Shown here: one piece after another, positions 1 to 45,442 of the stretch
Layout of the letters: the number at the start of each line of letters is the position of its first letter
Position numbering within the stretch: position 1 is the first letter of the stretch
NCBI GenBank assembly: GCA_003480165.1
Contig: QUIQ01000014.1
Location: 1-45,442, forward strand
Length of the DNA: 45,442 bases
Direction of reading: 5' to 3'
Origin: Firmicutes bacterium AM41-11
GTDB taxonomy: Bacteria > Bacillota_I > Bacilli_A > Erysipelotrichales > Erysipelotrichaceae
Translations under genes and position numbers: made by a program
The notes under the pieces: model-generated
What the model saw: the letters and a program-made list of their open reading frames with translations, nothing else
Told to the model about the DNA's origin: nothing
Database searches by the model: none

Positions 1-47
1 TTTCCTTCTGCTTCTAATTGAGCAAGCTTTCTGTTCATGTTATACAT
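1..47 (-). CDS. Partial CDS: N-terminus of a gene downstream of the glucitol PTS genes
   Basis: Only the first 15 or so codons are in the window, reading MYNMNRKLAQLEAEG. AGGAGG and GGAAG lie 9-12 bases upstream of the ATG at 47; a second ATG at 38 is possible. The N-terminus resembles the start of the SAF-domain, homoserine-dehydrogenase-like oxidoreductases found in some Firmicute glucitol loci, but 15 residues are too few to prove it. It follows srlB on the same strand and may have its own promoter (95-123). Confidence 0.4.
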   Translation of the reverse strand, partial: MYNMNRKLAQLEAEG

Positions 48-94
48 AATTTGTTTCTTCCTCCTCTAGATTGTTCTAGATTTTTTATAACATT

Positions 95-123
95 ATCTTA
101 ATACCTAATTTTATGAAAAGCAA
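95..123 (-). promoter_or_regulatory. Candidate promoter for the gene at the left edge
   Basis: On the minus strand TTGCTT (118-123) and TAAGAT (95-100) are separated by 17 bases. Between this promoter and the ribosome binding site is a perfect palindrome, TCTAGA-TTGT-TCTAGA, at 65-80, which could be an operator or an early-transcript hairpin. This is a sequence match only. Confidence 0.35.
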
Positions 124-151
124 CACTAATGTATTACTTTTTTCAACACTT

Positions 152-517
152 TTAGAAGATCTCGATTTCACCACCGACTTTTAAGTCTTCTGCAGTAAAC
201 TCAGGTCCACTTAATTCAATCATTCCAGGACGTTCGACTTCCGGTAAACCACGGAAAGAAACCGTACAGTGTCCTAAATCACGCAATGTGTTAATTGCTT
301 CCCATCCTACAGCTGTCACTTTGTACTCTTTCCCACAAATACGGAAAGTATCTCCAGCTTTTGGTTCTTCTTTTAATTCAAATTTTGTATGCAGCACACT
401 AATATCTGCTAATTCAGGTGGTGCATCTTCATTGAAGATAATAATAAAGTTACATACAGGATTTAAAAATTCTAGCGCATCGGCTCCCCATCCGGTGATT
501 TTTACTTGGAATTTCAT
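152..517 (-). CDS. srlB: PTS glucitol/sorbitol-specific EIIA component
   Basis: A 121-residue protein matching the EIIA-Gut family in length and pattern. These proteins relay phosphate from HPr to the glucitol-specific EIIB/EIIC permease in the cytoplasm. His43 (in VLHT) sits where the family's phosphorylated histidine is expected, followed by the conserved VTAVG and LRDLGH stretches. The ATG at 517 is preferred over an upstream start because GGAGG lies six bases before it and the protein then begins like family members (MKFQVKITGWG). It follows gutM and the SorC regulator. The permease subunits are not in the window and presumably lie further left. Confidence 0.85.
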   Translation of the reverse strand: MKFQVKITGWGADALEFLNPVCNFIIIFNEDAPPELADISVLHTKFELKEEPKAGDTFRICGKEYKVTAVGWEAINTLRDLGHCTVSFRGLPEVERPGMIELSGPEFTAEDLKVGGEIEIF

Positions 518-587
518 TTTCTTCCTCCTTTCATCTTTCAAAAAATAAAATTCTTGCATAAATGTTCGGCCAAAAACATTTTAAAAT

Positions 588-1019
588 CTATGCTTCAATC
601 GCATCGGTTTCCTCTTCCTCACGATTAAAACGCATTTCCAGTGCCTCAAGGGCATTAATATATCCACGATAGAATTTTTGTTTACGGGGTTCCATCTCAC
701 GGAAATCCATCAAAAATTCATCAATTGATTTGCCTACAAACTCTTTTCCAATCAATTTTTGAATGGGGTGAAACTTCGCAAAAATGGTTGCGCCAGTCAT
801 TTCTTCTCCACCGGTAATGATCCGATTCGAATCACATGCGATAATCGCAATGTAACTATTGAAGAAAAAGCCTCGCTTTTGCCCAATTCCGACGTTTCCT
901 AATTTATGTACACGACTTACTGCCAAACGATAACGTTTAATTTGAAAGAAACCGCCTACCATTTGCATCACCATTAATGCCATGGCAATAATAAATATCA
1001 CAATCAATTCTTTTGACAT
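588..1019 (-). CDS. gutM: GutM-family glucitol operon protein
   Basis: A 143-residue protein with one N-terminal hydrophobic segment (about residues 3-24) followed by a soluble part containing GFFQIKRYR and an acidic tail. This matches GutM (SrlM), the glucitol operon activator, which is membrane-anchored in many Firmicutes. The ATG at 1019 has GGAGG nine bases upstream; the in-frame ATG at 1028 is too close to that site. The gene begins directly after the SorC stop codon, so the two are co-transcribed. Its mechanism in Firmicutes is not well defined. Confidence 0.8.
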   Translation of the reverse strand: MSKELIVIFIIAMALMVMQMVGGFFQIKRYRLAVSRVHKLGNVGIGQKRGFFFNSYIAIIACDSNRIITGGEEMTGATIFAKFHPIQKLIGKEFVGKSIDEFLMDFREMEPRKQKFYRGYINALEALEMRFNREEEETDAIEA

Positions 1020-1020
1020 T

Positions 1021-2001
1021 CTATACATCCTCCATCATTGCCAGCATTTTATTGACACAACTAATATCCGTAATTAAGACATTAATCTTTCTACCTCGCA
1101 ATGCCCCAAGGACAGCACGACTCTTTTCTTCACCAACCGCAATCGCAATACGATTTTCGACATGAATTAAATCTTGATCCGAAATTCCCATGACGCGATT
1201 GTTGAATTCTTCAAACTTACTGGTATCGCCATTTTCATCATAGAAGCGCAACATGGCATCTCCTACCGCACCTTGTTGTTTAAAGTGCGTATATCTTTCT
1301 TGCGAAATATATCCCGATGAAACTAACGTACTAGAAGGTGATTCAAAAGACCCAATTCCCATGATTACCGCATTCAAGCGACTAAATAAGGAAATAACTT
1401 CTTGTACCGGTCTTTCTTTCATTAGACCTTCCATTACCGCTACATCATTAAAAATCGCAGGGGCAAAGAATTGCACGGCACTGCCATTAAACTTCTTTGC
1501 GAAACTTTGGGCAATTTCATTAGAATGGTAATTTTGCGAGCTCAATTGTTTCACGCCAACGCCACCGACAACTGGTACAAAGGTACAATCAATATCTTCT
1601 ACCGCATAATTGGTGTTGGCCAGATCATATAAGGTATGTCCCATAGAAATCCCAATATAATCTTGATCTTGGAAGGTTCGAGAAAAATATGATAAAGCCT
1701 CTTCATTGACTTTCTTTAGATGTTCATATTTATTTCCAATATCCAATTCGTCCACAATCAAAATCTCTTTTAAATCGAAAACTGATTCCAATTTTCGTTC
1801 TAGTTCCCCATACATGACACTGTCTGGGTTATCCAATTCAATTCGCACAATGTTACGATCACGGCCTGCTTTTAATAAACGCGAAACCGTTGCTCTTGAA
1901 ATCCCTAATTGCTCGCAGATTTCAATTTGTGAAAACCCATCCTTGTAGTAAAGGTAACAACACTTATAAATCAAACGTGGATCATCAACTATTTTTTTCA
2001 A
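1021..2001 (-). CDS. SorC/DeoR-type sugar-binding transcriptional regulator
   Basis: A 326-residue protein with an N-terminal helix-turn-helix (about residues 20-45, GFSQIEICEQLGISRATVSR) and a C-terminal SorC-type sugar-phosphate-binding domain (GISMGHTLYDLA, PVVGGVG, VIMGIGSF). Such proteins control sugar operons in response to the phosphorylated sugar. Its position first in a glucitol-type operon suggests it regulates this locus. The start is an unusual TTG at 2001, supported by AAAGGAGGA five bases upstream; no ATG lies nearer. A promoter is seen at 2046-2073. Confidence 0.85.
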   Translation of the reverse strand: MKKIVDDPRLIYKCCYLYYKDGFSQIEICEQLGISRATVSRLLKAGRDRNIVRIELDNPDSVMYGELERKLESVFDLKEILIVDELDIGNKYEHLKKVNEEALSYFSRTFQDQDYIGISMGHTLYDLANTNYAVEDIDCTFVPVVGGVGVKQLSSQNYHSNEIAQSFAKKFNGSAVQFFAPAIFNDVAVMEGLMKERPVQEVISLFSRLNAVIMGIGSFESPSSTLVSSGYISQERYTHFKQQGAVGDAMLRFYDENGDTSKFEEFNNRVMGISDQDLIHVENRIAIAVGEEKSRAVLGALRGRKINVLITDISCVNKMLAMMEDV

Positions 2002-2045
2002 AGTGTCCTCCTTTCGAAAATGTAATCGTTTTCTTTTACATTCCT

Positions 2046-2073
2046 ATCTTAACACGTCAATTATAGATGTCAA
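2046..2073 (-). promoter_or_regulatory. Promoter of the SorC-gutM-srlB operon
   Basis: The minus strand has TTGACA (2068-2073) and TAAGAT (2046-2051) with a 16-base spacer. An imperfect inverted repeat, AATGTT N9 AACATT, overlaps the -35 region (about 2071-2094) and is a candidate SorC operator. Confidence 0.6.
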
Positions 2074-2140
2074 TGTTTTAATGCTGAACATTTGTATAAA
2101 TAGTTTAGTCTAACTGAGATATAAAGTCAATTGTTTAAAT

Positions 2141-2165
2141 AGTGAAGAATGTGAATTTCTTCACT
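2141..2165. repeat. Perfect 9-bp inverted repeat upstream of the SorC promoter
   Basis: AGTGAAGAA at 2141-2149 and TTCTTCACT at 2157-2165 are separated by seven bases. No T-run follows on either strand, so it looks more like a protein binding site than a terminator. An overlapping partial match to a Rex-type operator (2149-2166) is weaker than the one upstream of hydE. Confidence 0.4.
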
Positions 2166-2176
2166 AGATAAGTCGT

Positions 2177-2208
2177 AAAAAAAGAGCTCATTCCCTATCA
2201 ATGAGCTC
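2177..2208 (-). terminator. Rho-independent terminator of metY
   Basis: A 9-bp stem (GAGCTCATT at 2184-2192 with AATGAGCTC at 2200-2208), a 7-base loop and a seven-T tail on the minus strand lie just after the metY stop codon. Confidence 0.9.
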
Positions 2209-2217
2209 AGTCTAACC

Positions 2218-3498
2218 TTATTGAATAGATGCGAACGCTGTATCTAACGCATCAATTAAATCATCAATGTTTTCCGTACCAATACTTAAACGAACTGTAT
2301 TTTGTTTAATACCTTGATCAGCTAATTCTTCTTCACTTAATTGTGAATGCGTTGTACTTGCCGGATGAATTACTAATGATTTCACGTCCGCAACATTTGC
2401 CAACAAGCTGAAGATAGGTAAGTTATCAATCCACTTCTGAGCCGTTTTGGCATCCCCTTTGACTTCAAAAGTAAAGATCGAACCTCCACCATTTGGGAAA
2501 TACTTCTTATATAAATCTGGTTGATCAAGCGAAGGATGGTGCACGGCTTCAACTTGCGGATGATTCTTTAAGTACTCCACAACCTTTAAGGCATTTTCTA
2601 CATGGCGTTCAACACGCAAGGATAATGTTTCCAAACCTTGAATAAAGGCCCATGCATTAACGGGTGAAATCGTTGCGCCTTCATCACGAAGTAAGATAGC
2701 TCGAACATATGTCGCAAAAGCTGCCGGCGCTGTCGCATCCGCAAAACTAATGCCATGGTAAGAAGGATTTGGTTCACTGATCCAAGGAAATTTTCCACTG
2801 GCTTTCCAATCAAAGTTTCCGCCTTCGACAATCACACCACCTAAAGTAGCACCATGACCGCCAATGAATTTGGTTGCCGAATGAACCACAATATCAGCAC
2901 CATATTCAAATGGGCGAACCAGGTATGGAGTCGCAAACGTATTATCGATTGCTAAAGGGATCTGATGTTTATGGGCAATCTCAGCGAGTTTTTCAATATC
3001 CACAATATTACTTAATGGATTGCCTAGGGTTTCTGCCCAAATGGCTTTTGTGTTTTCATCAATTGCTGCTTCAATAGCTTCATAGTCGTATGGATCGACA
3101 AATTTTGCACGAATTCCATACAATGGAAGGGTATGGGCTAATAAGTTATAGGTTCCCCCATAAATGGTTTTCGCAGCCACAATATTTTCGCCGGCTTTCG
3201 CTAAACCTTGAATCGCATAGGTTACAGCTGCTGCTCCACTAGCAACGGCTAGTGCAGCACTTCCACCTTCCAAGGCGGCAATACGTTTTTCAAATACATC
3301 CTGGGTAGAGTTTGTTAATCGTCCATAGATGTTTCCGGCATCTGCCAGTCCAAAACGATCGGCTGCATGTTGCGAATTCTTAAATACATACGATGAAGTT
3401 AAATAAATCGGAACTTGACGTGAATCACTTGCGGGATCCGCTTGTTCTTGTCCTACATGCAATGCTAATGTTTCAAAATGATATTTCTTTTCTGCCAT
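2218..3498 (-). CDS. metY: O-acetylhomoserine sulfhydrylase (aminocarboxypropyltransferase)
   Basis: A 426-residue enzyme of the Cys/Met-metabolism PLP family. The family makes homocysteine (or methionine) from O-acetylhomoserine and sulfide (or methanethiol). The PLP-binding lysine is Lys210 in SATKFIGGHG; AIDNTFATPYL and GGSAALAVASGAAA are also typical. Length and N-terminus (FETLALHVGQ) fit MetY rather than the shorter cystathionine synthases. GAGG lies eight bases before the ATG. The gene has its own terminator, and a striking palindrome lies in its upstream region (3529-3554). The adjacent LysR gene may regulate it (inference). Confidence 0.9.
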   Translation of the reverse strand: MAEKKYHFETLALHVGQEQADPASDSRQVPIYLTSSYVFKNSQHAADRFGLADAGNIYGRLTNSTQDVFEKRIAALEGGSAALAVASGAAAVTYAIQGLAKAGENIVAAKTIYGGTYNLLAHTLPLYGIRAKFVDPYDYEAIEAAIDENTKAIWAETLGNPLSNIVDIEKLAEIAHKHQIPLAIDNTFATPYLVRPFEYGADIVVHSATKFIGGHGATLGGVIVEGGNFDWKASGKFPWISEPNPSYHGISFADATAPAAFATYVRAILLRDEGATISPVNAWAFIQGLETLSLRVERHVENALKVVEYLKNHPQVEAVHHPSLDQPDLYKKYFPNGGGSIFTFEVKGDAKTAQKWIDNLPIFSLLANVADVKSLVIHPASTTHSQLSEEELADQGIKQNTVRLSIGTENIDDLIDALDTAFASIQ

Positions 3499-3528
3499 GA
3501 TAAATACCTCAACTTTCTCTATATATTA

Positions 3529-3554
3529 TTCTTATCTTTGGCTCGAGATAAGAA
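3529..3554. promoter_or_regulatory. 9-bp inverted repeat upstream of metY (candidate operator)
   Basis: TTCTTATCT (3529-3537) and AGATAAGAA (3546-3554) form a perfect inverted repeat with an 8-base spacer, 31-56 bases before the metY start. An AT-rich candidate -10 lies between it and the gene. It may be an operator, possibly for the neighbouring LysR protein. Confidence 0.45.
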
Positions 3555-3645
3555 CTTCTTGCTTTGTATGCTTGTACTTTATCACAGCTTTAGTTATCCG
3601 AATAATTGAATAGTTTGATACTTGCTATAAAATATTTTTATATAT

Positions 3646-3669
3646 AAAAAAAGATGCAAAGCTGCATCT
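3646..3669 (-). terminator. Terminator after the LysR-family gene
   Basis: AGATGCA (3652-3658) pairs with TGCATCT (3663-3669) around a GCTT loop, followed on the minus strand by a run of seven Ts. The stem overlaps the stop codon. Confidence 0.9.
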
Positions 3670-4582
3670 AATCAAAATATTCTTTTAATTCATCGACATA
3701 GGTTTGTCCAATTTTTGATAAAACACTATGTTTTTTATAGATATACCCAATGGTCATAGAACTGTTAGGGTTATCTTCATCGGCTTTATACGGAATCACA
3801 ATGCAATCATCCCCATTTAATTCTTCACAGATAATTCCACTACACAACATATATCCATTCAGTCCAATCATCAAATTCAAAGCCGTTGAACGATCGGTCA
3901 ACTTGATAACCCGCTGATATTCATTTTCCGATAGAATTTCTTCCGCTAAATAGAAAGCGCCATCTTCTCCTTGATCAAAGGAAAGATAAGGATAATCTTG
4001 CAACTCTTCCAGACCGATTGATTCACGATTCGCTAAAGGGTGATGTTTATATACATAAACATAGGCATCACAAGTAACCAACGGTTCGAATTTCAAATCT
4101 TTCTCATCCAAAAGTTTCTGTATATATTTGCGATTGTATTCGCTCATATACAAAATTCCAATTTCACTTTTCGAATTTCCTACATCATTGATTACATCGA
4201 TGGTTTTACTTTCTTTTATCGCAAATTCATACTTTAAGGTATCAAATTGTTTAACCGTTTCTACAAACGCTTTGGTCGCAAAAGAATAGTGCTGACAAGA
4301 AACCGAAAACTTCTTTTTAATGTTTCCTTGCGGACCATACTTATCTTTCAACAATTCATATTGTTGATAGACTTGTCTTGCGTGCATTAAAAACTCATTC
4401 CCTTCGCGAGTTAACGTAACACCACGATTGGTTCGATTAAAAATGATAATGCCAATTTCATTCTCTAATTCTTTAATAGCTGTCGTTAAAGTAGGTTGTG
4501 AAATAAACAGATTTTCTGCTGCTTTATTCATAGAACCAATATCCGCGACAAGAATCGCATAATAGATTTGTTGCAGGGTCAT
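3668..4582 (-). CDS. LysR-family transcriptional regulator
   Basis: A 304-residue protein with a typical LysR winged helix-turn-helix at residues 1-60 (IGSMNKAAENLFISQPTLTT, ELENEIG, FNRTNRGVTLT) and a C-terminal periplasmic-binding-protein-like effector domain. The ATG at 4582 is chosen because GGAGG lies six bases upstream; the ATG two codons earlier abuts that site. It lies between metY and a SHOCT-protein gene on the same strand. The effector cannot be read from sequence; sulfur or methionine status is plausible from position only. Confidence 0.85.
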   Translation of the reverse strand: MTLQQIYYAILVADIGSMNKAAENLFISQPTLTTAIKELENEIGIIIFNRTNRGVTLTREGNEFLMHARQVYQQYELLKDKYGPQGNIKKKFSVSCQHYSFATKAFVETVKQFDTLKYEFAIKESKTIDVINDVGNSKSEIGILYMSEYNRKYIQKLLDEKDLKFEPLVTCDAYVYVYKHHPLANRESIGLEELQDYPYLSFDQGEDGAFYLAEEILSENEYQRVIKLTDRSTALNLMIGLNGYMLCSGIICEELNGDDCIVIPYKADEDNPNSSMTIGYIYKKHSVLSKIGQTYVDELKEYFD

Positions 4583-4596
4583 ATCCATCCTCCATA

Positions 4597-4620
4597 AGAA
4601 AAGCATCTCAAGAGATGCTT
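4597..4620 (-). terminator. Hairpin terminator between the SHOCT gene and the LysR gene
   Basis: AAGCATCT (4601-4608) and AGATGCTT (4613-4620) form an 8-bp stem with a four-base loop. The T-tract is short (TTTTC). It stands directly before the LysR ribosome binding site, so it may be leaky. Confidence 0.6.
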
Positions 4621-4999
4621 ATAAATCTAATAATTGTTTTTTCTTTGCTTCAAATTCTGCTTCTGTAATAGCGCCCATATCCTTCAACTCTTTTAATTGT
4701 TTTAAAGCCTCAAAAGGAATCGAAGAGGTAGTACCATCGGAATTTCCTGATGCTTTTTGATGTTCGAGTTCTTTGATTGCACGCTTCGCAGTTTTCAAAT
4801 AGTGCCGATTAAAAGGAATCGATACCGTCTTGCCATCATAGGTCAGCTTTAAAATCGCATACGCACTAAAGGCAATCGAGTTCGTAATCTTTATATCCGA
4901 AATATGCGAATAAAGATATTCTTTTTTTCCAGTTACAATGCGGTCTTCATCAAAAATAACCGCTGGCATTTCATAAAGTCCTTCAATTTCGTAATACAT
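4619..4999 (-). CDS. SHOCT-domain protein
   Basis: A 126-residue protein. The last 35 residues or so (ALKQLKELKDMGAITEAEFE) form a SHOCT motif, a short C-terminal oligomerisation-type domain found in many otherwise unrelated bacterial proteins. The first 75 residues look beta-rich and may form a PH-like or DUF4429-like domain. There is no signal peptide or membrane segment. It begins nine bases after the preceding secreted-protein gene, in a degV-led operon. Its function is unknown. Confidence 0.7.
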   Translation of the reverse strand: MYYEIEGLYEMPAVIFDEDRIVTGKKEYLYSHISDIKITNSIAFSAYAILKLTYDGKTVSIPFNRHYLKTAKRAIKELEHQKASGNSDGTTSSIPFEALKQLKELKDMGAITEAEFEAKKKQLLDL

Positions 5000-5008
5000 A
5001 TACGCTCC

Positions 5009-5398
5009 TTACTGCCTGTAATAGTACTGAATTCCTAGTGAAGGTTTAAAATACGTACGAATATAAGGATTCTTGGACACAAAGACAATTTCATTGGTCT
5101 TTTTGACATAAAAGATCCAATCTCCATCTTCCTTTTCCCGCTTGGTTAAGACATCGGGATCAGAAATAACCCGTCTGGCCCCAGCTAGATACGCTTTGGG
5201 AGAAGCATATCCCATTTGCCTGCCATGCTTATAGTAATGTTTCTTTAAATATGCATCATCTTTAAAGGTCAATGAATCGACATGTGTAGTAATCCAATCG
5301 CTGGTTTTTATTTTGGCAAATACCGGTGCATGTGAAACAAAACCACAGGTACATACCAATGCCACCAATATCCAAAGCTTGATAAGCTTATTCCACAT
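5009..5398 (-). CDS. Small secreted protein, possible BECR-type nuclease fold
   Basis: About 129 residues starting at the ATG at 5398. The N-terminus is a signal-peptide-like segment (MWNKLIKLWILVALVCTCGF, with a cleavage-like AFA further on). The mature part carries HYYKHGRQMGYASPKAYLAG and later DGDWIFYVKKTNEIVFVS and NPYIRTYFKP. The KHG...Y...A and TYF-P pattern resembles small barnase/EndoU/colicin/RelE-like (BECR) nuclease domains as I remember them. This is tentative and no catalytic residues are assigned. The start lies inside the end of degV and lacks a clear ribosome binding site; a start at 5455 is possible but would place extra residues before the signal sequence. Confidence 0.5.
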   Translation of the reverse strand: MWNKLIKLWILVALVCTCGFVSHAPVFAKIKTSDWITTHVDSLTFKDDAYLKKHYYKHGRQMGYASPKAYLAGARRVISDPDVLTKREKEDGDWIFYVKKTNEIVFVSKNPYIRTYFKPSLGIQYYYRQ

Positions 5399-6242
5399 TT
5401 GGATTAAAGACTTGTAAAGCCAAACAGCCAAGTCCTGTATGAACACCCACAGCACTTACCAAATCAATAATTTGCACTTGGGCGCCTTCAAAAGCTGCTT
5501 CAATTTTTTCTTTGTAAGCTTTGGCATTATCCAAAACATCCACATGGGCAATAATAAATTTATAATCTTTCGTTACATGTAAGCTTTTCAACCGTTCAAT
5601 TACACTCGATTGCGCTTTGGAAAGCGTTCGTGGTTTAGCCAGAACATCGACTCTACCCTGGGTTGATTTATCCAAGTGCAAAACCGGTTTGATTTTCAAC
5701 AAGCCACCTAATAAAGCTGCCGCTGGGGTTAAACGTCCACCTCTGCGCATATGTTGTAAATCTTCAAAAATCAAAATGGTATCTGCCGTTTCAACAATCC
5801 GATTCAAACGCGAAACGATTTCATCTAAAGACTTTCCTGCATCATACATGGCCTTGGCAATACGAATGCAGTCTTGTTCTACAACAGCTGTCACATAACA
5901 ATCTATCCCCACAAAGTCCAAACCAACTTGTTTGGCAATCATCTCCATCGCATCATACGCTCCGGATAAACCTTTACAGATAGGCACACAAAATACCGTG
6001 TCGTACCCTTCTGATTTAATTTCGTTGAAACAATCTTCAATATGCCCAAGTCTTGGCAAAGAAGTTTTCATCAACTTTTTATCATGTAGGTTCTGTATAA
6101 ACTGCTCGTGATTAATCGTTACCATCTCATCATAAGAGGTACCATCACATTCAATTTGTAAAGGAATACAATAAATTCCTTCTTTTTTCCACTCTTCTGG
6201 AGACATTCCTGTTCCAGTATCTGTCACAAACGCTACTTTCAT
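5388..6242 (-). CDS. degV: DegV-family fatty-acid-binding protein
   Basis: A 284-residue protein with the DegV two-domain pattern: an N-terminal TDTGTGMSPEEW segment, KTSLPRLGHIEDCF, a central GLSGAYDAMEMIA stretch, and a second-domain EDLQHMRRGGRLTPAAALLG. DegV (FakB-type) proteins bind a fatty acid and present it to the kinase FakA. AGGAG precedes two adjacent ATGs (6245 and 6242); 6242 has better spacing. It leads a small operon with the secreted-protein and SHOCT genes. No fakA partner is in the window. Confidence 0.85.
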   Translation of the reverse strand: MKVAFVTDTGTGMSPEEWKKEGIYCIPLQIECDGTSYDEMVTINHEQFIQNLHDKKLMKTSLPRLGHIEDCFNEIKSEGYDTVFCVPICKGLSGAYDAMEMIAKQVGLDFVGIDCYVTAVVEQDCIRIAKAMYDAGKSLDEIVSRLNRIVETADTILIFEDLQHMRRGGRLTPAAALLGGLLKIKPVLHLDKSTQGRVDVLAKPRTLSKAQSSVIERLKSLHVTKDYKFIIAHVDVLDNAKAYKEKIEAAFEGAQVQIIDLVSAVGVHTGLGCLALQVFNPNVE

Positions 6243-6313
6243 CATCTAACTCCTAAAATATAGTCTTATGGTATCATGTTTTCCCTTGCATTTCCATCGT
6301 GCAAGAAGCCCCA

Positions 6314-6838
6314 TTATTCTACCCAAGTCACACGATTTGCTTGAATCGGATGAGCTTGTGCTTCTTGATCTGGATAGCCAAGAATACAATGACCAATTCC
6401 TTCAAAGTCCCCTTCAACACCTAATTCCTTGAGAAGAGATTTAAATTCTGCTTGTTCAAATTCCTCTTTTGCCCGATGAATCCAGCAACTACCTAAACCA
6501 ATTGATTTGGCAGCTAACATCATATTTCCCATTGCCAAAGATCCATCATAAAGGTATGTAGGGCAACGCTTATCCGCTAACACAACCAAAACAACTGGGG
6601 CACCATAGAAAGGATCAACACCTGCTTCAAAGTTTCCTACTTTAGCATTCGCTGCAGATAATTTATCCCGCAAAGCTTTTTGCGTAACGGCCAAAATGTG
6701 CACCGGTTGACGATTCATTCCACTAGCTGCTTCAAGGCCTGCTTGAACCACCATTTCAATTTCTTCTTTGGTTGGAAGTTTTGCTTGATACTTGCGAATA
6801 CTTCTTCTTTCTTTGATCATCTCTAATGTTTCATTCAT
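6314..6838 (-). CDS. Nitroreductase-family FMN oxidoreductase
   Basis: A 174-residue protein. The N-terminus (IKERRSIRKYQAKLPTKEEI) and ASGMNRQPVHILAV are the FMN-binding signature of the nitroreductase superfamily; GLGSCWIHRAKEEF and LGYP near the C-terminus also fit. Such enzymes reduce nitro, quinone or flavin substrates with NAD(P)H; the substrate here is unknown. It is the last gene of a NUDIX-ACT-nitroreductase run with gaps of under 10 bases. The intergenic 6246-6313 has an imperfect hairpin without a T-run, so no clear terminator. Confidence 0.8.
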   Translation of the reverse strand: MNETLEMIKERRSIRKYQAKLPTKEEIEMVVQAGLEAASGMNRQPVHILAVTQKALRDKLSAANAKVGNFEAGVDPFYGAPVVLVVLADKRCPTYLYDGSLAMGNMMLAAKSIGLGSCWIHRAKEEFEQAEFKSLLKELGVEGDFEGIGHCILGYPDQEAQAHPIQANRVTWVE

Positions 6839-6846
6839 AAAAATAC

Positions 6847-7212
6847 CTACTTTCTATATATAGACCATCCGGCTCTTTTTAAGTGTAATAAGGCTTTTTC
6901 CAACTTTTCTTCAGGAACAAAAAGATAGTCCGTTTGAAAAGTTGTCACTAAATGCAAATTAATTTGATAATCCCCTAACACCTGTAAAATCTTTTTCAGC
7001 CCTGATCCAACTTCTGTATCTAAACAATCGTCCATATAAAAACCGCGCCATCGCTTTTGTTGCGCATTTTGGTTGATTGCCTTTTCCGGACAAACCAAGG
7101 TACATACATCTTCCATTTGTGAAACAAAGGTATGCGGATACTGCCAATCCACAGCTTGTATATCCTCTATCTCACAAATGGAAAATCTTTCCGGCATGAC
7201 TTGTAAATTCAT
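6847..7212 (-). CDS. ACT-domain protein
   Basis: A 121-residue protein resembling stand-alone ACT-domain (CASTOR-like) proteins, which usually bind amino acids. Supporting stretches are RFSICEIEDI at the start, WRGFYMDDCLDTEVGSGLKK in the middle and HLVTTFQTDYLFVPEEKLEK near the end. No catalytic domain is attached. The ATG follows the NUDIX stop by one base, so translation is probably coupled. The ligand is unknown. Confidence 0.65.
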   Translation of the reverse strand: MNLQVMPERFSICEIEDIQAVDWQYPHTFVSQMEDVCTLVCPEKAINQNAQQKRWRGFYMDDCLDTEVGSGLKKILQVLGDYQINLHLVTTFQTDYLFVPEEKLEKALLHLKRAGWSIYRK

Positions 7213-7213
7213 T

Positions 7214-7765
7214 TTATTCCTCTTGTTTCCAAAAAAACCAAGCTAAAATATGCATAGCCTGTTCAAATTGCCCTGCTTGAATCCATGTTTCAATCTGCTT
7301 ATTGTTCACATGAAAAAAATCTAAAAACTCGGTCTCATCTAAAGCCTGATCTGAAACTCGAACACAATTCTTGGCTCCAAAAATATATACATCATTATCA
7401 GCTAAGGTCGCATGGCTGGCTACCTTATACAAGAATTTCCAATCTTTGCTTTGATAACCTGTCTCTTCTAATAATTCTCGCTTAGCCGCTTCTAAGGCAA
7501 CCGTTTGATCTACCGCTTTGGTTTCGATTCCCCCAGCCGGAAATTCTACAGTTGTCCGACCGATGCCCTGACGAAATTGTTTCACGCAAAGAAAATCACC
7601 TTGGGTATCTTGGGCAACAATAATGACCGTATGGCGAATCGAGTACGTATAAAACGGTCCATGCACCGAACCATCAGGAAATTGATAGTCCTGCTTTTTA
7701 AAATGCATCCATTGATCATTCACTAAGGCTTCTTCTTTGACCAATTTCCAATCTAACTTATGCAT
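7214..7765 (-). CDS. NUDIX hydrolase, ADP-ribose pyrophosphatase-like
   Basis: A 183-residue protein with a NUDIX box (EFPAGGIETKAVDQ, then AAKRELLEETGY). The family hydrolyses nucleoside diphosphates linked to another group; overall layout resembles the ADP-ribose/ADP-sugar branch. The first glycine of the box and the catalytic helix are separated by a few more residues than the consensus. The gene begins about 20 bases after the terminator of the large hyd/hyp/nif-like operon, with no room for its own promoter, so it may depend on readthrough. Confidence 0.75.
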   Translation of the reverse strand: MHKLDWKLVKEEALVNDQWMHFKKQDYQFPDGSVHGPFYTYSIRHTVIIVAQDTQGDFLCVKQFRQGIGRTTVEFPAGGIETKAVDQTVALEAAKRELLEETGYQSKDWKFLYKVASHATLADNDVYIFGAKNCVRVSDQALDETEFLDFFHVNNKQIETWIQAGQFEQAMHILAWFFWKQEE

Positions 7766-7779
7766 CTTGTTTTCTTCAT

Positions 7780-7802
7780 AAAAAAGCCCACAACCGTGAG
7801 CT
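7780..7802 (-). terminator. Terminator at the end of the 14-gene hyd/hyp/nif-like operon
   Basis: AGCTCAC and GTGGGCT (minus strand, 7785-7802) form a 7-bp stem with one G-T pair and a GGTT loop, followed by six Ts. The stem includes the stop codon of the last operon gene. Confidence 0.85.
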
Positions 7803-8052
7803 ATTCCTCTATGGCCTGTTCAATAGCTTGCGCTAGTTGATCGGCACAAGATGTTGATTTTGTACCACAAAGATTTCCTCTTAAAAGCGCACTTGCTTCT
7901 TTAGCATCGCGGCCTTCCAGTAATTTACCAATGGCAGATAGATTGCCAGGGCAACCTCCATCAAAATGCACTTGATGTAATTTCCCATCTTCAATCGAAA
8001 AATGGATTTGGCGGGCACATACACCCTTTGGTTGATATGTATAAGTTTTCAT
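7801..8052 (-). CDS. TSCPD-domain protein (TIGR03905-like), last gene of the operon
   Basis: An 83-residue protein beginning MKTYTYQPKGVCAR. It has four cysteines in short motifs: GVCA, GGCPGN, NLCG and TSCAD. The TSCPD domain is known from the C-terminus of B12-dependent ribonucleotide reductases and from small stand-alone proteins of unknown function. The start at 8052 is chosen because family members begin there; a longer frame would run deep into the upstream gene. It begins 23 bases after the beta-1 stop and is followed at once by the operon terminator, so it is co-transcribed with the maturation genes. The cysteines suggest metal binding, which is inference. Confidence 0.75.
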   Translation of the reverse strand: MKTYTYQPKGVCARQIHFSIEDGKLHQVHFDGGCPGNLSAIGKLLEGRDAKEASALLRGNLCGTKSTSCADQLAQAIEQAIEE

Positions 8053-8075
8053 ACGTCTAGTATACCTTCTCTTTT

Positions 8076-9218
8076 TTAAAAATCCAATTGGTCCTTTAAC
8101 CAATTTGAAAAACTTGGGCCAATTAAAACAGGCATTTGTTCTTTGTACATTCTTCCCGAATACCCCCAATGTGGTAAAGGGATAAAATGCGTCGTCTTAT
8201 TTTCTAACAAGCGCTGATAGATGGGATCGGCAATCACAAGTTTGGCCGCATTCATCTTTTTTTGGATGAGATCTTCTTGATCCCAGCATACATCATCTTC
8301 ACTCAGACCTACTTGTACTTCCAAAGGACACAGGATTTGCACATCTTTATACCCAAATTCTTCCTGCAAACAAGTTCGTAAAGCCTGCATACAAACCGAT
8401 TCCCCAATCAAAAGAACTTTGCCGTTTCCCGCCTTTACTGGTTTTGGCGTTTGTAAAGGATGGTGGATTTGTTCCGCCAATTGGATGGCTTGTTTTTCTC
8501 CCATGGGAATACCTACGACATAAGGAATCCCCCATGTTTCGGCAAAATATTTAGCAACGTCGATAGCACTGGAAGAAAGTACTAGATTCACATCAGCTGC
8601 TAAAGCCTTTTGCATCTGTTCAAAAGAAGTTCCCATCGACCAATTAGAAACAATGGTAAAACCCTGATCCTTACACCAAGCCTCCAATGCTTCTACATTG
8701 CCAGAGTAGCCAAAATCTAGTGGCGTACAACCCAGTAGATTGATACCAATTCCAGTATGTTCTTTTGGCACCGGCTGACAGAAACGTTTCGCAAAAGCCA
8801 AGTAAGCTTGATTGCTTCCACACACATAACTTGCCATGCCCGAAGTTGAAAAGCCGAAACAAGGAAGCTTGGTTTCCTGTTCAATATAGTGGGCAATCCC
8901 TTTAAAATCGGTTCCGATTGCCAAGGCAATAGGGGAACCAAAAAGGGCAATAAAGTTAGGCTGCGTTTCATTGGCAGCTTCAATGACTTCTTCAATCAAT
9001 TTATCATCGTTACCCAATATCGCATCATATTCTTCTAAGGCTGAGATAAAAATCAAGCTATGCATTTTCGCCCAGCGTGGTTCATCATGGGTCGCATAAG
9101 TTGAATTACAACCCGAAGCATCATGCATGATGATCAAACCACCCAATTCATACAAAGCCGAATTAATGCCCGCTAAATCAGCTGCATAATTTGCTGTTTT
9201 TCGCATTACTTGTTTCAT
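8076..9218 (-). CDS. Nitrogenase-like component 1, beta-type subunit (module 1)
   Basis: A 380-residue protein of the nitrogenase component 1 superfamily (NifD/K/E/N, Bch/Chl, Cfb relatives). The N-terminal region has LYELGGLIIMHDASGC with Cys37 at the place of the first cluster-binding cysteine of NifK-type subunits, then DEPRW at 45-49 and AILGNDDKL. At the usual second cysteine site it reads LFGSPIALAIGTDF, with no cysteine. The start ATG at 9218 overlaps the alpha-1 stop (ATGA) and follows AAGGGG; a GTG nine bases earlier is less likely. It is a clear paralogue of the gene at 15784-16815: Cys37 and DEPRW have identical positions in both. Confidence 0.8.
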   Translation of the reverse strand: MKQVMRKTANYAADLAGINSALYELGGLIIMHDASGCNSTYATHDEPRWAKMHSLIFISALEEYDAILGNDDKLIEEVIEAANETQPNFIALFGSPIALAIGTDFKGIAHYIEQETKLPCFGFSTSGMASYVCGSNQAYLAFAKRFCQPVPKEHTGIGINLLGCTPLDFGYSGNVEALEAWCKDQGFTIVSNWSMGTSFEQMQKALAADVNLVLSSSAIDVAKYFAETWGIPYVVGIPMGEKQAIQLAEQIHHPLQTPKPVKAGNGKVLLIGESVCMQALRTCLQEEFGYKDVQILCPLEVQVGLSEDDVCWDQEDLIQKKMNAAKLVIADPIYQRLLENKTTHFIPLPHWGYSGRMYKEQMPVLIGPSFSNWLKDQLDF

Positions 9219-10513
9219 ACAATGCACCCCTTAGCTTTTATTGATAAAATAGCTTCCGCATCTTTCGGATAGATATAGGCATCAAATAGATCCTTGGCCA
9301 GTTTGCGAATGCCCACAAAGCCATAATATCCATCATTAGCTACCATATTCACAAAATACTGGGTTCCCGAAAAATACGTCGCCTTTTGTCCAATTGCCAG
9401 AATCTTTTCTTGCTTAGCTTCATCACAAGCCCATAAACGACAGCGAAAATCCACCGTTGCCCGAATCAATAAATCTGGATAATGAACTTTTAACCAGTCT
9501 AGAGCCTTTTGTTCTCCCGGCAAAAGCGTATCCATATAAACGACCCGGACATGAAAGCCATGTTCTAGTAAGAGCTTCGCTAAACCTAAAGGTCGTGGCG
9601 TAGCTGTATAGTCAATTTGAATGGGCGTATCTTTGATTTTCTTTTGCACCTGCCGTAAGGCTTTATGTGCCATCTGTTCATATCGCGTAAAATCAATACA
9701 AGGAATGTGACAGGCTTGGGCAATCTTTTGAAGATTTGCTTTGATTTCATCCATATCCCATGTATAGGGCGCATACAACAATTTTTGCCCTAAGCGTTTT
9801 TCTAAATCTTTTCCGCATTCCAAGGCAACGGGCATCGTTACAATCGCATAGGAGGCCTGCGCCAGACCTTTGTATTCTTCATAGCTTTCCATTCCACAAA
9901 GATCTTGGAAATCCCAACCATTCTGCCAAAACATCTGGACTAGTTCACTATCCACATCCAAAGGGAAATAATTTCCTACCACATGAACCATTTTCGGATT
10001 CTTTTTTGTGTTTTTTAAGGGTGCATAGAGTTGCCGCATTGTCACTTCTTCAAAATGCAATTTACTCTTACGCATCGTACAGTTCATGGAATTTTCAATA
10101 AAATCGATTTGCGGATAACGTTCACACAAGGCTTTAAAAACCAAATTGGTATCCATGGCCATAAAATGATGAATACAGCTCGTATAAAGCATGGCACAGG
10201 GTGGCAGGATTTCTTTATGGTCTAAAATGTCACATACACCATCGATAAACAATTGTTCCAGCTTTCCCTCATACAGGTCTTGTTCTTTGATAGTCACCAT
10301 CGCAAAACGATCCAAGCCGCCAAATTCTGCCGCACTTAAAACTACTCCCCGCAAACAACCTTCTGGACAGACAAAGATTTCCATCGCTTCCGGAATCAAC
10401 ATCGGCGTATGAGCAATCGTCCAAGTCCCTCTAGCTGGTACAGAAAACTCCAGACCAGCATGAAAAAAAGGTGGGTCTGGCAATTGTGCCAGAGTATATT
10501 CGGCCTTAGCCAC
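9215..10513 (-). CDS. Nitrogenase-like component 1, alpha-type subunit (module 1)
   Basis: A 432-residue protein of the nitrogenase component 1 superfamily. [17 protein letters not shown] carries Cys53 and [12 protein letters not shown] carries Cys113; these match two of the cluster-binding cysteines of NifD-type subunits. I cannot recognise the FeMo-cofactor ligands (Cys275 and His442 of NifD), so nitrogen fixation is unlikely. The start is GTG at 10513, overlapping the NifH-1 stop by eight bases, with AAGGAG six bases upstream; an in-frame TTG at 10531 has no such site. It should pair with the beta gene that follows and receive electrons from the NifH-like protein before it. Confidence 0.8.
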
Positions 10514-11267
10514 GATCTTCTCCTTGCGCAATGAGTGCTTTAGCTAAGTTTCGATAACGTTGGGCGGCTTCACTCTTTGGATAAGCTTCTAAAACCGTTT
10601 GATGTTTTTCATCTGCCTCTGGTACTAAGGGATCAAACGCTAATTGACCAAGAACCGTACAATCCATATCCTGACAGAGTTGCTGAATCCGCTCTTGTTC
10701 GTTTTTCACATTCCGTTGATTCACAATTAAACCACCTAATGTGGCATAGCCTCGCTTTTGAAAAGTATCTACAGCTAAACCAATATTCTTTGCTGCATGT
10801 ATGGCCATTGCTTCTCCAGAAGTTAAGATAAAAACCTGGTCGGCATAGCCTTCCCGAATAGGCATCGAAAAACCACCACAGACAACATCTCCCAATACAT
10901 CAAACAAAACGACATCGGGACGATAGATTTCATAGGCTTTTTTATCCATTAATAATTCCATTGCGGCAATAATGCCTCGTCCGGCACAACCTAGCCCTGG
11001 GGTAGGACCACCGGCTTCGACAATATACACCCCTTTATACCCTTGGGTTACAACTTGGTCTAAGCTTAGGTCTTGATTCATTTCCCGAAGGCAATCTAAT
11101 ACGGTCGCTTTGGCTTTTCCATGGCGTAGATTAATTGTGGAATCGGCTTTGGGATCACAGCCAATTTGCATCACCGTATACCCCATTTCAGCTAAAGCAA
11201 CTGAAAAATTGGAAACCGTTGTCGATTTACCAATGCCACCTTTTCCATAAAACGCAAATTTATACAT
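10506..11267 (-). CDS. NifH-like ATPase/reductase (module 1)
   Basis: A 253-residue nitrogenase iron-protein homologue. The P-loop GKGGIGKST is at residues 8-16, CDPKADST at 37-44, GLGCAGRG with Cys94 and [10 protein letters not shown] with Cys130; these two cysteines are the conserved ligands of the bridging [4Fe-4S] cluster in the NifH dimer. It is therefore predicted to be an ATP-driven electron donor, not just a scaffold. The ATG at 11267 has AGGAG seven bases before it and lies 10 bases after the hypE stop. It is a paralogue of the gene at 18071-18823, and each NifH-like gene precedes its own alpha/beta pair. Confidence 0.9.
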
Positions 11268-11277
11268 GGCTCTTCTC

Positions 11278-12276
11278 CTAACAAATGCGGGGTAATAATT
11301 CCCCGGTTGGTTGTGGCAAAATTGTCTGGGCTCCAAATGGTGTATGGACAACGACCTTGCCAACATTTTCTTCCGTCACTTCTCCAATAATTGCTGCCAT
11401 TTCATTCTTTTCTTTTAAAACAGCTAAAATCGCTTCGGCTTGCTGAGCTGGAACAACGACAACCATGCGTCCTTCACAAGCCAGATACAAAGGTTCTAAA
11501 CCTAAGAATCCACAAACGCCTTTTACTGAATCCATCACGGGAATTTGATCTTGGTACAAACGAATTCCCACTTGGGATTCAGCTGCAATTTCATATAAGA
11601 CGGTACCAACGCCACCTCGAGTCGCATCGCGAATACAATGCAGGTCGGTCGTCGTCGCAATCATCGCTTCTACTGTATGCCATAATTCTTGACAGTCACT
11701 CGTTACATCAGCTTGAATCGAGAAATGATTCCGAGCTAGTAAAATCGTACAACCATGACGTCCAATATCGCCAGTCACTAAAATCTTATCGCCGGCTTTG
11801 GCATTGGCACCACTGACTTGGATACCTGGTTGAATTTCTCCGACTCCTGTGGTCGTAATAAATAAGCCATCGACTTGGCCTTTCCCAACAACTTTGGTAT
11901 CACCGGCCACAAAGTGCACACCAACTTTATGGGCAATTTCCTGCATGGATTGGACAATCTTTTCCAGTTTTTCGATTTCAAAACCTTCTTCAATTTGAAA
12001 AGAGCAAGTCATATATTGGGGTTTTGCTCCCATGCAAGATAGATCGTTCACGGTTCCACAAACTGATAACTCACCGATATTTCCGCCTGGAAAAAAGCTT
12101 GGAGAAACCACAAAGCCATCGGTTGACATGGCCATTTTCCCTTTTGGTGCCTGCAAGACAGCGGCATCATCGCCCGTAAAATCGGGATTATCTAAATATT
12201 TTTTAAAAATAGAGCCAATCAAGGAAGCTGTTTGTGCGCCTCCTGCTCCATGTGCTAAGGTAATTACTTTTTCCAT
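11278..12276 (-). CDS. hypE: Hydrogenase maturation protein HypE
   Basis: A 332-residue protein of the AIR synthase/thiamin-monophosphate-kinase fold. HypE dehydrates a carbamoylated C-terminal cysteine to a thiocyanate, which supplies the cyanide ligands of the active-site iron. The essential C-terminus is intact (LPRIC, ending in cysteine), and the ATP site ([10 protein letters not shown]) and [11 protein letters not shown] are present. Known partners are HypF and the HypCD complex, both encoded upstream. There is no hypA or hypB nearby, so a nickel-insertion step is not indicated by context. Confidence 0.95.
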
Positions 12277-12285
12277 TTTCTATCC

Positions 12286-13323
12286 TCACTTTATCGCATA
12301 CTTATAATAGGCTGAACAAGCCCCTTCATTGGAAACCATACAAGCGCCAATCGGATGCTCTGGGGTACAACCTTTTCCATAGACCGGACACTGTTCAGGC
12401 GTACATTCTCCCTTTAAGATATCCCCACAGCGACACAAAGGATTGGCTTTGCCTAACCCAGGCTGTAAGGCATATTTCTTTTGCGCATCAAAGGCGGCAT
12501 ATGCATTTTTTAAACGCAGTCCAGATTGCGGAATCACACCCAGTCCACGCCATTGACTATCTACTGGTTCCATCACCGAAGCAATTAATTCGCGACCGGA
12601 TTTTGAGCCTTCCTGACTAACCACTCTAGGATAACAATTCACAAAGAAAGGTTCGCCTTTTTCATAACGTTTGATGATAACGGCAAGGGCCATAATGAGT
12701 TCTGATGCCGTAAAGCCAGCAACCACTCCAGAAATACCCTGCTTTTTTAGATCCTCATAGATTTGACATCCCGTAATGGTTGCGACGTGTCCGGGATATA
12801 AGAAGACATCGGCACTATCTTTTAAGGCTAGATACGCTTGATCCATGGTCTTATTTGCCACCAGCAAAGAAAAATTCTTTAAGCCATCCACTTGGGCATT
12901 ACGGACGGCCATACAAGCTAGTGGGGTCGTTGTCTCAAAGCCCACAGCTAAAAAGACAACTTTTTCCTCAGGATGCGCTTTTGCGTAAGCTTCGGCTTCT
13001 AAAGGCGAAAAGACCATTTCGATTTTAGCGCCCTTACTACGTGCTTTTTGTAGGGACGAGTGCGTACCAGGAACCCGAATCAAATCTCCAAAGGTACAAA
13101 TCGTACAATGGTGGACTTCAGCTAATTCAATCGCTTGATCAATATAATCAATCGGGGTAACACAAACTGGACATCCCGGACCGGAAATCAAATGAATGGA
13201 TGGCGGTAAAATTTGGCGAATTCCCAGACGAAAGATTTCATGGGTATGGGTTCCACATACTTCCATAATGCGAATAGGTTTGCCTTGATAGCCTTTGACA
13301 ATTTCTAAAGCTTGCGAATTCAT
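12286..13323 (-). CDS. hypD: Hydrogenase maturation protein HypD
   Basis: A 345-residue Fe-S protein which, with HypC, is the scaffold for the Fe(CN)2CO group. Conserved signatures are VCGTHTHEI (Cys23), GPGCPVC (Cys51, Cys54), VFLAVGFETTTPLA and a cysteine-rich C-terminal region from PLCRCGD to GACSAYYKY that holds the [4Fe-4S] site. All key cysteines appear intact. The ATG overlaps the hypC stop (TAATG), so HypC and HypD are probably made in step. Length is normal for the family. Confidence 0.95.
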   Translation of the reverse strand: MNSQALEIVKGYQGKPIRIMEVCGTHTHEIFRLGIRQILPPSIHLISGPGCPVCVTPIDYIDQAIELAEVHHCTICTFGDLIRVPGTHSSLQKARSKGAKIEMVFSPLEAEAYAKAHPEEKVVFLAVGFETTTPLACMAVRNAQVDGLKNFSLLVANKTMDQAYLALKDSADVFLYPGHVATITGCQIYEDLKKQGISGVVAGFTASELIMALAVIIKRYEKGEPFFVNCYPRVVSQEGSKSGRELIASVMEPVDSQWRGLGVIPQSGLRLKNAYAAFDAQKKYALQPGLGKANPLCRCGDILKGECTPEQCPVYGKGCTPEHPIGACMVSNEGACSAYYKYAIK

Positions 13324-13532
13324 TAAAGCAATTCCTCCATTAAGGATTGTTCTTCGCTTTGATCATCCCCATTGATTTTGGCGATAGCTGCGCCCGCATG
13401 CACCATTACGTAATCTCCCGGTTCTAAGTCTTCTATCAATTCACTGGATACGGTTGTGATAGCTCCGGTTGCATCTACGACAGCCATACCATCTTTTACT
13501 TTTTTTACTTTTGCGGGTAATCCGACACACAT
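13323..13532 (-). CDS. hypC: Hydrogenase maturation chaperone HypC
   Basis: A 69-residue OB-fold chaperone beginning MCVGLPAKV. Cys2, exposed after removal of Met1, is the iron-binding residue in HypC proteins, and the conserved histidine of VMVHAG is also present. In [NiFe] systems HypC carries the Fe(CN)2CO unit with HypD and delivers it to the hydrogenase large subunit; no large subunit is encoded here, so the recipient is unknown. A strong AGGAGG precedes the ATG at 13532, which lies inside the 3' end of hypF. Confidence 0.95.
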   Translation of the reverse strand: MCVGLPAKVKKVKDGMAVVDATGAITTVSSELIEDLEPGDYVMVHAGAAIAKINGDDQSEEQSLMEELL

Positions 13533-15787
13533 ACTTTTGTCCTCCTGATATTTTCCATTCCATAATACGCTTGGCCTAGTCCGATACCCCCATCATTGCT
13601 GCTGGACAGCTTATGGGTCAAGACAGTAAAGCCTTGCGCTTCTAATTCTTCTTTACATAATTTCAATAATAAAACATTCTGCATGACACCACCGGATAAA
13701 ACCACCATTTTACTTTGGGTTTGCCTAGATGCCTGCAGCGCACCTTCACAGATCCAATGAGCTAAAACGACATGGAAGGTATAAGCCAGGCACGCAATAT
13801 CTTCTCCACTTTTTTTAGCCTGAGCTAAAAAGGTGCATAAAGCTTTCATTGGCAAGATAAAAAAGTCAGCTTCTTGCATAGATATTGGAACGTCTAGTGC
13901 CTTACCTTGATAGCTTTCTGCTGCAAATTGTAAGACCATGGAAGCTTCGGCTTCACAAGTATTGACTTTCCGTAGTCCTAAAATGGCACTAACGGCATCA
14001 AAATAGCGTCCGGCACTTGTCGAAGTAACCGTATTGATTTTCATCGCTTTACACTGAAGAATCAATTCGGCTTGATCTTGGAAACAAAGGTCTAAGCCTT
14101 GCCAATCTTCTTTATCTAAAATCGATACGGCATTTCGCCATCCTTCTTTACTGGAAAGATCGCCTCCAACTTGTTCAAAGGGTTCCAGACTTCCTACTCG
14201 TTTAAAGGTATGCGTATCACAAATAAAGAATTCTCCACCCCATATGGTTCCATCTAAACCATAGCCGGTTCCATCAAAACTGATGCCAATGACTTCTTGA
14301 TCAATTTGATGTTCTGCCATACAAGACAGGATATGCGCATAATGATGTTGGCATTCTAAGACCGGTCGGCCTAATTCATAAGCCAGTTGACGGGATTGAT
14401 AGGCCGGATGCATATCGCAAACAATCAGCTCGGCGCGCATTTCTAACAATTCTTCCATGCGTTCAATGGCTTCTTTAAGTGCTTGAACACTGCGAATATC
14501 CGATAAATCGCCAATATACGGGCTTGGATAGTACAAATCTTTAGCCGCCAGACAGAACGTATTCTTTAGTTCTCCACCAATCCCAAGTACCACCGAATCG
14601 CCTTTTTTATGCATCATAAAAGGGAGTGGGGCATAACCACGGGAACGTCGAATCATCATTGGCTGATGGTCAAACCAAGATAGTACACTATCATCGGCAC
14701 GTAGACGAATCGGACGATTATTGGAAAGCACAAGATCACAAATATCGGATAAGTTCTCTATAACATCCTGGTCGGTACGACAAATCGGAGCCCCTTTCGG
14801 ATTGGCACTTGTCATAACTAGACAATCTGGCATATCTATTTCATCGGGATAATCAAAGAGTAATAACTGTACCGGCGCATAGGGCAAGATCAAACCAATA
14901 TTGGGATTATCTGGTGCTACTTCGGGTACAATTTTTCCCGCTTTCTTTTTTAGTAACAAGATGGGTTTCTGATACCCATCTAAGACTTCTTCTTGGCCAT
15001 CGCGAATCTCCGCTTCCCGACGGGCTACTTCCATATTGCGAACCATGACCGCAAAGGGTTTAAAAGGTCGATTCTTAATAGTTCGTAAACGCTGTACAAC
15101 TTTCGGATTGGTCGCATCGCAACAAAGGTGGAAACCTCCAATCCCCTTAATGGCCACAATGCCACCTTGTACAATGGTTTGGCGCGTTTGCCGTAAAGCA
15201 TCCTTACCATGCACATCTTGGCCAACTAAATACAGCTCTGGTCCACAATCGTTGCAACAAACTGGTTGGGCATGATAGCGACGACTTGTGATAGAGGTAT
15301 ATTCTTTTTCACAACTTGGGCACATCGGGAAATCTTTCATGCTGGTACGAACGCGATCATAAGGCATTGAATCCAAGATCGTTAAACGTGGTCCACAAGC
15401 GGTACAATTGATAAACGGATGTAGATAGCGCCGATTGCTTGGATCAAACAATTCTCTTTGGCAATCCGGACAAATCGCAATATCGGGAGATACAAAGATA
15501 TCCCCTTTTACTTTTTGCGAGTGTAGAATTTGAAAGTTCCTCTCTTCTTGAACGGGCAAAGTTTTTTCTTCAATTTTTAGAATGGCAGAACGACTCGGTG
15601 CCAACGCTTCTAAGTCCTTACGAAAAGCCGCAACTTGTTCCTTGCTGGCCTGTACATGAATTTCTACATAGGGACCTTTGTTACAAACCGTGCCAGTACA
15701 TCCATTCTTTTTCGCAATGCGATCGACAAAGGGACGAAAACCTACCCCTTGTACAATTCCTACAACGCGATATTCTTTTCGGATCAT
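13505..15787 (-). CDS. hypF: Carbamoyltransferase HypF
   Basis: A 760-residue protein with the full HypF domain order: N-terminal acylphosphatase domain (IVQGVGFRPF, residues 11-20), two zinc fingers starting at CPDC and CPSC (each CX2C-X18-CX2C), a YrdC/Sua5-like domain (GGIVAIKGIGGFHLCCDATN) and a C-terminal Kae1-like carbamoyltransferase domain with the metal-binding HHYAH. HypF uses carbamoyl phosphate and ATP to carbamoylate HypE, the source of the cyanide ligands. The ATG at 15787 overlaps the beta-2 stop (ATGA). No domain is missing. Confidence 0.95.
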   Translation of the reverse strand: MIRKEYRVVGIVQGVGFRPFVDRIAKKNGCTGTVCNKGPYVEIHVQASKEQVAAFRKDLEALAPSRSAILKIEEKTLPVQEERNFQILHSQKVKGDIFVSPDIAICPDCQRELFDPSNRRYLHPFINCTACGPRLTILDSMPYDRVRTSMKDFPMCPSCEKEYTSITSRRYHAQPVCCNDCGPELYLVGQDVHGKDALRQTRQTIVQGGIVAIKGIGGFHLCCDATNPKVVQRLRTIKNRPFKPFAVMVRNMEVARREAEIRDGQEEVLDGYQKPILLLKKKAGKIVPEVAPDNPNIGLILPYAPVQLLLFDYPDEIDMPDCLVMTSANPKGAPICRTDQDVIENLSDICDLVLSNNRPIRLRADDSVLSWFDHQPMMIRRSRGYAPLPFMMHKKGDSVVLGIGGELKNTFCLAAKDLYYPSPYIGDLSDIRSVQALKEAIERMEELLEMRAELIVCDMHPAYQSRQLAYELGRPVLECQHHYAHILSCMAEHQIDQEVIGISFDGTGYGLDGTIWGGEFFICDTHTFKRVGSLEPFEQVGGDLSSKEGWRNAVSILDKEDWQGLDLCFQDQAELILQCKAMKINTVTSTSAGRYFDAVSAILGLRKVNTCEAEASMVLQFAAESYQGKALDVPISMQEADFFILPMKALCTFLAQAKKSGEDIACLAYTFHVVLAHWICEGALQASRQTQSKMVVLSGGVMQNVLLLKLCKEELEAQGFTVLTHKLSSSNDGGIGLGQAYYGMENIRRTKVCVSDYPQK

Positions 15788-16815
15788 ACGCTTAGTGCCT
15801 CTTTTACTTGCGCCCAATAGGTGACATCACTTTCCACTTGATACATTTGTCCGGATACCGCAAAATGCGGTAAGCTGACCATTTGTCCGGTAAATCCCTG
15901 ACAAGCCCGTAAAAATAATGGATCGCCAATAATTCTTTCATAAGCATTTTCTTTTACCATACCAATCAAATCCATCTCTCCTTCTAAGAAACGATCGTTG
16001 GCTTGCATATATTCTGGATCCATTGGAAAGAAAGAAGCAACATCTCCCATTCCAATGGCTTCCCGCAATGCATTGGCAAGGATCTGCTGGTGCAGGATCA
16101 AAGTCTTTTTCTTTTTCACTTGCCACTTACCAAGACAATAATCAAAATGGAAGTTCAAACCAAGTTCTTTGGCTATTGTAAGACCGGATGGAGATAGAAC
16201 AATGTTTTCTTTACAAGCCGCGATTTTCGTATAATTTTCTAGCGAATCATCCATGCCAAACGGAATGCATTTTTTTCCTAAGCGCTGCATCAAAGCTTGT
16301 ACACTATCTAAGCTTGGTAGATCCAAAGGGGAACAACCCCATAAACCAATGCAGTCTTCGCTCGGTTTTTCCTCAACACAATTGATAAGGGCTCGATAAG
16401 CTTTGACTTGACCATAGGTATAATCTTTCATTCCGGTCGTCTCAATGTAAATGCTCTTTTTATGGAAACGTTTTTCACACATCCGGCAAAGCGCCGTGTA
16501 ATCTGTTGCGATTACAGCGGGTACAGGGGTTCCAATCAAGGCAATAAAACGGGCTTCCGGTACACTTTCTAAAGCCTGGCCAATTTTATCTAACAGTTTT
16601 TCATCGCGTCCGAGTATCGCATCTAAGTCTCTTAAACCAGCTGAATAGATGGCACTGGACTTGGTGTACCAACGTGGTTCATCAAAGCCACAAGTATTTC
16701 CGGTACATCCTCCGGCATCACAAATGACAATCAATCCTCCCAGTTCAAACAAGACGGAAACTGCACCCGATATATCTGGGGCAAAGGGAGATAAATAACG
16801 ATATAAATCTTTCAT
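15784..16815 (-). CDS. Nitrogenase-like component 1, beta-type subunit (module 2)
   Basis: A 343-residue paralogue of the module 1 beta subunit. FELGGLIVICDAGGCTGNTC puts Cys37 in the same position as in module 1, with extra cysteines at 32 and 42, then DEPRW at 45-49 and AILGRDEKL. The usual second cysteine site reads LIGTPVPAVIATDY, again without cysteine. At 343 residues it is much shorter than NifK or NifN. The ATG at 16815 overlaps the alpha-2 stop (ATGA); a longer frame would only add residues overlapping alpha-2. It should form a heteromeric complex with alpha-2. Confidence 0.8.
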   Translation of the reverse strand: MKDLYRYLSPFAPDISGAVSVLFELGGLIVICDAGGCTGNTCGFDEPRWYTKSSAIYSAGLRDLDAILGRDEKLLDKIGQALESVPEARFIALIGTPVPAVIATDYTALCRMCEKRFHKKSIYIETTGMKDYTYGQVKAYRALINCVEEKPSEDCIGLWGCSPLDLPSLDSVQALMQRLGKKCIPFGMDDSLENYTKIAACKENIVLSPSGLTIAKELGLNFHFDYCLGKWQVKKKKTLILHQQILANALREAIGMGDVASFFPMDPEYMQANDRFLEGEMDLIGMVKENAYERIIGDPLFLRACQGFTGQMVSLPHFAVSGQMYQVESDVTYWAQVKEALSV

Positions 16816-18074
16816 AGACAATTCCTCATTTCCGCAATTAGATCTTGAAGGCCTTGATAGCCAAAAGGTTGTTCTTCTTGATTCCAAGGTACACAAGGCA
16901 CATCTGGATAGAGCATACCTGCATCTTTTCCAATGGTTAAATCGATATCTTGACGGGCTTGATAATGAACCATGGATGGTGAAATTCCTGTATATACTTG
17001 CGTATTTGGCGAAACTTTTGCCAGACGCTGAATCGTCTTTTTATCATTTTGCGTGACATTGGAAAAAATCTCCATAATTTCAAAACCTAATTCCGATAAT
17101 GCACACGCTAGTTCAAATGGATTGGCATCCAACATTTCGCCAATCACAAGCTTCTTTCCTTGAAAGATAGAACGAGCTTCTTGCACGATTTGTTTTGTTT
17201 CTAAATAATAACTTGTGTCATCCATCACAACGCCGATAGCCTTGGCGAACAGTTGATATAAACGATGAATTCGTTCTACTTCATATAAGCGAGGAAATTC
17301 AATATATGGCATACCTAAACGCTGATTTAAATCCTGGGCAGCATAATTACTTTCAGGATATAAAACCAAATTAAAATTGGCATTCCCCATTTCCATATAT
17401 TCTTCTAAGGTCTTCTTCTCCGCTACTTGATGAATGGTTTGAATACCGGCTTGATGCAAGAGTTCAAACAGTTCACTTTCCGGATTTAAACAAGAGAAGA
17501 AACCTAATAAATTGATTGCTTTTGGATCAACCGTTTTGCGTTCCAGTAAAGAATAGATCGTTTGACGAATTGCAGTCATAGGTGGCTTACGCCCTTCTCT
17601 TTCCAGAGCATACATATAGCTTGGCACAATATGTACCCCCGTTTGTTGTTCTATCTTTTGTGCAATGGATTCTAAATCGGTTGCCAATAGAGCATCGACA
17701 CAAGTAATACAGATTACGACAACTTTAGCCGGAGCGACTTCCAAGATTTCTTGGACCGCTTGCGATAACTTGCGTAAATGTCTTCCGGTAACTAAATCGG
17801 TTTCATTCATTAAAAGATAGAACATGCGATCAGCATAGCCTTCTTCTTGCGATAAAATGGTAGAATTTCTTCCACAACTTGCCGGACTTACTAACAACAT
17901 CACACTTTCTGGAATGACCAAGCCGGCTCGTTTTACCCCAAAGCCAATGGCACCGGGTGAATTATATGCCAGGGTCGCAGGGGCTGAGTAAATCAAATGG
18001 CAGGCGGGAATATATTCGGATGGAATATGTTCTGCCTGGGCAAGTTGTTCAATCGTACGATAAAAAGCTTTCAT
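16812..18074 (-). CDS. Nitrogenase-like component 1, alpha-type subunit (module 2)
   Basis: A 420-residue nitrogenase component 1 homologue, paralogous to the module 1 alpha subunit. [14 protein letters not shown] (Cys67) and [16 protein letters not shown] (Cys125, with Cys122 nearby) match the two cluster cysteines of module 1. The ATG at 18074 overlaps the NifH-2 stop codon (ATGA) and has GGGAG eight bases upstream. No typical FeMo-cofactor ligand pattern is recognised. The two cysteines here plus one in the beta partner could hold an interfacial [4Fe-4S] cluster as in dark-operative protochlorophyllide reductase (inference). Confidence 0.8.
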
Positions 18075-18823
18075 AGACTTTGCTCCCATAGGCATTTGGC
18101 TAAATTGATAAATCGTTGGCTAACTGGATCATTGGCATTGCCTTCCACAAGGGTTTTCCCTTGATCTTCAAATTCGTTGATGGCATCACTTCGTGGAATA
18201 TCCGCTACGATTTCCAACCCCCGCTCTTGGGCAAAGGCTGCCACTTTATTTTCTTCATTGGGTACATTTCGGCGATTGAGAATCAAGCCTTTAACTTTGG
18301 CATAACTGCGATCTTTAAAGTTTTCTACGGCTGTATAAATATTATTTGCCGCATATAAGGCCATCTTTTCCCCACTTGTCACAATGAGGACTTGATTGGC
18401 ATAGCCTTCACGAATCGGAACCGCAAAGCCACCACAGACTACATCCCCTAAGACATCGTATAAAACGACATCCGGCTTCTCTTTTTCAAAGAGCTCTAAT
18501 TCTTCCAATAAGGAAAAAGTTGTGATGATGCCTCTACCCGCACAGCCTAAGCCTGGAGTAGGTCCACCGGTTTCAATACAACGTACGCCTCCATACCCGA
18601 TTTTCATAATTTCTTCTAAACTTGGATCTTCATCATGGTCTCGTAAATAATTCATCACCGGCATGACCCCATCCCCATGTAAGAGTTGAATGGTTGAATC
18701 GGCTTTGGGATCACAGCCAATTTGAATCACTTTTTTACCTAATTGAGAAAATGCAGCAGCTAGATTGGAAGTGATGGTTGACTTTCCAATGCCGCCTTTT
18801 CCATAAATTGCACATTTTAACAT
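18071..18823 (-). CDS. NifH-like ATPase/reductase (module 2)
   Basis: A 250-residue NifH homologue with P-loop GKGGIGKST at residues 8-16, CDPKADST at 37-44, Cys94 in GLGCAGRG and Cys130 in [10 protein letters not shown], in exact register with module 1. An ATP-dependent, [4Fe-4S]-carrying homodimer is predicted. AAAGGTG precedes the ATG. It follows the TM1266-like gene by two bases and overlaps alpha-2. Having two full NifH copies, each tied to its own alpha/beta pair, suggests two different reductive steps. Confidence 0.9.
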
Positions 18824-18825
18824 AT

Positions 18826-19068
18826 CTACACCTTTGTCAACATGGACTTTACTTGTACATGTTCAATTCTTCCTAATTGCCCGGTTAAGGCATTAATTTT
18901 GTCATTGGGTCCATCCACAATCAAAGAAATCATAGAAACATTTCTTTCGCGATAGGGGATTCCCATTCTTCCGACAACTAAGTCGGCATACTGATGAATG
19001 CACTGATTCACTTTTACAGCTTGTTCTAAATCTTCAATAATAATCGCAATCATGCCTAATCGATTCAT
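18826..19068 (-). CDS. TM1266-family protein ('iron-only hydrogenase system regulator')
   Basis: An 80-residue ACT-like/ferredoxin-fold protein ([20 protein letters not shown], then [20 protein letters not shown]). This small family is annotated as a putative regulator of [FeFe] hydrogenase because it is usually found beside hydE, hydF and hydG; its function is unproven. The ATG at 19068 is chosen for the strong GGAGG five bases upstream. An attenuator-like hairpin lies directly before that site, so this gene and all those after it may be expressed conditionally. Its presence ties the nif-like and hyp genes to [FeFe]-hydrogenase biology. Confidence 0.85.
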
Positions 19069-19072
19069 ATTA

Positions 19073-19145
19073 CCTCCAAAAAAGACTCTTTCCATAACGA
19101 AAAGAGTCTCGGTATGACTGCTTTCCGTTTGGAATACCTTACGGT
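19073..19145 (-). promoter_or_regulatory. Candidate transcription attenuator or riboswitch between hydF and the TM1266 gene
   Basis: In the 84-base gap, a perfect 9-bp stem (AGACTCTTT 19101-19109 with AAAGAGTCT 19083-19091, 9-base loop) followed by five or six Ts looks like an intrinsic terminator just before the ribosome binding site. Upstream, CGGAAAGCAGTC (19116-19127) can pair with GACTCTTTTCG (19098-19108) with one bulge, which would destroy the terminator. GGTAT (19134-19138) with ATACC (19111-19115) can form a third helix enclosing the antiterminator's 5' arm. Mutually exclusive helices are typical of attenuators. I do not recognise a known riboswitch class. Confidence 0.55.
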
Positions 19146-19152
19146 CAGGGGT

Positions 19153-20331
19153 CTAATATTTTCCTTCTAAACATGCCAGGGCTCTATGTAAGATACCATG
19201 CATGTGGGCAATTGCGGTGCCATAGTTGGTCATCGCGATGCCTTGTTCTAACGCTTGTTTATTTCTTTGGTTCATTTCTTTTTCGTTCAACATACATCCT
19301 CCACAATGGATAATGCAGTCAAACGAAGAAAGATCTTCGGGGAACTCTCTGCCAGAAGTGAATTGATAAGAGACCTTTTTCTGGGTATACTGATCAATCC
19401 AGTTTGGTAATTTTTGGGTTCCGATATCGCCACATTGACGATGGTGTGTACAACCTTCCGAAATCAAGATATGCGCATCTTCTGGTAAATGATCCAGATA
19501 GAAAGCGCCTTGCACAGCTTGGGCTAAAATGCCTTTATAACGTGCCATTAAGATAGAAAAAGACGTCAATGGCAAGGTTTCTGGAACAATCTTGGCTACT
19601 TTTTCAAAACGTTGGGAATCGGTAATCACAAGTTTTGAATCCTTTACACTATCTAATAAGGATTCTAGTTGATCATCCTGACAAACTAAGGCACAAGCCC
19701 CATGGTCGAGTAAATCTCGAATGACCATCTGTTGCGGAAGAATCAAACGTCCTTTCGGTGCCGCAGAATCAACGGGCACAACTAAGATGACACGATCTGC
19801 TGGCTTGACTAGATCACCAACTAAAGGATGATGGTTTTCCTTACCTTTAGCTAATTGACCAATGCGCTCTTTTAGCAATTCAATATTGGTCTTATTTTTC
19901 GCACTGACCCAAATTTGATGGGGATCAAGCTTAGTTTGTAGATCACATTTATTATACACGACAAGATAAGGAATCTCGCGTTCTTTAAACAGGGCAATTA
20001 ATTCATTATCCAGGGTTTGCAGACCTTTATTCCCATCAACAACTAAGATGGCCACATCGCATTCCTTTAAAATGGAACGGGTTTTTTCCACACGCAACTG
20101 ACCAAGATGACCTGTATCATCAAATCCTGGTGTATCGATAATCACAACGGGTCCTAAGGGTAAAAGCTCCATCGCCTTGCGAACGGGATCGGTCGTTGTA
20201 CCGGAATAATCACTGACAACAGATAGATTTTGATTCGTTACGGCGTTCACTAATGAAGACTTCCCGGCATTTCGCATGCCAAAAAATGCGATATGGATTC
20301 GTTCTGCAGAAACAACATCATTTAGACTCAT
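19153..20331 (-). CDS. hydF: [FeFe] hydrogenase maturation GTPase HydF
   Basis: A 392-residue protein with an N-terminal GTPase domain (P-loop GMRNAGKSS at 18-26, IDTPGFDD, NKCD) and the C-terminal HydF cluster motif: CTH, 45 residues, then HCGGC, matching CXH-X44-53-HCXXC. HydF is the scaffold and carrier that holds the [2Fe] subcluster precursor before transfer to the hydrogenase HydA. ATGs at 20337 and 20331 are both possible; 20331 has better spacing from GGAAGG and starts like known HydF. It overlaps the end of hydE. hydG and hydA are not in the window. Confidence 0.93.
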   Translation of the reverse strand: MSLNDVVSAERIHIAFFGMRNAGKSSLVNAVTNQNLSVVSDYSGTTTDPVRKAMELLPLGPVVIIDTPGFDDTGHLGQLRVEKTRSILKECDVAILVVDGNKGLQTLDNELIALFKEREIPYLVVYNKCDLQTKLDPHQIWVSAKNKTNIELLKERIGQLAKGKENHHPLVGDLVKPADRVILVVPVDSAAPKGRLILPQQMVIRDLLDHGACALVCQDDQLESLLDSVKDSKLVITDSQRFEKVAKIVPETLPLTSFSILMARYKGILAQAVQGAFYLDHLPEDAHILISEGCTHHRQCGDIGTQKLPNWIDQYTQKKVSYQFTSGREFPEDLSSFDCIIHCGGCMLNEKEMNQRNKQALEQGIAMTNYGTAIAHMHGILHRALACLEGKY

Positions 20332-21394
20332 ATTCATCGCCTTCCTTCCATGGTCGAATTTGTCCAATGTCGGTTACGACATGATATTGAATGGATTCCA
20401 TTCTTCTTTCCAGGCAATGTCGGCATTGCCCGCTCTCATCGCCAATACAGATCTTATTGTCATACAATTGGTATTTTCGGCGTACCGAAACAGGGCTCAA
20501 ATTGGGCATCACTACATTGGCACCGGCTAATACACCTTTTTCCCGTCCTTTAGGATCAAGGGTTCCTAAAGCTGTTGTTGCGGGCAATAAAATATTTGGT
20601 TGAATTAAACGAATGATACTTAGTAAGAAAAGTGTAGTTTCCACACTTCCTGCAGGATAGTCTTTAAAGGGGGTTTGATGGCTGGGAATAAATGGCCCAA
20701 TACCACACATTTCCGGGCGAAATGTTTCAATGAATTTACAATCCATTGCCAGATCTTTTTCCGTTTGAAAAGGCGACCCGACCATCATGCCAATTCCCAC
20801 ATCATAGCCGATGTCACGTAAATCTTGAATGCACTGCATGCGGTCTTCAAAGTGCATGGCTTTCGGATGAAGTTTTTGATAATGTTGGGGATTTGCGGTT
20901 TCATGACGCAACAAATAGCGATTGGCACCTGCCTCAAAAAGCTTTTGATAACTTTCTTTACTTCTTTGTCCGACAGAAAGCGTAATCGCACAATCGGGAT
21001 AACTTTGATGGATGTTGGAAACAATATCGCATAAACGCTCATCGGTAAAATAACCATCTTCTCCGGATTGGAGCACAAAGGTACGAAATCCCAGTTCATA
21101 GCCTTCTTGGCAACAAGCTAAGATATCTTCTTTATCTAGACGATACCGCGAACAAGGACTGGACTTACGAATTCCACAATATAAACAATCGTTTTTACAG
21201 ATGTTAGAAAATTCAATCAATCCGCGTACAAATATATCTTTGCCATAAATCGAACGAGCTACACGGCTGGCTTTATGGGCACAATATTCTTGTATGGCAG
21301 CATCTTGATGTTGAATTAAATAGGTATATTCTTCTAGAGATAAAGTATGTTCTCGGCTCAACTTATCTATATATTCTATACTTTTTGTATTCAT
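20318..21394 (-). CDS. hydE: [FeFe] hydrogenase maturation radical SAM enzyme HydE
   Basis: A 358-residue radical SAM protein. CKNDCLYC (Cys66, 70, 73) is the CX3CX2C SAM-cluster motif, preceded by the HydE-typical DIFVRGLIEFSNI. A second C-terminal motif CX7CX2C (Cys316, 324, 327) matches the extra cluster site seen in some HydE proteins. HydE acts on the iron-CO-cyanide synthon normally made by HydG when building the [2Fe] subcluster. It is first in the 14-gene operon, with TGAGGT before the ATG and the Rex-controlled promoter directly upstream. PylB/BioB-like relatives are less likely given the hydF partner. Confidence 0.93.
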   Translation of the reverse strand: MNTKSIEYIDKLSREHTLSLEEYTYLIQHQDAAIQEYCAHKASRVARSIYGKDIFVRGLIEFSNICKNDCLYCGIRKSSPCSRYRLDKEDILACCQEGYELGFRTFVLQSGEDGYFTDERLCDIVSNIHQSYPDCAITLSVGQRSKESYQKLFEAGANRYLLRHETANPQHYQKLHPKAMHFEDRMQCIQDLRDIGYDVGIGMMVGSPFQTEKDLAMDCKFIETFRPEMCGIGPFIPSHQTPFKDYPAGSVETTLFLLSIIRLIQPNILLPATTALGTLDPKGREKGVLAGANVVMPNLSPVSVRRKYQLYDNKICIGDESGQCRHCLERRMESIQYHVVTDIGQIRPWKEGDEYESK

Positions 21395-21403
21395 ATCTAC
21401 CTC

Positions 21404-21421
21404 ATGTGAAGTTTTTCACAA
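21404..21421. promoter_or_regulatory. Rex operator at the hyd/hyp/nif-like operon promoter
   Basis: ATGTGAAGTTTTTCACAA matches the Rex consensus TTGTGAA-N4-TTCACAA at 13 of 14 fixed positions. It begins four bases downstream of the -10 box and covers the expected start site, a classic repressor position. Rex senses NADH/NAD+ and typically represses fermentation and hydrogenase genes in Firmicutes. A CRP/FNR-type half-site reading (TGTGA-N6-TCACA) also fits; Rex is favoured because it is the usual Firmicute user of this motif. Confidence 0.75.
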
Positions 21422-21425
21422 CGCT

Positions 21426-21454
21426 ATTCTAACAAACTTGTTGGTTGCCATCAA
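21426..21454 (-). promoter_or_regulatory. Sigma-A promoter of the 14-gene operon
   Basis: TTGATG (21449-21454), a 17-base spacer and TAGAAT (21426-21431) on the minus strand, located between the patatin terminator and hydE. The leader to hydE is only about 25 bases. Confidence 0.75.
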
Positions 21455-21463
21455 CTTTGAAAC

Positions 21464-21486
21464 AAAAAAAGGCAAGTCACCTTGCC
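21464..21486 (-). terminator. Terminator of the panE-like/MATE/patatin genes
   Basis: GGCAAG (21481-21486 on the minus strand) pairs with CTTGCC (21471-21476) around GTGA, followed by seven Ts. It includes the patatin stop codon and insulates hydE. Confidence 0.85.
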
Positions 21487-22331
21487 ATGAATTCATAAAG
21501 CGCTTTTCTTTGTTTCTCATAATCGTACAAACCGAGGTTGTATAAATGATCATTATGCCGAATCGATAAGTCAGTTGTAGCCGTTGGTAAATGGTAACTT
21601 GGCGCAAAGATAAAAGCTTTACCGGCTTTCTCTAATTGATAGAGAAAAGCTTGTTGCTGGGCGTACATCTCATGTCGATAATCGAGGGCTTCCACAATTT
21701 TCGGATATTTGTGACACATCAAAGTATAGAGTTTTTTATGTGCTTCAGGTTCTTTTTGAAAGTCTCTGGGCTTACTGGTAATGACGACAAGTTTATCACA
21801 ACCCTGCTCTAAGGCTCGCTTGCAGGGAAGTGCATCGGAAACACCACCATCGTAATAGGCTTGTCCATTAATCTTAATCGGATGACAAGCTGCCGGTATC
21901 GCACTGCTGGCCATAATGGCACGATAATCATCTTGTTTCATGATTGATTTATCAAGATAAACGGGTTGCCCGCTTACCGCTTTGGTTGCAACCAATTCAA
22001 ATTGTGCTGGATTCTTTTGTATAGCTGAATAGTCAATGGGATCCTTTCCATCCGAATTCGTTAAGGTTCCATAAATGTATTCTAAGCCAAATAAATCTCC
22101 GGAATGAAGAAAGGCCTTCTTGCCATAGAATTCGGGATCTTTTAACCATTTGGTATAGAAACGATAATTTCTACCTCTTTGCCCTGCTAAATAAGAAGCT
22201 AAATTGGCACTTCCTGCCGAAACCCCGACACAATAATCAAAGCTAATATGATCATCATAAAATTTATCTAAGACACCGGCCCCATAGGCACATTTCATGC
22301 CACCGCCTTCACAAACTAATCCAATTTTCAT
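21477..22331 (-). CDS. Patatin-like phospholipase family protein
   Basis: A 284-residue protein with the patatin elements: glycine-rich oxyanion loop EGGGMKCAYGAG, nucleophile elbow GVSAGS and the DGG of YYDGGVSD forming the Ser-Asp dyad. Such proteins are lipid acyl hydrolases; the bacterial substrate is usually unknown. The ATG at 22331 is preferred since AGGAAG lies six bases upstream; the ATG two codons earlier touches it. No signal peptide is present. It follows the MATE gene by 48 bases and ends in a strong terminator. Confidence 0.85.
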   Translation of the reverse strand: MKIGLVCEGGGMKCAYGAGVLDKFYDDHISFDYCVGVSAGSANLASYLAGQRGRNYRFYTKWLKDPEFYGKKAFLHSGDLFGLEYIYGTLTNSDGKDPIDYSAIQKNPAQFELVATKAVSGQPVYLDKSIMKQDDYRAIMASSAIPAACHPIKINGQAYYDGGVSDALPCKRALEQGCDKLVVITSKPRDFQKEPEAHKKLYTLMCHKYPKIVEALDYRHEMYAQQQAFLYQLEKAGKAFIFAPSYHLPTATTDLSIRHNDHLYNLGLYDYEKQRKALYEFMAR

Positions 22332-22379
22332 ACACATCTTCCTTTTTGGGTAAAATATAAACCATTAACAGAAAAACAG

Positions 22380-23729
22380 CTATGCACAATTTTCTCTTTT
22401 TGTCTGTTCCAAAAGTTTTGGAACAAGCATGTGATAAGCGATCACACAAATCACGATACTGACAAGTCCACCAATCGGTGCTGCCAGTCCCATGGGGAAA
22501 AGGGTATCCGGAAATAATTTACTGGCAAAATAGGCGCCCGGAATACGGGCAACAATAATCGAGGTAATATTGTGAATAAAGGAAACCATCGAATACCCTG
22601 TTGCGGCAAAAAAACCACTGAAACAAAAATGTACCCCGGCGGCCATACAATCCAAAACATAGGCACGTAAATATTGCGTTCCTAAATGAATCACCAGCGA
22701 ATCATGGGTAAACAAGCCTACTACACCTCCTGCAATACATTGAAAGAGAATCGCAACCACAAAGCCATAACTCAAGGTAATTCCAATACAATAGAACAAG
22801 GTTTTTTGGGCTCGCTGTAATAAATTAGCGCCCATACTCTGCGAAGCAATGGCAGAAACGGTCGATAACATGCTGGAAGGAACCAAGAATAGAAAACTAA
22901 TAATTTTCTCTACGATACCTACTGCAGCAGCCACTTGTACCCCTCTTTGATTGGCAATCATCGTAATGATCAAAAAGGAAATTTGAATCAATCCATCTTG
23001 CAGCATGATGGGAAAACCTACTTTTAGAATTCGCAACAAAGTTGCCTTTTCTACTTTAAAATCTTCTTTTCTTAGATGCATATGCATTTTTCTAAAATGG
23101 AATATCGCAAAGAGAACTGAACCCGCTTGGGCTAAAACCGTCGCATACGCAGCTCCAGCTGCCCGCATGCCTAGTGGTCCTATCAGCAACAAATCTAAAC
23201 CAATATTTAGAACACAGGCAACGCCAATAAAGAGCATGGGGGATTTAGAATCACCTAAGCCTCTAAAAATAGAGGAAAAAACATTATATAGAACGATAAA
23301 GGGAATACCTAAAAAACAGACTTTTAAATAAGCTTGTGCCTCTTGATAAGAAGGAGCAGGCGTAGCTAAAAGCTGTAAAATGGCTTTCATGCCAATTAGA
23401 CAAAGTCCTGTTAGAATAAGGGATAAGCCAATAAATAAAGTAAAACTGTTCCCAATGGTTTTAGTCTTCTTCGCTTCTTCTTTTGCACCGACAAAGTGAC
23501 CAATCATAACCGTTGTTCCCATAGCCAGGCCAACGACCATAACCGTCAACATATGCATAATTTGCGAACCAATCGAAACTGCACTGATGACTTCGGCCCC
23601 ATTGTATTGACCGACAATAAATAAGTCAGCCATTCCATATAACGTTTGGAGAAAATAGCTTAAAAAGAAAGGAATAGAAAAACGAAAGATATTCGTTAGT
23701 AAATTTCCTTGGGTTAAATCATTTTGCAT
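22380..23729 (-). CDS. MATE-family multidrug/cation antiporter
   Basis: A 449-residue integral membrane protein with about 12 hydrophobic segments in two homologous halves, beginning with a typical MATE start (FRFSIPFFLSYFLQTLYGMA, DLFIVGQYNG). MATE transporters use Na+ or H+ gradients to export cationic drugs and metabolites. It starts four bases after the panE-like gene. The substrate cannot be predicted. Confidence 0.88.
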   Translation of the reverse strand: MQNDLTQGNLLTNIFRFSIPFFLSYFLQTLYGMADLFIVGQYNGAEVISAVSIGSQIMHMLTVMVVGLAMGTTVMIGHFVGAKEEAKKTKTIGNSFTLFIGLSLILTGLCLIGMKAILQLLATPAPSYQEAQAYLKVCFLGIPFIVLYNVFSSIFRGLGDSKSPMLFIGVACVLNIGLDLLLIGPLGMRAAGAAYATVLAQAGSVLFAIFHFRKMHMHLRKEDFKVEKATLLRILKVGFPIMLQDGLIQISFLIITMIANQRGVQVAAAVGIVEKIISFLFLVPSSMLSTVSAIASQSMGANLLQRAQKTLFYCIGITLSYGFVVAILFQCIAGGVVGLFTHDSLVIHLGTQYLRAYVLDCMAAGVHFCFSGFFAATGYSMVSFIHNITSIIVARIPGAYFASKLFPDTLFPMGLAAPIGGLVSIVICVIAYHMLVPKLLEQTKRENCA

Positions 23730-23733
23730 AAGC

Positions 23734-24633
23734 TTATTCTAACACAGACTCAATAGCTTCAATACGCTTCGCTAAATCAATTAATACTGGGGTTTTGATA
23801 TCAAGCTGTTTAGCTAATGGGACAACGGTTCCCGAAAAGAGAGCTAGCTCGGTTTTTCGCTTGGATAAGATATCTTGACGCATACTTGGCATACCTTCAC
23901 TAGACATAGGTTTCAAGACATCAAACCAGGCCTGAACATCTTCGTCCGTTAAAACAATACCTTTTTTTCTAGCAACCATTTGGACTTCTTTCATAGCCGC
24001 AAAGAATAGATCTTGTAAAGGGCCTGGTACTTGCAGACCTCCATAGGTTGTATAGAAGGCAGCACAGACTTGATTTAAGCCACAATTGAACATGAGTTTA
24101 TTCCATTGCTGGCGCACGATATCTGTAACGCGCCGATATGGGACTTTGGCTTGTTGGAACAGGGCTTCCAATTGATCACAGGCTTTTTCTTCTTTTTCCT
24201 TTTGGGCTCCAAATACGATTTCTCCTAAAAGATGATAGGTCACACTTTGATTTAAATAAGTCGAATCCATTCCTTGGACAATAGTTCGTACAATTGTGTT
24301 TTCCGGATAAGCTTCTTGTAAAAGATCTTCACTGGAAATGCCGTTTAAACACGAACATAAAATGGTATTTTCTCCTACAAAAGGGCGAATTTGTTCGATA
24401 GCTTGTGAAAAGCCGCCAAACTTTGTCGCAATAAAAAGAACGTCCAGTGGTTCTTTGGCTTCTACTTGATATGGGAAATGAACTTCCTTGCCATTACATA
24501 AAAAGGGTTGACTGGTGTATTGTTTCTTCCTTTGGGCATCCACGATGAAACAAAAATCCTCTTTTAACGCTTGATAAAACTGCATGCCATAGAGACTTCC
24601 AATGGCACCTCTTCCAATAATTCCAACTTTCAT
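23734..24633 (-). CDS. Ketopantoate reductase family (PanE/ApbA) oxidoreductase
   Basis: A 299-residue protein with an N-terminal NAD(P)-binding motif GIIGRGAIGSLYG, an internal LCSCLNGISSEDLL stretch and a C-terminal helical domain with WNKLMFNCGLNQVCA, which carries the conserved lysine and asparagine of the family. The archetype reduces 2-ketopantoate to pantoate (coenzyme A pathway), but many homologues act on other 2-keto acids. There is no other pantothenate gene nearby, so a specific panE call is not made. It starts 14 bases after the dapH terminator hairpin, with no obvious promoter. Confidence 0.8.
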   Translation of the reverse strand: MKVGIIGRGAIGSLYGMQFYQALKEDFCFIVDAQRKKQYTSQPFLCNGKEVHFPYQVEAKEPLDVLFIATKFGGFSQAIEQIRPFVGENTILCSCLNGISSEDLLQEAYPENTIVRTIVQGMDSTYLNQSVTYHLLGEIVFGAQKEKEEKACDQLEALFQQAKVPYRRVTDIVRQQWNKLMFNCGLNQVCAAFYTTYGGLQVPGPLQDLFFAAMKEVQMVARKKGIVLTDEDVQAWFDVLKPMSSEGMPSMRQDILSKRKTELALFSGTVVPLAKQLDIKTPVLIDLAKRIEAIESVLE

Positions 24634-24643
24634 ACTTTCTCCT

Positions 24644-24665
24644 AAAAAAGAGCCGTGTGGCTCTT
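24644..24665 (-). terminator. Terminator of the lysine operon
   Basis: AAGAGCC and GGCTCTT (24648-24665) form a 7-bp stem with an ACAC loop, followed by a T-run. The downstream panE-like gene begins right after it, so it may be partly read through. Confidence 0.85.
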
Positions 24666-25350
24666 ATAATTGACGTAATGCGTCGACTAATTCGGTTTTT
24701 TGTTCAGCTTTGGCATCCTTTTCTTTAATGATGCGTGCTGGACATCCGGCTACAACCGTTCCGGCTGGTACATCTTCAATCACAATGGCTCCGGCTGCTA
24801 CAACGGCTCCCTTACCAACATGTACACCTTCTATCACAACGGCATTGGCGCCTACTAATACATCATCTTCAATAATGACTGGCGTTGCACTGGCAGGTTC
24901 TACAACCCCGGCAAGTACAGCTCCGGCACCAATATGACAGTGTTTTCCTACGGTAGCTCGACCACCTAAAACAGCACCCATATCAATCATAGTACCTTCA
25001 CCAATGATGGCACCAATATTAATGATGGCACCCATCATAATTACGGCATTGTCACCGATTTCTACATCATCGCGAATGATGGCACCGGGTTCGATCCGGG
25101 CATTGATATTTTTGGTATCTAATAAAGGAATCGCACTATTGCGCCCATCATTTTCAACGACGAAATCTTGGATTTCTTCTTTATGTGCTGCTAAGACGGG
25201 TTGAATATCTTTCCAGTCCCCAAATACGACATTGCCAAAGTTTTTACATCCTTCTGGAAAAGGGATGGGCTGGCTGGCTTTTAGATATACCTTCACATTG
25301 GTCTTTTTTTCTGCGGTTTGAATGCGTTTAATAATTTCTTCTGCGTTCAT
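24664..25350 (-). CDS. dapH: Tetrahydrodipicolinate N-acetyltransferase
   Basis: A 228-residue left-handed beta-helix acyltransferase: many hexapeptide repeats from about residue 90 to 200 ([20 protein letters not shown] and onward). It transfers an acetyl group to tetrahydrodipicolinate in the acetylase branch of lysine/meso-DAP synthesis. Length and N-terminus ([17 protein letters not shown]) fit DapH rather than succinyl-type DapD. It is last in the lysine riboswitch-controlled operon. The matching deacetylase is probably the divergent M20 gene at 29299-30393; the aminotransferase is not in the window. Confidence 0.92.
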
Positions 25351-25358
25351 ATGTACTC

Positions 25359-26066
25359 CTATTCAAATAAGTCTTTCATATTATACATCCCAGCTGGTTT
25401 ACCTTCCAACCATTGGGCTGCCTGCAAAGCACCATTGACGAATATCTGACGATTGGTCGCATGGTGTGTCAAAGTAATACTTTCGTTATCCCCAAAGAAA
25501 TGAACTGTATGTTCTCCAGCTTCGGTTCCCCCTCTTAAGGCATGAACACCAATTTCTTTTTGGCGGGCACCAACCATTCCTTGACGTCCATAGACTTCTT
25601 TAAATTCGCCTTCTGGATTCATAATCTCTAATAAAGCTTTTGCGGTACCACTTGGGGCATCTTGTTTCTGGTTATGATGGGTTTCCACAAGTTCCATATC
25701 ATAACGATCTTTTAATAAAGGAACGGCTACACGTAAGATTTCTTCAAAAACTGCCACGCCATAGGAATAATTGGCTGAATAGAATACGGGATAATTTTCA
25801 GAAAGCTTGGTCAATCGAGCCTTTTGGGCTTCATCTAATCCGGTTGTTCCATAGACTAAAGCACAATGATTCTTTTCTACATAATCGATAATCCAGTCTA
25901 GATTATCCCGATGACTGAAATCAATGATCATATCGGCTTTTTCTAAACCTGCTAATTGACCAAGGCAATGAGCATCAATATTGGCCAGAACTTGGTGCCC
26001 TTGTTCGATGGCTGTTTGACGGATCAAAGAACCCATCTTGCCATTTCCACCTACAATGATTTTCAT
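25359..26066 (-). CDS. dapB: 4-hydroxy-tetrahydrodipicolinate reductase
   Basis: A 235-residue enzyme reducing the DapA product with NAD(P)[11 protein letters not shown] is the nucleotide-binding loop, and [16 protein letters not shown] is the DapB catalytic signature with its histidines and lysine. It is somewhat shorter than E. coli DapB (273 residues), as in some Firmicutes. The ATG overlaps the dapA stop (ATGA). Confidence 0.93.
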
Positions 26067-26941
26067 TCAATGATCCCTACTTTCTGCATTTCTTCTTTTA
26101 AATGTTGGCGATTTTTTGGATCCATTGGATACAGCGGCAAACGATAGCCACCAACTTCTTTGCCCATTAAATTCAAAGCTTCTTTAACCGGAATAGGATT
26201 TACTTCACAGAAAAGCGCATGAATATAATCTAAGTATTTTTGTTGGAGAGATAGACCTTTTTGATGATCTCCGGCTAACCAGGAAGTTACCATTTCATGG
26301 CATTCTTTTGGATTGGTATTCGCAAATACAGAAATAACTCCACTTCCGCCTGCAGATAATACCGGAATAACCATATCATCGTTTCCGGAATACATCACAA
26401 AGTCATCGTTTAAATAACGTGAAATATTCATAACATAACTAATATCGCCACTGGCTTCCTTGATGCCACAGATATTTGGATGTTTTGATAAAACTTGCAC
26501 GGCATGTTCACTTAATTTACATCCCGTACGTCCTGGTACATTGTACATAATAACTGGAATATGAACAGAATCGGCGACTTTTGTAAAGTGGGCAATCATA
26601 CCACCTTCATTGGCCTTGTTGTAGTATGGGGTGATAATCAATAGATAATCGGCACCCATTTTTTCGTATTTGATACTTTTATCAATAGCGGTTTGGGTAT
26701 CGTTGGATCCTGCTCCTACGACAACGGGTAAACGGTGATTGATCTTTTCAATGGTGTATTTTACAACCGAGTCATCTTCTTCATGGCTCATAGTCGAAGA
26801 TTCACCTGTGGTTCCTAATACTAAGATTCCATCGGTTCCACTTGCTACATGCATTTCCAGCAATTCTCCAAGCTTTTCAAAATTCACACTTCCATCTTCA
26901 TGAAATGGGGTAATCAAAGCTACAATTGATCCTTTAATCAT
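26063..26941 (-). CDS. dapA: 4-hydroxy-tetrahydrodipicolinate synthase
   Basis: A 292-residue (beta/alpha)8 enzyme condensing pyruvate with aspartate semialdehyde. GTTGESSTM, the tyrosine in IMYNVPGRTG and the Schiff-base lysine in ICGIKEASGD are all present. It overlaps dapF by eight bases and dapB by four. It is the committed step of the lysine/DAP branch. Confidence 0.95.
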   Translation of the reverse strand: MIKGSIVALITPFHEDGSVNFEKLGELLEMHVASGTDGILVLGTTGESSTMSHEEDDSVVKYTIEKINHRLPVVVGAGSNDTQTAIDKSIKYEKMGADYLLIITPYYNKANEGGMIAHFTKVADSVHIPVIMYNVPGRTGCKLSEHAVQVLSKHPNICGIKEASGDISYVMNISRYLNDDFVMYSGNDDMVIPVLSAGGSGVISVFANTNPKECHEMVTSWLAGDHQKGLSLQQKYLDYIHALFCEVNPIPVKEALNLMGKEVGGYRLPLYPMDPKNRQHLKEEMQKVGIIE

Positions 26942-27752
26942 AATAATATTCTCCTCTCATGACGCATTGGGCACGTCCTGTCATAAACACTCTTTCATCT
27001 TCATCAATATCAATATGGATGATACCTTTTTCTAGATGCACATCCACATGATTGCTGCACTTGCCTAATTTATAGCCGGCTAAAACACTGGCACAAACCC
27101 CAGTTCCACAGGCCAAGGTAATTCCACAGCCTCTTTCATAGGTAAGGACTTTACAGTTATTGGCATCTATCACTTCGACAAAATTAACATTGGTTTGTTG
27201 CGCAAACATAGGATCATGACAAATCTTTTTTCCTAAAGTGCGGTTTTCTGAGGTATCTGCATGATCCGTAAATACAACTGTATGAACCGTTGACATAAAG
27301 AAGGTAGAAAGTACAACTTCTTGTCCATCAATGGATACAGGTGTATTCCATAAGGCTTCTTTGGTTCCTACCATTTTCGGATCATAATCCGCATATCCCA
27401 TATCGACTTTGACTTGAAAAGGGTCCTCACTGATACGATGTACAATCTTTTCCCCAGCCAGGGTTTGCACATGTAAATCTTTATCTGTATGTAAGCCTTC
27501 CGCAAAACAATAGCCCGTAAAACAACGAATGCCATTGCCACACATTGGTGCCCGGGAACCATCTTGGTTATAGTAGACCATCTCCAAAGGATTTTCTTTG
27601 ACAAAGATAGCTCCATCTGCACCGATTCCCGAATGCCGATCACATACAGCTTGTACAAAAGTGGGAATATCATAGGCTTTCACTAAATCATATTGGGTCA
27701 ATATGAAGTCATTCCCACATCCATGAAATTTTGAAACGGGTATTTTAGTCAT
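26934..27752 (-). CDS. dapF: Diaminopimelate epimerase
   Basis: A 272-residue PLP-independent epimerase interconverting LL- and meso-diaminopimelate. Both catalytic cysteines are visible: in MCGNGIRC and in TLACGTGVCA. The start overlaps the end of lysA by eight bases. Placement between lysA and dapA in a riboswitch-controlled operon supports the call. Confidence 0.95.
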   Translation of the reverse strand: MTKIPVSKFHGCGNDFILTQYDLVKAYDIPTFVQAVCDRHSGIGADGAIFVKENPLEMVYYNQDGSRAPMCGNGIRCFTGYCFAEGLHTDKDLHVQTLAGEKIVHRISEDPFQVKVDMGYADYDPKMVGTKEALWNTPVSIDGQEVVLSTFFMSTVHTVVFTDHADTSENRTLGKKICHDPMFAQQTNVNFVEVIDANNCKVLTYERGCGITLACGTGVCASVLAGYKLGKCSNHVDVHLEKGIIHIDIDEDERVFMTGRAQCVMRGEYYYD

Positions 27753-29007
27753 TGTTCTCTAATCCTATTAAGTGTTCATAGCTTTCTCTATGAATCACTT
27801 CTCTTGCCTTTCCATTTGCGACAAAAACGACGCCTGGGGTAAGTAATTTATTATAATGGCTGGCCATGGAATAACCATAAGCCCCAGTCGTATATGTAAC
27901 CAATAAATCGCCTGGTTCACATTTTGGTAGGGCGATGTCTTCAATTAACACATCCCCTGATTCACAAGCCTTTCCAGCCACGGTATAGATACAATCTTTC
28001 GCTTGTTCCATTTTATTGGCAATATCGGCATTGTATTTTGCTTGATACAAGGCCGGACGTATATTGTCTGCCATGCCTCCGTCTACAAACACATAGTTTT
28101 TATTTGGCGTTTGTTTCGTAAAACCAACGGTATAGATTGTGCTTCCTGCTTCAGCTACAATGCTACGACCTGGTTCAATCAAAATTTTTTGAATAGATAA
28201 GCCTTGTTTCGTATTTTCTTTTTTACAGGTATCTAGAATCGTTTTACATACTTCATCTAAAGGAATGGGATGATCTTCACTCGTATAGGTTGCCGCAAAG
28301 CCACCACCTAAATCAATGGTATTTAAATGAATGCCATAGTCACTTTCCAGTTTTTTGACAAAACCAAACATCTTTTCAATTTCTGCCACAAAGGCATTTT
28401 TATCAAAAATCTGGGAACCAATATGCGCATGCAAGCCATCAAAAGAAAGGTTTGGATTGTCTTCGAAGGTTTGAATCAAATCCACAATTTCTTTTTCTTG
28501 CATCATCGATACCCCGAATTTACTATCTACATGGGCAGTCACAATATATTTATGCGTATGTGCATCAATACCTGGATTCACACGTAACAATACATGTATC
28601 AAATGATCAGACTTTTTCGCTATTTCATTTAAGGCTTGGGCTTCCATAAGATTATCCACAATAATGGTTCCTACTTTGGTGTCAATGGCCATTTGAAGTT
28701 CATCAAGGGATTTATTGTTTCCATGAAAATAAGCTTTTGTCATATCAAAACCGGCTTTATAAGCCGTATAGATTTCCCCACCGGATACAACATCTAAACA
28801 AATACCATACTCTTGAACCAATTTTACCATTGCGCAACAGCTAAAAGCTTTCGATGCATATAAAACCCCAGTTTCAAAATCATCGGATTGAAACAAGGTC
28901 GCATAATCTTTTAAACGGGTACGCAATTGATTTTCATCATATACATAAAGCGGCGTTTGATAGGTTTTTGCCAAATCATCTACGCGCATTCCACCAATTT
29001 CTAACAT
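27745..29007 (-). CDS. lysA: Diaminopimelate decarboxylase
   Basis: A 420-residue fold-III PLP enzyme that makes lysine from meso-DAP. The PLP lysine is Lys53 in YASKAF; HAHIGSQIF, LGGGFAATY, EPGRSIVAEAG and the catalytic cysteine of CESGDVL are present. AGGAGG precedes the ATG and the terminator of the lysine riboswitch lies just before it, so lysA and the whole dap operon are controlled by lysine. Finding lysA first in the operon is somewhat unusual but not unique. Confidence 0.95.
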   Translation of the reverse strand: MLEIGGMRVDDLAKTYQTPLYVYDENQLRTRLKDYATLFQSDDFETGVLYASKAFSCCAMVKLVQEYGICLDVVSGGEIYTAYKAGFDMTKAYFHGNNKSLDELQMAIDTKVGTIIVDNLMEAQALNEIAKKSDHLIHVLLRVNPGIDAHTHKYIVTAHVDSKFGVSMMQEKEIVDLIQTFEDNPNLSFDGLHAHIGSQIFDKNAFVAEIEKMFGFVKKLESDYGIHLNTIDLGGGFAATYTSEDHPIPLDEVCKTILDTCKKENTKQGLSIQKILIEPGRSIVAEAGSTIYTVGFTKQTPNKNYVFVDGGMADNIRPALYQAKYNADIANKMEQAKDCIYTVAGKACESGDVLIEDIALPKCEPGDLLVTYTTGAYGYSMASHYNKLLTPGVVFVANGKAREVIHRESYEHLIGLENND

Positions 29008-29020
29008 GACTTTCCTCCTA

Positions 29021-29050
29021 AAAAAAATACCAACAAGCTATCTTGTTGGT
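29021..29050 (-). terminator. Riboswitch-controlled terminator upstream of lysA
   Basis: ACCAACAAG (29042-29050 on the minus strand) and CTTGTTGGT (29029-29037) with an ATAG loop, then seven or eight Ts, 14 bases before the lysA start. This is the expression platform of the lysine riboswitch. Confidence 0.9.
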
Positions 29051-29068
29051 AAAGTAAAACGTCCTTAA

Positions 29069-29220
29069 GATAGCTCTCCTACATTCGTAGACAGTCTTGT
29101 AGATCTTCTCTACAAGCCCACCATCCTTAAATGCCTTTAAGAACAGTTCGGCAAAATCGCTTCTATAAGAAATCTTTGCTTGCCAGCTCCTTCTTATATC
29201 GTCTTTTTTGCGCCTCTATC
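29069..29220 (-). ncRNA. Lysine riboswitch (L box)
   Basis: Read on the minus strand, the leader starts GATAGAGGCGC and ends GGAGAGCTATC, whose ends pair as helix P1. Conserved interior elements are seen: TTTGCCGAACTG, GGTGGGCTTGT and GACTGTCTACGAATGTAG. This matches the B. subtilis lysC leader in order and spacing. Lysine binding should favour the downstream terminator and so shut off lysA-dapFABH. Confidence 0.92.
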
Positions 29221-29229
29221 AGCGCATTC

Positions 29230-29258
29230 ATAGTAACACCTATGAAAATTATTTTCAA
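29230..29258 (-). promoter_or_regulatory. Promoter of the lysine operon
   Basis: TTGAAA (29253-29258), 17 bases, TACTAT (29230-29235) on the minus strand, placing the transcription start just before the riboswitch. Confidence 0.75.
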
Positions 29259-29264
29259 TGATAA

Positions 29265-29292
29265 TTGAAACAATTATGAAAATTGTTATAAT
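29265..29292 (+). promoter_or_regulatory. Promoter of the divergent M20 deacetylase gene
   Basis: TTGAAA (29265-29270), 16 bases, TATAAT (29287-29292). The ATG begins seven bases after the -10 box, so the message may be leaderless. Confidence 0.7.
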
Positions 29293-29298
29293 GGCTGT

Positions 29299-30393
29299 AT
29301 GTTAAATTATGTAAAAAAAGTTCGGCAAGACCTTCATCAAATTCCTGAATTAGAACTTAACTTGCCAAAAACCCAAGCGTATATTCTACATGAATTAGAA
29401 TCCCTTCCCTGTCAGGTCGAATCACCAATTGCATCAAGTGTAATTGCGTATTTTGACAATCACAAAGATTCAACCATTGCTTTTCGTTCTGACATGGATG
29501 CCTTACCTGTATCGGAAAAGAATGAGGTTCCTTATAAATCTCAACACGAGGGTAAAATGCATGCCTGTGGACACGATGGCCATATGGCTACACTTTTAGG
29601 GTTTGCGAAATGCCTGCCAGAGCATCTTTCCGAAATCAATCACAACATTCTTCTGGTATTCCAACCTGGAGAAGAATCACCTGGTGGAGCGCATTTACTG
29701 GTAGAGTCTGGCATCTTTGAGAAATACCATGTGCAAGAAATCTTTGGCCTACATCTCTGGCCTGATTTAAAAGCTGGTACGATTGCCACAAGAAAAAATG
29801 AATTTATGGCCCATAGCAGTGAAGTACATGTCGATGTAGAAGGACTTAGTTCCCATGTTGCCAAAGCAGCCCTTGGCAAAGATGCCATGGCTGCGGCTTG
29901 TGAATTCTTATTAGATGTCTATGCCTTTGAAAAATCCTATCCAGATTCCATTTATCGTTTATGTAAATTTGGCTTGTTCCAATCTGGAACCGTATGTAAT
30001 GCCATTAGTGCTCATAGCCACCTAGAAGGAACAATGCGAGCTTTTCAAGATGAAGTCTTTTATGGCCTGCAAAATAAAATCATCGAATTCGCCCATACCA
30101 TGGAAAAGAAATATGGTGTTACTTTCCACGTTCAATTTAAAAACGGATATCCACCTGTAATGAATGATCCAACTTTAACGCAAAAAGTGCTCGATACCAT
30201 TCCAAATATCCAAGTTCTCGATGAACCCGAAATGATTGCCGAAGACTTTGCGTATTATCAAACGATTCTTCCTGGCACCTTCTTCTTTTTAGGCACAGGA
30301 ACTGGAATTCCTTTACATGCAGATACCTGGGACTTTGATGAAAACATTTTAGAAAAGGGCATACAATTATTTTTAGATTTAGCCAAGCTGTAG
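29299..30393 (+). CDS. M20-family amidohydrolase, probable N-acetyldiaminopimelate deacetylase
   Basis: A 364-residue metallo-amidohydrolase. The metal-binding stretches are FRSDMDALPV, ACGHDGHMATLLG, PGEESPGGAH and LHLWPD; the dimerisation domain sits at about 175-290. The M20D family includes hippurate hydrolase, IAA-amino acid hydrolase and N-acetyl-DAP deacetylase; the last is favoured by position next to the lysine operon and the presence of dapH. It is transcribed divergently and lies outside riboswitch control. No ribosome binding site is seen before the ATG, consistent with a leaderless start. Confidence 0.8.
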   Translation: MLNYVKKVRQDLHQIPELELNLPKTQAYILHELESLPCQVESPIASSVIAYFDNHKDSTIAFRSDMDALPVSEKNEVPYKSQHEGKMHACGHDGHMATLLGFAKCLPEHLSEINHNILLVFQPGEESPGGAHLLVESGIFEKYHVQEIFGLHLWPDLKAGTIATRKNEFMAHSSEVHVDVEGLSSHVAKAALGKDAMAAACEFLLDVYAFEKSYPDSIYRLCKFGLFQSGTVCNAISAHSHLEGTMRAFQDEVFYGLQNKIIEFAHTMEKKYGVTFHVQFKNGYPPVMNDPTLTQKVLDTIPNIQVLDEPEMIAEDFAYYQTILPGTFFFLGTGTGIPLHADTWDFDENILEKGIQLFLDLAKL

Positions 30394-30408
30394 CAATACA
30401 GCTTTTTC
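30385..30408 (+). terminator. Terminator of the M20 deacetylase gene
   Basis: AAGCTGTA (30385-30392) pairs with TACAGCTT (30397-30404) around GCAA, followed by Ts. The stem overlaps the stop codon. Confidence 0.85.
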
Positions 30409-30412
30409 TTTA

Positions 30413-30437
30413 TAAAAAAAAGAGGTCATAGACCTCT
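30413..30437 (-). terminator. Terminator of the rubrerythrin gene
   Basis: AGAGGTC (30421-30427) and GACCTCT (30431-30437) form a 7-bp stem followed on the minus strand by eight or more Ts. The plus-strand side has a short A/T tail and might work both ways. Confidence 0.85.
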
Positions 30438-30442
30438 AAAAA

Positions 30443-31012
30443 CTATTCACCGAAATAACGTTTTAATAAACCGGCAAAAGCTTTACCATGACGTGCTTCG
30501 TCACGTGCCATTTCATGAACTGTATCATGAATTGCATCTAAGTTAGCTTTTTTAGCACGAGTAGCTAAATCAACTTTACCAGCTGTTGCTCCATTTTCTG
30601 CTTCTACACGCATTTCAAGATTACGTTTTGTAGAATCAGTTACAACTTCACCTAATAATTCGGCAAATTTTGCAGCATGTTCAGCTTCTTCATGAGCAGC
30701 TTTTTCATAGTATAATCCAACTTCTGGATATCCTTCACGGAAAGCAACACGACTCATTGCTAAATACATACCAACTTCTGAGCATTCCCCTTCAAAGTTA
30801 GCACGCAAGTCATTTTTAATGTCTTCTGCTACATCTTTGGCAACACCAACTACGTGTTCAGCAGCCCAAGTCATTTCATCTTCTACTGGTACGAATTTGT
30901 CTTTAGGTTGTTTACAAGTTGGGCACTTCCAATCAGCTGGAAGGTCGGCAAATTTAACGCCTTCTTTTTCTTCATCATAGATGTGTCCACAAATTAAACA
31001 TCTGTATTTCAT
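30443..31012 (-). CDS. Reverse rubrerythrin
   Basis: A 189-residue protein with an N-terminal rubredoxin domain (Cys5, Cys8, Cys30, Cys33) followed by a ferritin-like di-iron domain carrying E...EXXH helices ([48 protein letters not shown]). This order is the reverse of classical rubrerythrin and is typical of strict anaerobes, where it serves as an NADH-linked peroxidase or oxygen reductase through rubredoxin-type electron transfer. It is transcribed alone; a 7-bp hairpin sits just before the AGGAGG site. Confidence 0.92.
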
Positions 31013-31027
31013 AATAATGTCCTCCTA

Positions 31028-31046
31028 TTGAAAGTTTCTCTTTCAA
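31028..31046 (-). promoter_or_regulatory. Hairpin next to the rubrerythrin ribosome binding site
   Basis: TTGAAAG and CTTTCAA form a perfect 7-bp inverted repeat with a five-base spacer, one base upstream of AGGAGG. It could stabilise the message or act as an operator. An AT-rich candidate -10 lies further upstream. Confidence 0.35.
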
Positions 31047-31073
31047 CTTACGAGTATATTATTCCATATTCTT

Positions 31074-32186
31074 TTATAGAGTACAAAGACTATGCTCAGA
31101 ATTTTCTGCATTTTCGTTAGGCATAGCTAACTGTGTCTGATTCTGTACCCGATTGTATGCATTTTGAAACAGCGGTTGCCATTTCGTATGGTGTTCCATC
31201 AATTCTGTCAACAATTCCAATGTATCATTTTTTTCTAACATGCCATTCCAAATAAACGAAGAATAATGAATCGTCACAATGCAATCACTTTCCATGTCAT
31301 AGCAGTAACAATTCTTCTTTATGTTGAATAAGTAAATGACTTCTTCTTCGCTATATTTTTGTTTAAGAATCGTACCTGTCTTACGATAATAGATGGGTTT
31401 GTTCTTCATTTTATTTGGTTTTTGCGGCTTTAAATGCTTCTGATTATGGGCCGCTTGTTTAATGATATTGACTTCATTGGGATTAGAAATCCAGAAAATA
31501 TCCCGAATGCTTAAATTTGAAATATAGTACTGTTCCGAAACATCCACAAAGAAACTTCTTCCTGGTCGTTTCAAACAAACTCCATGTTTATTTATCTTAT
31601 AGACCGTACTGCAGCTCTTATTCCACTCTTTCAAATAATAGTACTGGCCATCTTTGACGAGAATATCGCCTTCTTTAATGGGGATCAAGGCATCATCCAT
31701 ACCTTTGAAATTGCGAATTTCTTTTTCCGTATTTTTTTGTTTCAAAGCAATTCGACGGGCAATCTGAAAAATTTCATAATTTTCTAAATGGAACATCACA
31801 TATCGTACATTCACAATGGGAATACGGACCATTTCCTTAAATAAAACATAGGTCTTCTTATAAAAAGAATCACAGATTCGATCTTCATTTGGGCAAATGA
31901 CATACATCGCATTCCAATTATTTTGGACTTGCGAAGTACAATAATATCCATACAAAAAATGTTCATCTTTATCCACGATGACATAGGGTCTTTCTTTATG
32001 TCCTTCGGGAACTCCAGCTAGTTTTTCTTCACTTAATGGCATCTGACAATACACTAAATCGCCAACTTCAACAGCATCAAATACTTCTTTTTCCGCCTTA
32101 GAATACGGACTATAGAATGGCTTACTGTCTTTGTTTCGAAATAGCTTTTTTAAAAAAGAAAAAAATGTGTAGATTCTGTGTTTCAT
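31074..32186 (-). CDS. Hypothetical protein with possible PemK/MazF-like beta-barrel segments
   Basis: A 370-residue protein that I do not recognise. There is no signal peptide; the N-terminal 25 residues are basic and hydrophobic. Residues around 40-130 (VGDLVYCQMPLSEEK, RPYVIVDKDEHFLYGYYC) vaguely resemble the SH3-like barrel of MazF/PemK proteins, and IKEGDILVKDGQYYYLKEW near the middle may be a second barrel. The C-terminal half is rich in Lys and Asn, ending in a low-complexity tail. The ATG at 32186 has GAGGTG six bases upstream. No antitoxin-like gene is adjacent, so a toxin role is not supported. It follows the prfB terminator. Confidence 0.6.
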   Translation of the reverse strand: MKHRIYTFFSFLKKLFRNKDSKPFYSPYSKAEKEVFDAVEVGDLVYCQMPLSEEKLAGVPEGHKERPYVIVDKDEHFLYGYYCTSQVQNNWNAMYVICPNEDRICDSFYKKTYVLFKEMVRIPIVNVRYVMFHLENYEIFQIARRIALKQKNTEKEIRNFKGMDDALIPIKEGDILVKDGQYYYLKEWNKSCSTVYKINKHGVCLKRPGRSFFVDVSEQYYISNLSIRDIFWISNPNEVNIIKQAAHNQKHLKPQKPNKMKNKPIYYRKTGTILKQKYSEEEVIYLFNIKKNCYCYDMESDCIVTIHYSSFIWNGMLEKNDTLELLTELMEHHTKWQPLFQNAYNRVQNQTQLAMPNENAENSEHSLCTL

Positions 32187-32214
32187 ATTGATCACCTCTA
32201 CACATAGTTTTGCA

Positions 32215-32241
32215 GTAAAATAGGCACTATGCGTGCCTATT
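32215..32241 (-). terminator. Terminator of the secA-prfB operon
   Basis: AATAGGCAC (32233-32241 on the minus strand) and GTGCCTATT (32219-32227) form a 9-bp stem with a five-base loop, followed by TTTTA just past the prfB stop codon. Confidence 0.8.
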
Positions 32242-32244
32242 ACT

Positions 32245-33346
32245 TTATTTTATTTGACTTTTTAAATACGCAAAGATAAATTCATCCAGCTTTCCATCCA
32301 ATACATCTTGCACTTGACTGGTTTCATATCCCGTACGTACATCTTTGACTAAACTATAAGGATGCATGACATAGTTACGAATTTGACTACCCCATTCGTT
32401 TGCCACTTGTTCCCCTTTGATTTCAGCTAATTTCTTTTCATGCTTTTCAATTTCCAATTGATACAAACGCGCTTTTAACACACGTAAAGCTTCTTCCCGG
32501 TTTTCATGTTGACTACGTCCATTTTGGCAAGTTGCAACAATCCCGGTTGGTTTATGCACCAAACGAACCGCTGAATCCGTTTTGTTAATGTGCTGTCCTC
32601 CAGCACCACTTGCTCTTTTGGTTTCAAATTCCAAATCTTCATCTTTGATATCGATTTCGATTTCATCATTGAATTGTGGCATCACATCAAGAGAGGCAAA
32701 AGAAGTATGTCTACGCGCACCGGAATCAAAAGGACTAATTCGCACTAAACGATGAACCCCTTTTTCCGATTTTAAATAGCCATAAGCTTTATCACCTTCC
32801 ACTAAAAAGGTAACACTTTTAATGCCGGCTTCTTCTCCTGGTAGATAATCTAAAACTTTTACTTTAAAACCATGGCGTTCGGCATAACGGGTATACATCC
32901 GATACAACATGCTCGCCCAGTCGCAAGATTCCGTACCACCAGCACCAGGATGTAACTCTAGAATCGCATTATTTTGATCATATTCATGCGATAAAAGAAC
33001 TTGAATCTCAAAGTCATCAAATTTTGGCAACAGTTCTTCGTACTCTTCTGCTGCCATCATTAAAAGCTCATCATCCATCTCTGCCTTTAAAACATCCGCT
33101 GTCTCATCTAAAGTCTGCATCTGTTGTAAAAGTGCTTGATATTGCTCCACAATGGTCTGCATAGAATTCCGTTTTCGAATGACTTGTTGGGCTTTTTTCT
33201 GATCATTCCAAAAGCCTTCTTCTAAAGTTTTTTGGTCTAATTCTTTAATTTCCTTTTGTTTCTGATCTAAGTCAAAGTGACTCACCTAGAGCTTCCAATT
33301 TCTCCAGGTGAGTAGTTAATCCTTGTTTTAATTCATAGAGTTCCAT
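32245..33346 (-). CDS. prfB: Peptide chain release factor 2, with programmed +1 frameshift
   Basis: RF2 releases peptides at UGA and UAA. The gene starts at the ATG at 33346 (AGGAG eight bases upstream, overlapping the secA stop), runs 24 codons to an in-frame CTT TGA C, then continues in the +1 frame to 32245, giving about 366 residues. The UGA-recognition tripeptide SPF (RISPFDSGARR) and the catalytic GGQ (SGAGGQHINKTDS) are present. The frameshift is the classical self-regulation of RF2. A single-frame reading would wrongly start the protein at the GTG at 33285. Confidence 0.95.
33271..33290 (-). promoter_or_regulatory. prfB programmed frameshift site
   Basis: CTT TGA C at 33271-33277 (TGA at 33272-33274), with an internal Shine-Dalgarno-like AGGTGAG just upstream. 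Slow termination at the UGA when RF2 is scarce lets ribosomes shift +1 and make full-length RF2. Confidence 0.92.
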
Positions 33347-35727
33347 TACGCTTGCTCCTGACGAATACGCACTTTTAACAAGAAGAAAGTAATTTCCTGG
33401 TTAATTCGCGCATTCATTTCATCAAACATTTGGAAGCCTTCTTCTACATATTGTTGTAATGGGTTATTTTGGGCATAACTACGTAAATAGATACCTCCAC
33501 GCAACTTATCCATTTGGTCAATATGTTGGATCCAGTTACGGTCAATATTACGCAATACAACAGTCTTTTCAAAAGGATAGAATTGGTCTTTGACAAGATG
33601 AATCTCATCTTCATAGCCCTTCCATACTTTATCTAAAAGATAGGCTTTCACTTCGTCTACTTTCTTATTTTCTAATTCTGAAGCATGAACGGCACGATTA
33701 TCTTGTAGTCCCATCATTTCTAGCGATTTTTCAAGTGATGTGCAATCCACGGACTTTTTGTCTGTTAAATTAGCATCTACTGTCGCATTTAGTGTATTTT
33801 CAAAAATCGTATGAACCATTTCATGAACTTCCTGGCTCTCTAAAACTTTATTTCTTTCTTCATAGATGATTTCACGTTGACGACGTAATACATCATCATA
33901 GTCCAACAATTGTTTACGGGCATCGAAGTTATATCCTTCAACACGTTTTTGTGCCATGGTGATAGAACGAGTTACGGCCTTTGATTCAATCTTTTCATCA
34001 TCAACTTTTTCAAAAAGTTTTTGTAGTTTATTTCCCCCAAAGCGCACCATCAAATCATCTTCTAAAGAAACATAGAAACGGGAGAATCCAGGATCTCCTT
34101 GACGACCAGAACGTCCACGCAACTGGTTATCAATACGACGTGATTCATGGCGTTCACTACCTAAAACCGCAAGACCACCTAATTCTCTTGATTCAGCTGT
34201 TAACTTGATATCGGTACCACGACCAGCCATATTGGTCGCAATCGTTACAGATTTAGGACGTCCAGCTAATGCGACGATTTCCGCTTCTTTGGCATGGTTT
34301 TTAGCGTTCAATAAATTATGCGGAACGCCTTCTTTTTTCAACATTTGACTAATCAATTCTGAAGTTTCTACCGCAATCGTACCAACTAGAACCGGTTGCC
34401 CTTTATGGTGAAGAGCTTTTACTTCACGCACTAAAGCTTCAAATTTATCCGATTTATGCGCATAGATTTCATCGGGTAAATCTTCTCTGGCAATCGGACG
34501 ATTGGTTGGAATACAAACAACACGCATGTTATAAGTAGACAAGAATTCTTCTTCTTCGGTTTTTGCGGTACCTGTCATACCAGCTAATTTTTCATACAAA
34601 CGGAAGAAGTTCTGATAAGTAATGGTAGCTAAAGTAGAAGTTTCTTCTTTAATTGGTACTCCTTCTTTGGCTTCAATGGCTTGATGTAGACCATCACTAT
34701 ACGCACGACCTGGCATTAAACGTCCCGTAAACTGGTCAACGATTACGATTTCTTGTTCATCACTTACAACATATTCGACTTCTTTAGTCATGATGTAGTT
34801 AGCACGTAAAGCCTGGTTAATATGGTGAACCAATTGGGTATGATCCACATCATATAAGTTAGAAATCTTAAAATACTTCTCAGCTTTGGTGACTCCATCT
34901 TCACTCAACATTACCTGACGCGTCTTTTCATCAATGTCATAATCTCCACTGACTAATTTCTTTTCATGCGTAAAGCTATCTGTTTCATATTCTGGCGCAA
35001 TTAAAGTCTTCACAAACTTATCGGCTTGAATATATAGATTTGCGGTATTTTTCTTTCCTCCAGAAATAATCAATGGGGTACGGCTTTCATCAATTAATAC
35101 CGAGTCGACCTCATCAATAATGGCCATATGTAAACCACGCATAACACGGTCTTCCACACGGGTAACCATGTTGTCACGGAGATAATCAAAACCTAGTTCT
35201 GAGTTTGTCGTATACGTGATATCGCAATCATAAGCTTCTTTTTTCTGTTTTGGTGATAATTCACGCTTATTAACACCAACCGTTAAGCCAAGGAAACGAT
35301 AGATTTCACCCATCCAGGCAGCATCACGCCCAGCTAAGTATTCATTGACGGTAATTACGTGAACACCTTGTCCAGCTAGGGCATTGGCATATACGGCCAT
35401 GGTAGCTGTCAAAGTTTTACCTTCACCAGTTTTCATTTCCGCAATGTCACCTTTATGCATTGCCAAAGCACCCATAATCTGTACTCGATAAGGTTTTTCA
35501 TTGATAACACGATACGCTGCTTCACGTGCTGTTGCGAAAGCTTCATAGAGAATATCCTCTACCGTTTCACCATTTTTTAAACGTTCTTTATATTTTTCTG
35601 TACATGCCCGCAATTCATCATCCGATAAAGCTTGCATTTGTGGTTCGAGTTTTAATACTTTGTCCGCTTCTTTTCCTAACGAACTGATTTCTCTTTTTTC
35701 TTCCGAAAATAGACTCATTAATCCCAT
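33346..35727 (-). CDS. secA: Preprotein translocase ATPase SecA
   Basis: A 793-residue motor ATPase driving protein export through SecYEG. Walker A (MKTGEGKTLTA), DEVDSVLIDE, GTDIKL and the helicase motif ERHESRRIDNQLRGRSGRQG are intact, as is the preprotein cross-linking domain. It is shorter than E. coli or B. subtilis SecA and stops without the C-terminal zinc-binding SEC-C motif. AGGAGG lies upstream of the ATG at 35727. It is followed by prfB with a one-base overlap (TAATG), a common Firmicute arrangement. Confidence 0.97.
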   Translation of the reverse strand: MGLMSLFSEEKREISSLGKEADKVLKLEPQMQALSDDELRACTEKYKERLKNGETVEDILYEAFATAREAAYRVINEKPYRVQIMGALAMHKGDIAEMKTGEGKTLTATMAVYANALAGQGVHVITVNEYLAGRDAAWMGEIYRFLGLTVGVNKRELSPKQKKEAYDCDITYTTNSELGFDYLRDNMVTRVEDRVMRGLHMAIIDEVDSVLIDESRTPLIISGGKKNTANLYIQADKFVKTLIAPEYETDSFTHEKKLVSGDYDIDEKTRQVMLSEDGVTKAEKYFKISNLYDVDHTQLVHHINQALRANYIMTKEVEYVVSDEQEIVIVDQFTGRLMPGRAYSDGLHQAIEAKEGVPIKEETSTLATITYQNFFRLYEKLAGMTGTAKTEEEEFLSTYNMRVVCIPTNRPIAREDLPDEIYAHKSDKFEALVREVKALHHKGQPVLVGTIAVETSELISQMLKKEGVPHNLLNAKNHAKEAEIVALAGRPKSVTIATNMAGRGTDIKLTAESRELGGLAVLGSERHESRRIDNQLRGRSGRQGDPGFSRFYVSLEDDLMVRFGGNKLQKLFEKVDDEKIESKAVTRSITMAQKRVEGYNFDARKQLLDYDDVLRRQREIIYEERNKVLESQEVHEMVHTIFENTLNATVDANLTDKKSVDCTSLEKSLEMMGLQDNRAVHASELENKKVDEVKAYLLDKVWKGYEDEIHLVKDQFYPFEKTVVLRNIDRNWIQHIDQMDKLRGGIYLRSYAQNNPLQQYVEEGFQMFDEMNARINQEITFFLLKVRIRQEQA

Positions 35728-35767
35728 GTAGTCCCCTCCTATTCAAAAGACAGTTTCATACTTATAC

Positions 35768-35776
35768 ATCATAGCA
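35768..35776 (-). promoter_or_regulatory. Extended -10 promoter of secA-prfB
   Basis: TGCTATGAT on the minus strand is an extended -10 element (TG-N-TATGAT). No convincing -35 is seen at the right spacing. The ribosome binding site of secA lies about 40 bases downstream. Confidence 0.5.
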
Positions 35777-35829
35777 TAAAACTTTCGAGTTTTTGAAAAA
35801 CCACATAATTTTACACAAACTTTATACGA

Positions 35830-36816
35830 TCACAAATGCATCGCTTCAATTTGTTTAAAAAAAGTCATAAAAGCAGAAGGAATCGCATAAAATTGCTTAA
35901 TTTCATCAATCGTATGGAAGGTTTCATCTTCCCAGTCTACACGTACTAACCAGGCATCCATATGCCATTCCACATGGGAAAAAACATGGGTATACGATGA
36001 TAGAGGAATTTTGAGTGAATAGGCTTCTGGTAATTGTTCATCAAAGCCATATAAATTATGTAAAAGACCTTCCTGTACTCTTTTTTTGATTGAAATTTTA
36101 TGCGCATGCGCCAAGATATAAATCGTCTTTTCTTCGATTCGCCGCTGTTTCAACTTTGATTGTACGGGCAATTTAGAAGGATCTGCATATTGATACGCCT
36201 GGCAATACGCTTGTATCGGACAACAAGCACATTTAGGTTTTCCTACTGTACAAACTAGTGCACCCAGTTCCATCAAAGCCTGATTGTAGTCACTGATGCA
36301 TGAAGCATCCGGCAAAGAGGCTTCTACCTTCTCGGCAATCTTTTTCTTCCCCGCACTTTTTCTTAGATCATCATGAATATTGTACAAGCGACTAAATACC
36401 CGATTCACATTCCCGTCAATGGCACTCACTCTTTCGTTATAAGCAATACTGGCAATAGCCCCTGCGGTATAAGGACCGATGCCGGGAAGCTTTTCGAGTT
36501 CTTTTTTGGTACGGGGTAATTGTCCGGCATATTCCTGCATACATTGCATCGCACACTTTTTTAGATTTCGCGCACGCGAATAATAACCTAAGCCTTGCCA
36601 GAGCTTGTTCAGCTTTTCTTCCTCACACTTCGCTAAACTTTCCATATTTGGACAAGCTTCCATAAAACGTTCGAAATAAGGCAACATAGCTTCGATTCGC
36701 GTCTGTTGCGCCATGATTTCACTAATCCAGATTTTATACGCATCTTTTTCTTTTCGAAAAGCCAGTTCTCTTTTATTGTCTTGATACCACTTTAATAATT
36801 CCCTTTGAAAGTTCAT
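35830..36816 (-). CDS. mutY: A/G-specific adenine DNA glycosylase
   Basis: A 328-residue base-excision repair enzyme that removes adenine opposite 8-oxoguanine. Catalytic Glu is in SEIMAQQTRIE, the helix-hairpin-helix is LPGIGPYTAGAIASIAYNE, the catalytic Asp is in IDGNVNRVFSR, and the [4Fe-4S] loop is CTVGKPKCACCPIQAYC (CX6CX2CX5C). The C-terminal part is a NUDIX-like 8-oxoG recognition domain. The start is ATG 36816 or 36825; TATAAT at 36824-36829 overlaps the second, so 36816 is preferred, possibly leaderless. Confidence 0.93.
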   Translation of the reverse strand: MNFQRELLKWYQDNKRELAFRKEKDAYKIWISEIMAQQTRIEAMLPYFERFMEACPNMESLAKCEEEKLNKLWQGLGYYSRARNLKKCAMQCMQEYAGQLPRTKKELEKLPGIGPYTAGAIASIAYNERVSAIDGNVNRVFSRLYNIHDDLRKSAGKKKIAEKVEASLPDASCISDYNQALMELGALVCTVGKPKCACCPIQAYCQAYQYADPSKLPVQSKLKQRRIEEKTIYILAHAHKISIKKRVQEGLLHNLYGFDEQLPEAYSLKIPLSSYTHVFSHVEWHMDAWLVRVDWEDETFHTIDEIKQFYAIPSAFMTFFKQIEAMHL

Positions 36817-36823
36817 GTCTACC

Positions 36824-36829
36824 ATTATA
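36824..36829 (-). promoter_or_regulatory. -10 element of mutY
   Basis: A perfect TATAAT lies seven bases before the ATG at 36816; the -35 (around 36847-36852, TGGATT) is weak. The transcript would start at or next to the ATG. Confidence 0.4.
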
Positions 36830-36851
36830 CAAAGCGTGGTAAAATAAATCC

Positions 36852-37670
36852 ATGCAAGTGCCTAGTAAAAAAACGCTGAAAATTGCGATGTTACAAGTTC
36901 CAGTAAAGCCAGAAGTCCCTGCGAATATTCAATGGATCAAAGAAAACGGAAGCAATACTTCCGATGTCCTCATCCTGCCCGAAATGTGGAATTGTCCTTA
37001 TGAAAACGAAGCGATGCAAAAAGCGGTTTCCTATCAAGAACAGAGTATTGCAGCCCTTCAAGAGCTTTCCCTAAAAAACCAACAAGTCGTTGTTGGTGGC
37101 AGCATTCCTTATCAAGAAGGAAATACGATCTATAATATGTGTTTTATTTTTGACAAAGGCAGCGAAATTACGCATTATGCCAAGATGCATTTAATGACTT
37201 TTCAAGGTCAGAAAGTATATAGCGAAAAAGAAGTTTTTACTCCCGGAAATACCTTTGTGACCTTTTCGGTAAAGGGAGTCAAAATGGGTGTCTTACTATG
37301 TTATGACATTCGTTTTCCGGAGCCAAGCCGGCTTTTAGCCTTAGAAGATATCCAATGCCTTTGTCTACCGGCAGCCTTTAATTGTCACTCGCGAAAAAAA
37401 CATTGGGAAATCCTCTTGCGGACTCGGGCTTTAGAAAACGAAATATTTGTATGTGGTGTAAATCCCAGCTATACCTATCATACCTATCAAAGCGATGGCC
37501 ATTCAATGCTTGTGAATCCCGATGGGCAAATCCTACAGGAAATGAATGAATCCCCTGGCCTATGTGAAACGGAAATCAATCTAAGCCAGATTTCAAAACT
37601 GCGTTGGCGGATGCCTTTTTATGAAATACGCCGAAGTGATTTATATGAACTAAAGGAGAAAAAGAAATGA
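36852..37670 (+). CDS. Carbon-nitrogen hydrolase (nitrilase superfamily, omega-amidase-like)
   Basis: A 272-residue enzyme with the Glu-Lys-Cys triad of the nitrilase superfamily: Glu in ILPEMWNCPY, Lys in AKMHLMTF and Cys in LLCYDIRFPEPSR. The overall layout resembles Nit2/YafV omega-amidases, which hydrolyse alpha-keto-glutaramate or -succinamate. The start at 36852 has no ribosome binding site; ATG 36888 is an alternative with a shorter N-terminus. It overlaps the next gene (ATGA), so the two form an operon divergent from mutY. Confidence 0.82.
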   Translation: MQVPSKKTLKIAMLQVPVKPEVPANIQWIKENGSNTSDVLILPEMWNCPYENEAMQKAVSYQEQSIAALQELSLKNQQVVVGGSIPYQEGNTIYNMCFIFDKGSEITHYAKMHLMTFQGQKVYSEKEVFTPGNTFVTFSVKGVKMGVLLCYDIRFPEPSRLLALEDIQCLCLPAAFNCHSRKKHWEILLRTRALENEIFVCGVNPSYTYHTYQSDGHSMLVNPDGQILQEMNESPGLCETEINLSQISKLRWRMPFYEIRRSDLYELKEKKK

Positions 37671-38626
37671 AAGAAATTCCTATTCAAGCCATGCACCAAT
37701 TTCAAATTGGCCATGCCCATGATTTAGAAAAAGGTACTGGATGTACCGTTATTTTAGCCAAAGATGGTGCTGTAGCAGGCGTTGATGTACGCGGTGGTGG
37801 ACCAGCCACAAGAGAAACCGACTTATTAAACCCAAAAAACACCGTCCAACAAATCCATGCCGTAACTCTTAGTGGCGGATCGGCTTTTGGTCTTGAAGCA
37901 AGCAGTGGGGTTATGCAATATCTAAGCGAGAGAAAAATTGGCTTTGATTTAAAAGGTATCTATATTCCTATCGTATGCCAAGCTTCTTTGTTTGATTGTG
38001 GTCTTGGCGATCCCAAAGCTTTTCCTGATAAGGCAATGGGCTATCAAGCTTGTCTAGCCAGTGAAAAAGAAGAGATAAGCGAAGGAAATGTTGGAGCAGG
38101 TTGTGGCGCCAGTGTAGGAAAGGCCTTTGGCTTTGATTCCGCTATGAAAACGGGATTAGGTTGTTACGCCATGCAAGTTGGTGAAATCCAAGTTGGTGCC
38201 ATTGTTGCGGTCAATGCCTGTGGCGATGTATACCAGGCTAATTCTACCAAGCGTCTGGCCGGAGCCTATAACTACCATGAGCACAAAGCGATTGATACGG
38301 TTGAAGCCTTATTAGCAGGAATCGAAAGTCAAAGCAATCCGCATCAAAATACAACGATTGGCTGCATTCTTACTAACGCCAAATTCGATAAAGCCCAGAT
38401 GAATAAACTGGCTTCTATTTCACACAATGCCTATGCCCACTGTATTCATCCAGTAGCTACTTCTAACGATGGTGATACGATTTTTACCATGTCCAGTGCA
38501 ACAGTTGCAGCAGATCCAGATATCGTTGGTATCATGGCAGTAAAAGCAATGGAAAAAGCCATCGAACATGCCGCAAAAAAAGCTCAATCCGCTTTTGGAC
38601 TGAGCAGTTATGCTGATTTATTGTAA
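37667..38626 (+). CDS. P1-family (DmpA/S58-like) peptidase
   Basis: A 319-residue member of the self-processing Ntn-hydrolase P1 family. DVRGGGPATRETDLL, LSGGSAFGLEASSGVM and GNVGAGCGASVG are typical segments. The position that I recall as Thr in GNVGAGTGA is Cys146 here. AAAGGAG precedes the ATG, which overlaps the nitrilase-family stop codon. Its 3' end converges on trpA with a nine-base overlap and contains the trp operon terminator on the other strand. Confidence 0.85.
   Translation: MKEIPIQAMHQFQIGHAHDLEKGTGCTVILAKDGAVAGVDVRGGGPATRETDLLNPKNTVQQIHAVTLSGGSAFGLEASSGVMQYLSERKIGFDLKGIYIPIVCQASLFDCGLGDPKAFPDKAMGYQACLASEKEEISEGNVGAGCGASVGKAFGFDSAMKTGLGCYAMQVGEIQVGAIVAVNACGDVYQANSTKRLAGAYNYHEHKAIDTVEALLAGIESQSNPHQNTTIGCILTNAKFDKAQMNKLASISHNAYAHCIHPVATSNDGDTIFTMSSATVAADPDIVGIMAVKAMEKAIEHAAKKAQSAFGLSSYADLL
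38575..38605 (-). terminator. trp operon terminator inside the convergent P1-peptidase gene
   Basis: On the minus strand GCTCAGTCC (38597-38605) pairs with GGATTGAGC (38582-38590) with a six-base loop and a seven-T tail, 13-43 bases past the trpA stop. On the plus strand it encodes the KKAQSAFGLSS end of the P1 peptidase. Confidence 0.85.
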
Positions 38627-39391
38627 GGCTTGCACCATCTGAGAAACATATTCTTCTACATATTTTGGTGCATCCTTGCCATACTTTTCGACAATTTTTA
38701 CAATTGCACTTCCCACAATGGCCCCATCTGACTGGTTGGCCATTTTTTTAGCTTGTTCCGGGGTAGAAATCCCAAAGCCAACCGCAACAGGTGCATCACT
38801 GACTTGGCGAACAAGATCGACCATCGCACCAATATCGGTTGTGATGGTAGAGCGTACCCCAGTTACCCCTAAAGAAGAAACACAATAGATAAAACCACTG
38901 GCTTCTTTGGCAATCATTTGAATTCTCTGATGGCTGGTTGGGGCAATCATACTAATAAGATCTACCCCATATTTTTTACACACTACATCAAATTCGGCTT
39001 TTTCTTCATATGGCACATCCGGAAGAATCATACCACTCATTTGTGTTTCCACCATTTTTTGACAGAATTTTTCAATACCATAACTATACACAACATTGGC
39101 ATAGGTCATAAAAACCATCGGAATATCGGATTTCTGACGAATCTTTTTCACCATCGCAAAAATCTTATCGGTAGTTACTCCATTTGATAATGCCCGTACA
39201 TTGGCTGCTTGAATGACCGGTCCTTCGGCAGTTGGATCTGAGAAAGGAATGCCCAATTCAACCAAACTACAGCCAGCGCGAACCATCGCATAGACAATTT
39301 CTTCCGTTGTTTCTAAGTCTGGATCTCCACTGGTCACAAATGCGATAAATGCTTTCCCTTTAGAAAAGGCTTTTTCGATTCCTTTATTCAT
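38618..39391 (-). CDS. trpA: Tryptophan synthase alpha subunit
   Basis: A 257-residue TIM barrel that cleaves indole-3-glycerol phosphate to indole. The catalytic Glu is in ELGIPFSDP; the segment that contains catalytic Asp60 in Salmonella (LADGP) reads TAEGP here, with Glu at that position. I believe this variant also occurs in other Firmicutes. GGGGAGG lies six bases upstream of the ATG at 39391, which overlaps the end of trpB. It is the last gene of the operon. Confidence 0.95.
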
Positions 39392-40568
39392 AAATTTCCT
39401 CCCCACGATATCTTGCGATAGCTGCTACATCTTTATCCCCTCGACCGGATAAGGTCACAACCACAATCTGATCCTTATCCATCGTTGGTACTAACTTTTT
39501 GGCATAAGCGAGGGCATGGGCACTTTCAATGGCAGGAATAATACCTTCCATACGGGATAGATATTCAAAAGCATCTACGGCTTCGTCATCGGTTACAGGT
39601 ACATATTGGGCTCTTCCCATATCATGCAGCATCGCATGTTCTGGACCAATCCCAGGATAATCTAATCCTGCACTAATTGAATAGACTGGAGCAATCTGAC
39701 CATATTGATCTTGGCAGAAATACGATTTCATACCATGGAAAATACCGAGTTTTCCGGTTGCAATCGTTGCGGCTGTTTCAAAAGTATCAATTCCCCGACC
39801 AGCTGCTTCACAGCCAATTAATTGGACATCTTTATCTTCAATAAAGTTATAGAAAGTTCCAATCGCATTGGATCCACCGCCTACACAAGCCATGACTACA
39901 TCAGGCAAACGACCTTCTTTTTCTAAAATCTGTTCCTTAATTTCCTTAGAAATAACGGCTTGGAAATCCCGCACGATAGTTGGGAAAGGATGAGGTCCCA
40001 TAACTGAACCTAATACATAATGCGTATCATCAATTCGTGTTGTCCAGTTTCGAAAGGCTTCACTGACGGCATCTTTTAAAGTACCTGTTCCGCTACTTAC
40101 CGCATGCACTTTGGCACCTAACAGCTTCATACGATAGACATTAAGCGCTTGACGAATGGTATCTTCTTTTCCCATATAGATTTCACACTCTAAGCCCATT
40201 AAAGCCGCAATTGTAGCGGTTGCGACACCATGTTGCCCCGCCCCAGTTTCTGCGATTACACGTGTTTTTCCCATGCGTTTTGCTAATAAACATTGGCCAA
40301 TGACATTATTGATCTTATGGGCTCCAGTATGGTTGAGATCTTCCCGTTTTAAATAAACTTTTGCGCCACCTAAATCTTCCGTCATATGTTTGGCATAATA
40401 CAAACGGGATGGTCTTCCGGCATATTCATTTAAAAGCTGGTGTAGCTCTGCTTGAAAATCGGAATCATCTTTATAATGATTGTAGGCTTCTTCTAATTCA
40501 ATAACGGCATTCATTAAGGTTTCAGGTATATATTGTCCACCATGAACACCAAATCTTCCTTTACTCAT
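39384..40568 (-). CDS. trpB: Tryptophan synthase beta subunit
   Basis: A 394-residue PLP enzyme joining indole and serine. The PLP lysine is in [18 protein letters not shown] and [11 protein letters not shown] are present. It starts in the trpF stop codon (ATGA overlap) and overlaps trpA by eight bases. It is the normal TrpB1 type, paired with TrpA. Confidence 0.97.
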
Positions 40569-41158
40569 ATTGTTCTTCCTTTCCGAATAATTTCTTCTAC
40601 TTTCTTTTTATCTTTGCAGCGATTGGTTTCAACAGCACTGCTCACATCCAAGGCATAGGGATGATACTTTTGGGTTTGGATAATATTTTTTTCATCAATT
40701 CCTCCAGCCAGAAAGAATGGACGTGAAAGATTTTCTAACAACGACCAGTCAAAGCTTTGTCCTGAACCTTTGCCTTGATCTAGTAAAATATAATCTGCAC
40801 AGCTTTGTATAGCTAAATTCATGTCTGCTTGTGTACGAATTTGAAAAGCTTGAATCACTTTTCCTACCTTCTGGATTTCTTTCACATAGCGTTGGGATTC
40901 ATGACCATGAAGCTGAGCATAATCAATCCATCCTTGTTCTAAGCACTGCTGAACGATTTCCGCTTTCTCATCGACAAAGACGCCGACCACTTGAATCGAT
41001 GCATCAACTTTGTGCTTCAATTGTTTTAGTGTATCAATTGAAATTGAGCGAAAGCTTTTGGGATAGTTGAGAATAAAACCTACATAATCGGGTTTGGTTT
41101 CATTGACAATCGCTATGTCTGCTTCGCTGCGACAACCGCATATCTTAATTTTTGCCAT
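40565..41158 (-). CDS. trpF: Phosphoribosylanthranilate isomerase
   Basis: A 197-residue TIM-barrel isomerase. The catalytic cysteine is in [10 protein letters not shown], with [13 protein letters not shown] and FFLAGGI also conserved. It is a separate gene rather than a trpCF fusion and overlaps both neighbours. Confidence 0.95.
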
Positions 41159-41933
41159 ATTTTAACTCTTTCAATTTTTGCCTTTTATCATCGGCTAACA
41201 TCATCGTTTCCCCAATTAATATCGCATCAACCTTTGCCTTTTCTAAGGCAAGCACATCTTGATGATTCTTTACCCCACTTTCAGCAACAAATAAACAATC
41301 GCTGCCTACTGCTTCACGTAGGCGCAAGCAGTTACAAGAATCAACATCAAAGTTTTTTAAGTTGCGATTATTTACGCCAATGATTTTGGCATTTACGCTT
41401 TTGGCAATTTCTACTTCTTTTTGATCATGGCACTCCACTAGAGCACTCATACCGAGTGATTCACTTATTTCTATGTATTCTTTCAACTGTTCTTTTTCTA
41501 ATAAAGTGACAATGAATAGAACAGCACTGGCACCATTAACTCTAGCTTGATAGATCATATAGGGATCAATGGTAAAATCTTTGCGTAAACAAGGAATGGA
41601 AACAGCTTCACTGATTTCCTTTAAATAGCTAAGTTTTCCTTTAAACCATTGGGGTTCGGTCAAAACAGAAATAGCGGAAGCTCCTGCTTTTTGATAGGCT
41701 TGGGCAATTTCTAAATAAGGGAAATCATTGACAATCTGGCCTTTAGAGGGACTTGCCTGCTTACACTCACAGATAAAGGAAACACCATCCTTTCGCAAAG
41801 CTTTCTCAAATGGAAAATCTAGTTTTTCTAGTGCATAAGCTTGGGCTTTCATGGTTTCCAAGGAAACACATTCTTTTTCTTTTTGAACTCGATCTCTGGT
41901 TGCTTGAGCAATGGTTTCTAAAATATTAGGCAT
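41145..41933 (-). CDS. trpC: Indole-3-glycerol phosphate synthase
   Basis: A 262-residue TIM barrel. [39 protein letters not shown] and VAESGV are TrpC signatures with catalytic Lys and Glu residues. The ATG at 41933 has GAGG six bases upstream and overlaps the trpD stop by eight bases; the ATG 12 bases earlier is less well placed. Confidence 0.95.
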
Positions 41934-42948
41934 TGGATACCTCAATGAATTTCTGTAAGGTATCTAAGCCAGCTTTCGCTTCGATTAAAGATTGTGCCAT
42001 TTTTACCCCATCTTCCATCGTTTCGGTTTTCCCTGTGATATAGAAACCTAACCCTGCATTTAAAAGTACGATGTCGCGTTTGGCACCAGTGATTTCTCCG
42101 GCTAGAATGCCTTTGGTGATTTCGGCATTTTCGGCTGGTGTACCACCAACGATTTCAGCTTTCGTTGCCCGCTTTAAACCGAATTGTTCTGGGGTAATGA
42201 CATTGGTCCGATAGAAGCCATCTTTGATTTCACAAATTGTTGTTGGAGCCGAAATACTGACTTCATCCAGTTTATCTTGTCCATAGACCACAAAGCCACG
42301 TTTCACGCCAAGTTTGGTTAATACCTTGGCAATCGGTTCTACTAAATAGGCATCATAAACACCTAGGATAAAATAATTTGGTTTACTTGGATTGGTTAAT
42401 GGACCAAGAATATTAAAGACGGTTCGAAAGCCAAGTTCTTTTCGAATGGCCCCTACATACTTCATCGAACTATGGTATTTTTGGGCAAAGAAGAAACAGA
42501 TATTGGCTTTGTCTAAACACGCTTTTGCTTTTGCGGGATCTTGTTGAATATTCACGCCTAAGGCTTCCAGGCAATCGGCCATTCCACTCAAACTAGAAGC
42601 AGCACGATTTCCATGTTTTGCTACTTTTACGCCACCACTAGCCAGTAATAAAGCACTGGTTGTTGAAATATTAAAGCTATGGGCCCCATCTCCACCGGTA
42701 CCTACAATTTCTAAAATATCCATATCACCACGTTGAAAAGGTGTAGCTTTTTCTCGCATTGCGGTAGCGCATCCACTGATTTCATCAATGGTTTCCATAT
42801 GGGTACTCTTGGTTGATAAAGCAGCCAGAAAAGCTGCATTTTGTACTTGGGTTGTTTGCCCTGACATGATTTCATTCATTACAGTATAGGCTTCATCGAA
42901 TGTTAAATCTTCTCTTCGAACAATTTTTGCGATAGCTTCTTTAATCAT
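41926..42948 (-). CDS. trpD: Anthranilate phosphoribosyltransferase
   Basis: A 340-residue enzyme attaching phosphoribose to anthranilate. [17 protein letters not shown] binds [16 protein letters not shown] and GPLTNPSKP are conserved. It overlaps trpG and trpC by eight bases each. Confidence 0.96.
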
Positions 42949-43528
42949 GATTGTTTTCTCCTTCTATAATCGTTTTAAAATTTTGGATTAATTGTTTTCC
43001 ACAAGGGGTCATTACACTTTCGGGATGGAATTGAAAGCCATAGACCGGATAGTATTTGTGGCGAATGGCCATGATTTCACCATCCGAACTATGGGCAAGT
43101 TTTTCTAAACAATTGGGTAAAGTGTTTTCACGTACTGATAAACTATGATATCGGGCAGCCGGAAAATCTCTGAGTCCGGCAAATATAGGATCTTTTTTAT
43201 CAAGAATCATTTGATCTTGTTTGCCATGCATTAAGGTTTTGGCATAGGTAACAGTTGCCCCAAAACTTTCACAAATAGCTTGATGACCCAGACAAATTCC
43301 TAGAATAGGAATACTTGTATAAAAGTTTCGAATCACATCCATACAGATACCTGCATCTTCTGGACGTTTGGGTCCTGGACTTAAAACAATGGCATCCGGT
43401 TGCATATCTTGAATATCCGAAATGCTAAGGGCATCGTTACGCATTACACGAATATCTTTTTCTACGGATCCAATTAATTGAAAAACATTGTAGGAAAAGC
43501 TGTCATAATTATCTATTAACAATATCAT
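42941..43528 (-). CDS. trpG: Anthranilate synthase, glutamine amidotransferase component
   Basis: A 195-residue class I glutamine amidotransferase supplying ammonia to TrpE. The catalytic cysteine is in [10 protein letters not shown], with FQFHPESV holding the His and Glu of the triad. It could also serve folate synthesis (PabA), but the operon position favours tryptophan. The start overlaps the trpE stop (ATGA). Confidence 0.95.
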
Positions 43529-44991
43529 TCCAATCCCTCCTGTGCTTGTTTTATAGCTTGAATAACGGCACGTGCTTTATGATGACACTCTTGCCATTCT
43601 TTCTCGGCCTGACTGTCAGAAACAATACCAGCCCCAGAGCGGATACAAATTGCATCGTTTTTCTTATAAACCAGACGTATCGCAATACATGTATCTAAGT
43701 TACCGGTAAAATCTACATAGCCAATGGCTCCACCATAAATACCACGTTGACTCTTTTCGAGTTCTTCAATAATCTGACAAGCCCGAAACTTTGGAGCACC
43801 AGATAGGGTGCCTGCAGGAAGAATCGCATCAACGGCATCCATTGCATCATATTCCGATTTAAGCGTTCCGGTTACAGTAGAACCAATGTGCATTACTTGC
43901 GAAAATCGTTCAATTTTCATATATTTTTCAACTTGAACGGAACCAATTTCAGATATCTTACCAATATCGTTACGGCCTAAATCTACTAACATATTATGTT
44001 CCGCTCGCTCTTTTGGATCTGCTAACAAGTTCTTTTCCAAAAGCTCATCGTCTGCTTTTGTCTTGCCTCGAGGACTCGTTCCAGCTAAAGGAAAGGTAAA
44101 GAGCTTTTTCTGATTGAGCTTTGTCAAAGTTTCTGGGCTAGCTCCTGTCATCTCGATTTCATCACTAGAGAAATAGAACATATAAGGACTCGGATTGCTA
44201 GCACGTAAAACCCGATAAGTATCAAAGAGCGATCCAGAAGCTTGTGCCCGGAAAGGATTAGATAGAACAACCTGGAAAATATCCCCTTCATGAATATAAT
44301 GTTTCGCTTGATTCACAATTGAAGTAAATTGTTTTTTATCCATCTCTTCTTTTAAAGGACTTGTAAGACGAATCGGTTCAAAGACTTTTTTCTTACCTGT
44401 TTGCAACAATGCTTTCATTTCTAATAAACGAGCGTTTGCTTCAGAATAGGAAGTTTCCACATCATCCGTGAAACAACCAGTAATGAGAATGATTTTCTGG
44501 CGATAATGATCAAAACATATAACCGAGTCAAATAACATTAAATCCAAATCATTAAATTCCGTTTTATGATTCAATTGAAGTTTTGGTTCACTGTATTTAA
44601 TGTAGTCATAAGCGAAATACCCAACCAATCCGCCGGTAAAAGGTGGTAAACCTTCAATCGTTGGAGAATGATATTTTTTTAGAATTTTACGAATTTCGTC
44701 TTTCGGATGCCCTACTTCTTTTTCTTCTACAAGATTAGTCTGAACATTTTTAATCTTCAACAAATGATTAAAACAAGTAATTTCGTAAGTAGGATTGTAT
44801 CCCAAAAAGGAATAACGGCCCCATTGTTCATCCTGACTAGCACTTTCTAGTAAATAACAATGATTACTAGCCTGTCGCAGAATGCGCAGCACTTCGATTG
44901 GCGTGAATTGATCTGCATATAATTCCATGGAAACAGGAACTCGTTTATATTGATCACAATATTTCAATACCGTTTCATAATTAGGAAACAT
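43525..44991 (-). CDS. trpE: Anthranilate synthase component I
   Basis: A 488-residue chorismate-binding enzyme. The N-terminal LLES motif (CYLLESASQDEQWGRYSFLG) is the usual tryptophan feedback site; FTGGLVGYFAYD, ASPETLTKL, LPAGTLSGAPK and IRSGAGIVSDS mark the catalytic domain. GGAGGG lies before the ATG. It is the first gene after the Trp T-box leader, so it is controlled both by attenuation and by feedback inhibition. Confidence 0.97.
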   Translation of the reverse strand: MFPNYETVLKYCDQYKRVPVSMELYADQFTPIEVLRILRQASNHCYLLESASQDEQWGRYSFLGYNPTYEITCFNHLLKIKNVQTNLVEEKEVGHPKDEIRKILKKYHSPTIEGLPPFTGGLVGYFAYDYIKYSEPKLQLNHKTEFNDLDLMLFDSVICFDHYRQKIILITGCFTDDVETSYSEANARLLEMKALLQTGKKKVFEPIRLTSPLKEEMDKKQFTSIVNQAKHYIHEGDIFQVVLSNPFRAQASGSLFDTYRVLRASNPSPYMFYFSSDEIEMTGASPETLTKLNQKKLFTFPLAGTSPRGKTKADDELLEKNLLADPKERAEHNMLVDLGRNDIGKISEIGSVQVEKYMKIERFSQVMHIGSTVTGTLKSEYDAMDAVDAILPAGTLSGAPKFRACQIIEELEKSQRGIYGGAIGYVDFTGNLDTCIAIRLVYKKNDAICIRSGAGIVSDSQAEKEWQECHHKARAVIQAIKQAQEGLE

Positions 44992-45000
44992 AGTAGCCCT

Positions 45001-45275
45001 CCCAAGGACAAAAAAACTCGTCCTTCTAGTACAAAACTATCAAGGACGAGTAATAACCCGCGGTGCCACCTTAATTTACAGGAATCCCTGTACACTTATA
45101 GAATACAAACATATTCTTGATTGATTACGTTAATCACACGTCGTAGAGTACTCAGCATAACCTTTGACTACGCCCTCAGCGGTCCATTTGCGAACTTGTT
45201 ACTACTTAGATTCCACCATCCTAAGCTCTCTTTAAGCACATGTTTTCGTTTGATCTCCGCTTCATCGGTTTTGAT
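45001..45275 (-). ncRNA. tRNA-Trp T-box leader of the trp operon
   Basis: The T-box sequence AAGGTGGCACCGCG is at 45059-45072. The specifier loop is closed by GCGG/CCGC and carries TGG (45184-45186) followed by A, which reads as a tryptophan codon; the stem I element GGATGGTGGAA is also present. A terminator (45010-45051) follows and shares the T-box region. Uncharged tRNA-Trp should stabilise the antiterminator and turn on trpEGDCFBA. The leader fills the gene-free stretch between trpE and the promoter. Confidence 0.93.
45010..45051 (-). terminator. T-box-controlled terminator before trpE
   Basis: ACTCGTCCTT (minus strand, 45042-45051) pairs with AAGGACGAGT (45016-45025), followed by seven Ts. 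It is the off-state structure of the T-box. Confidence 0.9.
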
Positions 45276-45281
45276 GGTCTA

Positions 45282-45310
45282 ATCATAAACGATGTTTCAA
45301 TTCTTTTCAA
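45282..45310 (-). promoter_or_regulatory. trp: Promoter of the trp operon
   Basis: TTGAAA (45305-45310), 17 bases, TATGAT (45282-45287) on the minus strand, giving a start near 45275 just before the T-box leader. The stretch 45311-45361 is AT-rich and holds nothing else that I recognise. Confidence 0.75.
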
Positions 45311-45361
45311 GTATTTTCATGTAAATAATGTAAATAAATTGAAAAATGTTTCATATATATT

Positions 45362-45384
45362 AAAAAAGCCCTTCAAAGAAAGGC
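45362..45384 (-). terminator. Terminator of the upstream rRNA operon
   Basis: GCCTTTC (45378-45384 on the minus strand) pairs with GAAGGGC (45368-45374) with one G-T pair and a TTT loop, then six Ts. It lies directly after the 5S rRNA end. Confidence 0.85.
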
Positions 45385-45393
45385 ACAAAAAAA

Positions 45394-45442
45394 TGACCCA
45401 GCAGCTTGCTATCTTCGCAGGGGCACGCCCAACTATTGTCGC
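45394..45442 (-). rRNA. rrf: 5S ribosomal RNA, 3' end (partial)
   Basis: Read on the minus strand, the last 49 bases contain GACAATAGTTGGGCGTGCCC and then CTGCGAAGATAGCAAGCTGC, ending GGGTCA. This matches the 3' third of 5S rRNA (GATGGTAGT..., CCCC-TGCGA-AGATAG...). It is followed by an intrinsic terminator, so an rRNA operon ends here and continues beyond the window. Confidence 0.85.

Follow-up and report, generated by a model that had tools for sequence, protein, structure and literature searches.

Gene organization of the locus

The window (the whole stretch of 45,442 nucleotides that was analysed) carries on its minus strand 14 genes in the order hydE, hydF, TM1266, nflH2A2B2, hypFCDE, nflH1A1B1 and TSCPD. 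This set had been claimed in an earlier note, and all 14 of its members were identified with curated or domain profiles. The first gene, hydE (20318..21394), encodes the radical-SAM H-cluster maturase (TIGR03956, 554 bits, cut-off 255), hydF (19153..20337) the H-cluster scaffold GTPase with its dimer and tetramer domains (TIGR03918, 533 bits, cut-off 326), and the third gene (18826..19068) a TM1266 family putative regulator of the iron-only hydrogenase system (TIGR03959, 113 bits, cut-off 61). These are followed by module 2, comprising a NifH-like Fe protein, nflH2 (18071..18823; Fer4_NifH, 290 bits, under the nifH cut-off), and the nitrogenase-like alpha and beta subunits nflA2 (16812..18074; Oxidored_nitro, 122 bits) and nflB2 (15784..16815; Oxidored_nitro, 33 bits). 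Next come the carbamoyltransferase gene hypF (13505..15787; TIGR00143, 747 bits, cut-off 466), hypC (13323..13532; TIGR00074, 61 bits, cut-off 48), hypD (12286..13323; TIGR00075, 375 bits, cut-off 193) and hypE (11278..12276; TIGR02124, 420 bits, cut-off 252), the product of which ends in PRIC at its C-terminus. Module 1 is made up of the corresponding Fe protein nflH1 (10506..11267; Fer4_NifH, 296 bits), the alpha subunit nflA1 (9215..10513; Oxidored_nitro, 39 bits), for which a GTG start was picked by its ribosome site with a TTG at 10531 as the alternative, and the beta subunit nflB1 (8076..9218; Oxidored_nitro, 103 bits). The last gene (7801..8052; TIGR03905, 103 bits, cut-off 68) codes for a TSCPD protein that is probably not part of the system; it was absent from all 30 tabulated stretches of relative genomes, and a role for it was rejected on this basis.

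The tight packing that had been claimed for these genes holds for all junctions but one, in that they overlap or are separated by gaps of 2 to 23 bases, the sole exception being the 84 bases between hydF and TM1266. This gap contains a minus-strand terminator- or attenuator-like hairpin with a T run (19084-19108, T run to 19078), recognized from the sequence and the fold of the gap, and two transcription units are thus possible. The gap folds with z = -2.8, and the hairpin is present in the centroid, absent from the minimum-energy structure and not among the sites listed by the terminator-like site scan of the window. The same scan yielded a terminator-like hairpin on the minus strand at the operon end (7785..7802), and a Rex-like palindrome with one mismatch to TTGTGANNNNNNTCACAA adjoins a promoter-like site at the other end (21404..21421). 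In the window as a whole, Rex-like sites with up to 2 mismatches (4 found, 3.9 expected), promoter-like sites (29 found, 33.5 expected) and terminator-like sites (14 found, 13.9 expected) occur at chance level as classes, so that Rex control of the operon and a single transcript spanning it are no more than plausible.

Sequence features of the Hyp proteins and the nitrogenase-like modules

HypC, HypD, HypE and HypF all carry their catalytic motifs, including the Cys at which HypE forms CN and those of HypC and HypD; an exact QGVGFRPF motif is present in only 10 of 20 HypF sequences. In general, the catalytic motifs of the Hyp and NflH proteins are mostly retained, with NflH counts referring to the best match that each NflH query has at a locus, such that one gene may count under both names. 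The two NifH-type Fe proteins possess the P-loop and both cluster Cys, and the interface Cys are present in the four Oxidored_nitro subunits. None of these six proteins exceeded the cut-off of any named NifHDKEN, DPOR or CfbC family that it matched. Comparison of the alpha subunits at the positions that we take to be the Cys/His ligands of the large cofactor revealed a conserved C-terminal Cys in alpha-1 (17 of 18 sequences); no further Cys or His is conserved in the C-terminal half.

The nearest solved chains are NifE, VnfD and NifD, with NifE among the closest solved relatives of both alphas; by fold the closest structures are NifEN and methylthio-alkane reductase, at 12-19% identity. The operon proteins share with NifEN, nitrogenase and the group IV systems (Nfl, Mar, CfbCD, DPOR) the combination of an Fe protein with an alpha/beta pair, but differ from them in forming their own clades, in their maturase-like context and in their low identity. 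The hyd-linked alpha-1 proteins constitute one clade (support 99 and 100). We rejected the view that all nitrogenase-like alphas form one class, as 12 of 29 strong Lachnospirales matches fell outside this clade; 10 of these 12 come from HydE-free genomes, and one genome with an alpha outside the clade, G237, has both HydE and HydG. Selenocysteine at TGA codons inside three alpha matches was likewise rejected: the frames run uninterrupted along the gene (421-425 aa), and hence the flagged codons sit at the end of the match.

Gene neighborhoods and a second variant

A search for the same gene set elsewhere revealed that it is not unique to this genome, with its linkage kept in two orders. Catenisphaera adipataccumulans DSM 25799 carries the operon, and relatives have operons ordered hydA-nfl-hypFCDE-nfl-hydF-hydE. 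In G018, G020, G030 and G076 hydA directly adjoins the block and its H-cluster motifs are intact. An [FeFe] hydrogenase is encoded by all seven first relatives and all 13 Erysipelotrichales genomes with a module 1 or 2 of this kind; given that 150 of 205 Erysipelotrichales genomes have HydA without any HydE, the presence of HydA alone proves little.

In a second variant, seen in six genomes, module 1 occurs with FecBCD-type transporter genes, and hypFCDE and module 2 are absent. Module 1 is the constant part across the variants. HypD was not found in these six genomes, which are HydE-positive and HydG-negative, and HypFCDE accordingly cannot be the general source of CN.

Mutual exclusion with HydG

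The CO and CN ligands of the H-cluster are attributed to HydG. This enzyme lies outside the gene set of the operon, and was found in none of the seven first relatives and in none of the 13 Erysipelotrichales genomes with this kind of module 1 or 2. HydE is present in 28 of 205 genomes of Erysipelotrichales, the order to which the nearest named relative, Catenisphaera, belongs. Sixteen of them have HydG without a nitrogenase-like match and 12 have the linked module without HydG; none has both and none has neither, absence of HydG being defined here as no match at E <= 1e-40 over the cut-off. The sole sub-cut-off match at this E-value comes from G014, which is not an nfl genome. In Lachnospirales, HydE was searched in 75 of 373 sampled genomes (41 with alpha matches and 34 non-matches picked by number), and among the 46 that were HydE-positive, 16 have the alpha-1 clade, 29 have HydG and one, G367, has neither, with absence of HydG taken as no match at E <= 1e-90. 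None of the 17 Lachnospirales genomes with the alpha-1 clade has HydG. Thus, across both samples 28 of 29 HydE-positive genomes without HydG have the alpha-1 clade, all absences being counted in assemblies without stated completeness. Five more genomes (G002, G003, G004, G006, G007) are also nfl-positive, HydE-positive and HydG-negative. This exclusion is the key point that the earlier note had missed.

Fisher tests of the exclusion between HydG and nfl, which do not correct for kinship, gave p values of 3e-8 and 2e-11, and 1.5e-19 when pooled. On a HydE tree that leaves out the partial HydE sequences of G492, G501 and G514, the best topology shows 8 changes of state, of which the supported branches force 3. 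HydG goes the opposite way in each independent pair, and a sign test on the three supported pairs gave p 0.25; the exclusion is therefore statistically strong only when kinship is ignored. The conserved residues of HydE are nearly identical between HydG-plus and HydG-minus lineages, with one position separating 6 HydG-positive from 20 HydG-negative sequences, and in HydF no position separates 6 HydG-positive from 18 HydG-negative sequences.

Functional interpretation and alternatives

Taken at the level of sequence and gene context, these observations make it fairly probable that the operon specifies an H-cluster assembly pathway for [FeFe] hydrogenase that works without HydG, with the Nfl and Hyp proteins performing some of the steps. 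The proposal that the genes act in one process, an alternative line for an iron cofactor with CO/CN ligands and most likely for [FeFe] hydrogenase, is supported by the linkage in two orders, the presence of hydA in several of the operons and, above all, the exclusion of HydG. Given that among the related hydE-bearing genomes examined hyd-linked nfl genes occur only where HydG was not found, the nitrogenase-like genes are likely to represent an additional route to the CO and cyanide ligands of the enzyme.

Carbamoyl phosphate is the source from which HypE and HypF make CN (PMC6802093). In the operon, HypF and HypE would likely convert carbamoyl phosphate to a thiocyanate borne by the C-terminal Cys of HypE, which would then pass cyanide to iron held on HypC-HypD. 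NflH2A2B2 and NflH1A1B1 are predicted to be nitrogenase-fold reductases that are driven by ATP and work at low potential, with a likely task in CO supply or reductive assembly. They may furnish CO, most simply from CO2, and may assist in converting the iron on HypCD to a unit resembling the product of HydG, Fe(CO)2(CN). Conversion of CO2 to CO in vitro is known for isolated nitrogenase Fe proteins (PMC9571451). HydE would go on to form the two-iron precursor, for which HydF would serve as the carrier to HydA. In the second variant, the presence of transporter genes and the lack of HypD suggest that a precursor or ligands may be imported through the FecBCD-type system.

The operon resembles the HydEFG system in that HydE, HydF and TM1266 exceed their family cut-offs and in that the residues of HydE and HydF are essentially those of HydG-bearing lineages, but it has two nitrogenase-like modules and HypFCDE instead of HydG. 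It resembles the HypABCDEF system in that HypF, HypC, HypD and HypE exceed their cut-offs with key Cys kept, but it lacks HypA and HypB, and the genomes mostly lack a [NiFe] client. Some clostridial acetogens are reported to have HydE, HydF and HypCDEF without detected HydG or HypAB (PMC9431212), where, unlike in the present operon, the relevant text does not tie in nitrogenase-like genes. No paper describing such a system was found in searches of an open-access library. With slightly less assurance, though still inclining towards it, we suggest that there is a third natural route to Fe-CO/CN units, wherein nitrogenase-like reductases and Hyp proteins replace HydG, the precursor derives from CO2 and carbamoyl phosphate, a FecBCD-type import variant exists, and several swaps with HydG have taken place in anaerobic Bacillota. 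If true, this would assign a maturase role to an uncharacterized nitrogenase-like clade and account for those Bacillota with a hydrogenase in which hydE and hydF are present yet hydG is missing. By reusing the chemistry of Hyp and nitrogenase-like proteins, such a route would also allow [FeFe] hydrogenases to be built independently of tyrosine.

HydG could also be replaced through other chemistry, with the Nfl alpha/beta pairs serving as NifEN-like scaffolds or trimming enzymes that act on the Fe(CN)2CO of HypCD, and CO coming from elsewhere in metabolism. The proximity of both alphas to NifE fits this reading, as does the single Fe protein that appears to serve both alpha/beta pairs in G018, G020 and G030; Fe proteins serve cluster assembly too (PMC9571451). 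However, the large-cofactor ligands are not evident beyond the C-terminal Cys of alpha-1, and module 1 occurs without HypD too, and we consider this possibility unlikely.

It is improbable that Nfl and Hyp build a different, new iron cofactor with CO/CN ligands and merely share hydE and hydF. Nfl-Hyp blocks do occur away from hydE (G540, G480, G384 and the stretches of G002 and G004-G007), which speaks for this reading, but those of the genomes that were tested are still HydE-positive and HydG-negative, and both the HydG exclusion and the hydA genes within operons point to the H-cluster.

Somewhat more improbable still is that HydG is simply not needed, the ligands coming from free CO and cyanide or from ThiH, and Nfl being engaged in an unrelated process under joint regulation with H2 metabolism, such as the processing of sulphur, siderophores or tetrapyrroles. 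In its favor, about 1% activation was obtained in vitro with HydE and HydF when HydG was left out (PMC9431212), and a related nfl clade adjoins FecBCD-type genes, mostly in genomes that lack HydE. A weak HydG match occurs in four genomes, and the one tested is a ThiH over its own cut-off; ThiH as a stand-in for HydG was considered and rejected. Against this reading, the alpha-1 clade accompanies the loss of HydG in nearly all HydE-positive cases of the two samples, and the sole sub-cut-off HydG match in Erysipelotrichales, that of G014, lies outside the nfl genomes.

To our knowledge, HypFCDE are known only for [NiFe] enzymes, but that they are mere neighbors here, with a [NiFe] hydrogenase as their main client, can be dismissed as highly improbable, since, of 20 genomes in which hyp genes are linked to nfl, 17 yielded no detectable match to a [NiFe] large subunit, although three did. 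Among the 28 two-module genomes tested, 8 have such a match (seven further Lachnospirales genomes and G449), and the large subunit is present in all six HypD genomes without nfl. The nfl-linked HypD proteins are 58-68% identical to that of the operon, as against 41-43% for the HypD of Erysipelotrichales [NiFe] genomes.

Operon architecture and its conservation in relatives

The operon described in the earlier note comprises 14 minus-strand genes (7801 to 21394), whose identities and strand were borne out, in the order hydE, hydF, TM1266, nflH2-A2-B2, hypF-C-D-E, nflH1-A1-B1 and the TSCPD gene; hydG, hydA, hypA and hypB are not among the 14. The tight packing claimed for it holds at most junctions, which overlap or are separated by 23 bases or fewer, but not between hydF and TM1266, which lie 84 bases apart. 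This only long gap (window 19066-19152, minus strand) contains, as judged from sequence and fold, a hairpin and T run resembling those of terminators or attenuators; they may serve as one or the other or form an RNA element, and no Rfam match reached the gathering threshold. Upstream of hydE lies a palindrome that differs from the Rex operator pattern at one position, and such sites occur at chance level across the window at the tolerance tested; Rex control of the operon and its expression as a single transcript are both putative. The window also holds a lysine riboswitch (90 bits; 29063-29226, minus strand), a T-box leader (105 bits; 45039-45274, minus strand) and a dapH-like gene (24664-25350).

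The gene set proved to be linked in relatives too, and not in this genome only. Scanning named genome contigs with nflA2 recovered seven loci, one from Catenisphaera adipataccumulans (62% identity; NCBI order Erysipelotrichales) and six from uncultured clostridial or Lachnospiraceae genomes. Module 2 is present in all seven, module-1 genes in the stretch read of six (the exception is locus L003), and hypFCDE in six, the contig of L004 stopping before them. Genomes of Erysipelotrichales and Lachnospirales carry the same genes in varied arrangements within the stretches read: hydA-nflH2A2B2-hypFCDE-nflA1B1-hydF-hydE (genomes G018, G020, G030), TM1266-hydF-hydE-nflH1A1B1-nflH2A2B2-hypFCDE (G498, G286, G331), the same order with no TM1266 scored (hydF-hydE-nflH1A1B1-nflH2A2B2-hypFCDE; G347) and hydE-hydF-nfl1-nfl2-hypFCDE (G170). 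The stretches read of G002, G003, G004-G007, G540, G480 and G384 contain no hydE. G170 has two HydE genes (L181, L183), one inside the nfl operon and one elsewhere. In isolate RUG534 (L002:9968-12385) the nflA2 frame continues into nflB2, giving an apparent alpha-beta fusion of 806 aa, and at L005, L006 and L007 the hypF match is interrupted around residue 640 for some 200-250 bases, a possible insertion or frame break.

Mutual exclusion of hydrogenase-linked nfl genes and HydG

A PF02906 [FeFe] hydrogenase is encoded in all seven of the first genomes, and HydG, the usual CO/CN ligand-making enzyme of the H-cluster, exceeds the profile cut-off of 312 bits in none of them; their top HydG-profile scores (166-174 bits, four genomes) look like matches to ThiH, which the one tested of the four is. 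Among 205 Erysipelotrichales genomes, 28 have HydE and 16, every one HydE-positive, have a HydG above cut-off, and the 12 HydE-positive, HydG-negative genomes are exactly the HydE-positive genomes with a nitrogenase-like alpha subunit. The remaining seven alpha matches all fall in HydE-negative genomes, namely G076, whose contig stops within the operon, and six with other nfl kinds. In Lachnospirales, the alpha-1 profile matched 41 of 373 genomes and HydG was found in 163. The tree places 17 of 29 strong Lachnospirales matches within the hyd-linked alpha-1 clade (support 100), and these 17 genomes have HydE in 16 cases and HydG in none. HydE is present in 46 of the 75 sampled Lachnospirales genomes tested: 16 of the alpha-1 clade, 29 with HydG and one, G367, with neither, whose HydE is divergent and lower-scoring (335 bits). 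G237 combines HydE and HydG with an nfl from another clade.

The hyd-linked nfl genes and HydG are mutually exclusive in both order samples: pooled, HydG occurs in 0/28 alpha-1/HydE genomes versus 45/46 other HydE genomes (Fisher p 1.5e-19, inflated by kinship). On the best HydE tree (78 rows) the nfl/HydG state switches eight times, and supported branches require at least three of these switches; HydG moves opposite to nfl in every independent pair (sign test p 0.25, three pairs). The window's HydE groups with that of Catenisphaera amid mostly HydG-linked HydEs (seven rows, five HydG-positive). A single HydE position separates six HydG-positive from 20 HydG-negative sequences, and no HydF position separates six from 18. 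This placement, together with the near-absence of separating positions, suggests that HydE probably keeps its usual substrate.

A transporter-linked variant without HypD

A second variant was noted in six HydE-positive, HydG-negative Erysipelotrichales genomes (G124, G149, G153, G156, G171, G194). Their stretches read carry module 1 without module 2, along with hydF and TM1266, and hydE in five of the six; neither HypD nor a [NiFe] match was detected in any of the six genomes. Since this variant retains module 1 without module 2 or HypD, module 1 is the constant companion of HydG loss. The intervening genes in G124 encode a periplasmic binding protein, a FecCD permease and an ABC ATPase, and those of the other five look similar, judged by their first residues. 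The same transporter type adjoins some inspected loci of a separate nfl clade found mostly in HydE-free genomes (10/12), suggesting that the association with the transporter may be older than the role in hydrogenase assembly. In this related clade, free-standing clusters of NifH-like, alpha and beta genes lie next to periplasmic binding protein and FecCD/ABC-like genes at L150:7988-14178 and L154:6320-12602.

HypFCDE and the [NiFe] client

A [NiFe] client is frequently lacking. No large subunit was detectable in 17 of the 20 genomes whose nfl-linked hyp genes were read, matches being found in G347, G286 and G449; among all two-module genomes tested, 20/27 have none (20/28 with G449 added). Each match is short: it scores about 50 bits and lies at the N-terminus of a protein of roughly 360 aa. 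Such a match occurs in all six Erysipelotrichales genomes with HypD and no nfl, in five on the same contig as HypD. Identity to the window's HypD is 41-43% in these six genomes and 58-68% where HypD is nfl-linked. Conserved in the Hyp proteins linked to nfl are the HypE C-terminal Cys (18/18), the MC start of HypC (19/19) and the HypD motifs CGTHT and GPGCPVC (19/20 each), with QGVGFRPF exact in 10/20 HypFs. Passages of PMC6802093 describe CN made from carbamoyl phosphate by HypE/HypF and carried by HypC/HypD.

Nitrogenase-like modules and the proposed route

PDB sequence neighbours of the Nfl modules include NifE, VnfD and NifD, and structure models of moderate confidence (pLDDT 72, 78) match nitrogenases, NifEN and methylthio-alkane reductase at TM about 0.5-0.6. 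Invariant cysteines are C55, C59 and C119 in alpha-1 and C37 in beta-1 (18 sequences each), C74, C129 and C132 in alpha-2 (14 sequences), and C37 and C42 in beta-2 (eight sequences). Apart from an alpha-1 C-terminal Cys (17/18), the C-terminal half has no conserved Cys or His. NflH retains the P-loop and the second cluster-Cys motif in 31/31 loci, and GC-GRG in 30/31, with each query. By our own correspondence, the Arg of GC-GRG would match the residue that, in passages of PMC6747716, is the Arg trapping CO2 in Fe proteins; Fe proteins alone turn CO2 into CO, according to parts of PMC9571451. Given the retained NflH motifs and this activity, the most natural role for the Nfl modules would be as a CO source or in a reductive assembly step. 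HydA maturation via an Nfl/Hyp route is putative, as are the sources of CO and CN and the order of steps. In the portions covered of the open-access full-text literature, no paper tied nitrogenase-like proteins to HydG-free H-cluster assembly; passages of PMC9431212 report clostridial acetogens without detected HydG and wonder about unidentified ligand-incorporation mechanisms.

Parts of PMC9147875 note heliobacteria that have hydA and no hydEFG. In Erysipelotrichales, a PF02906 protein occurs in 178/205 genomes and HydE in 28, leaving 150 with a HydA-like protein and no HydE. In ten of these proteins that were fetched (examples L157-L166), H-cluster motifs two and three are intact.
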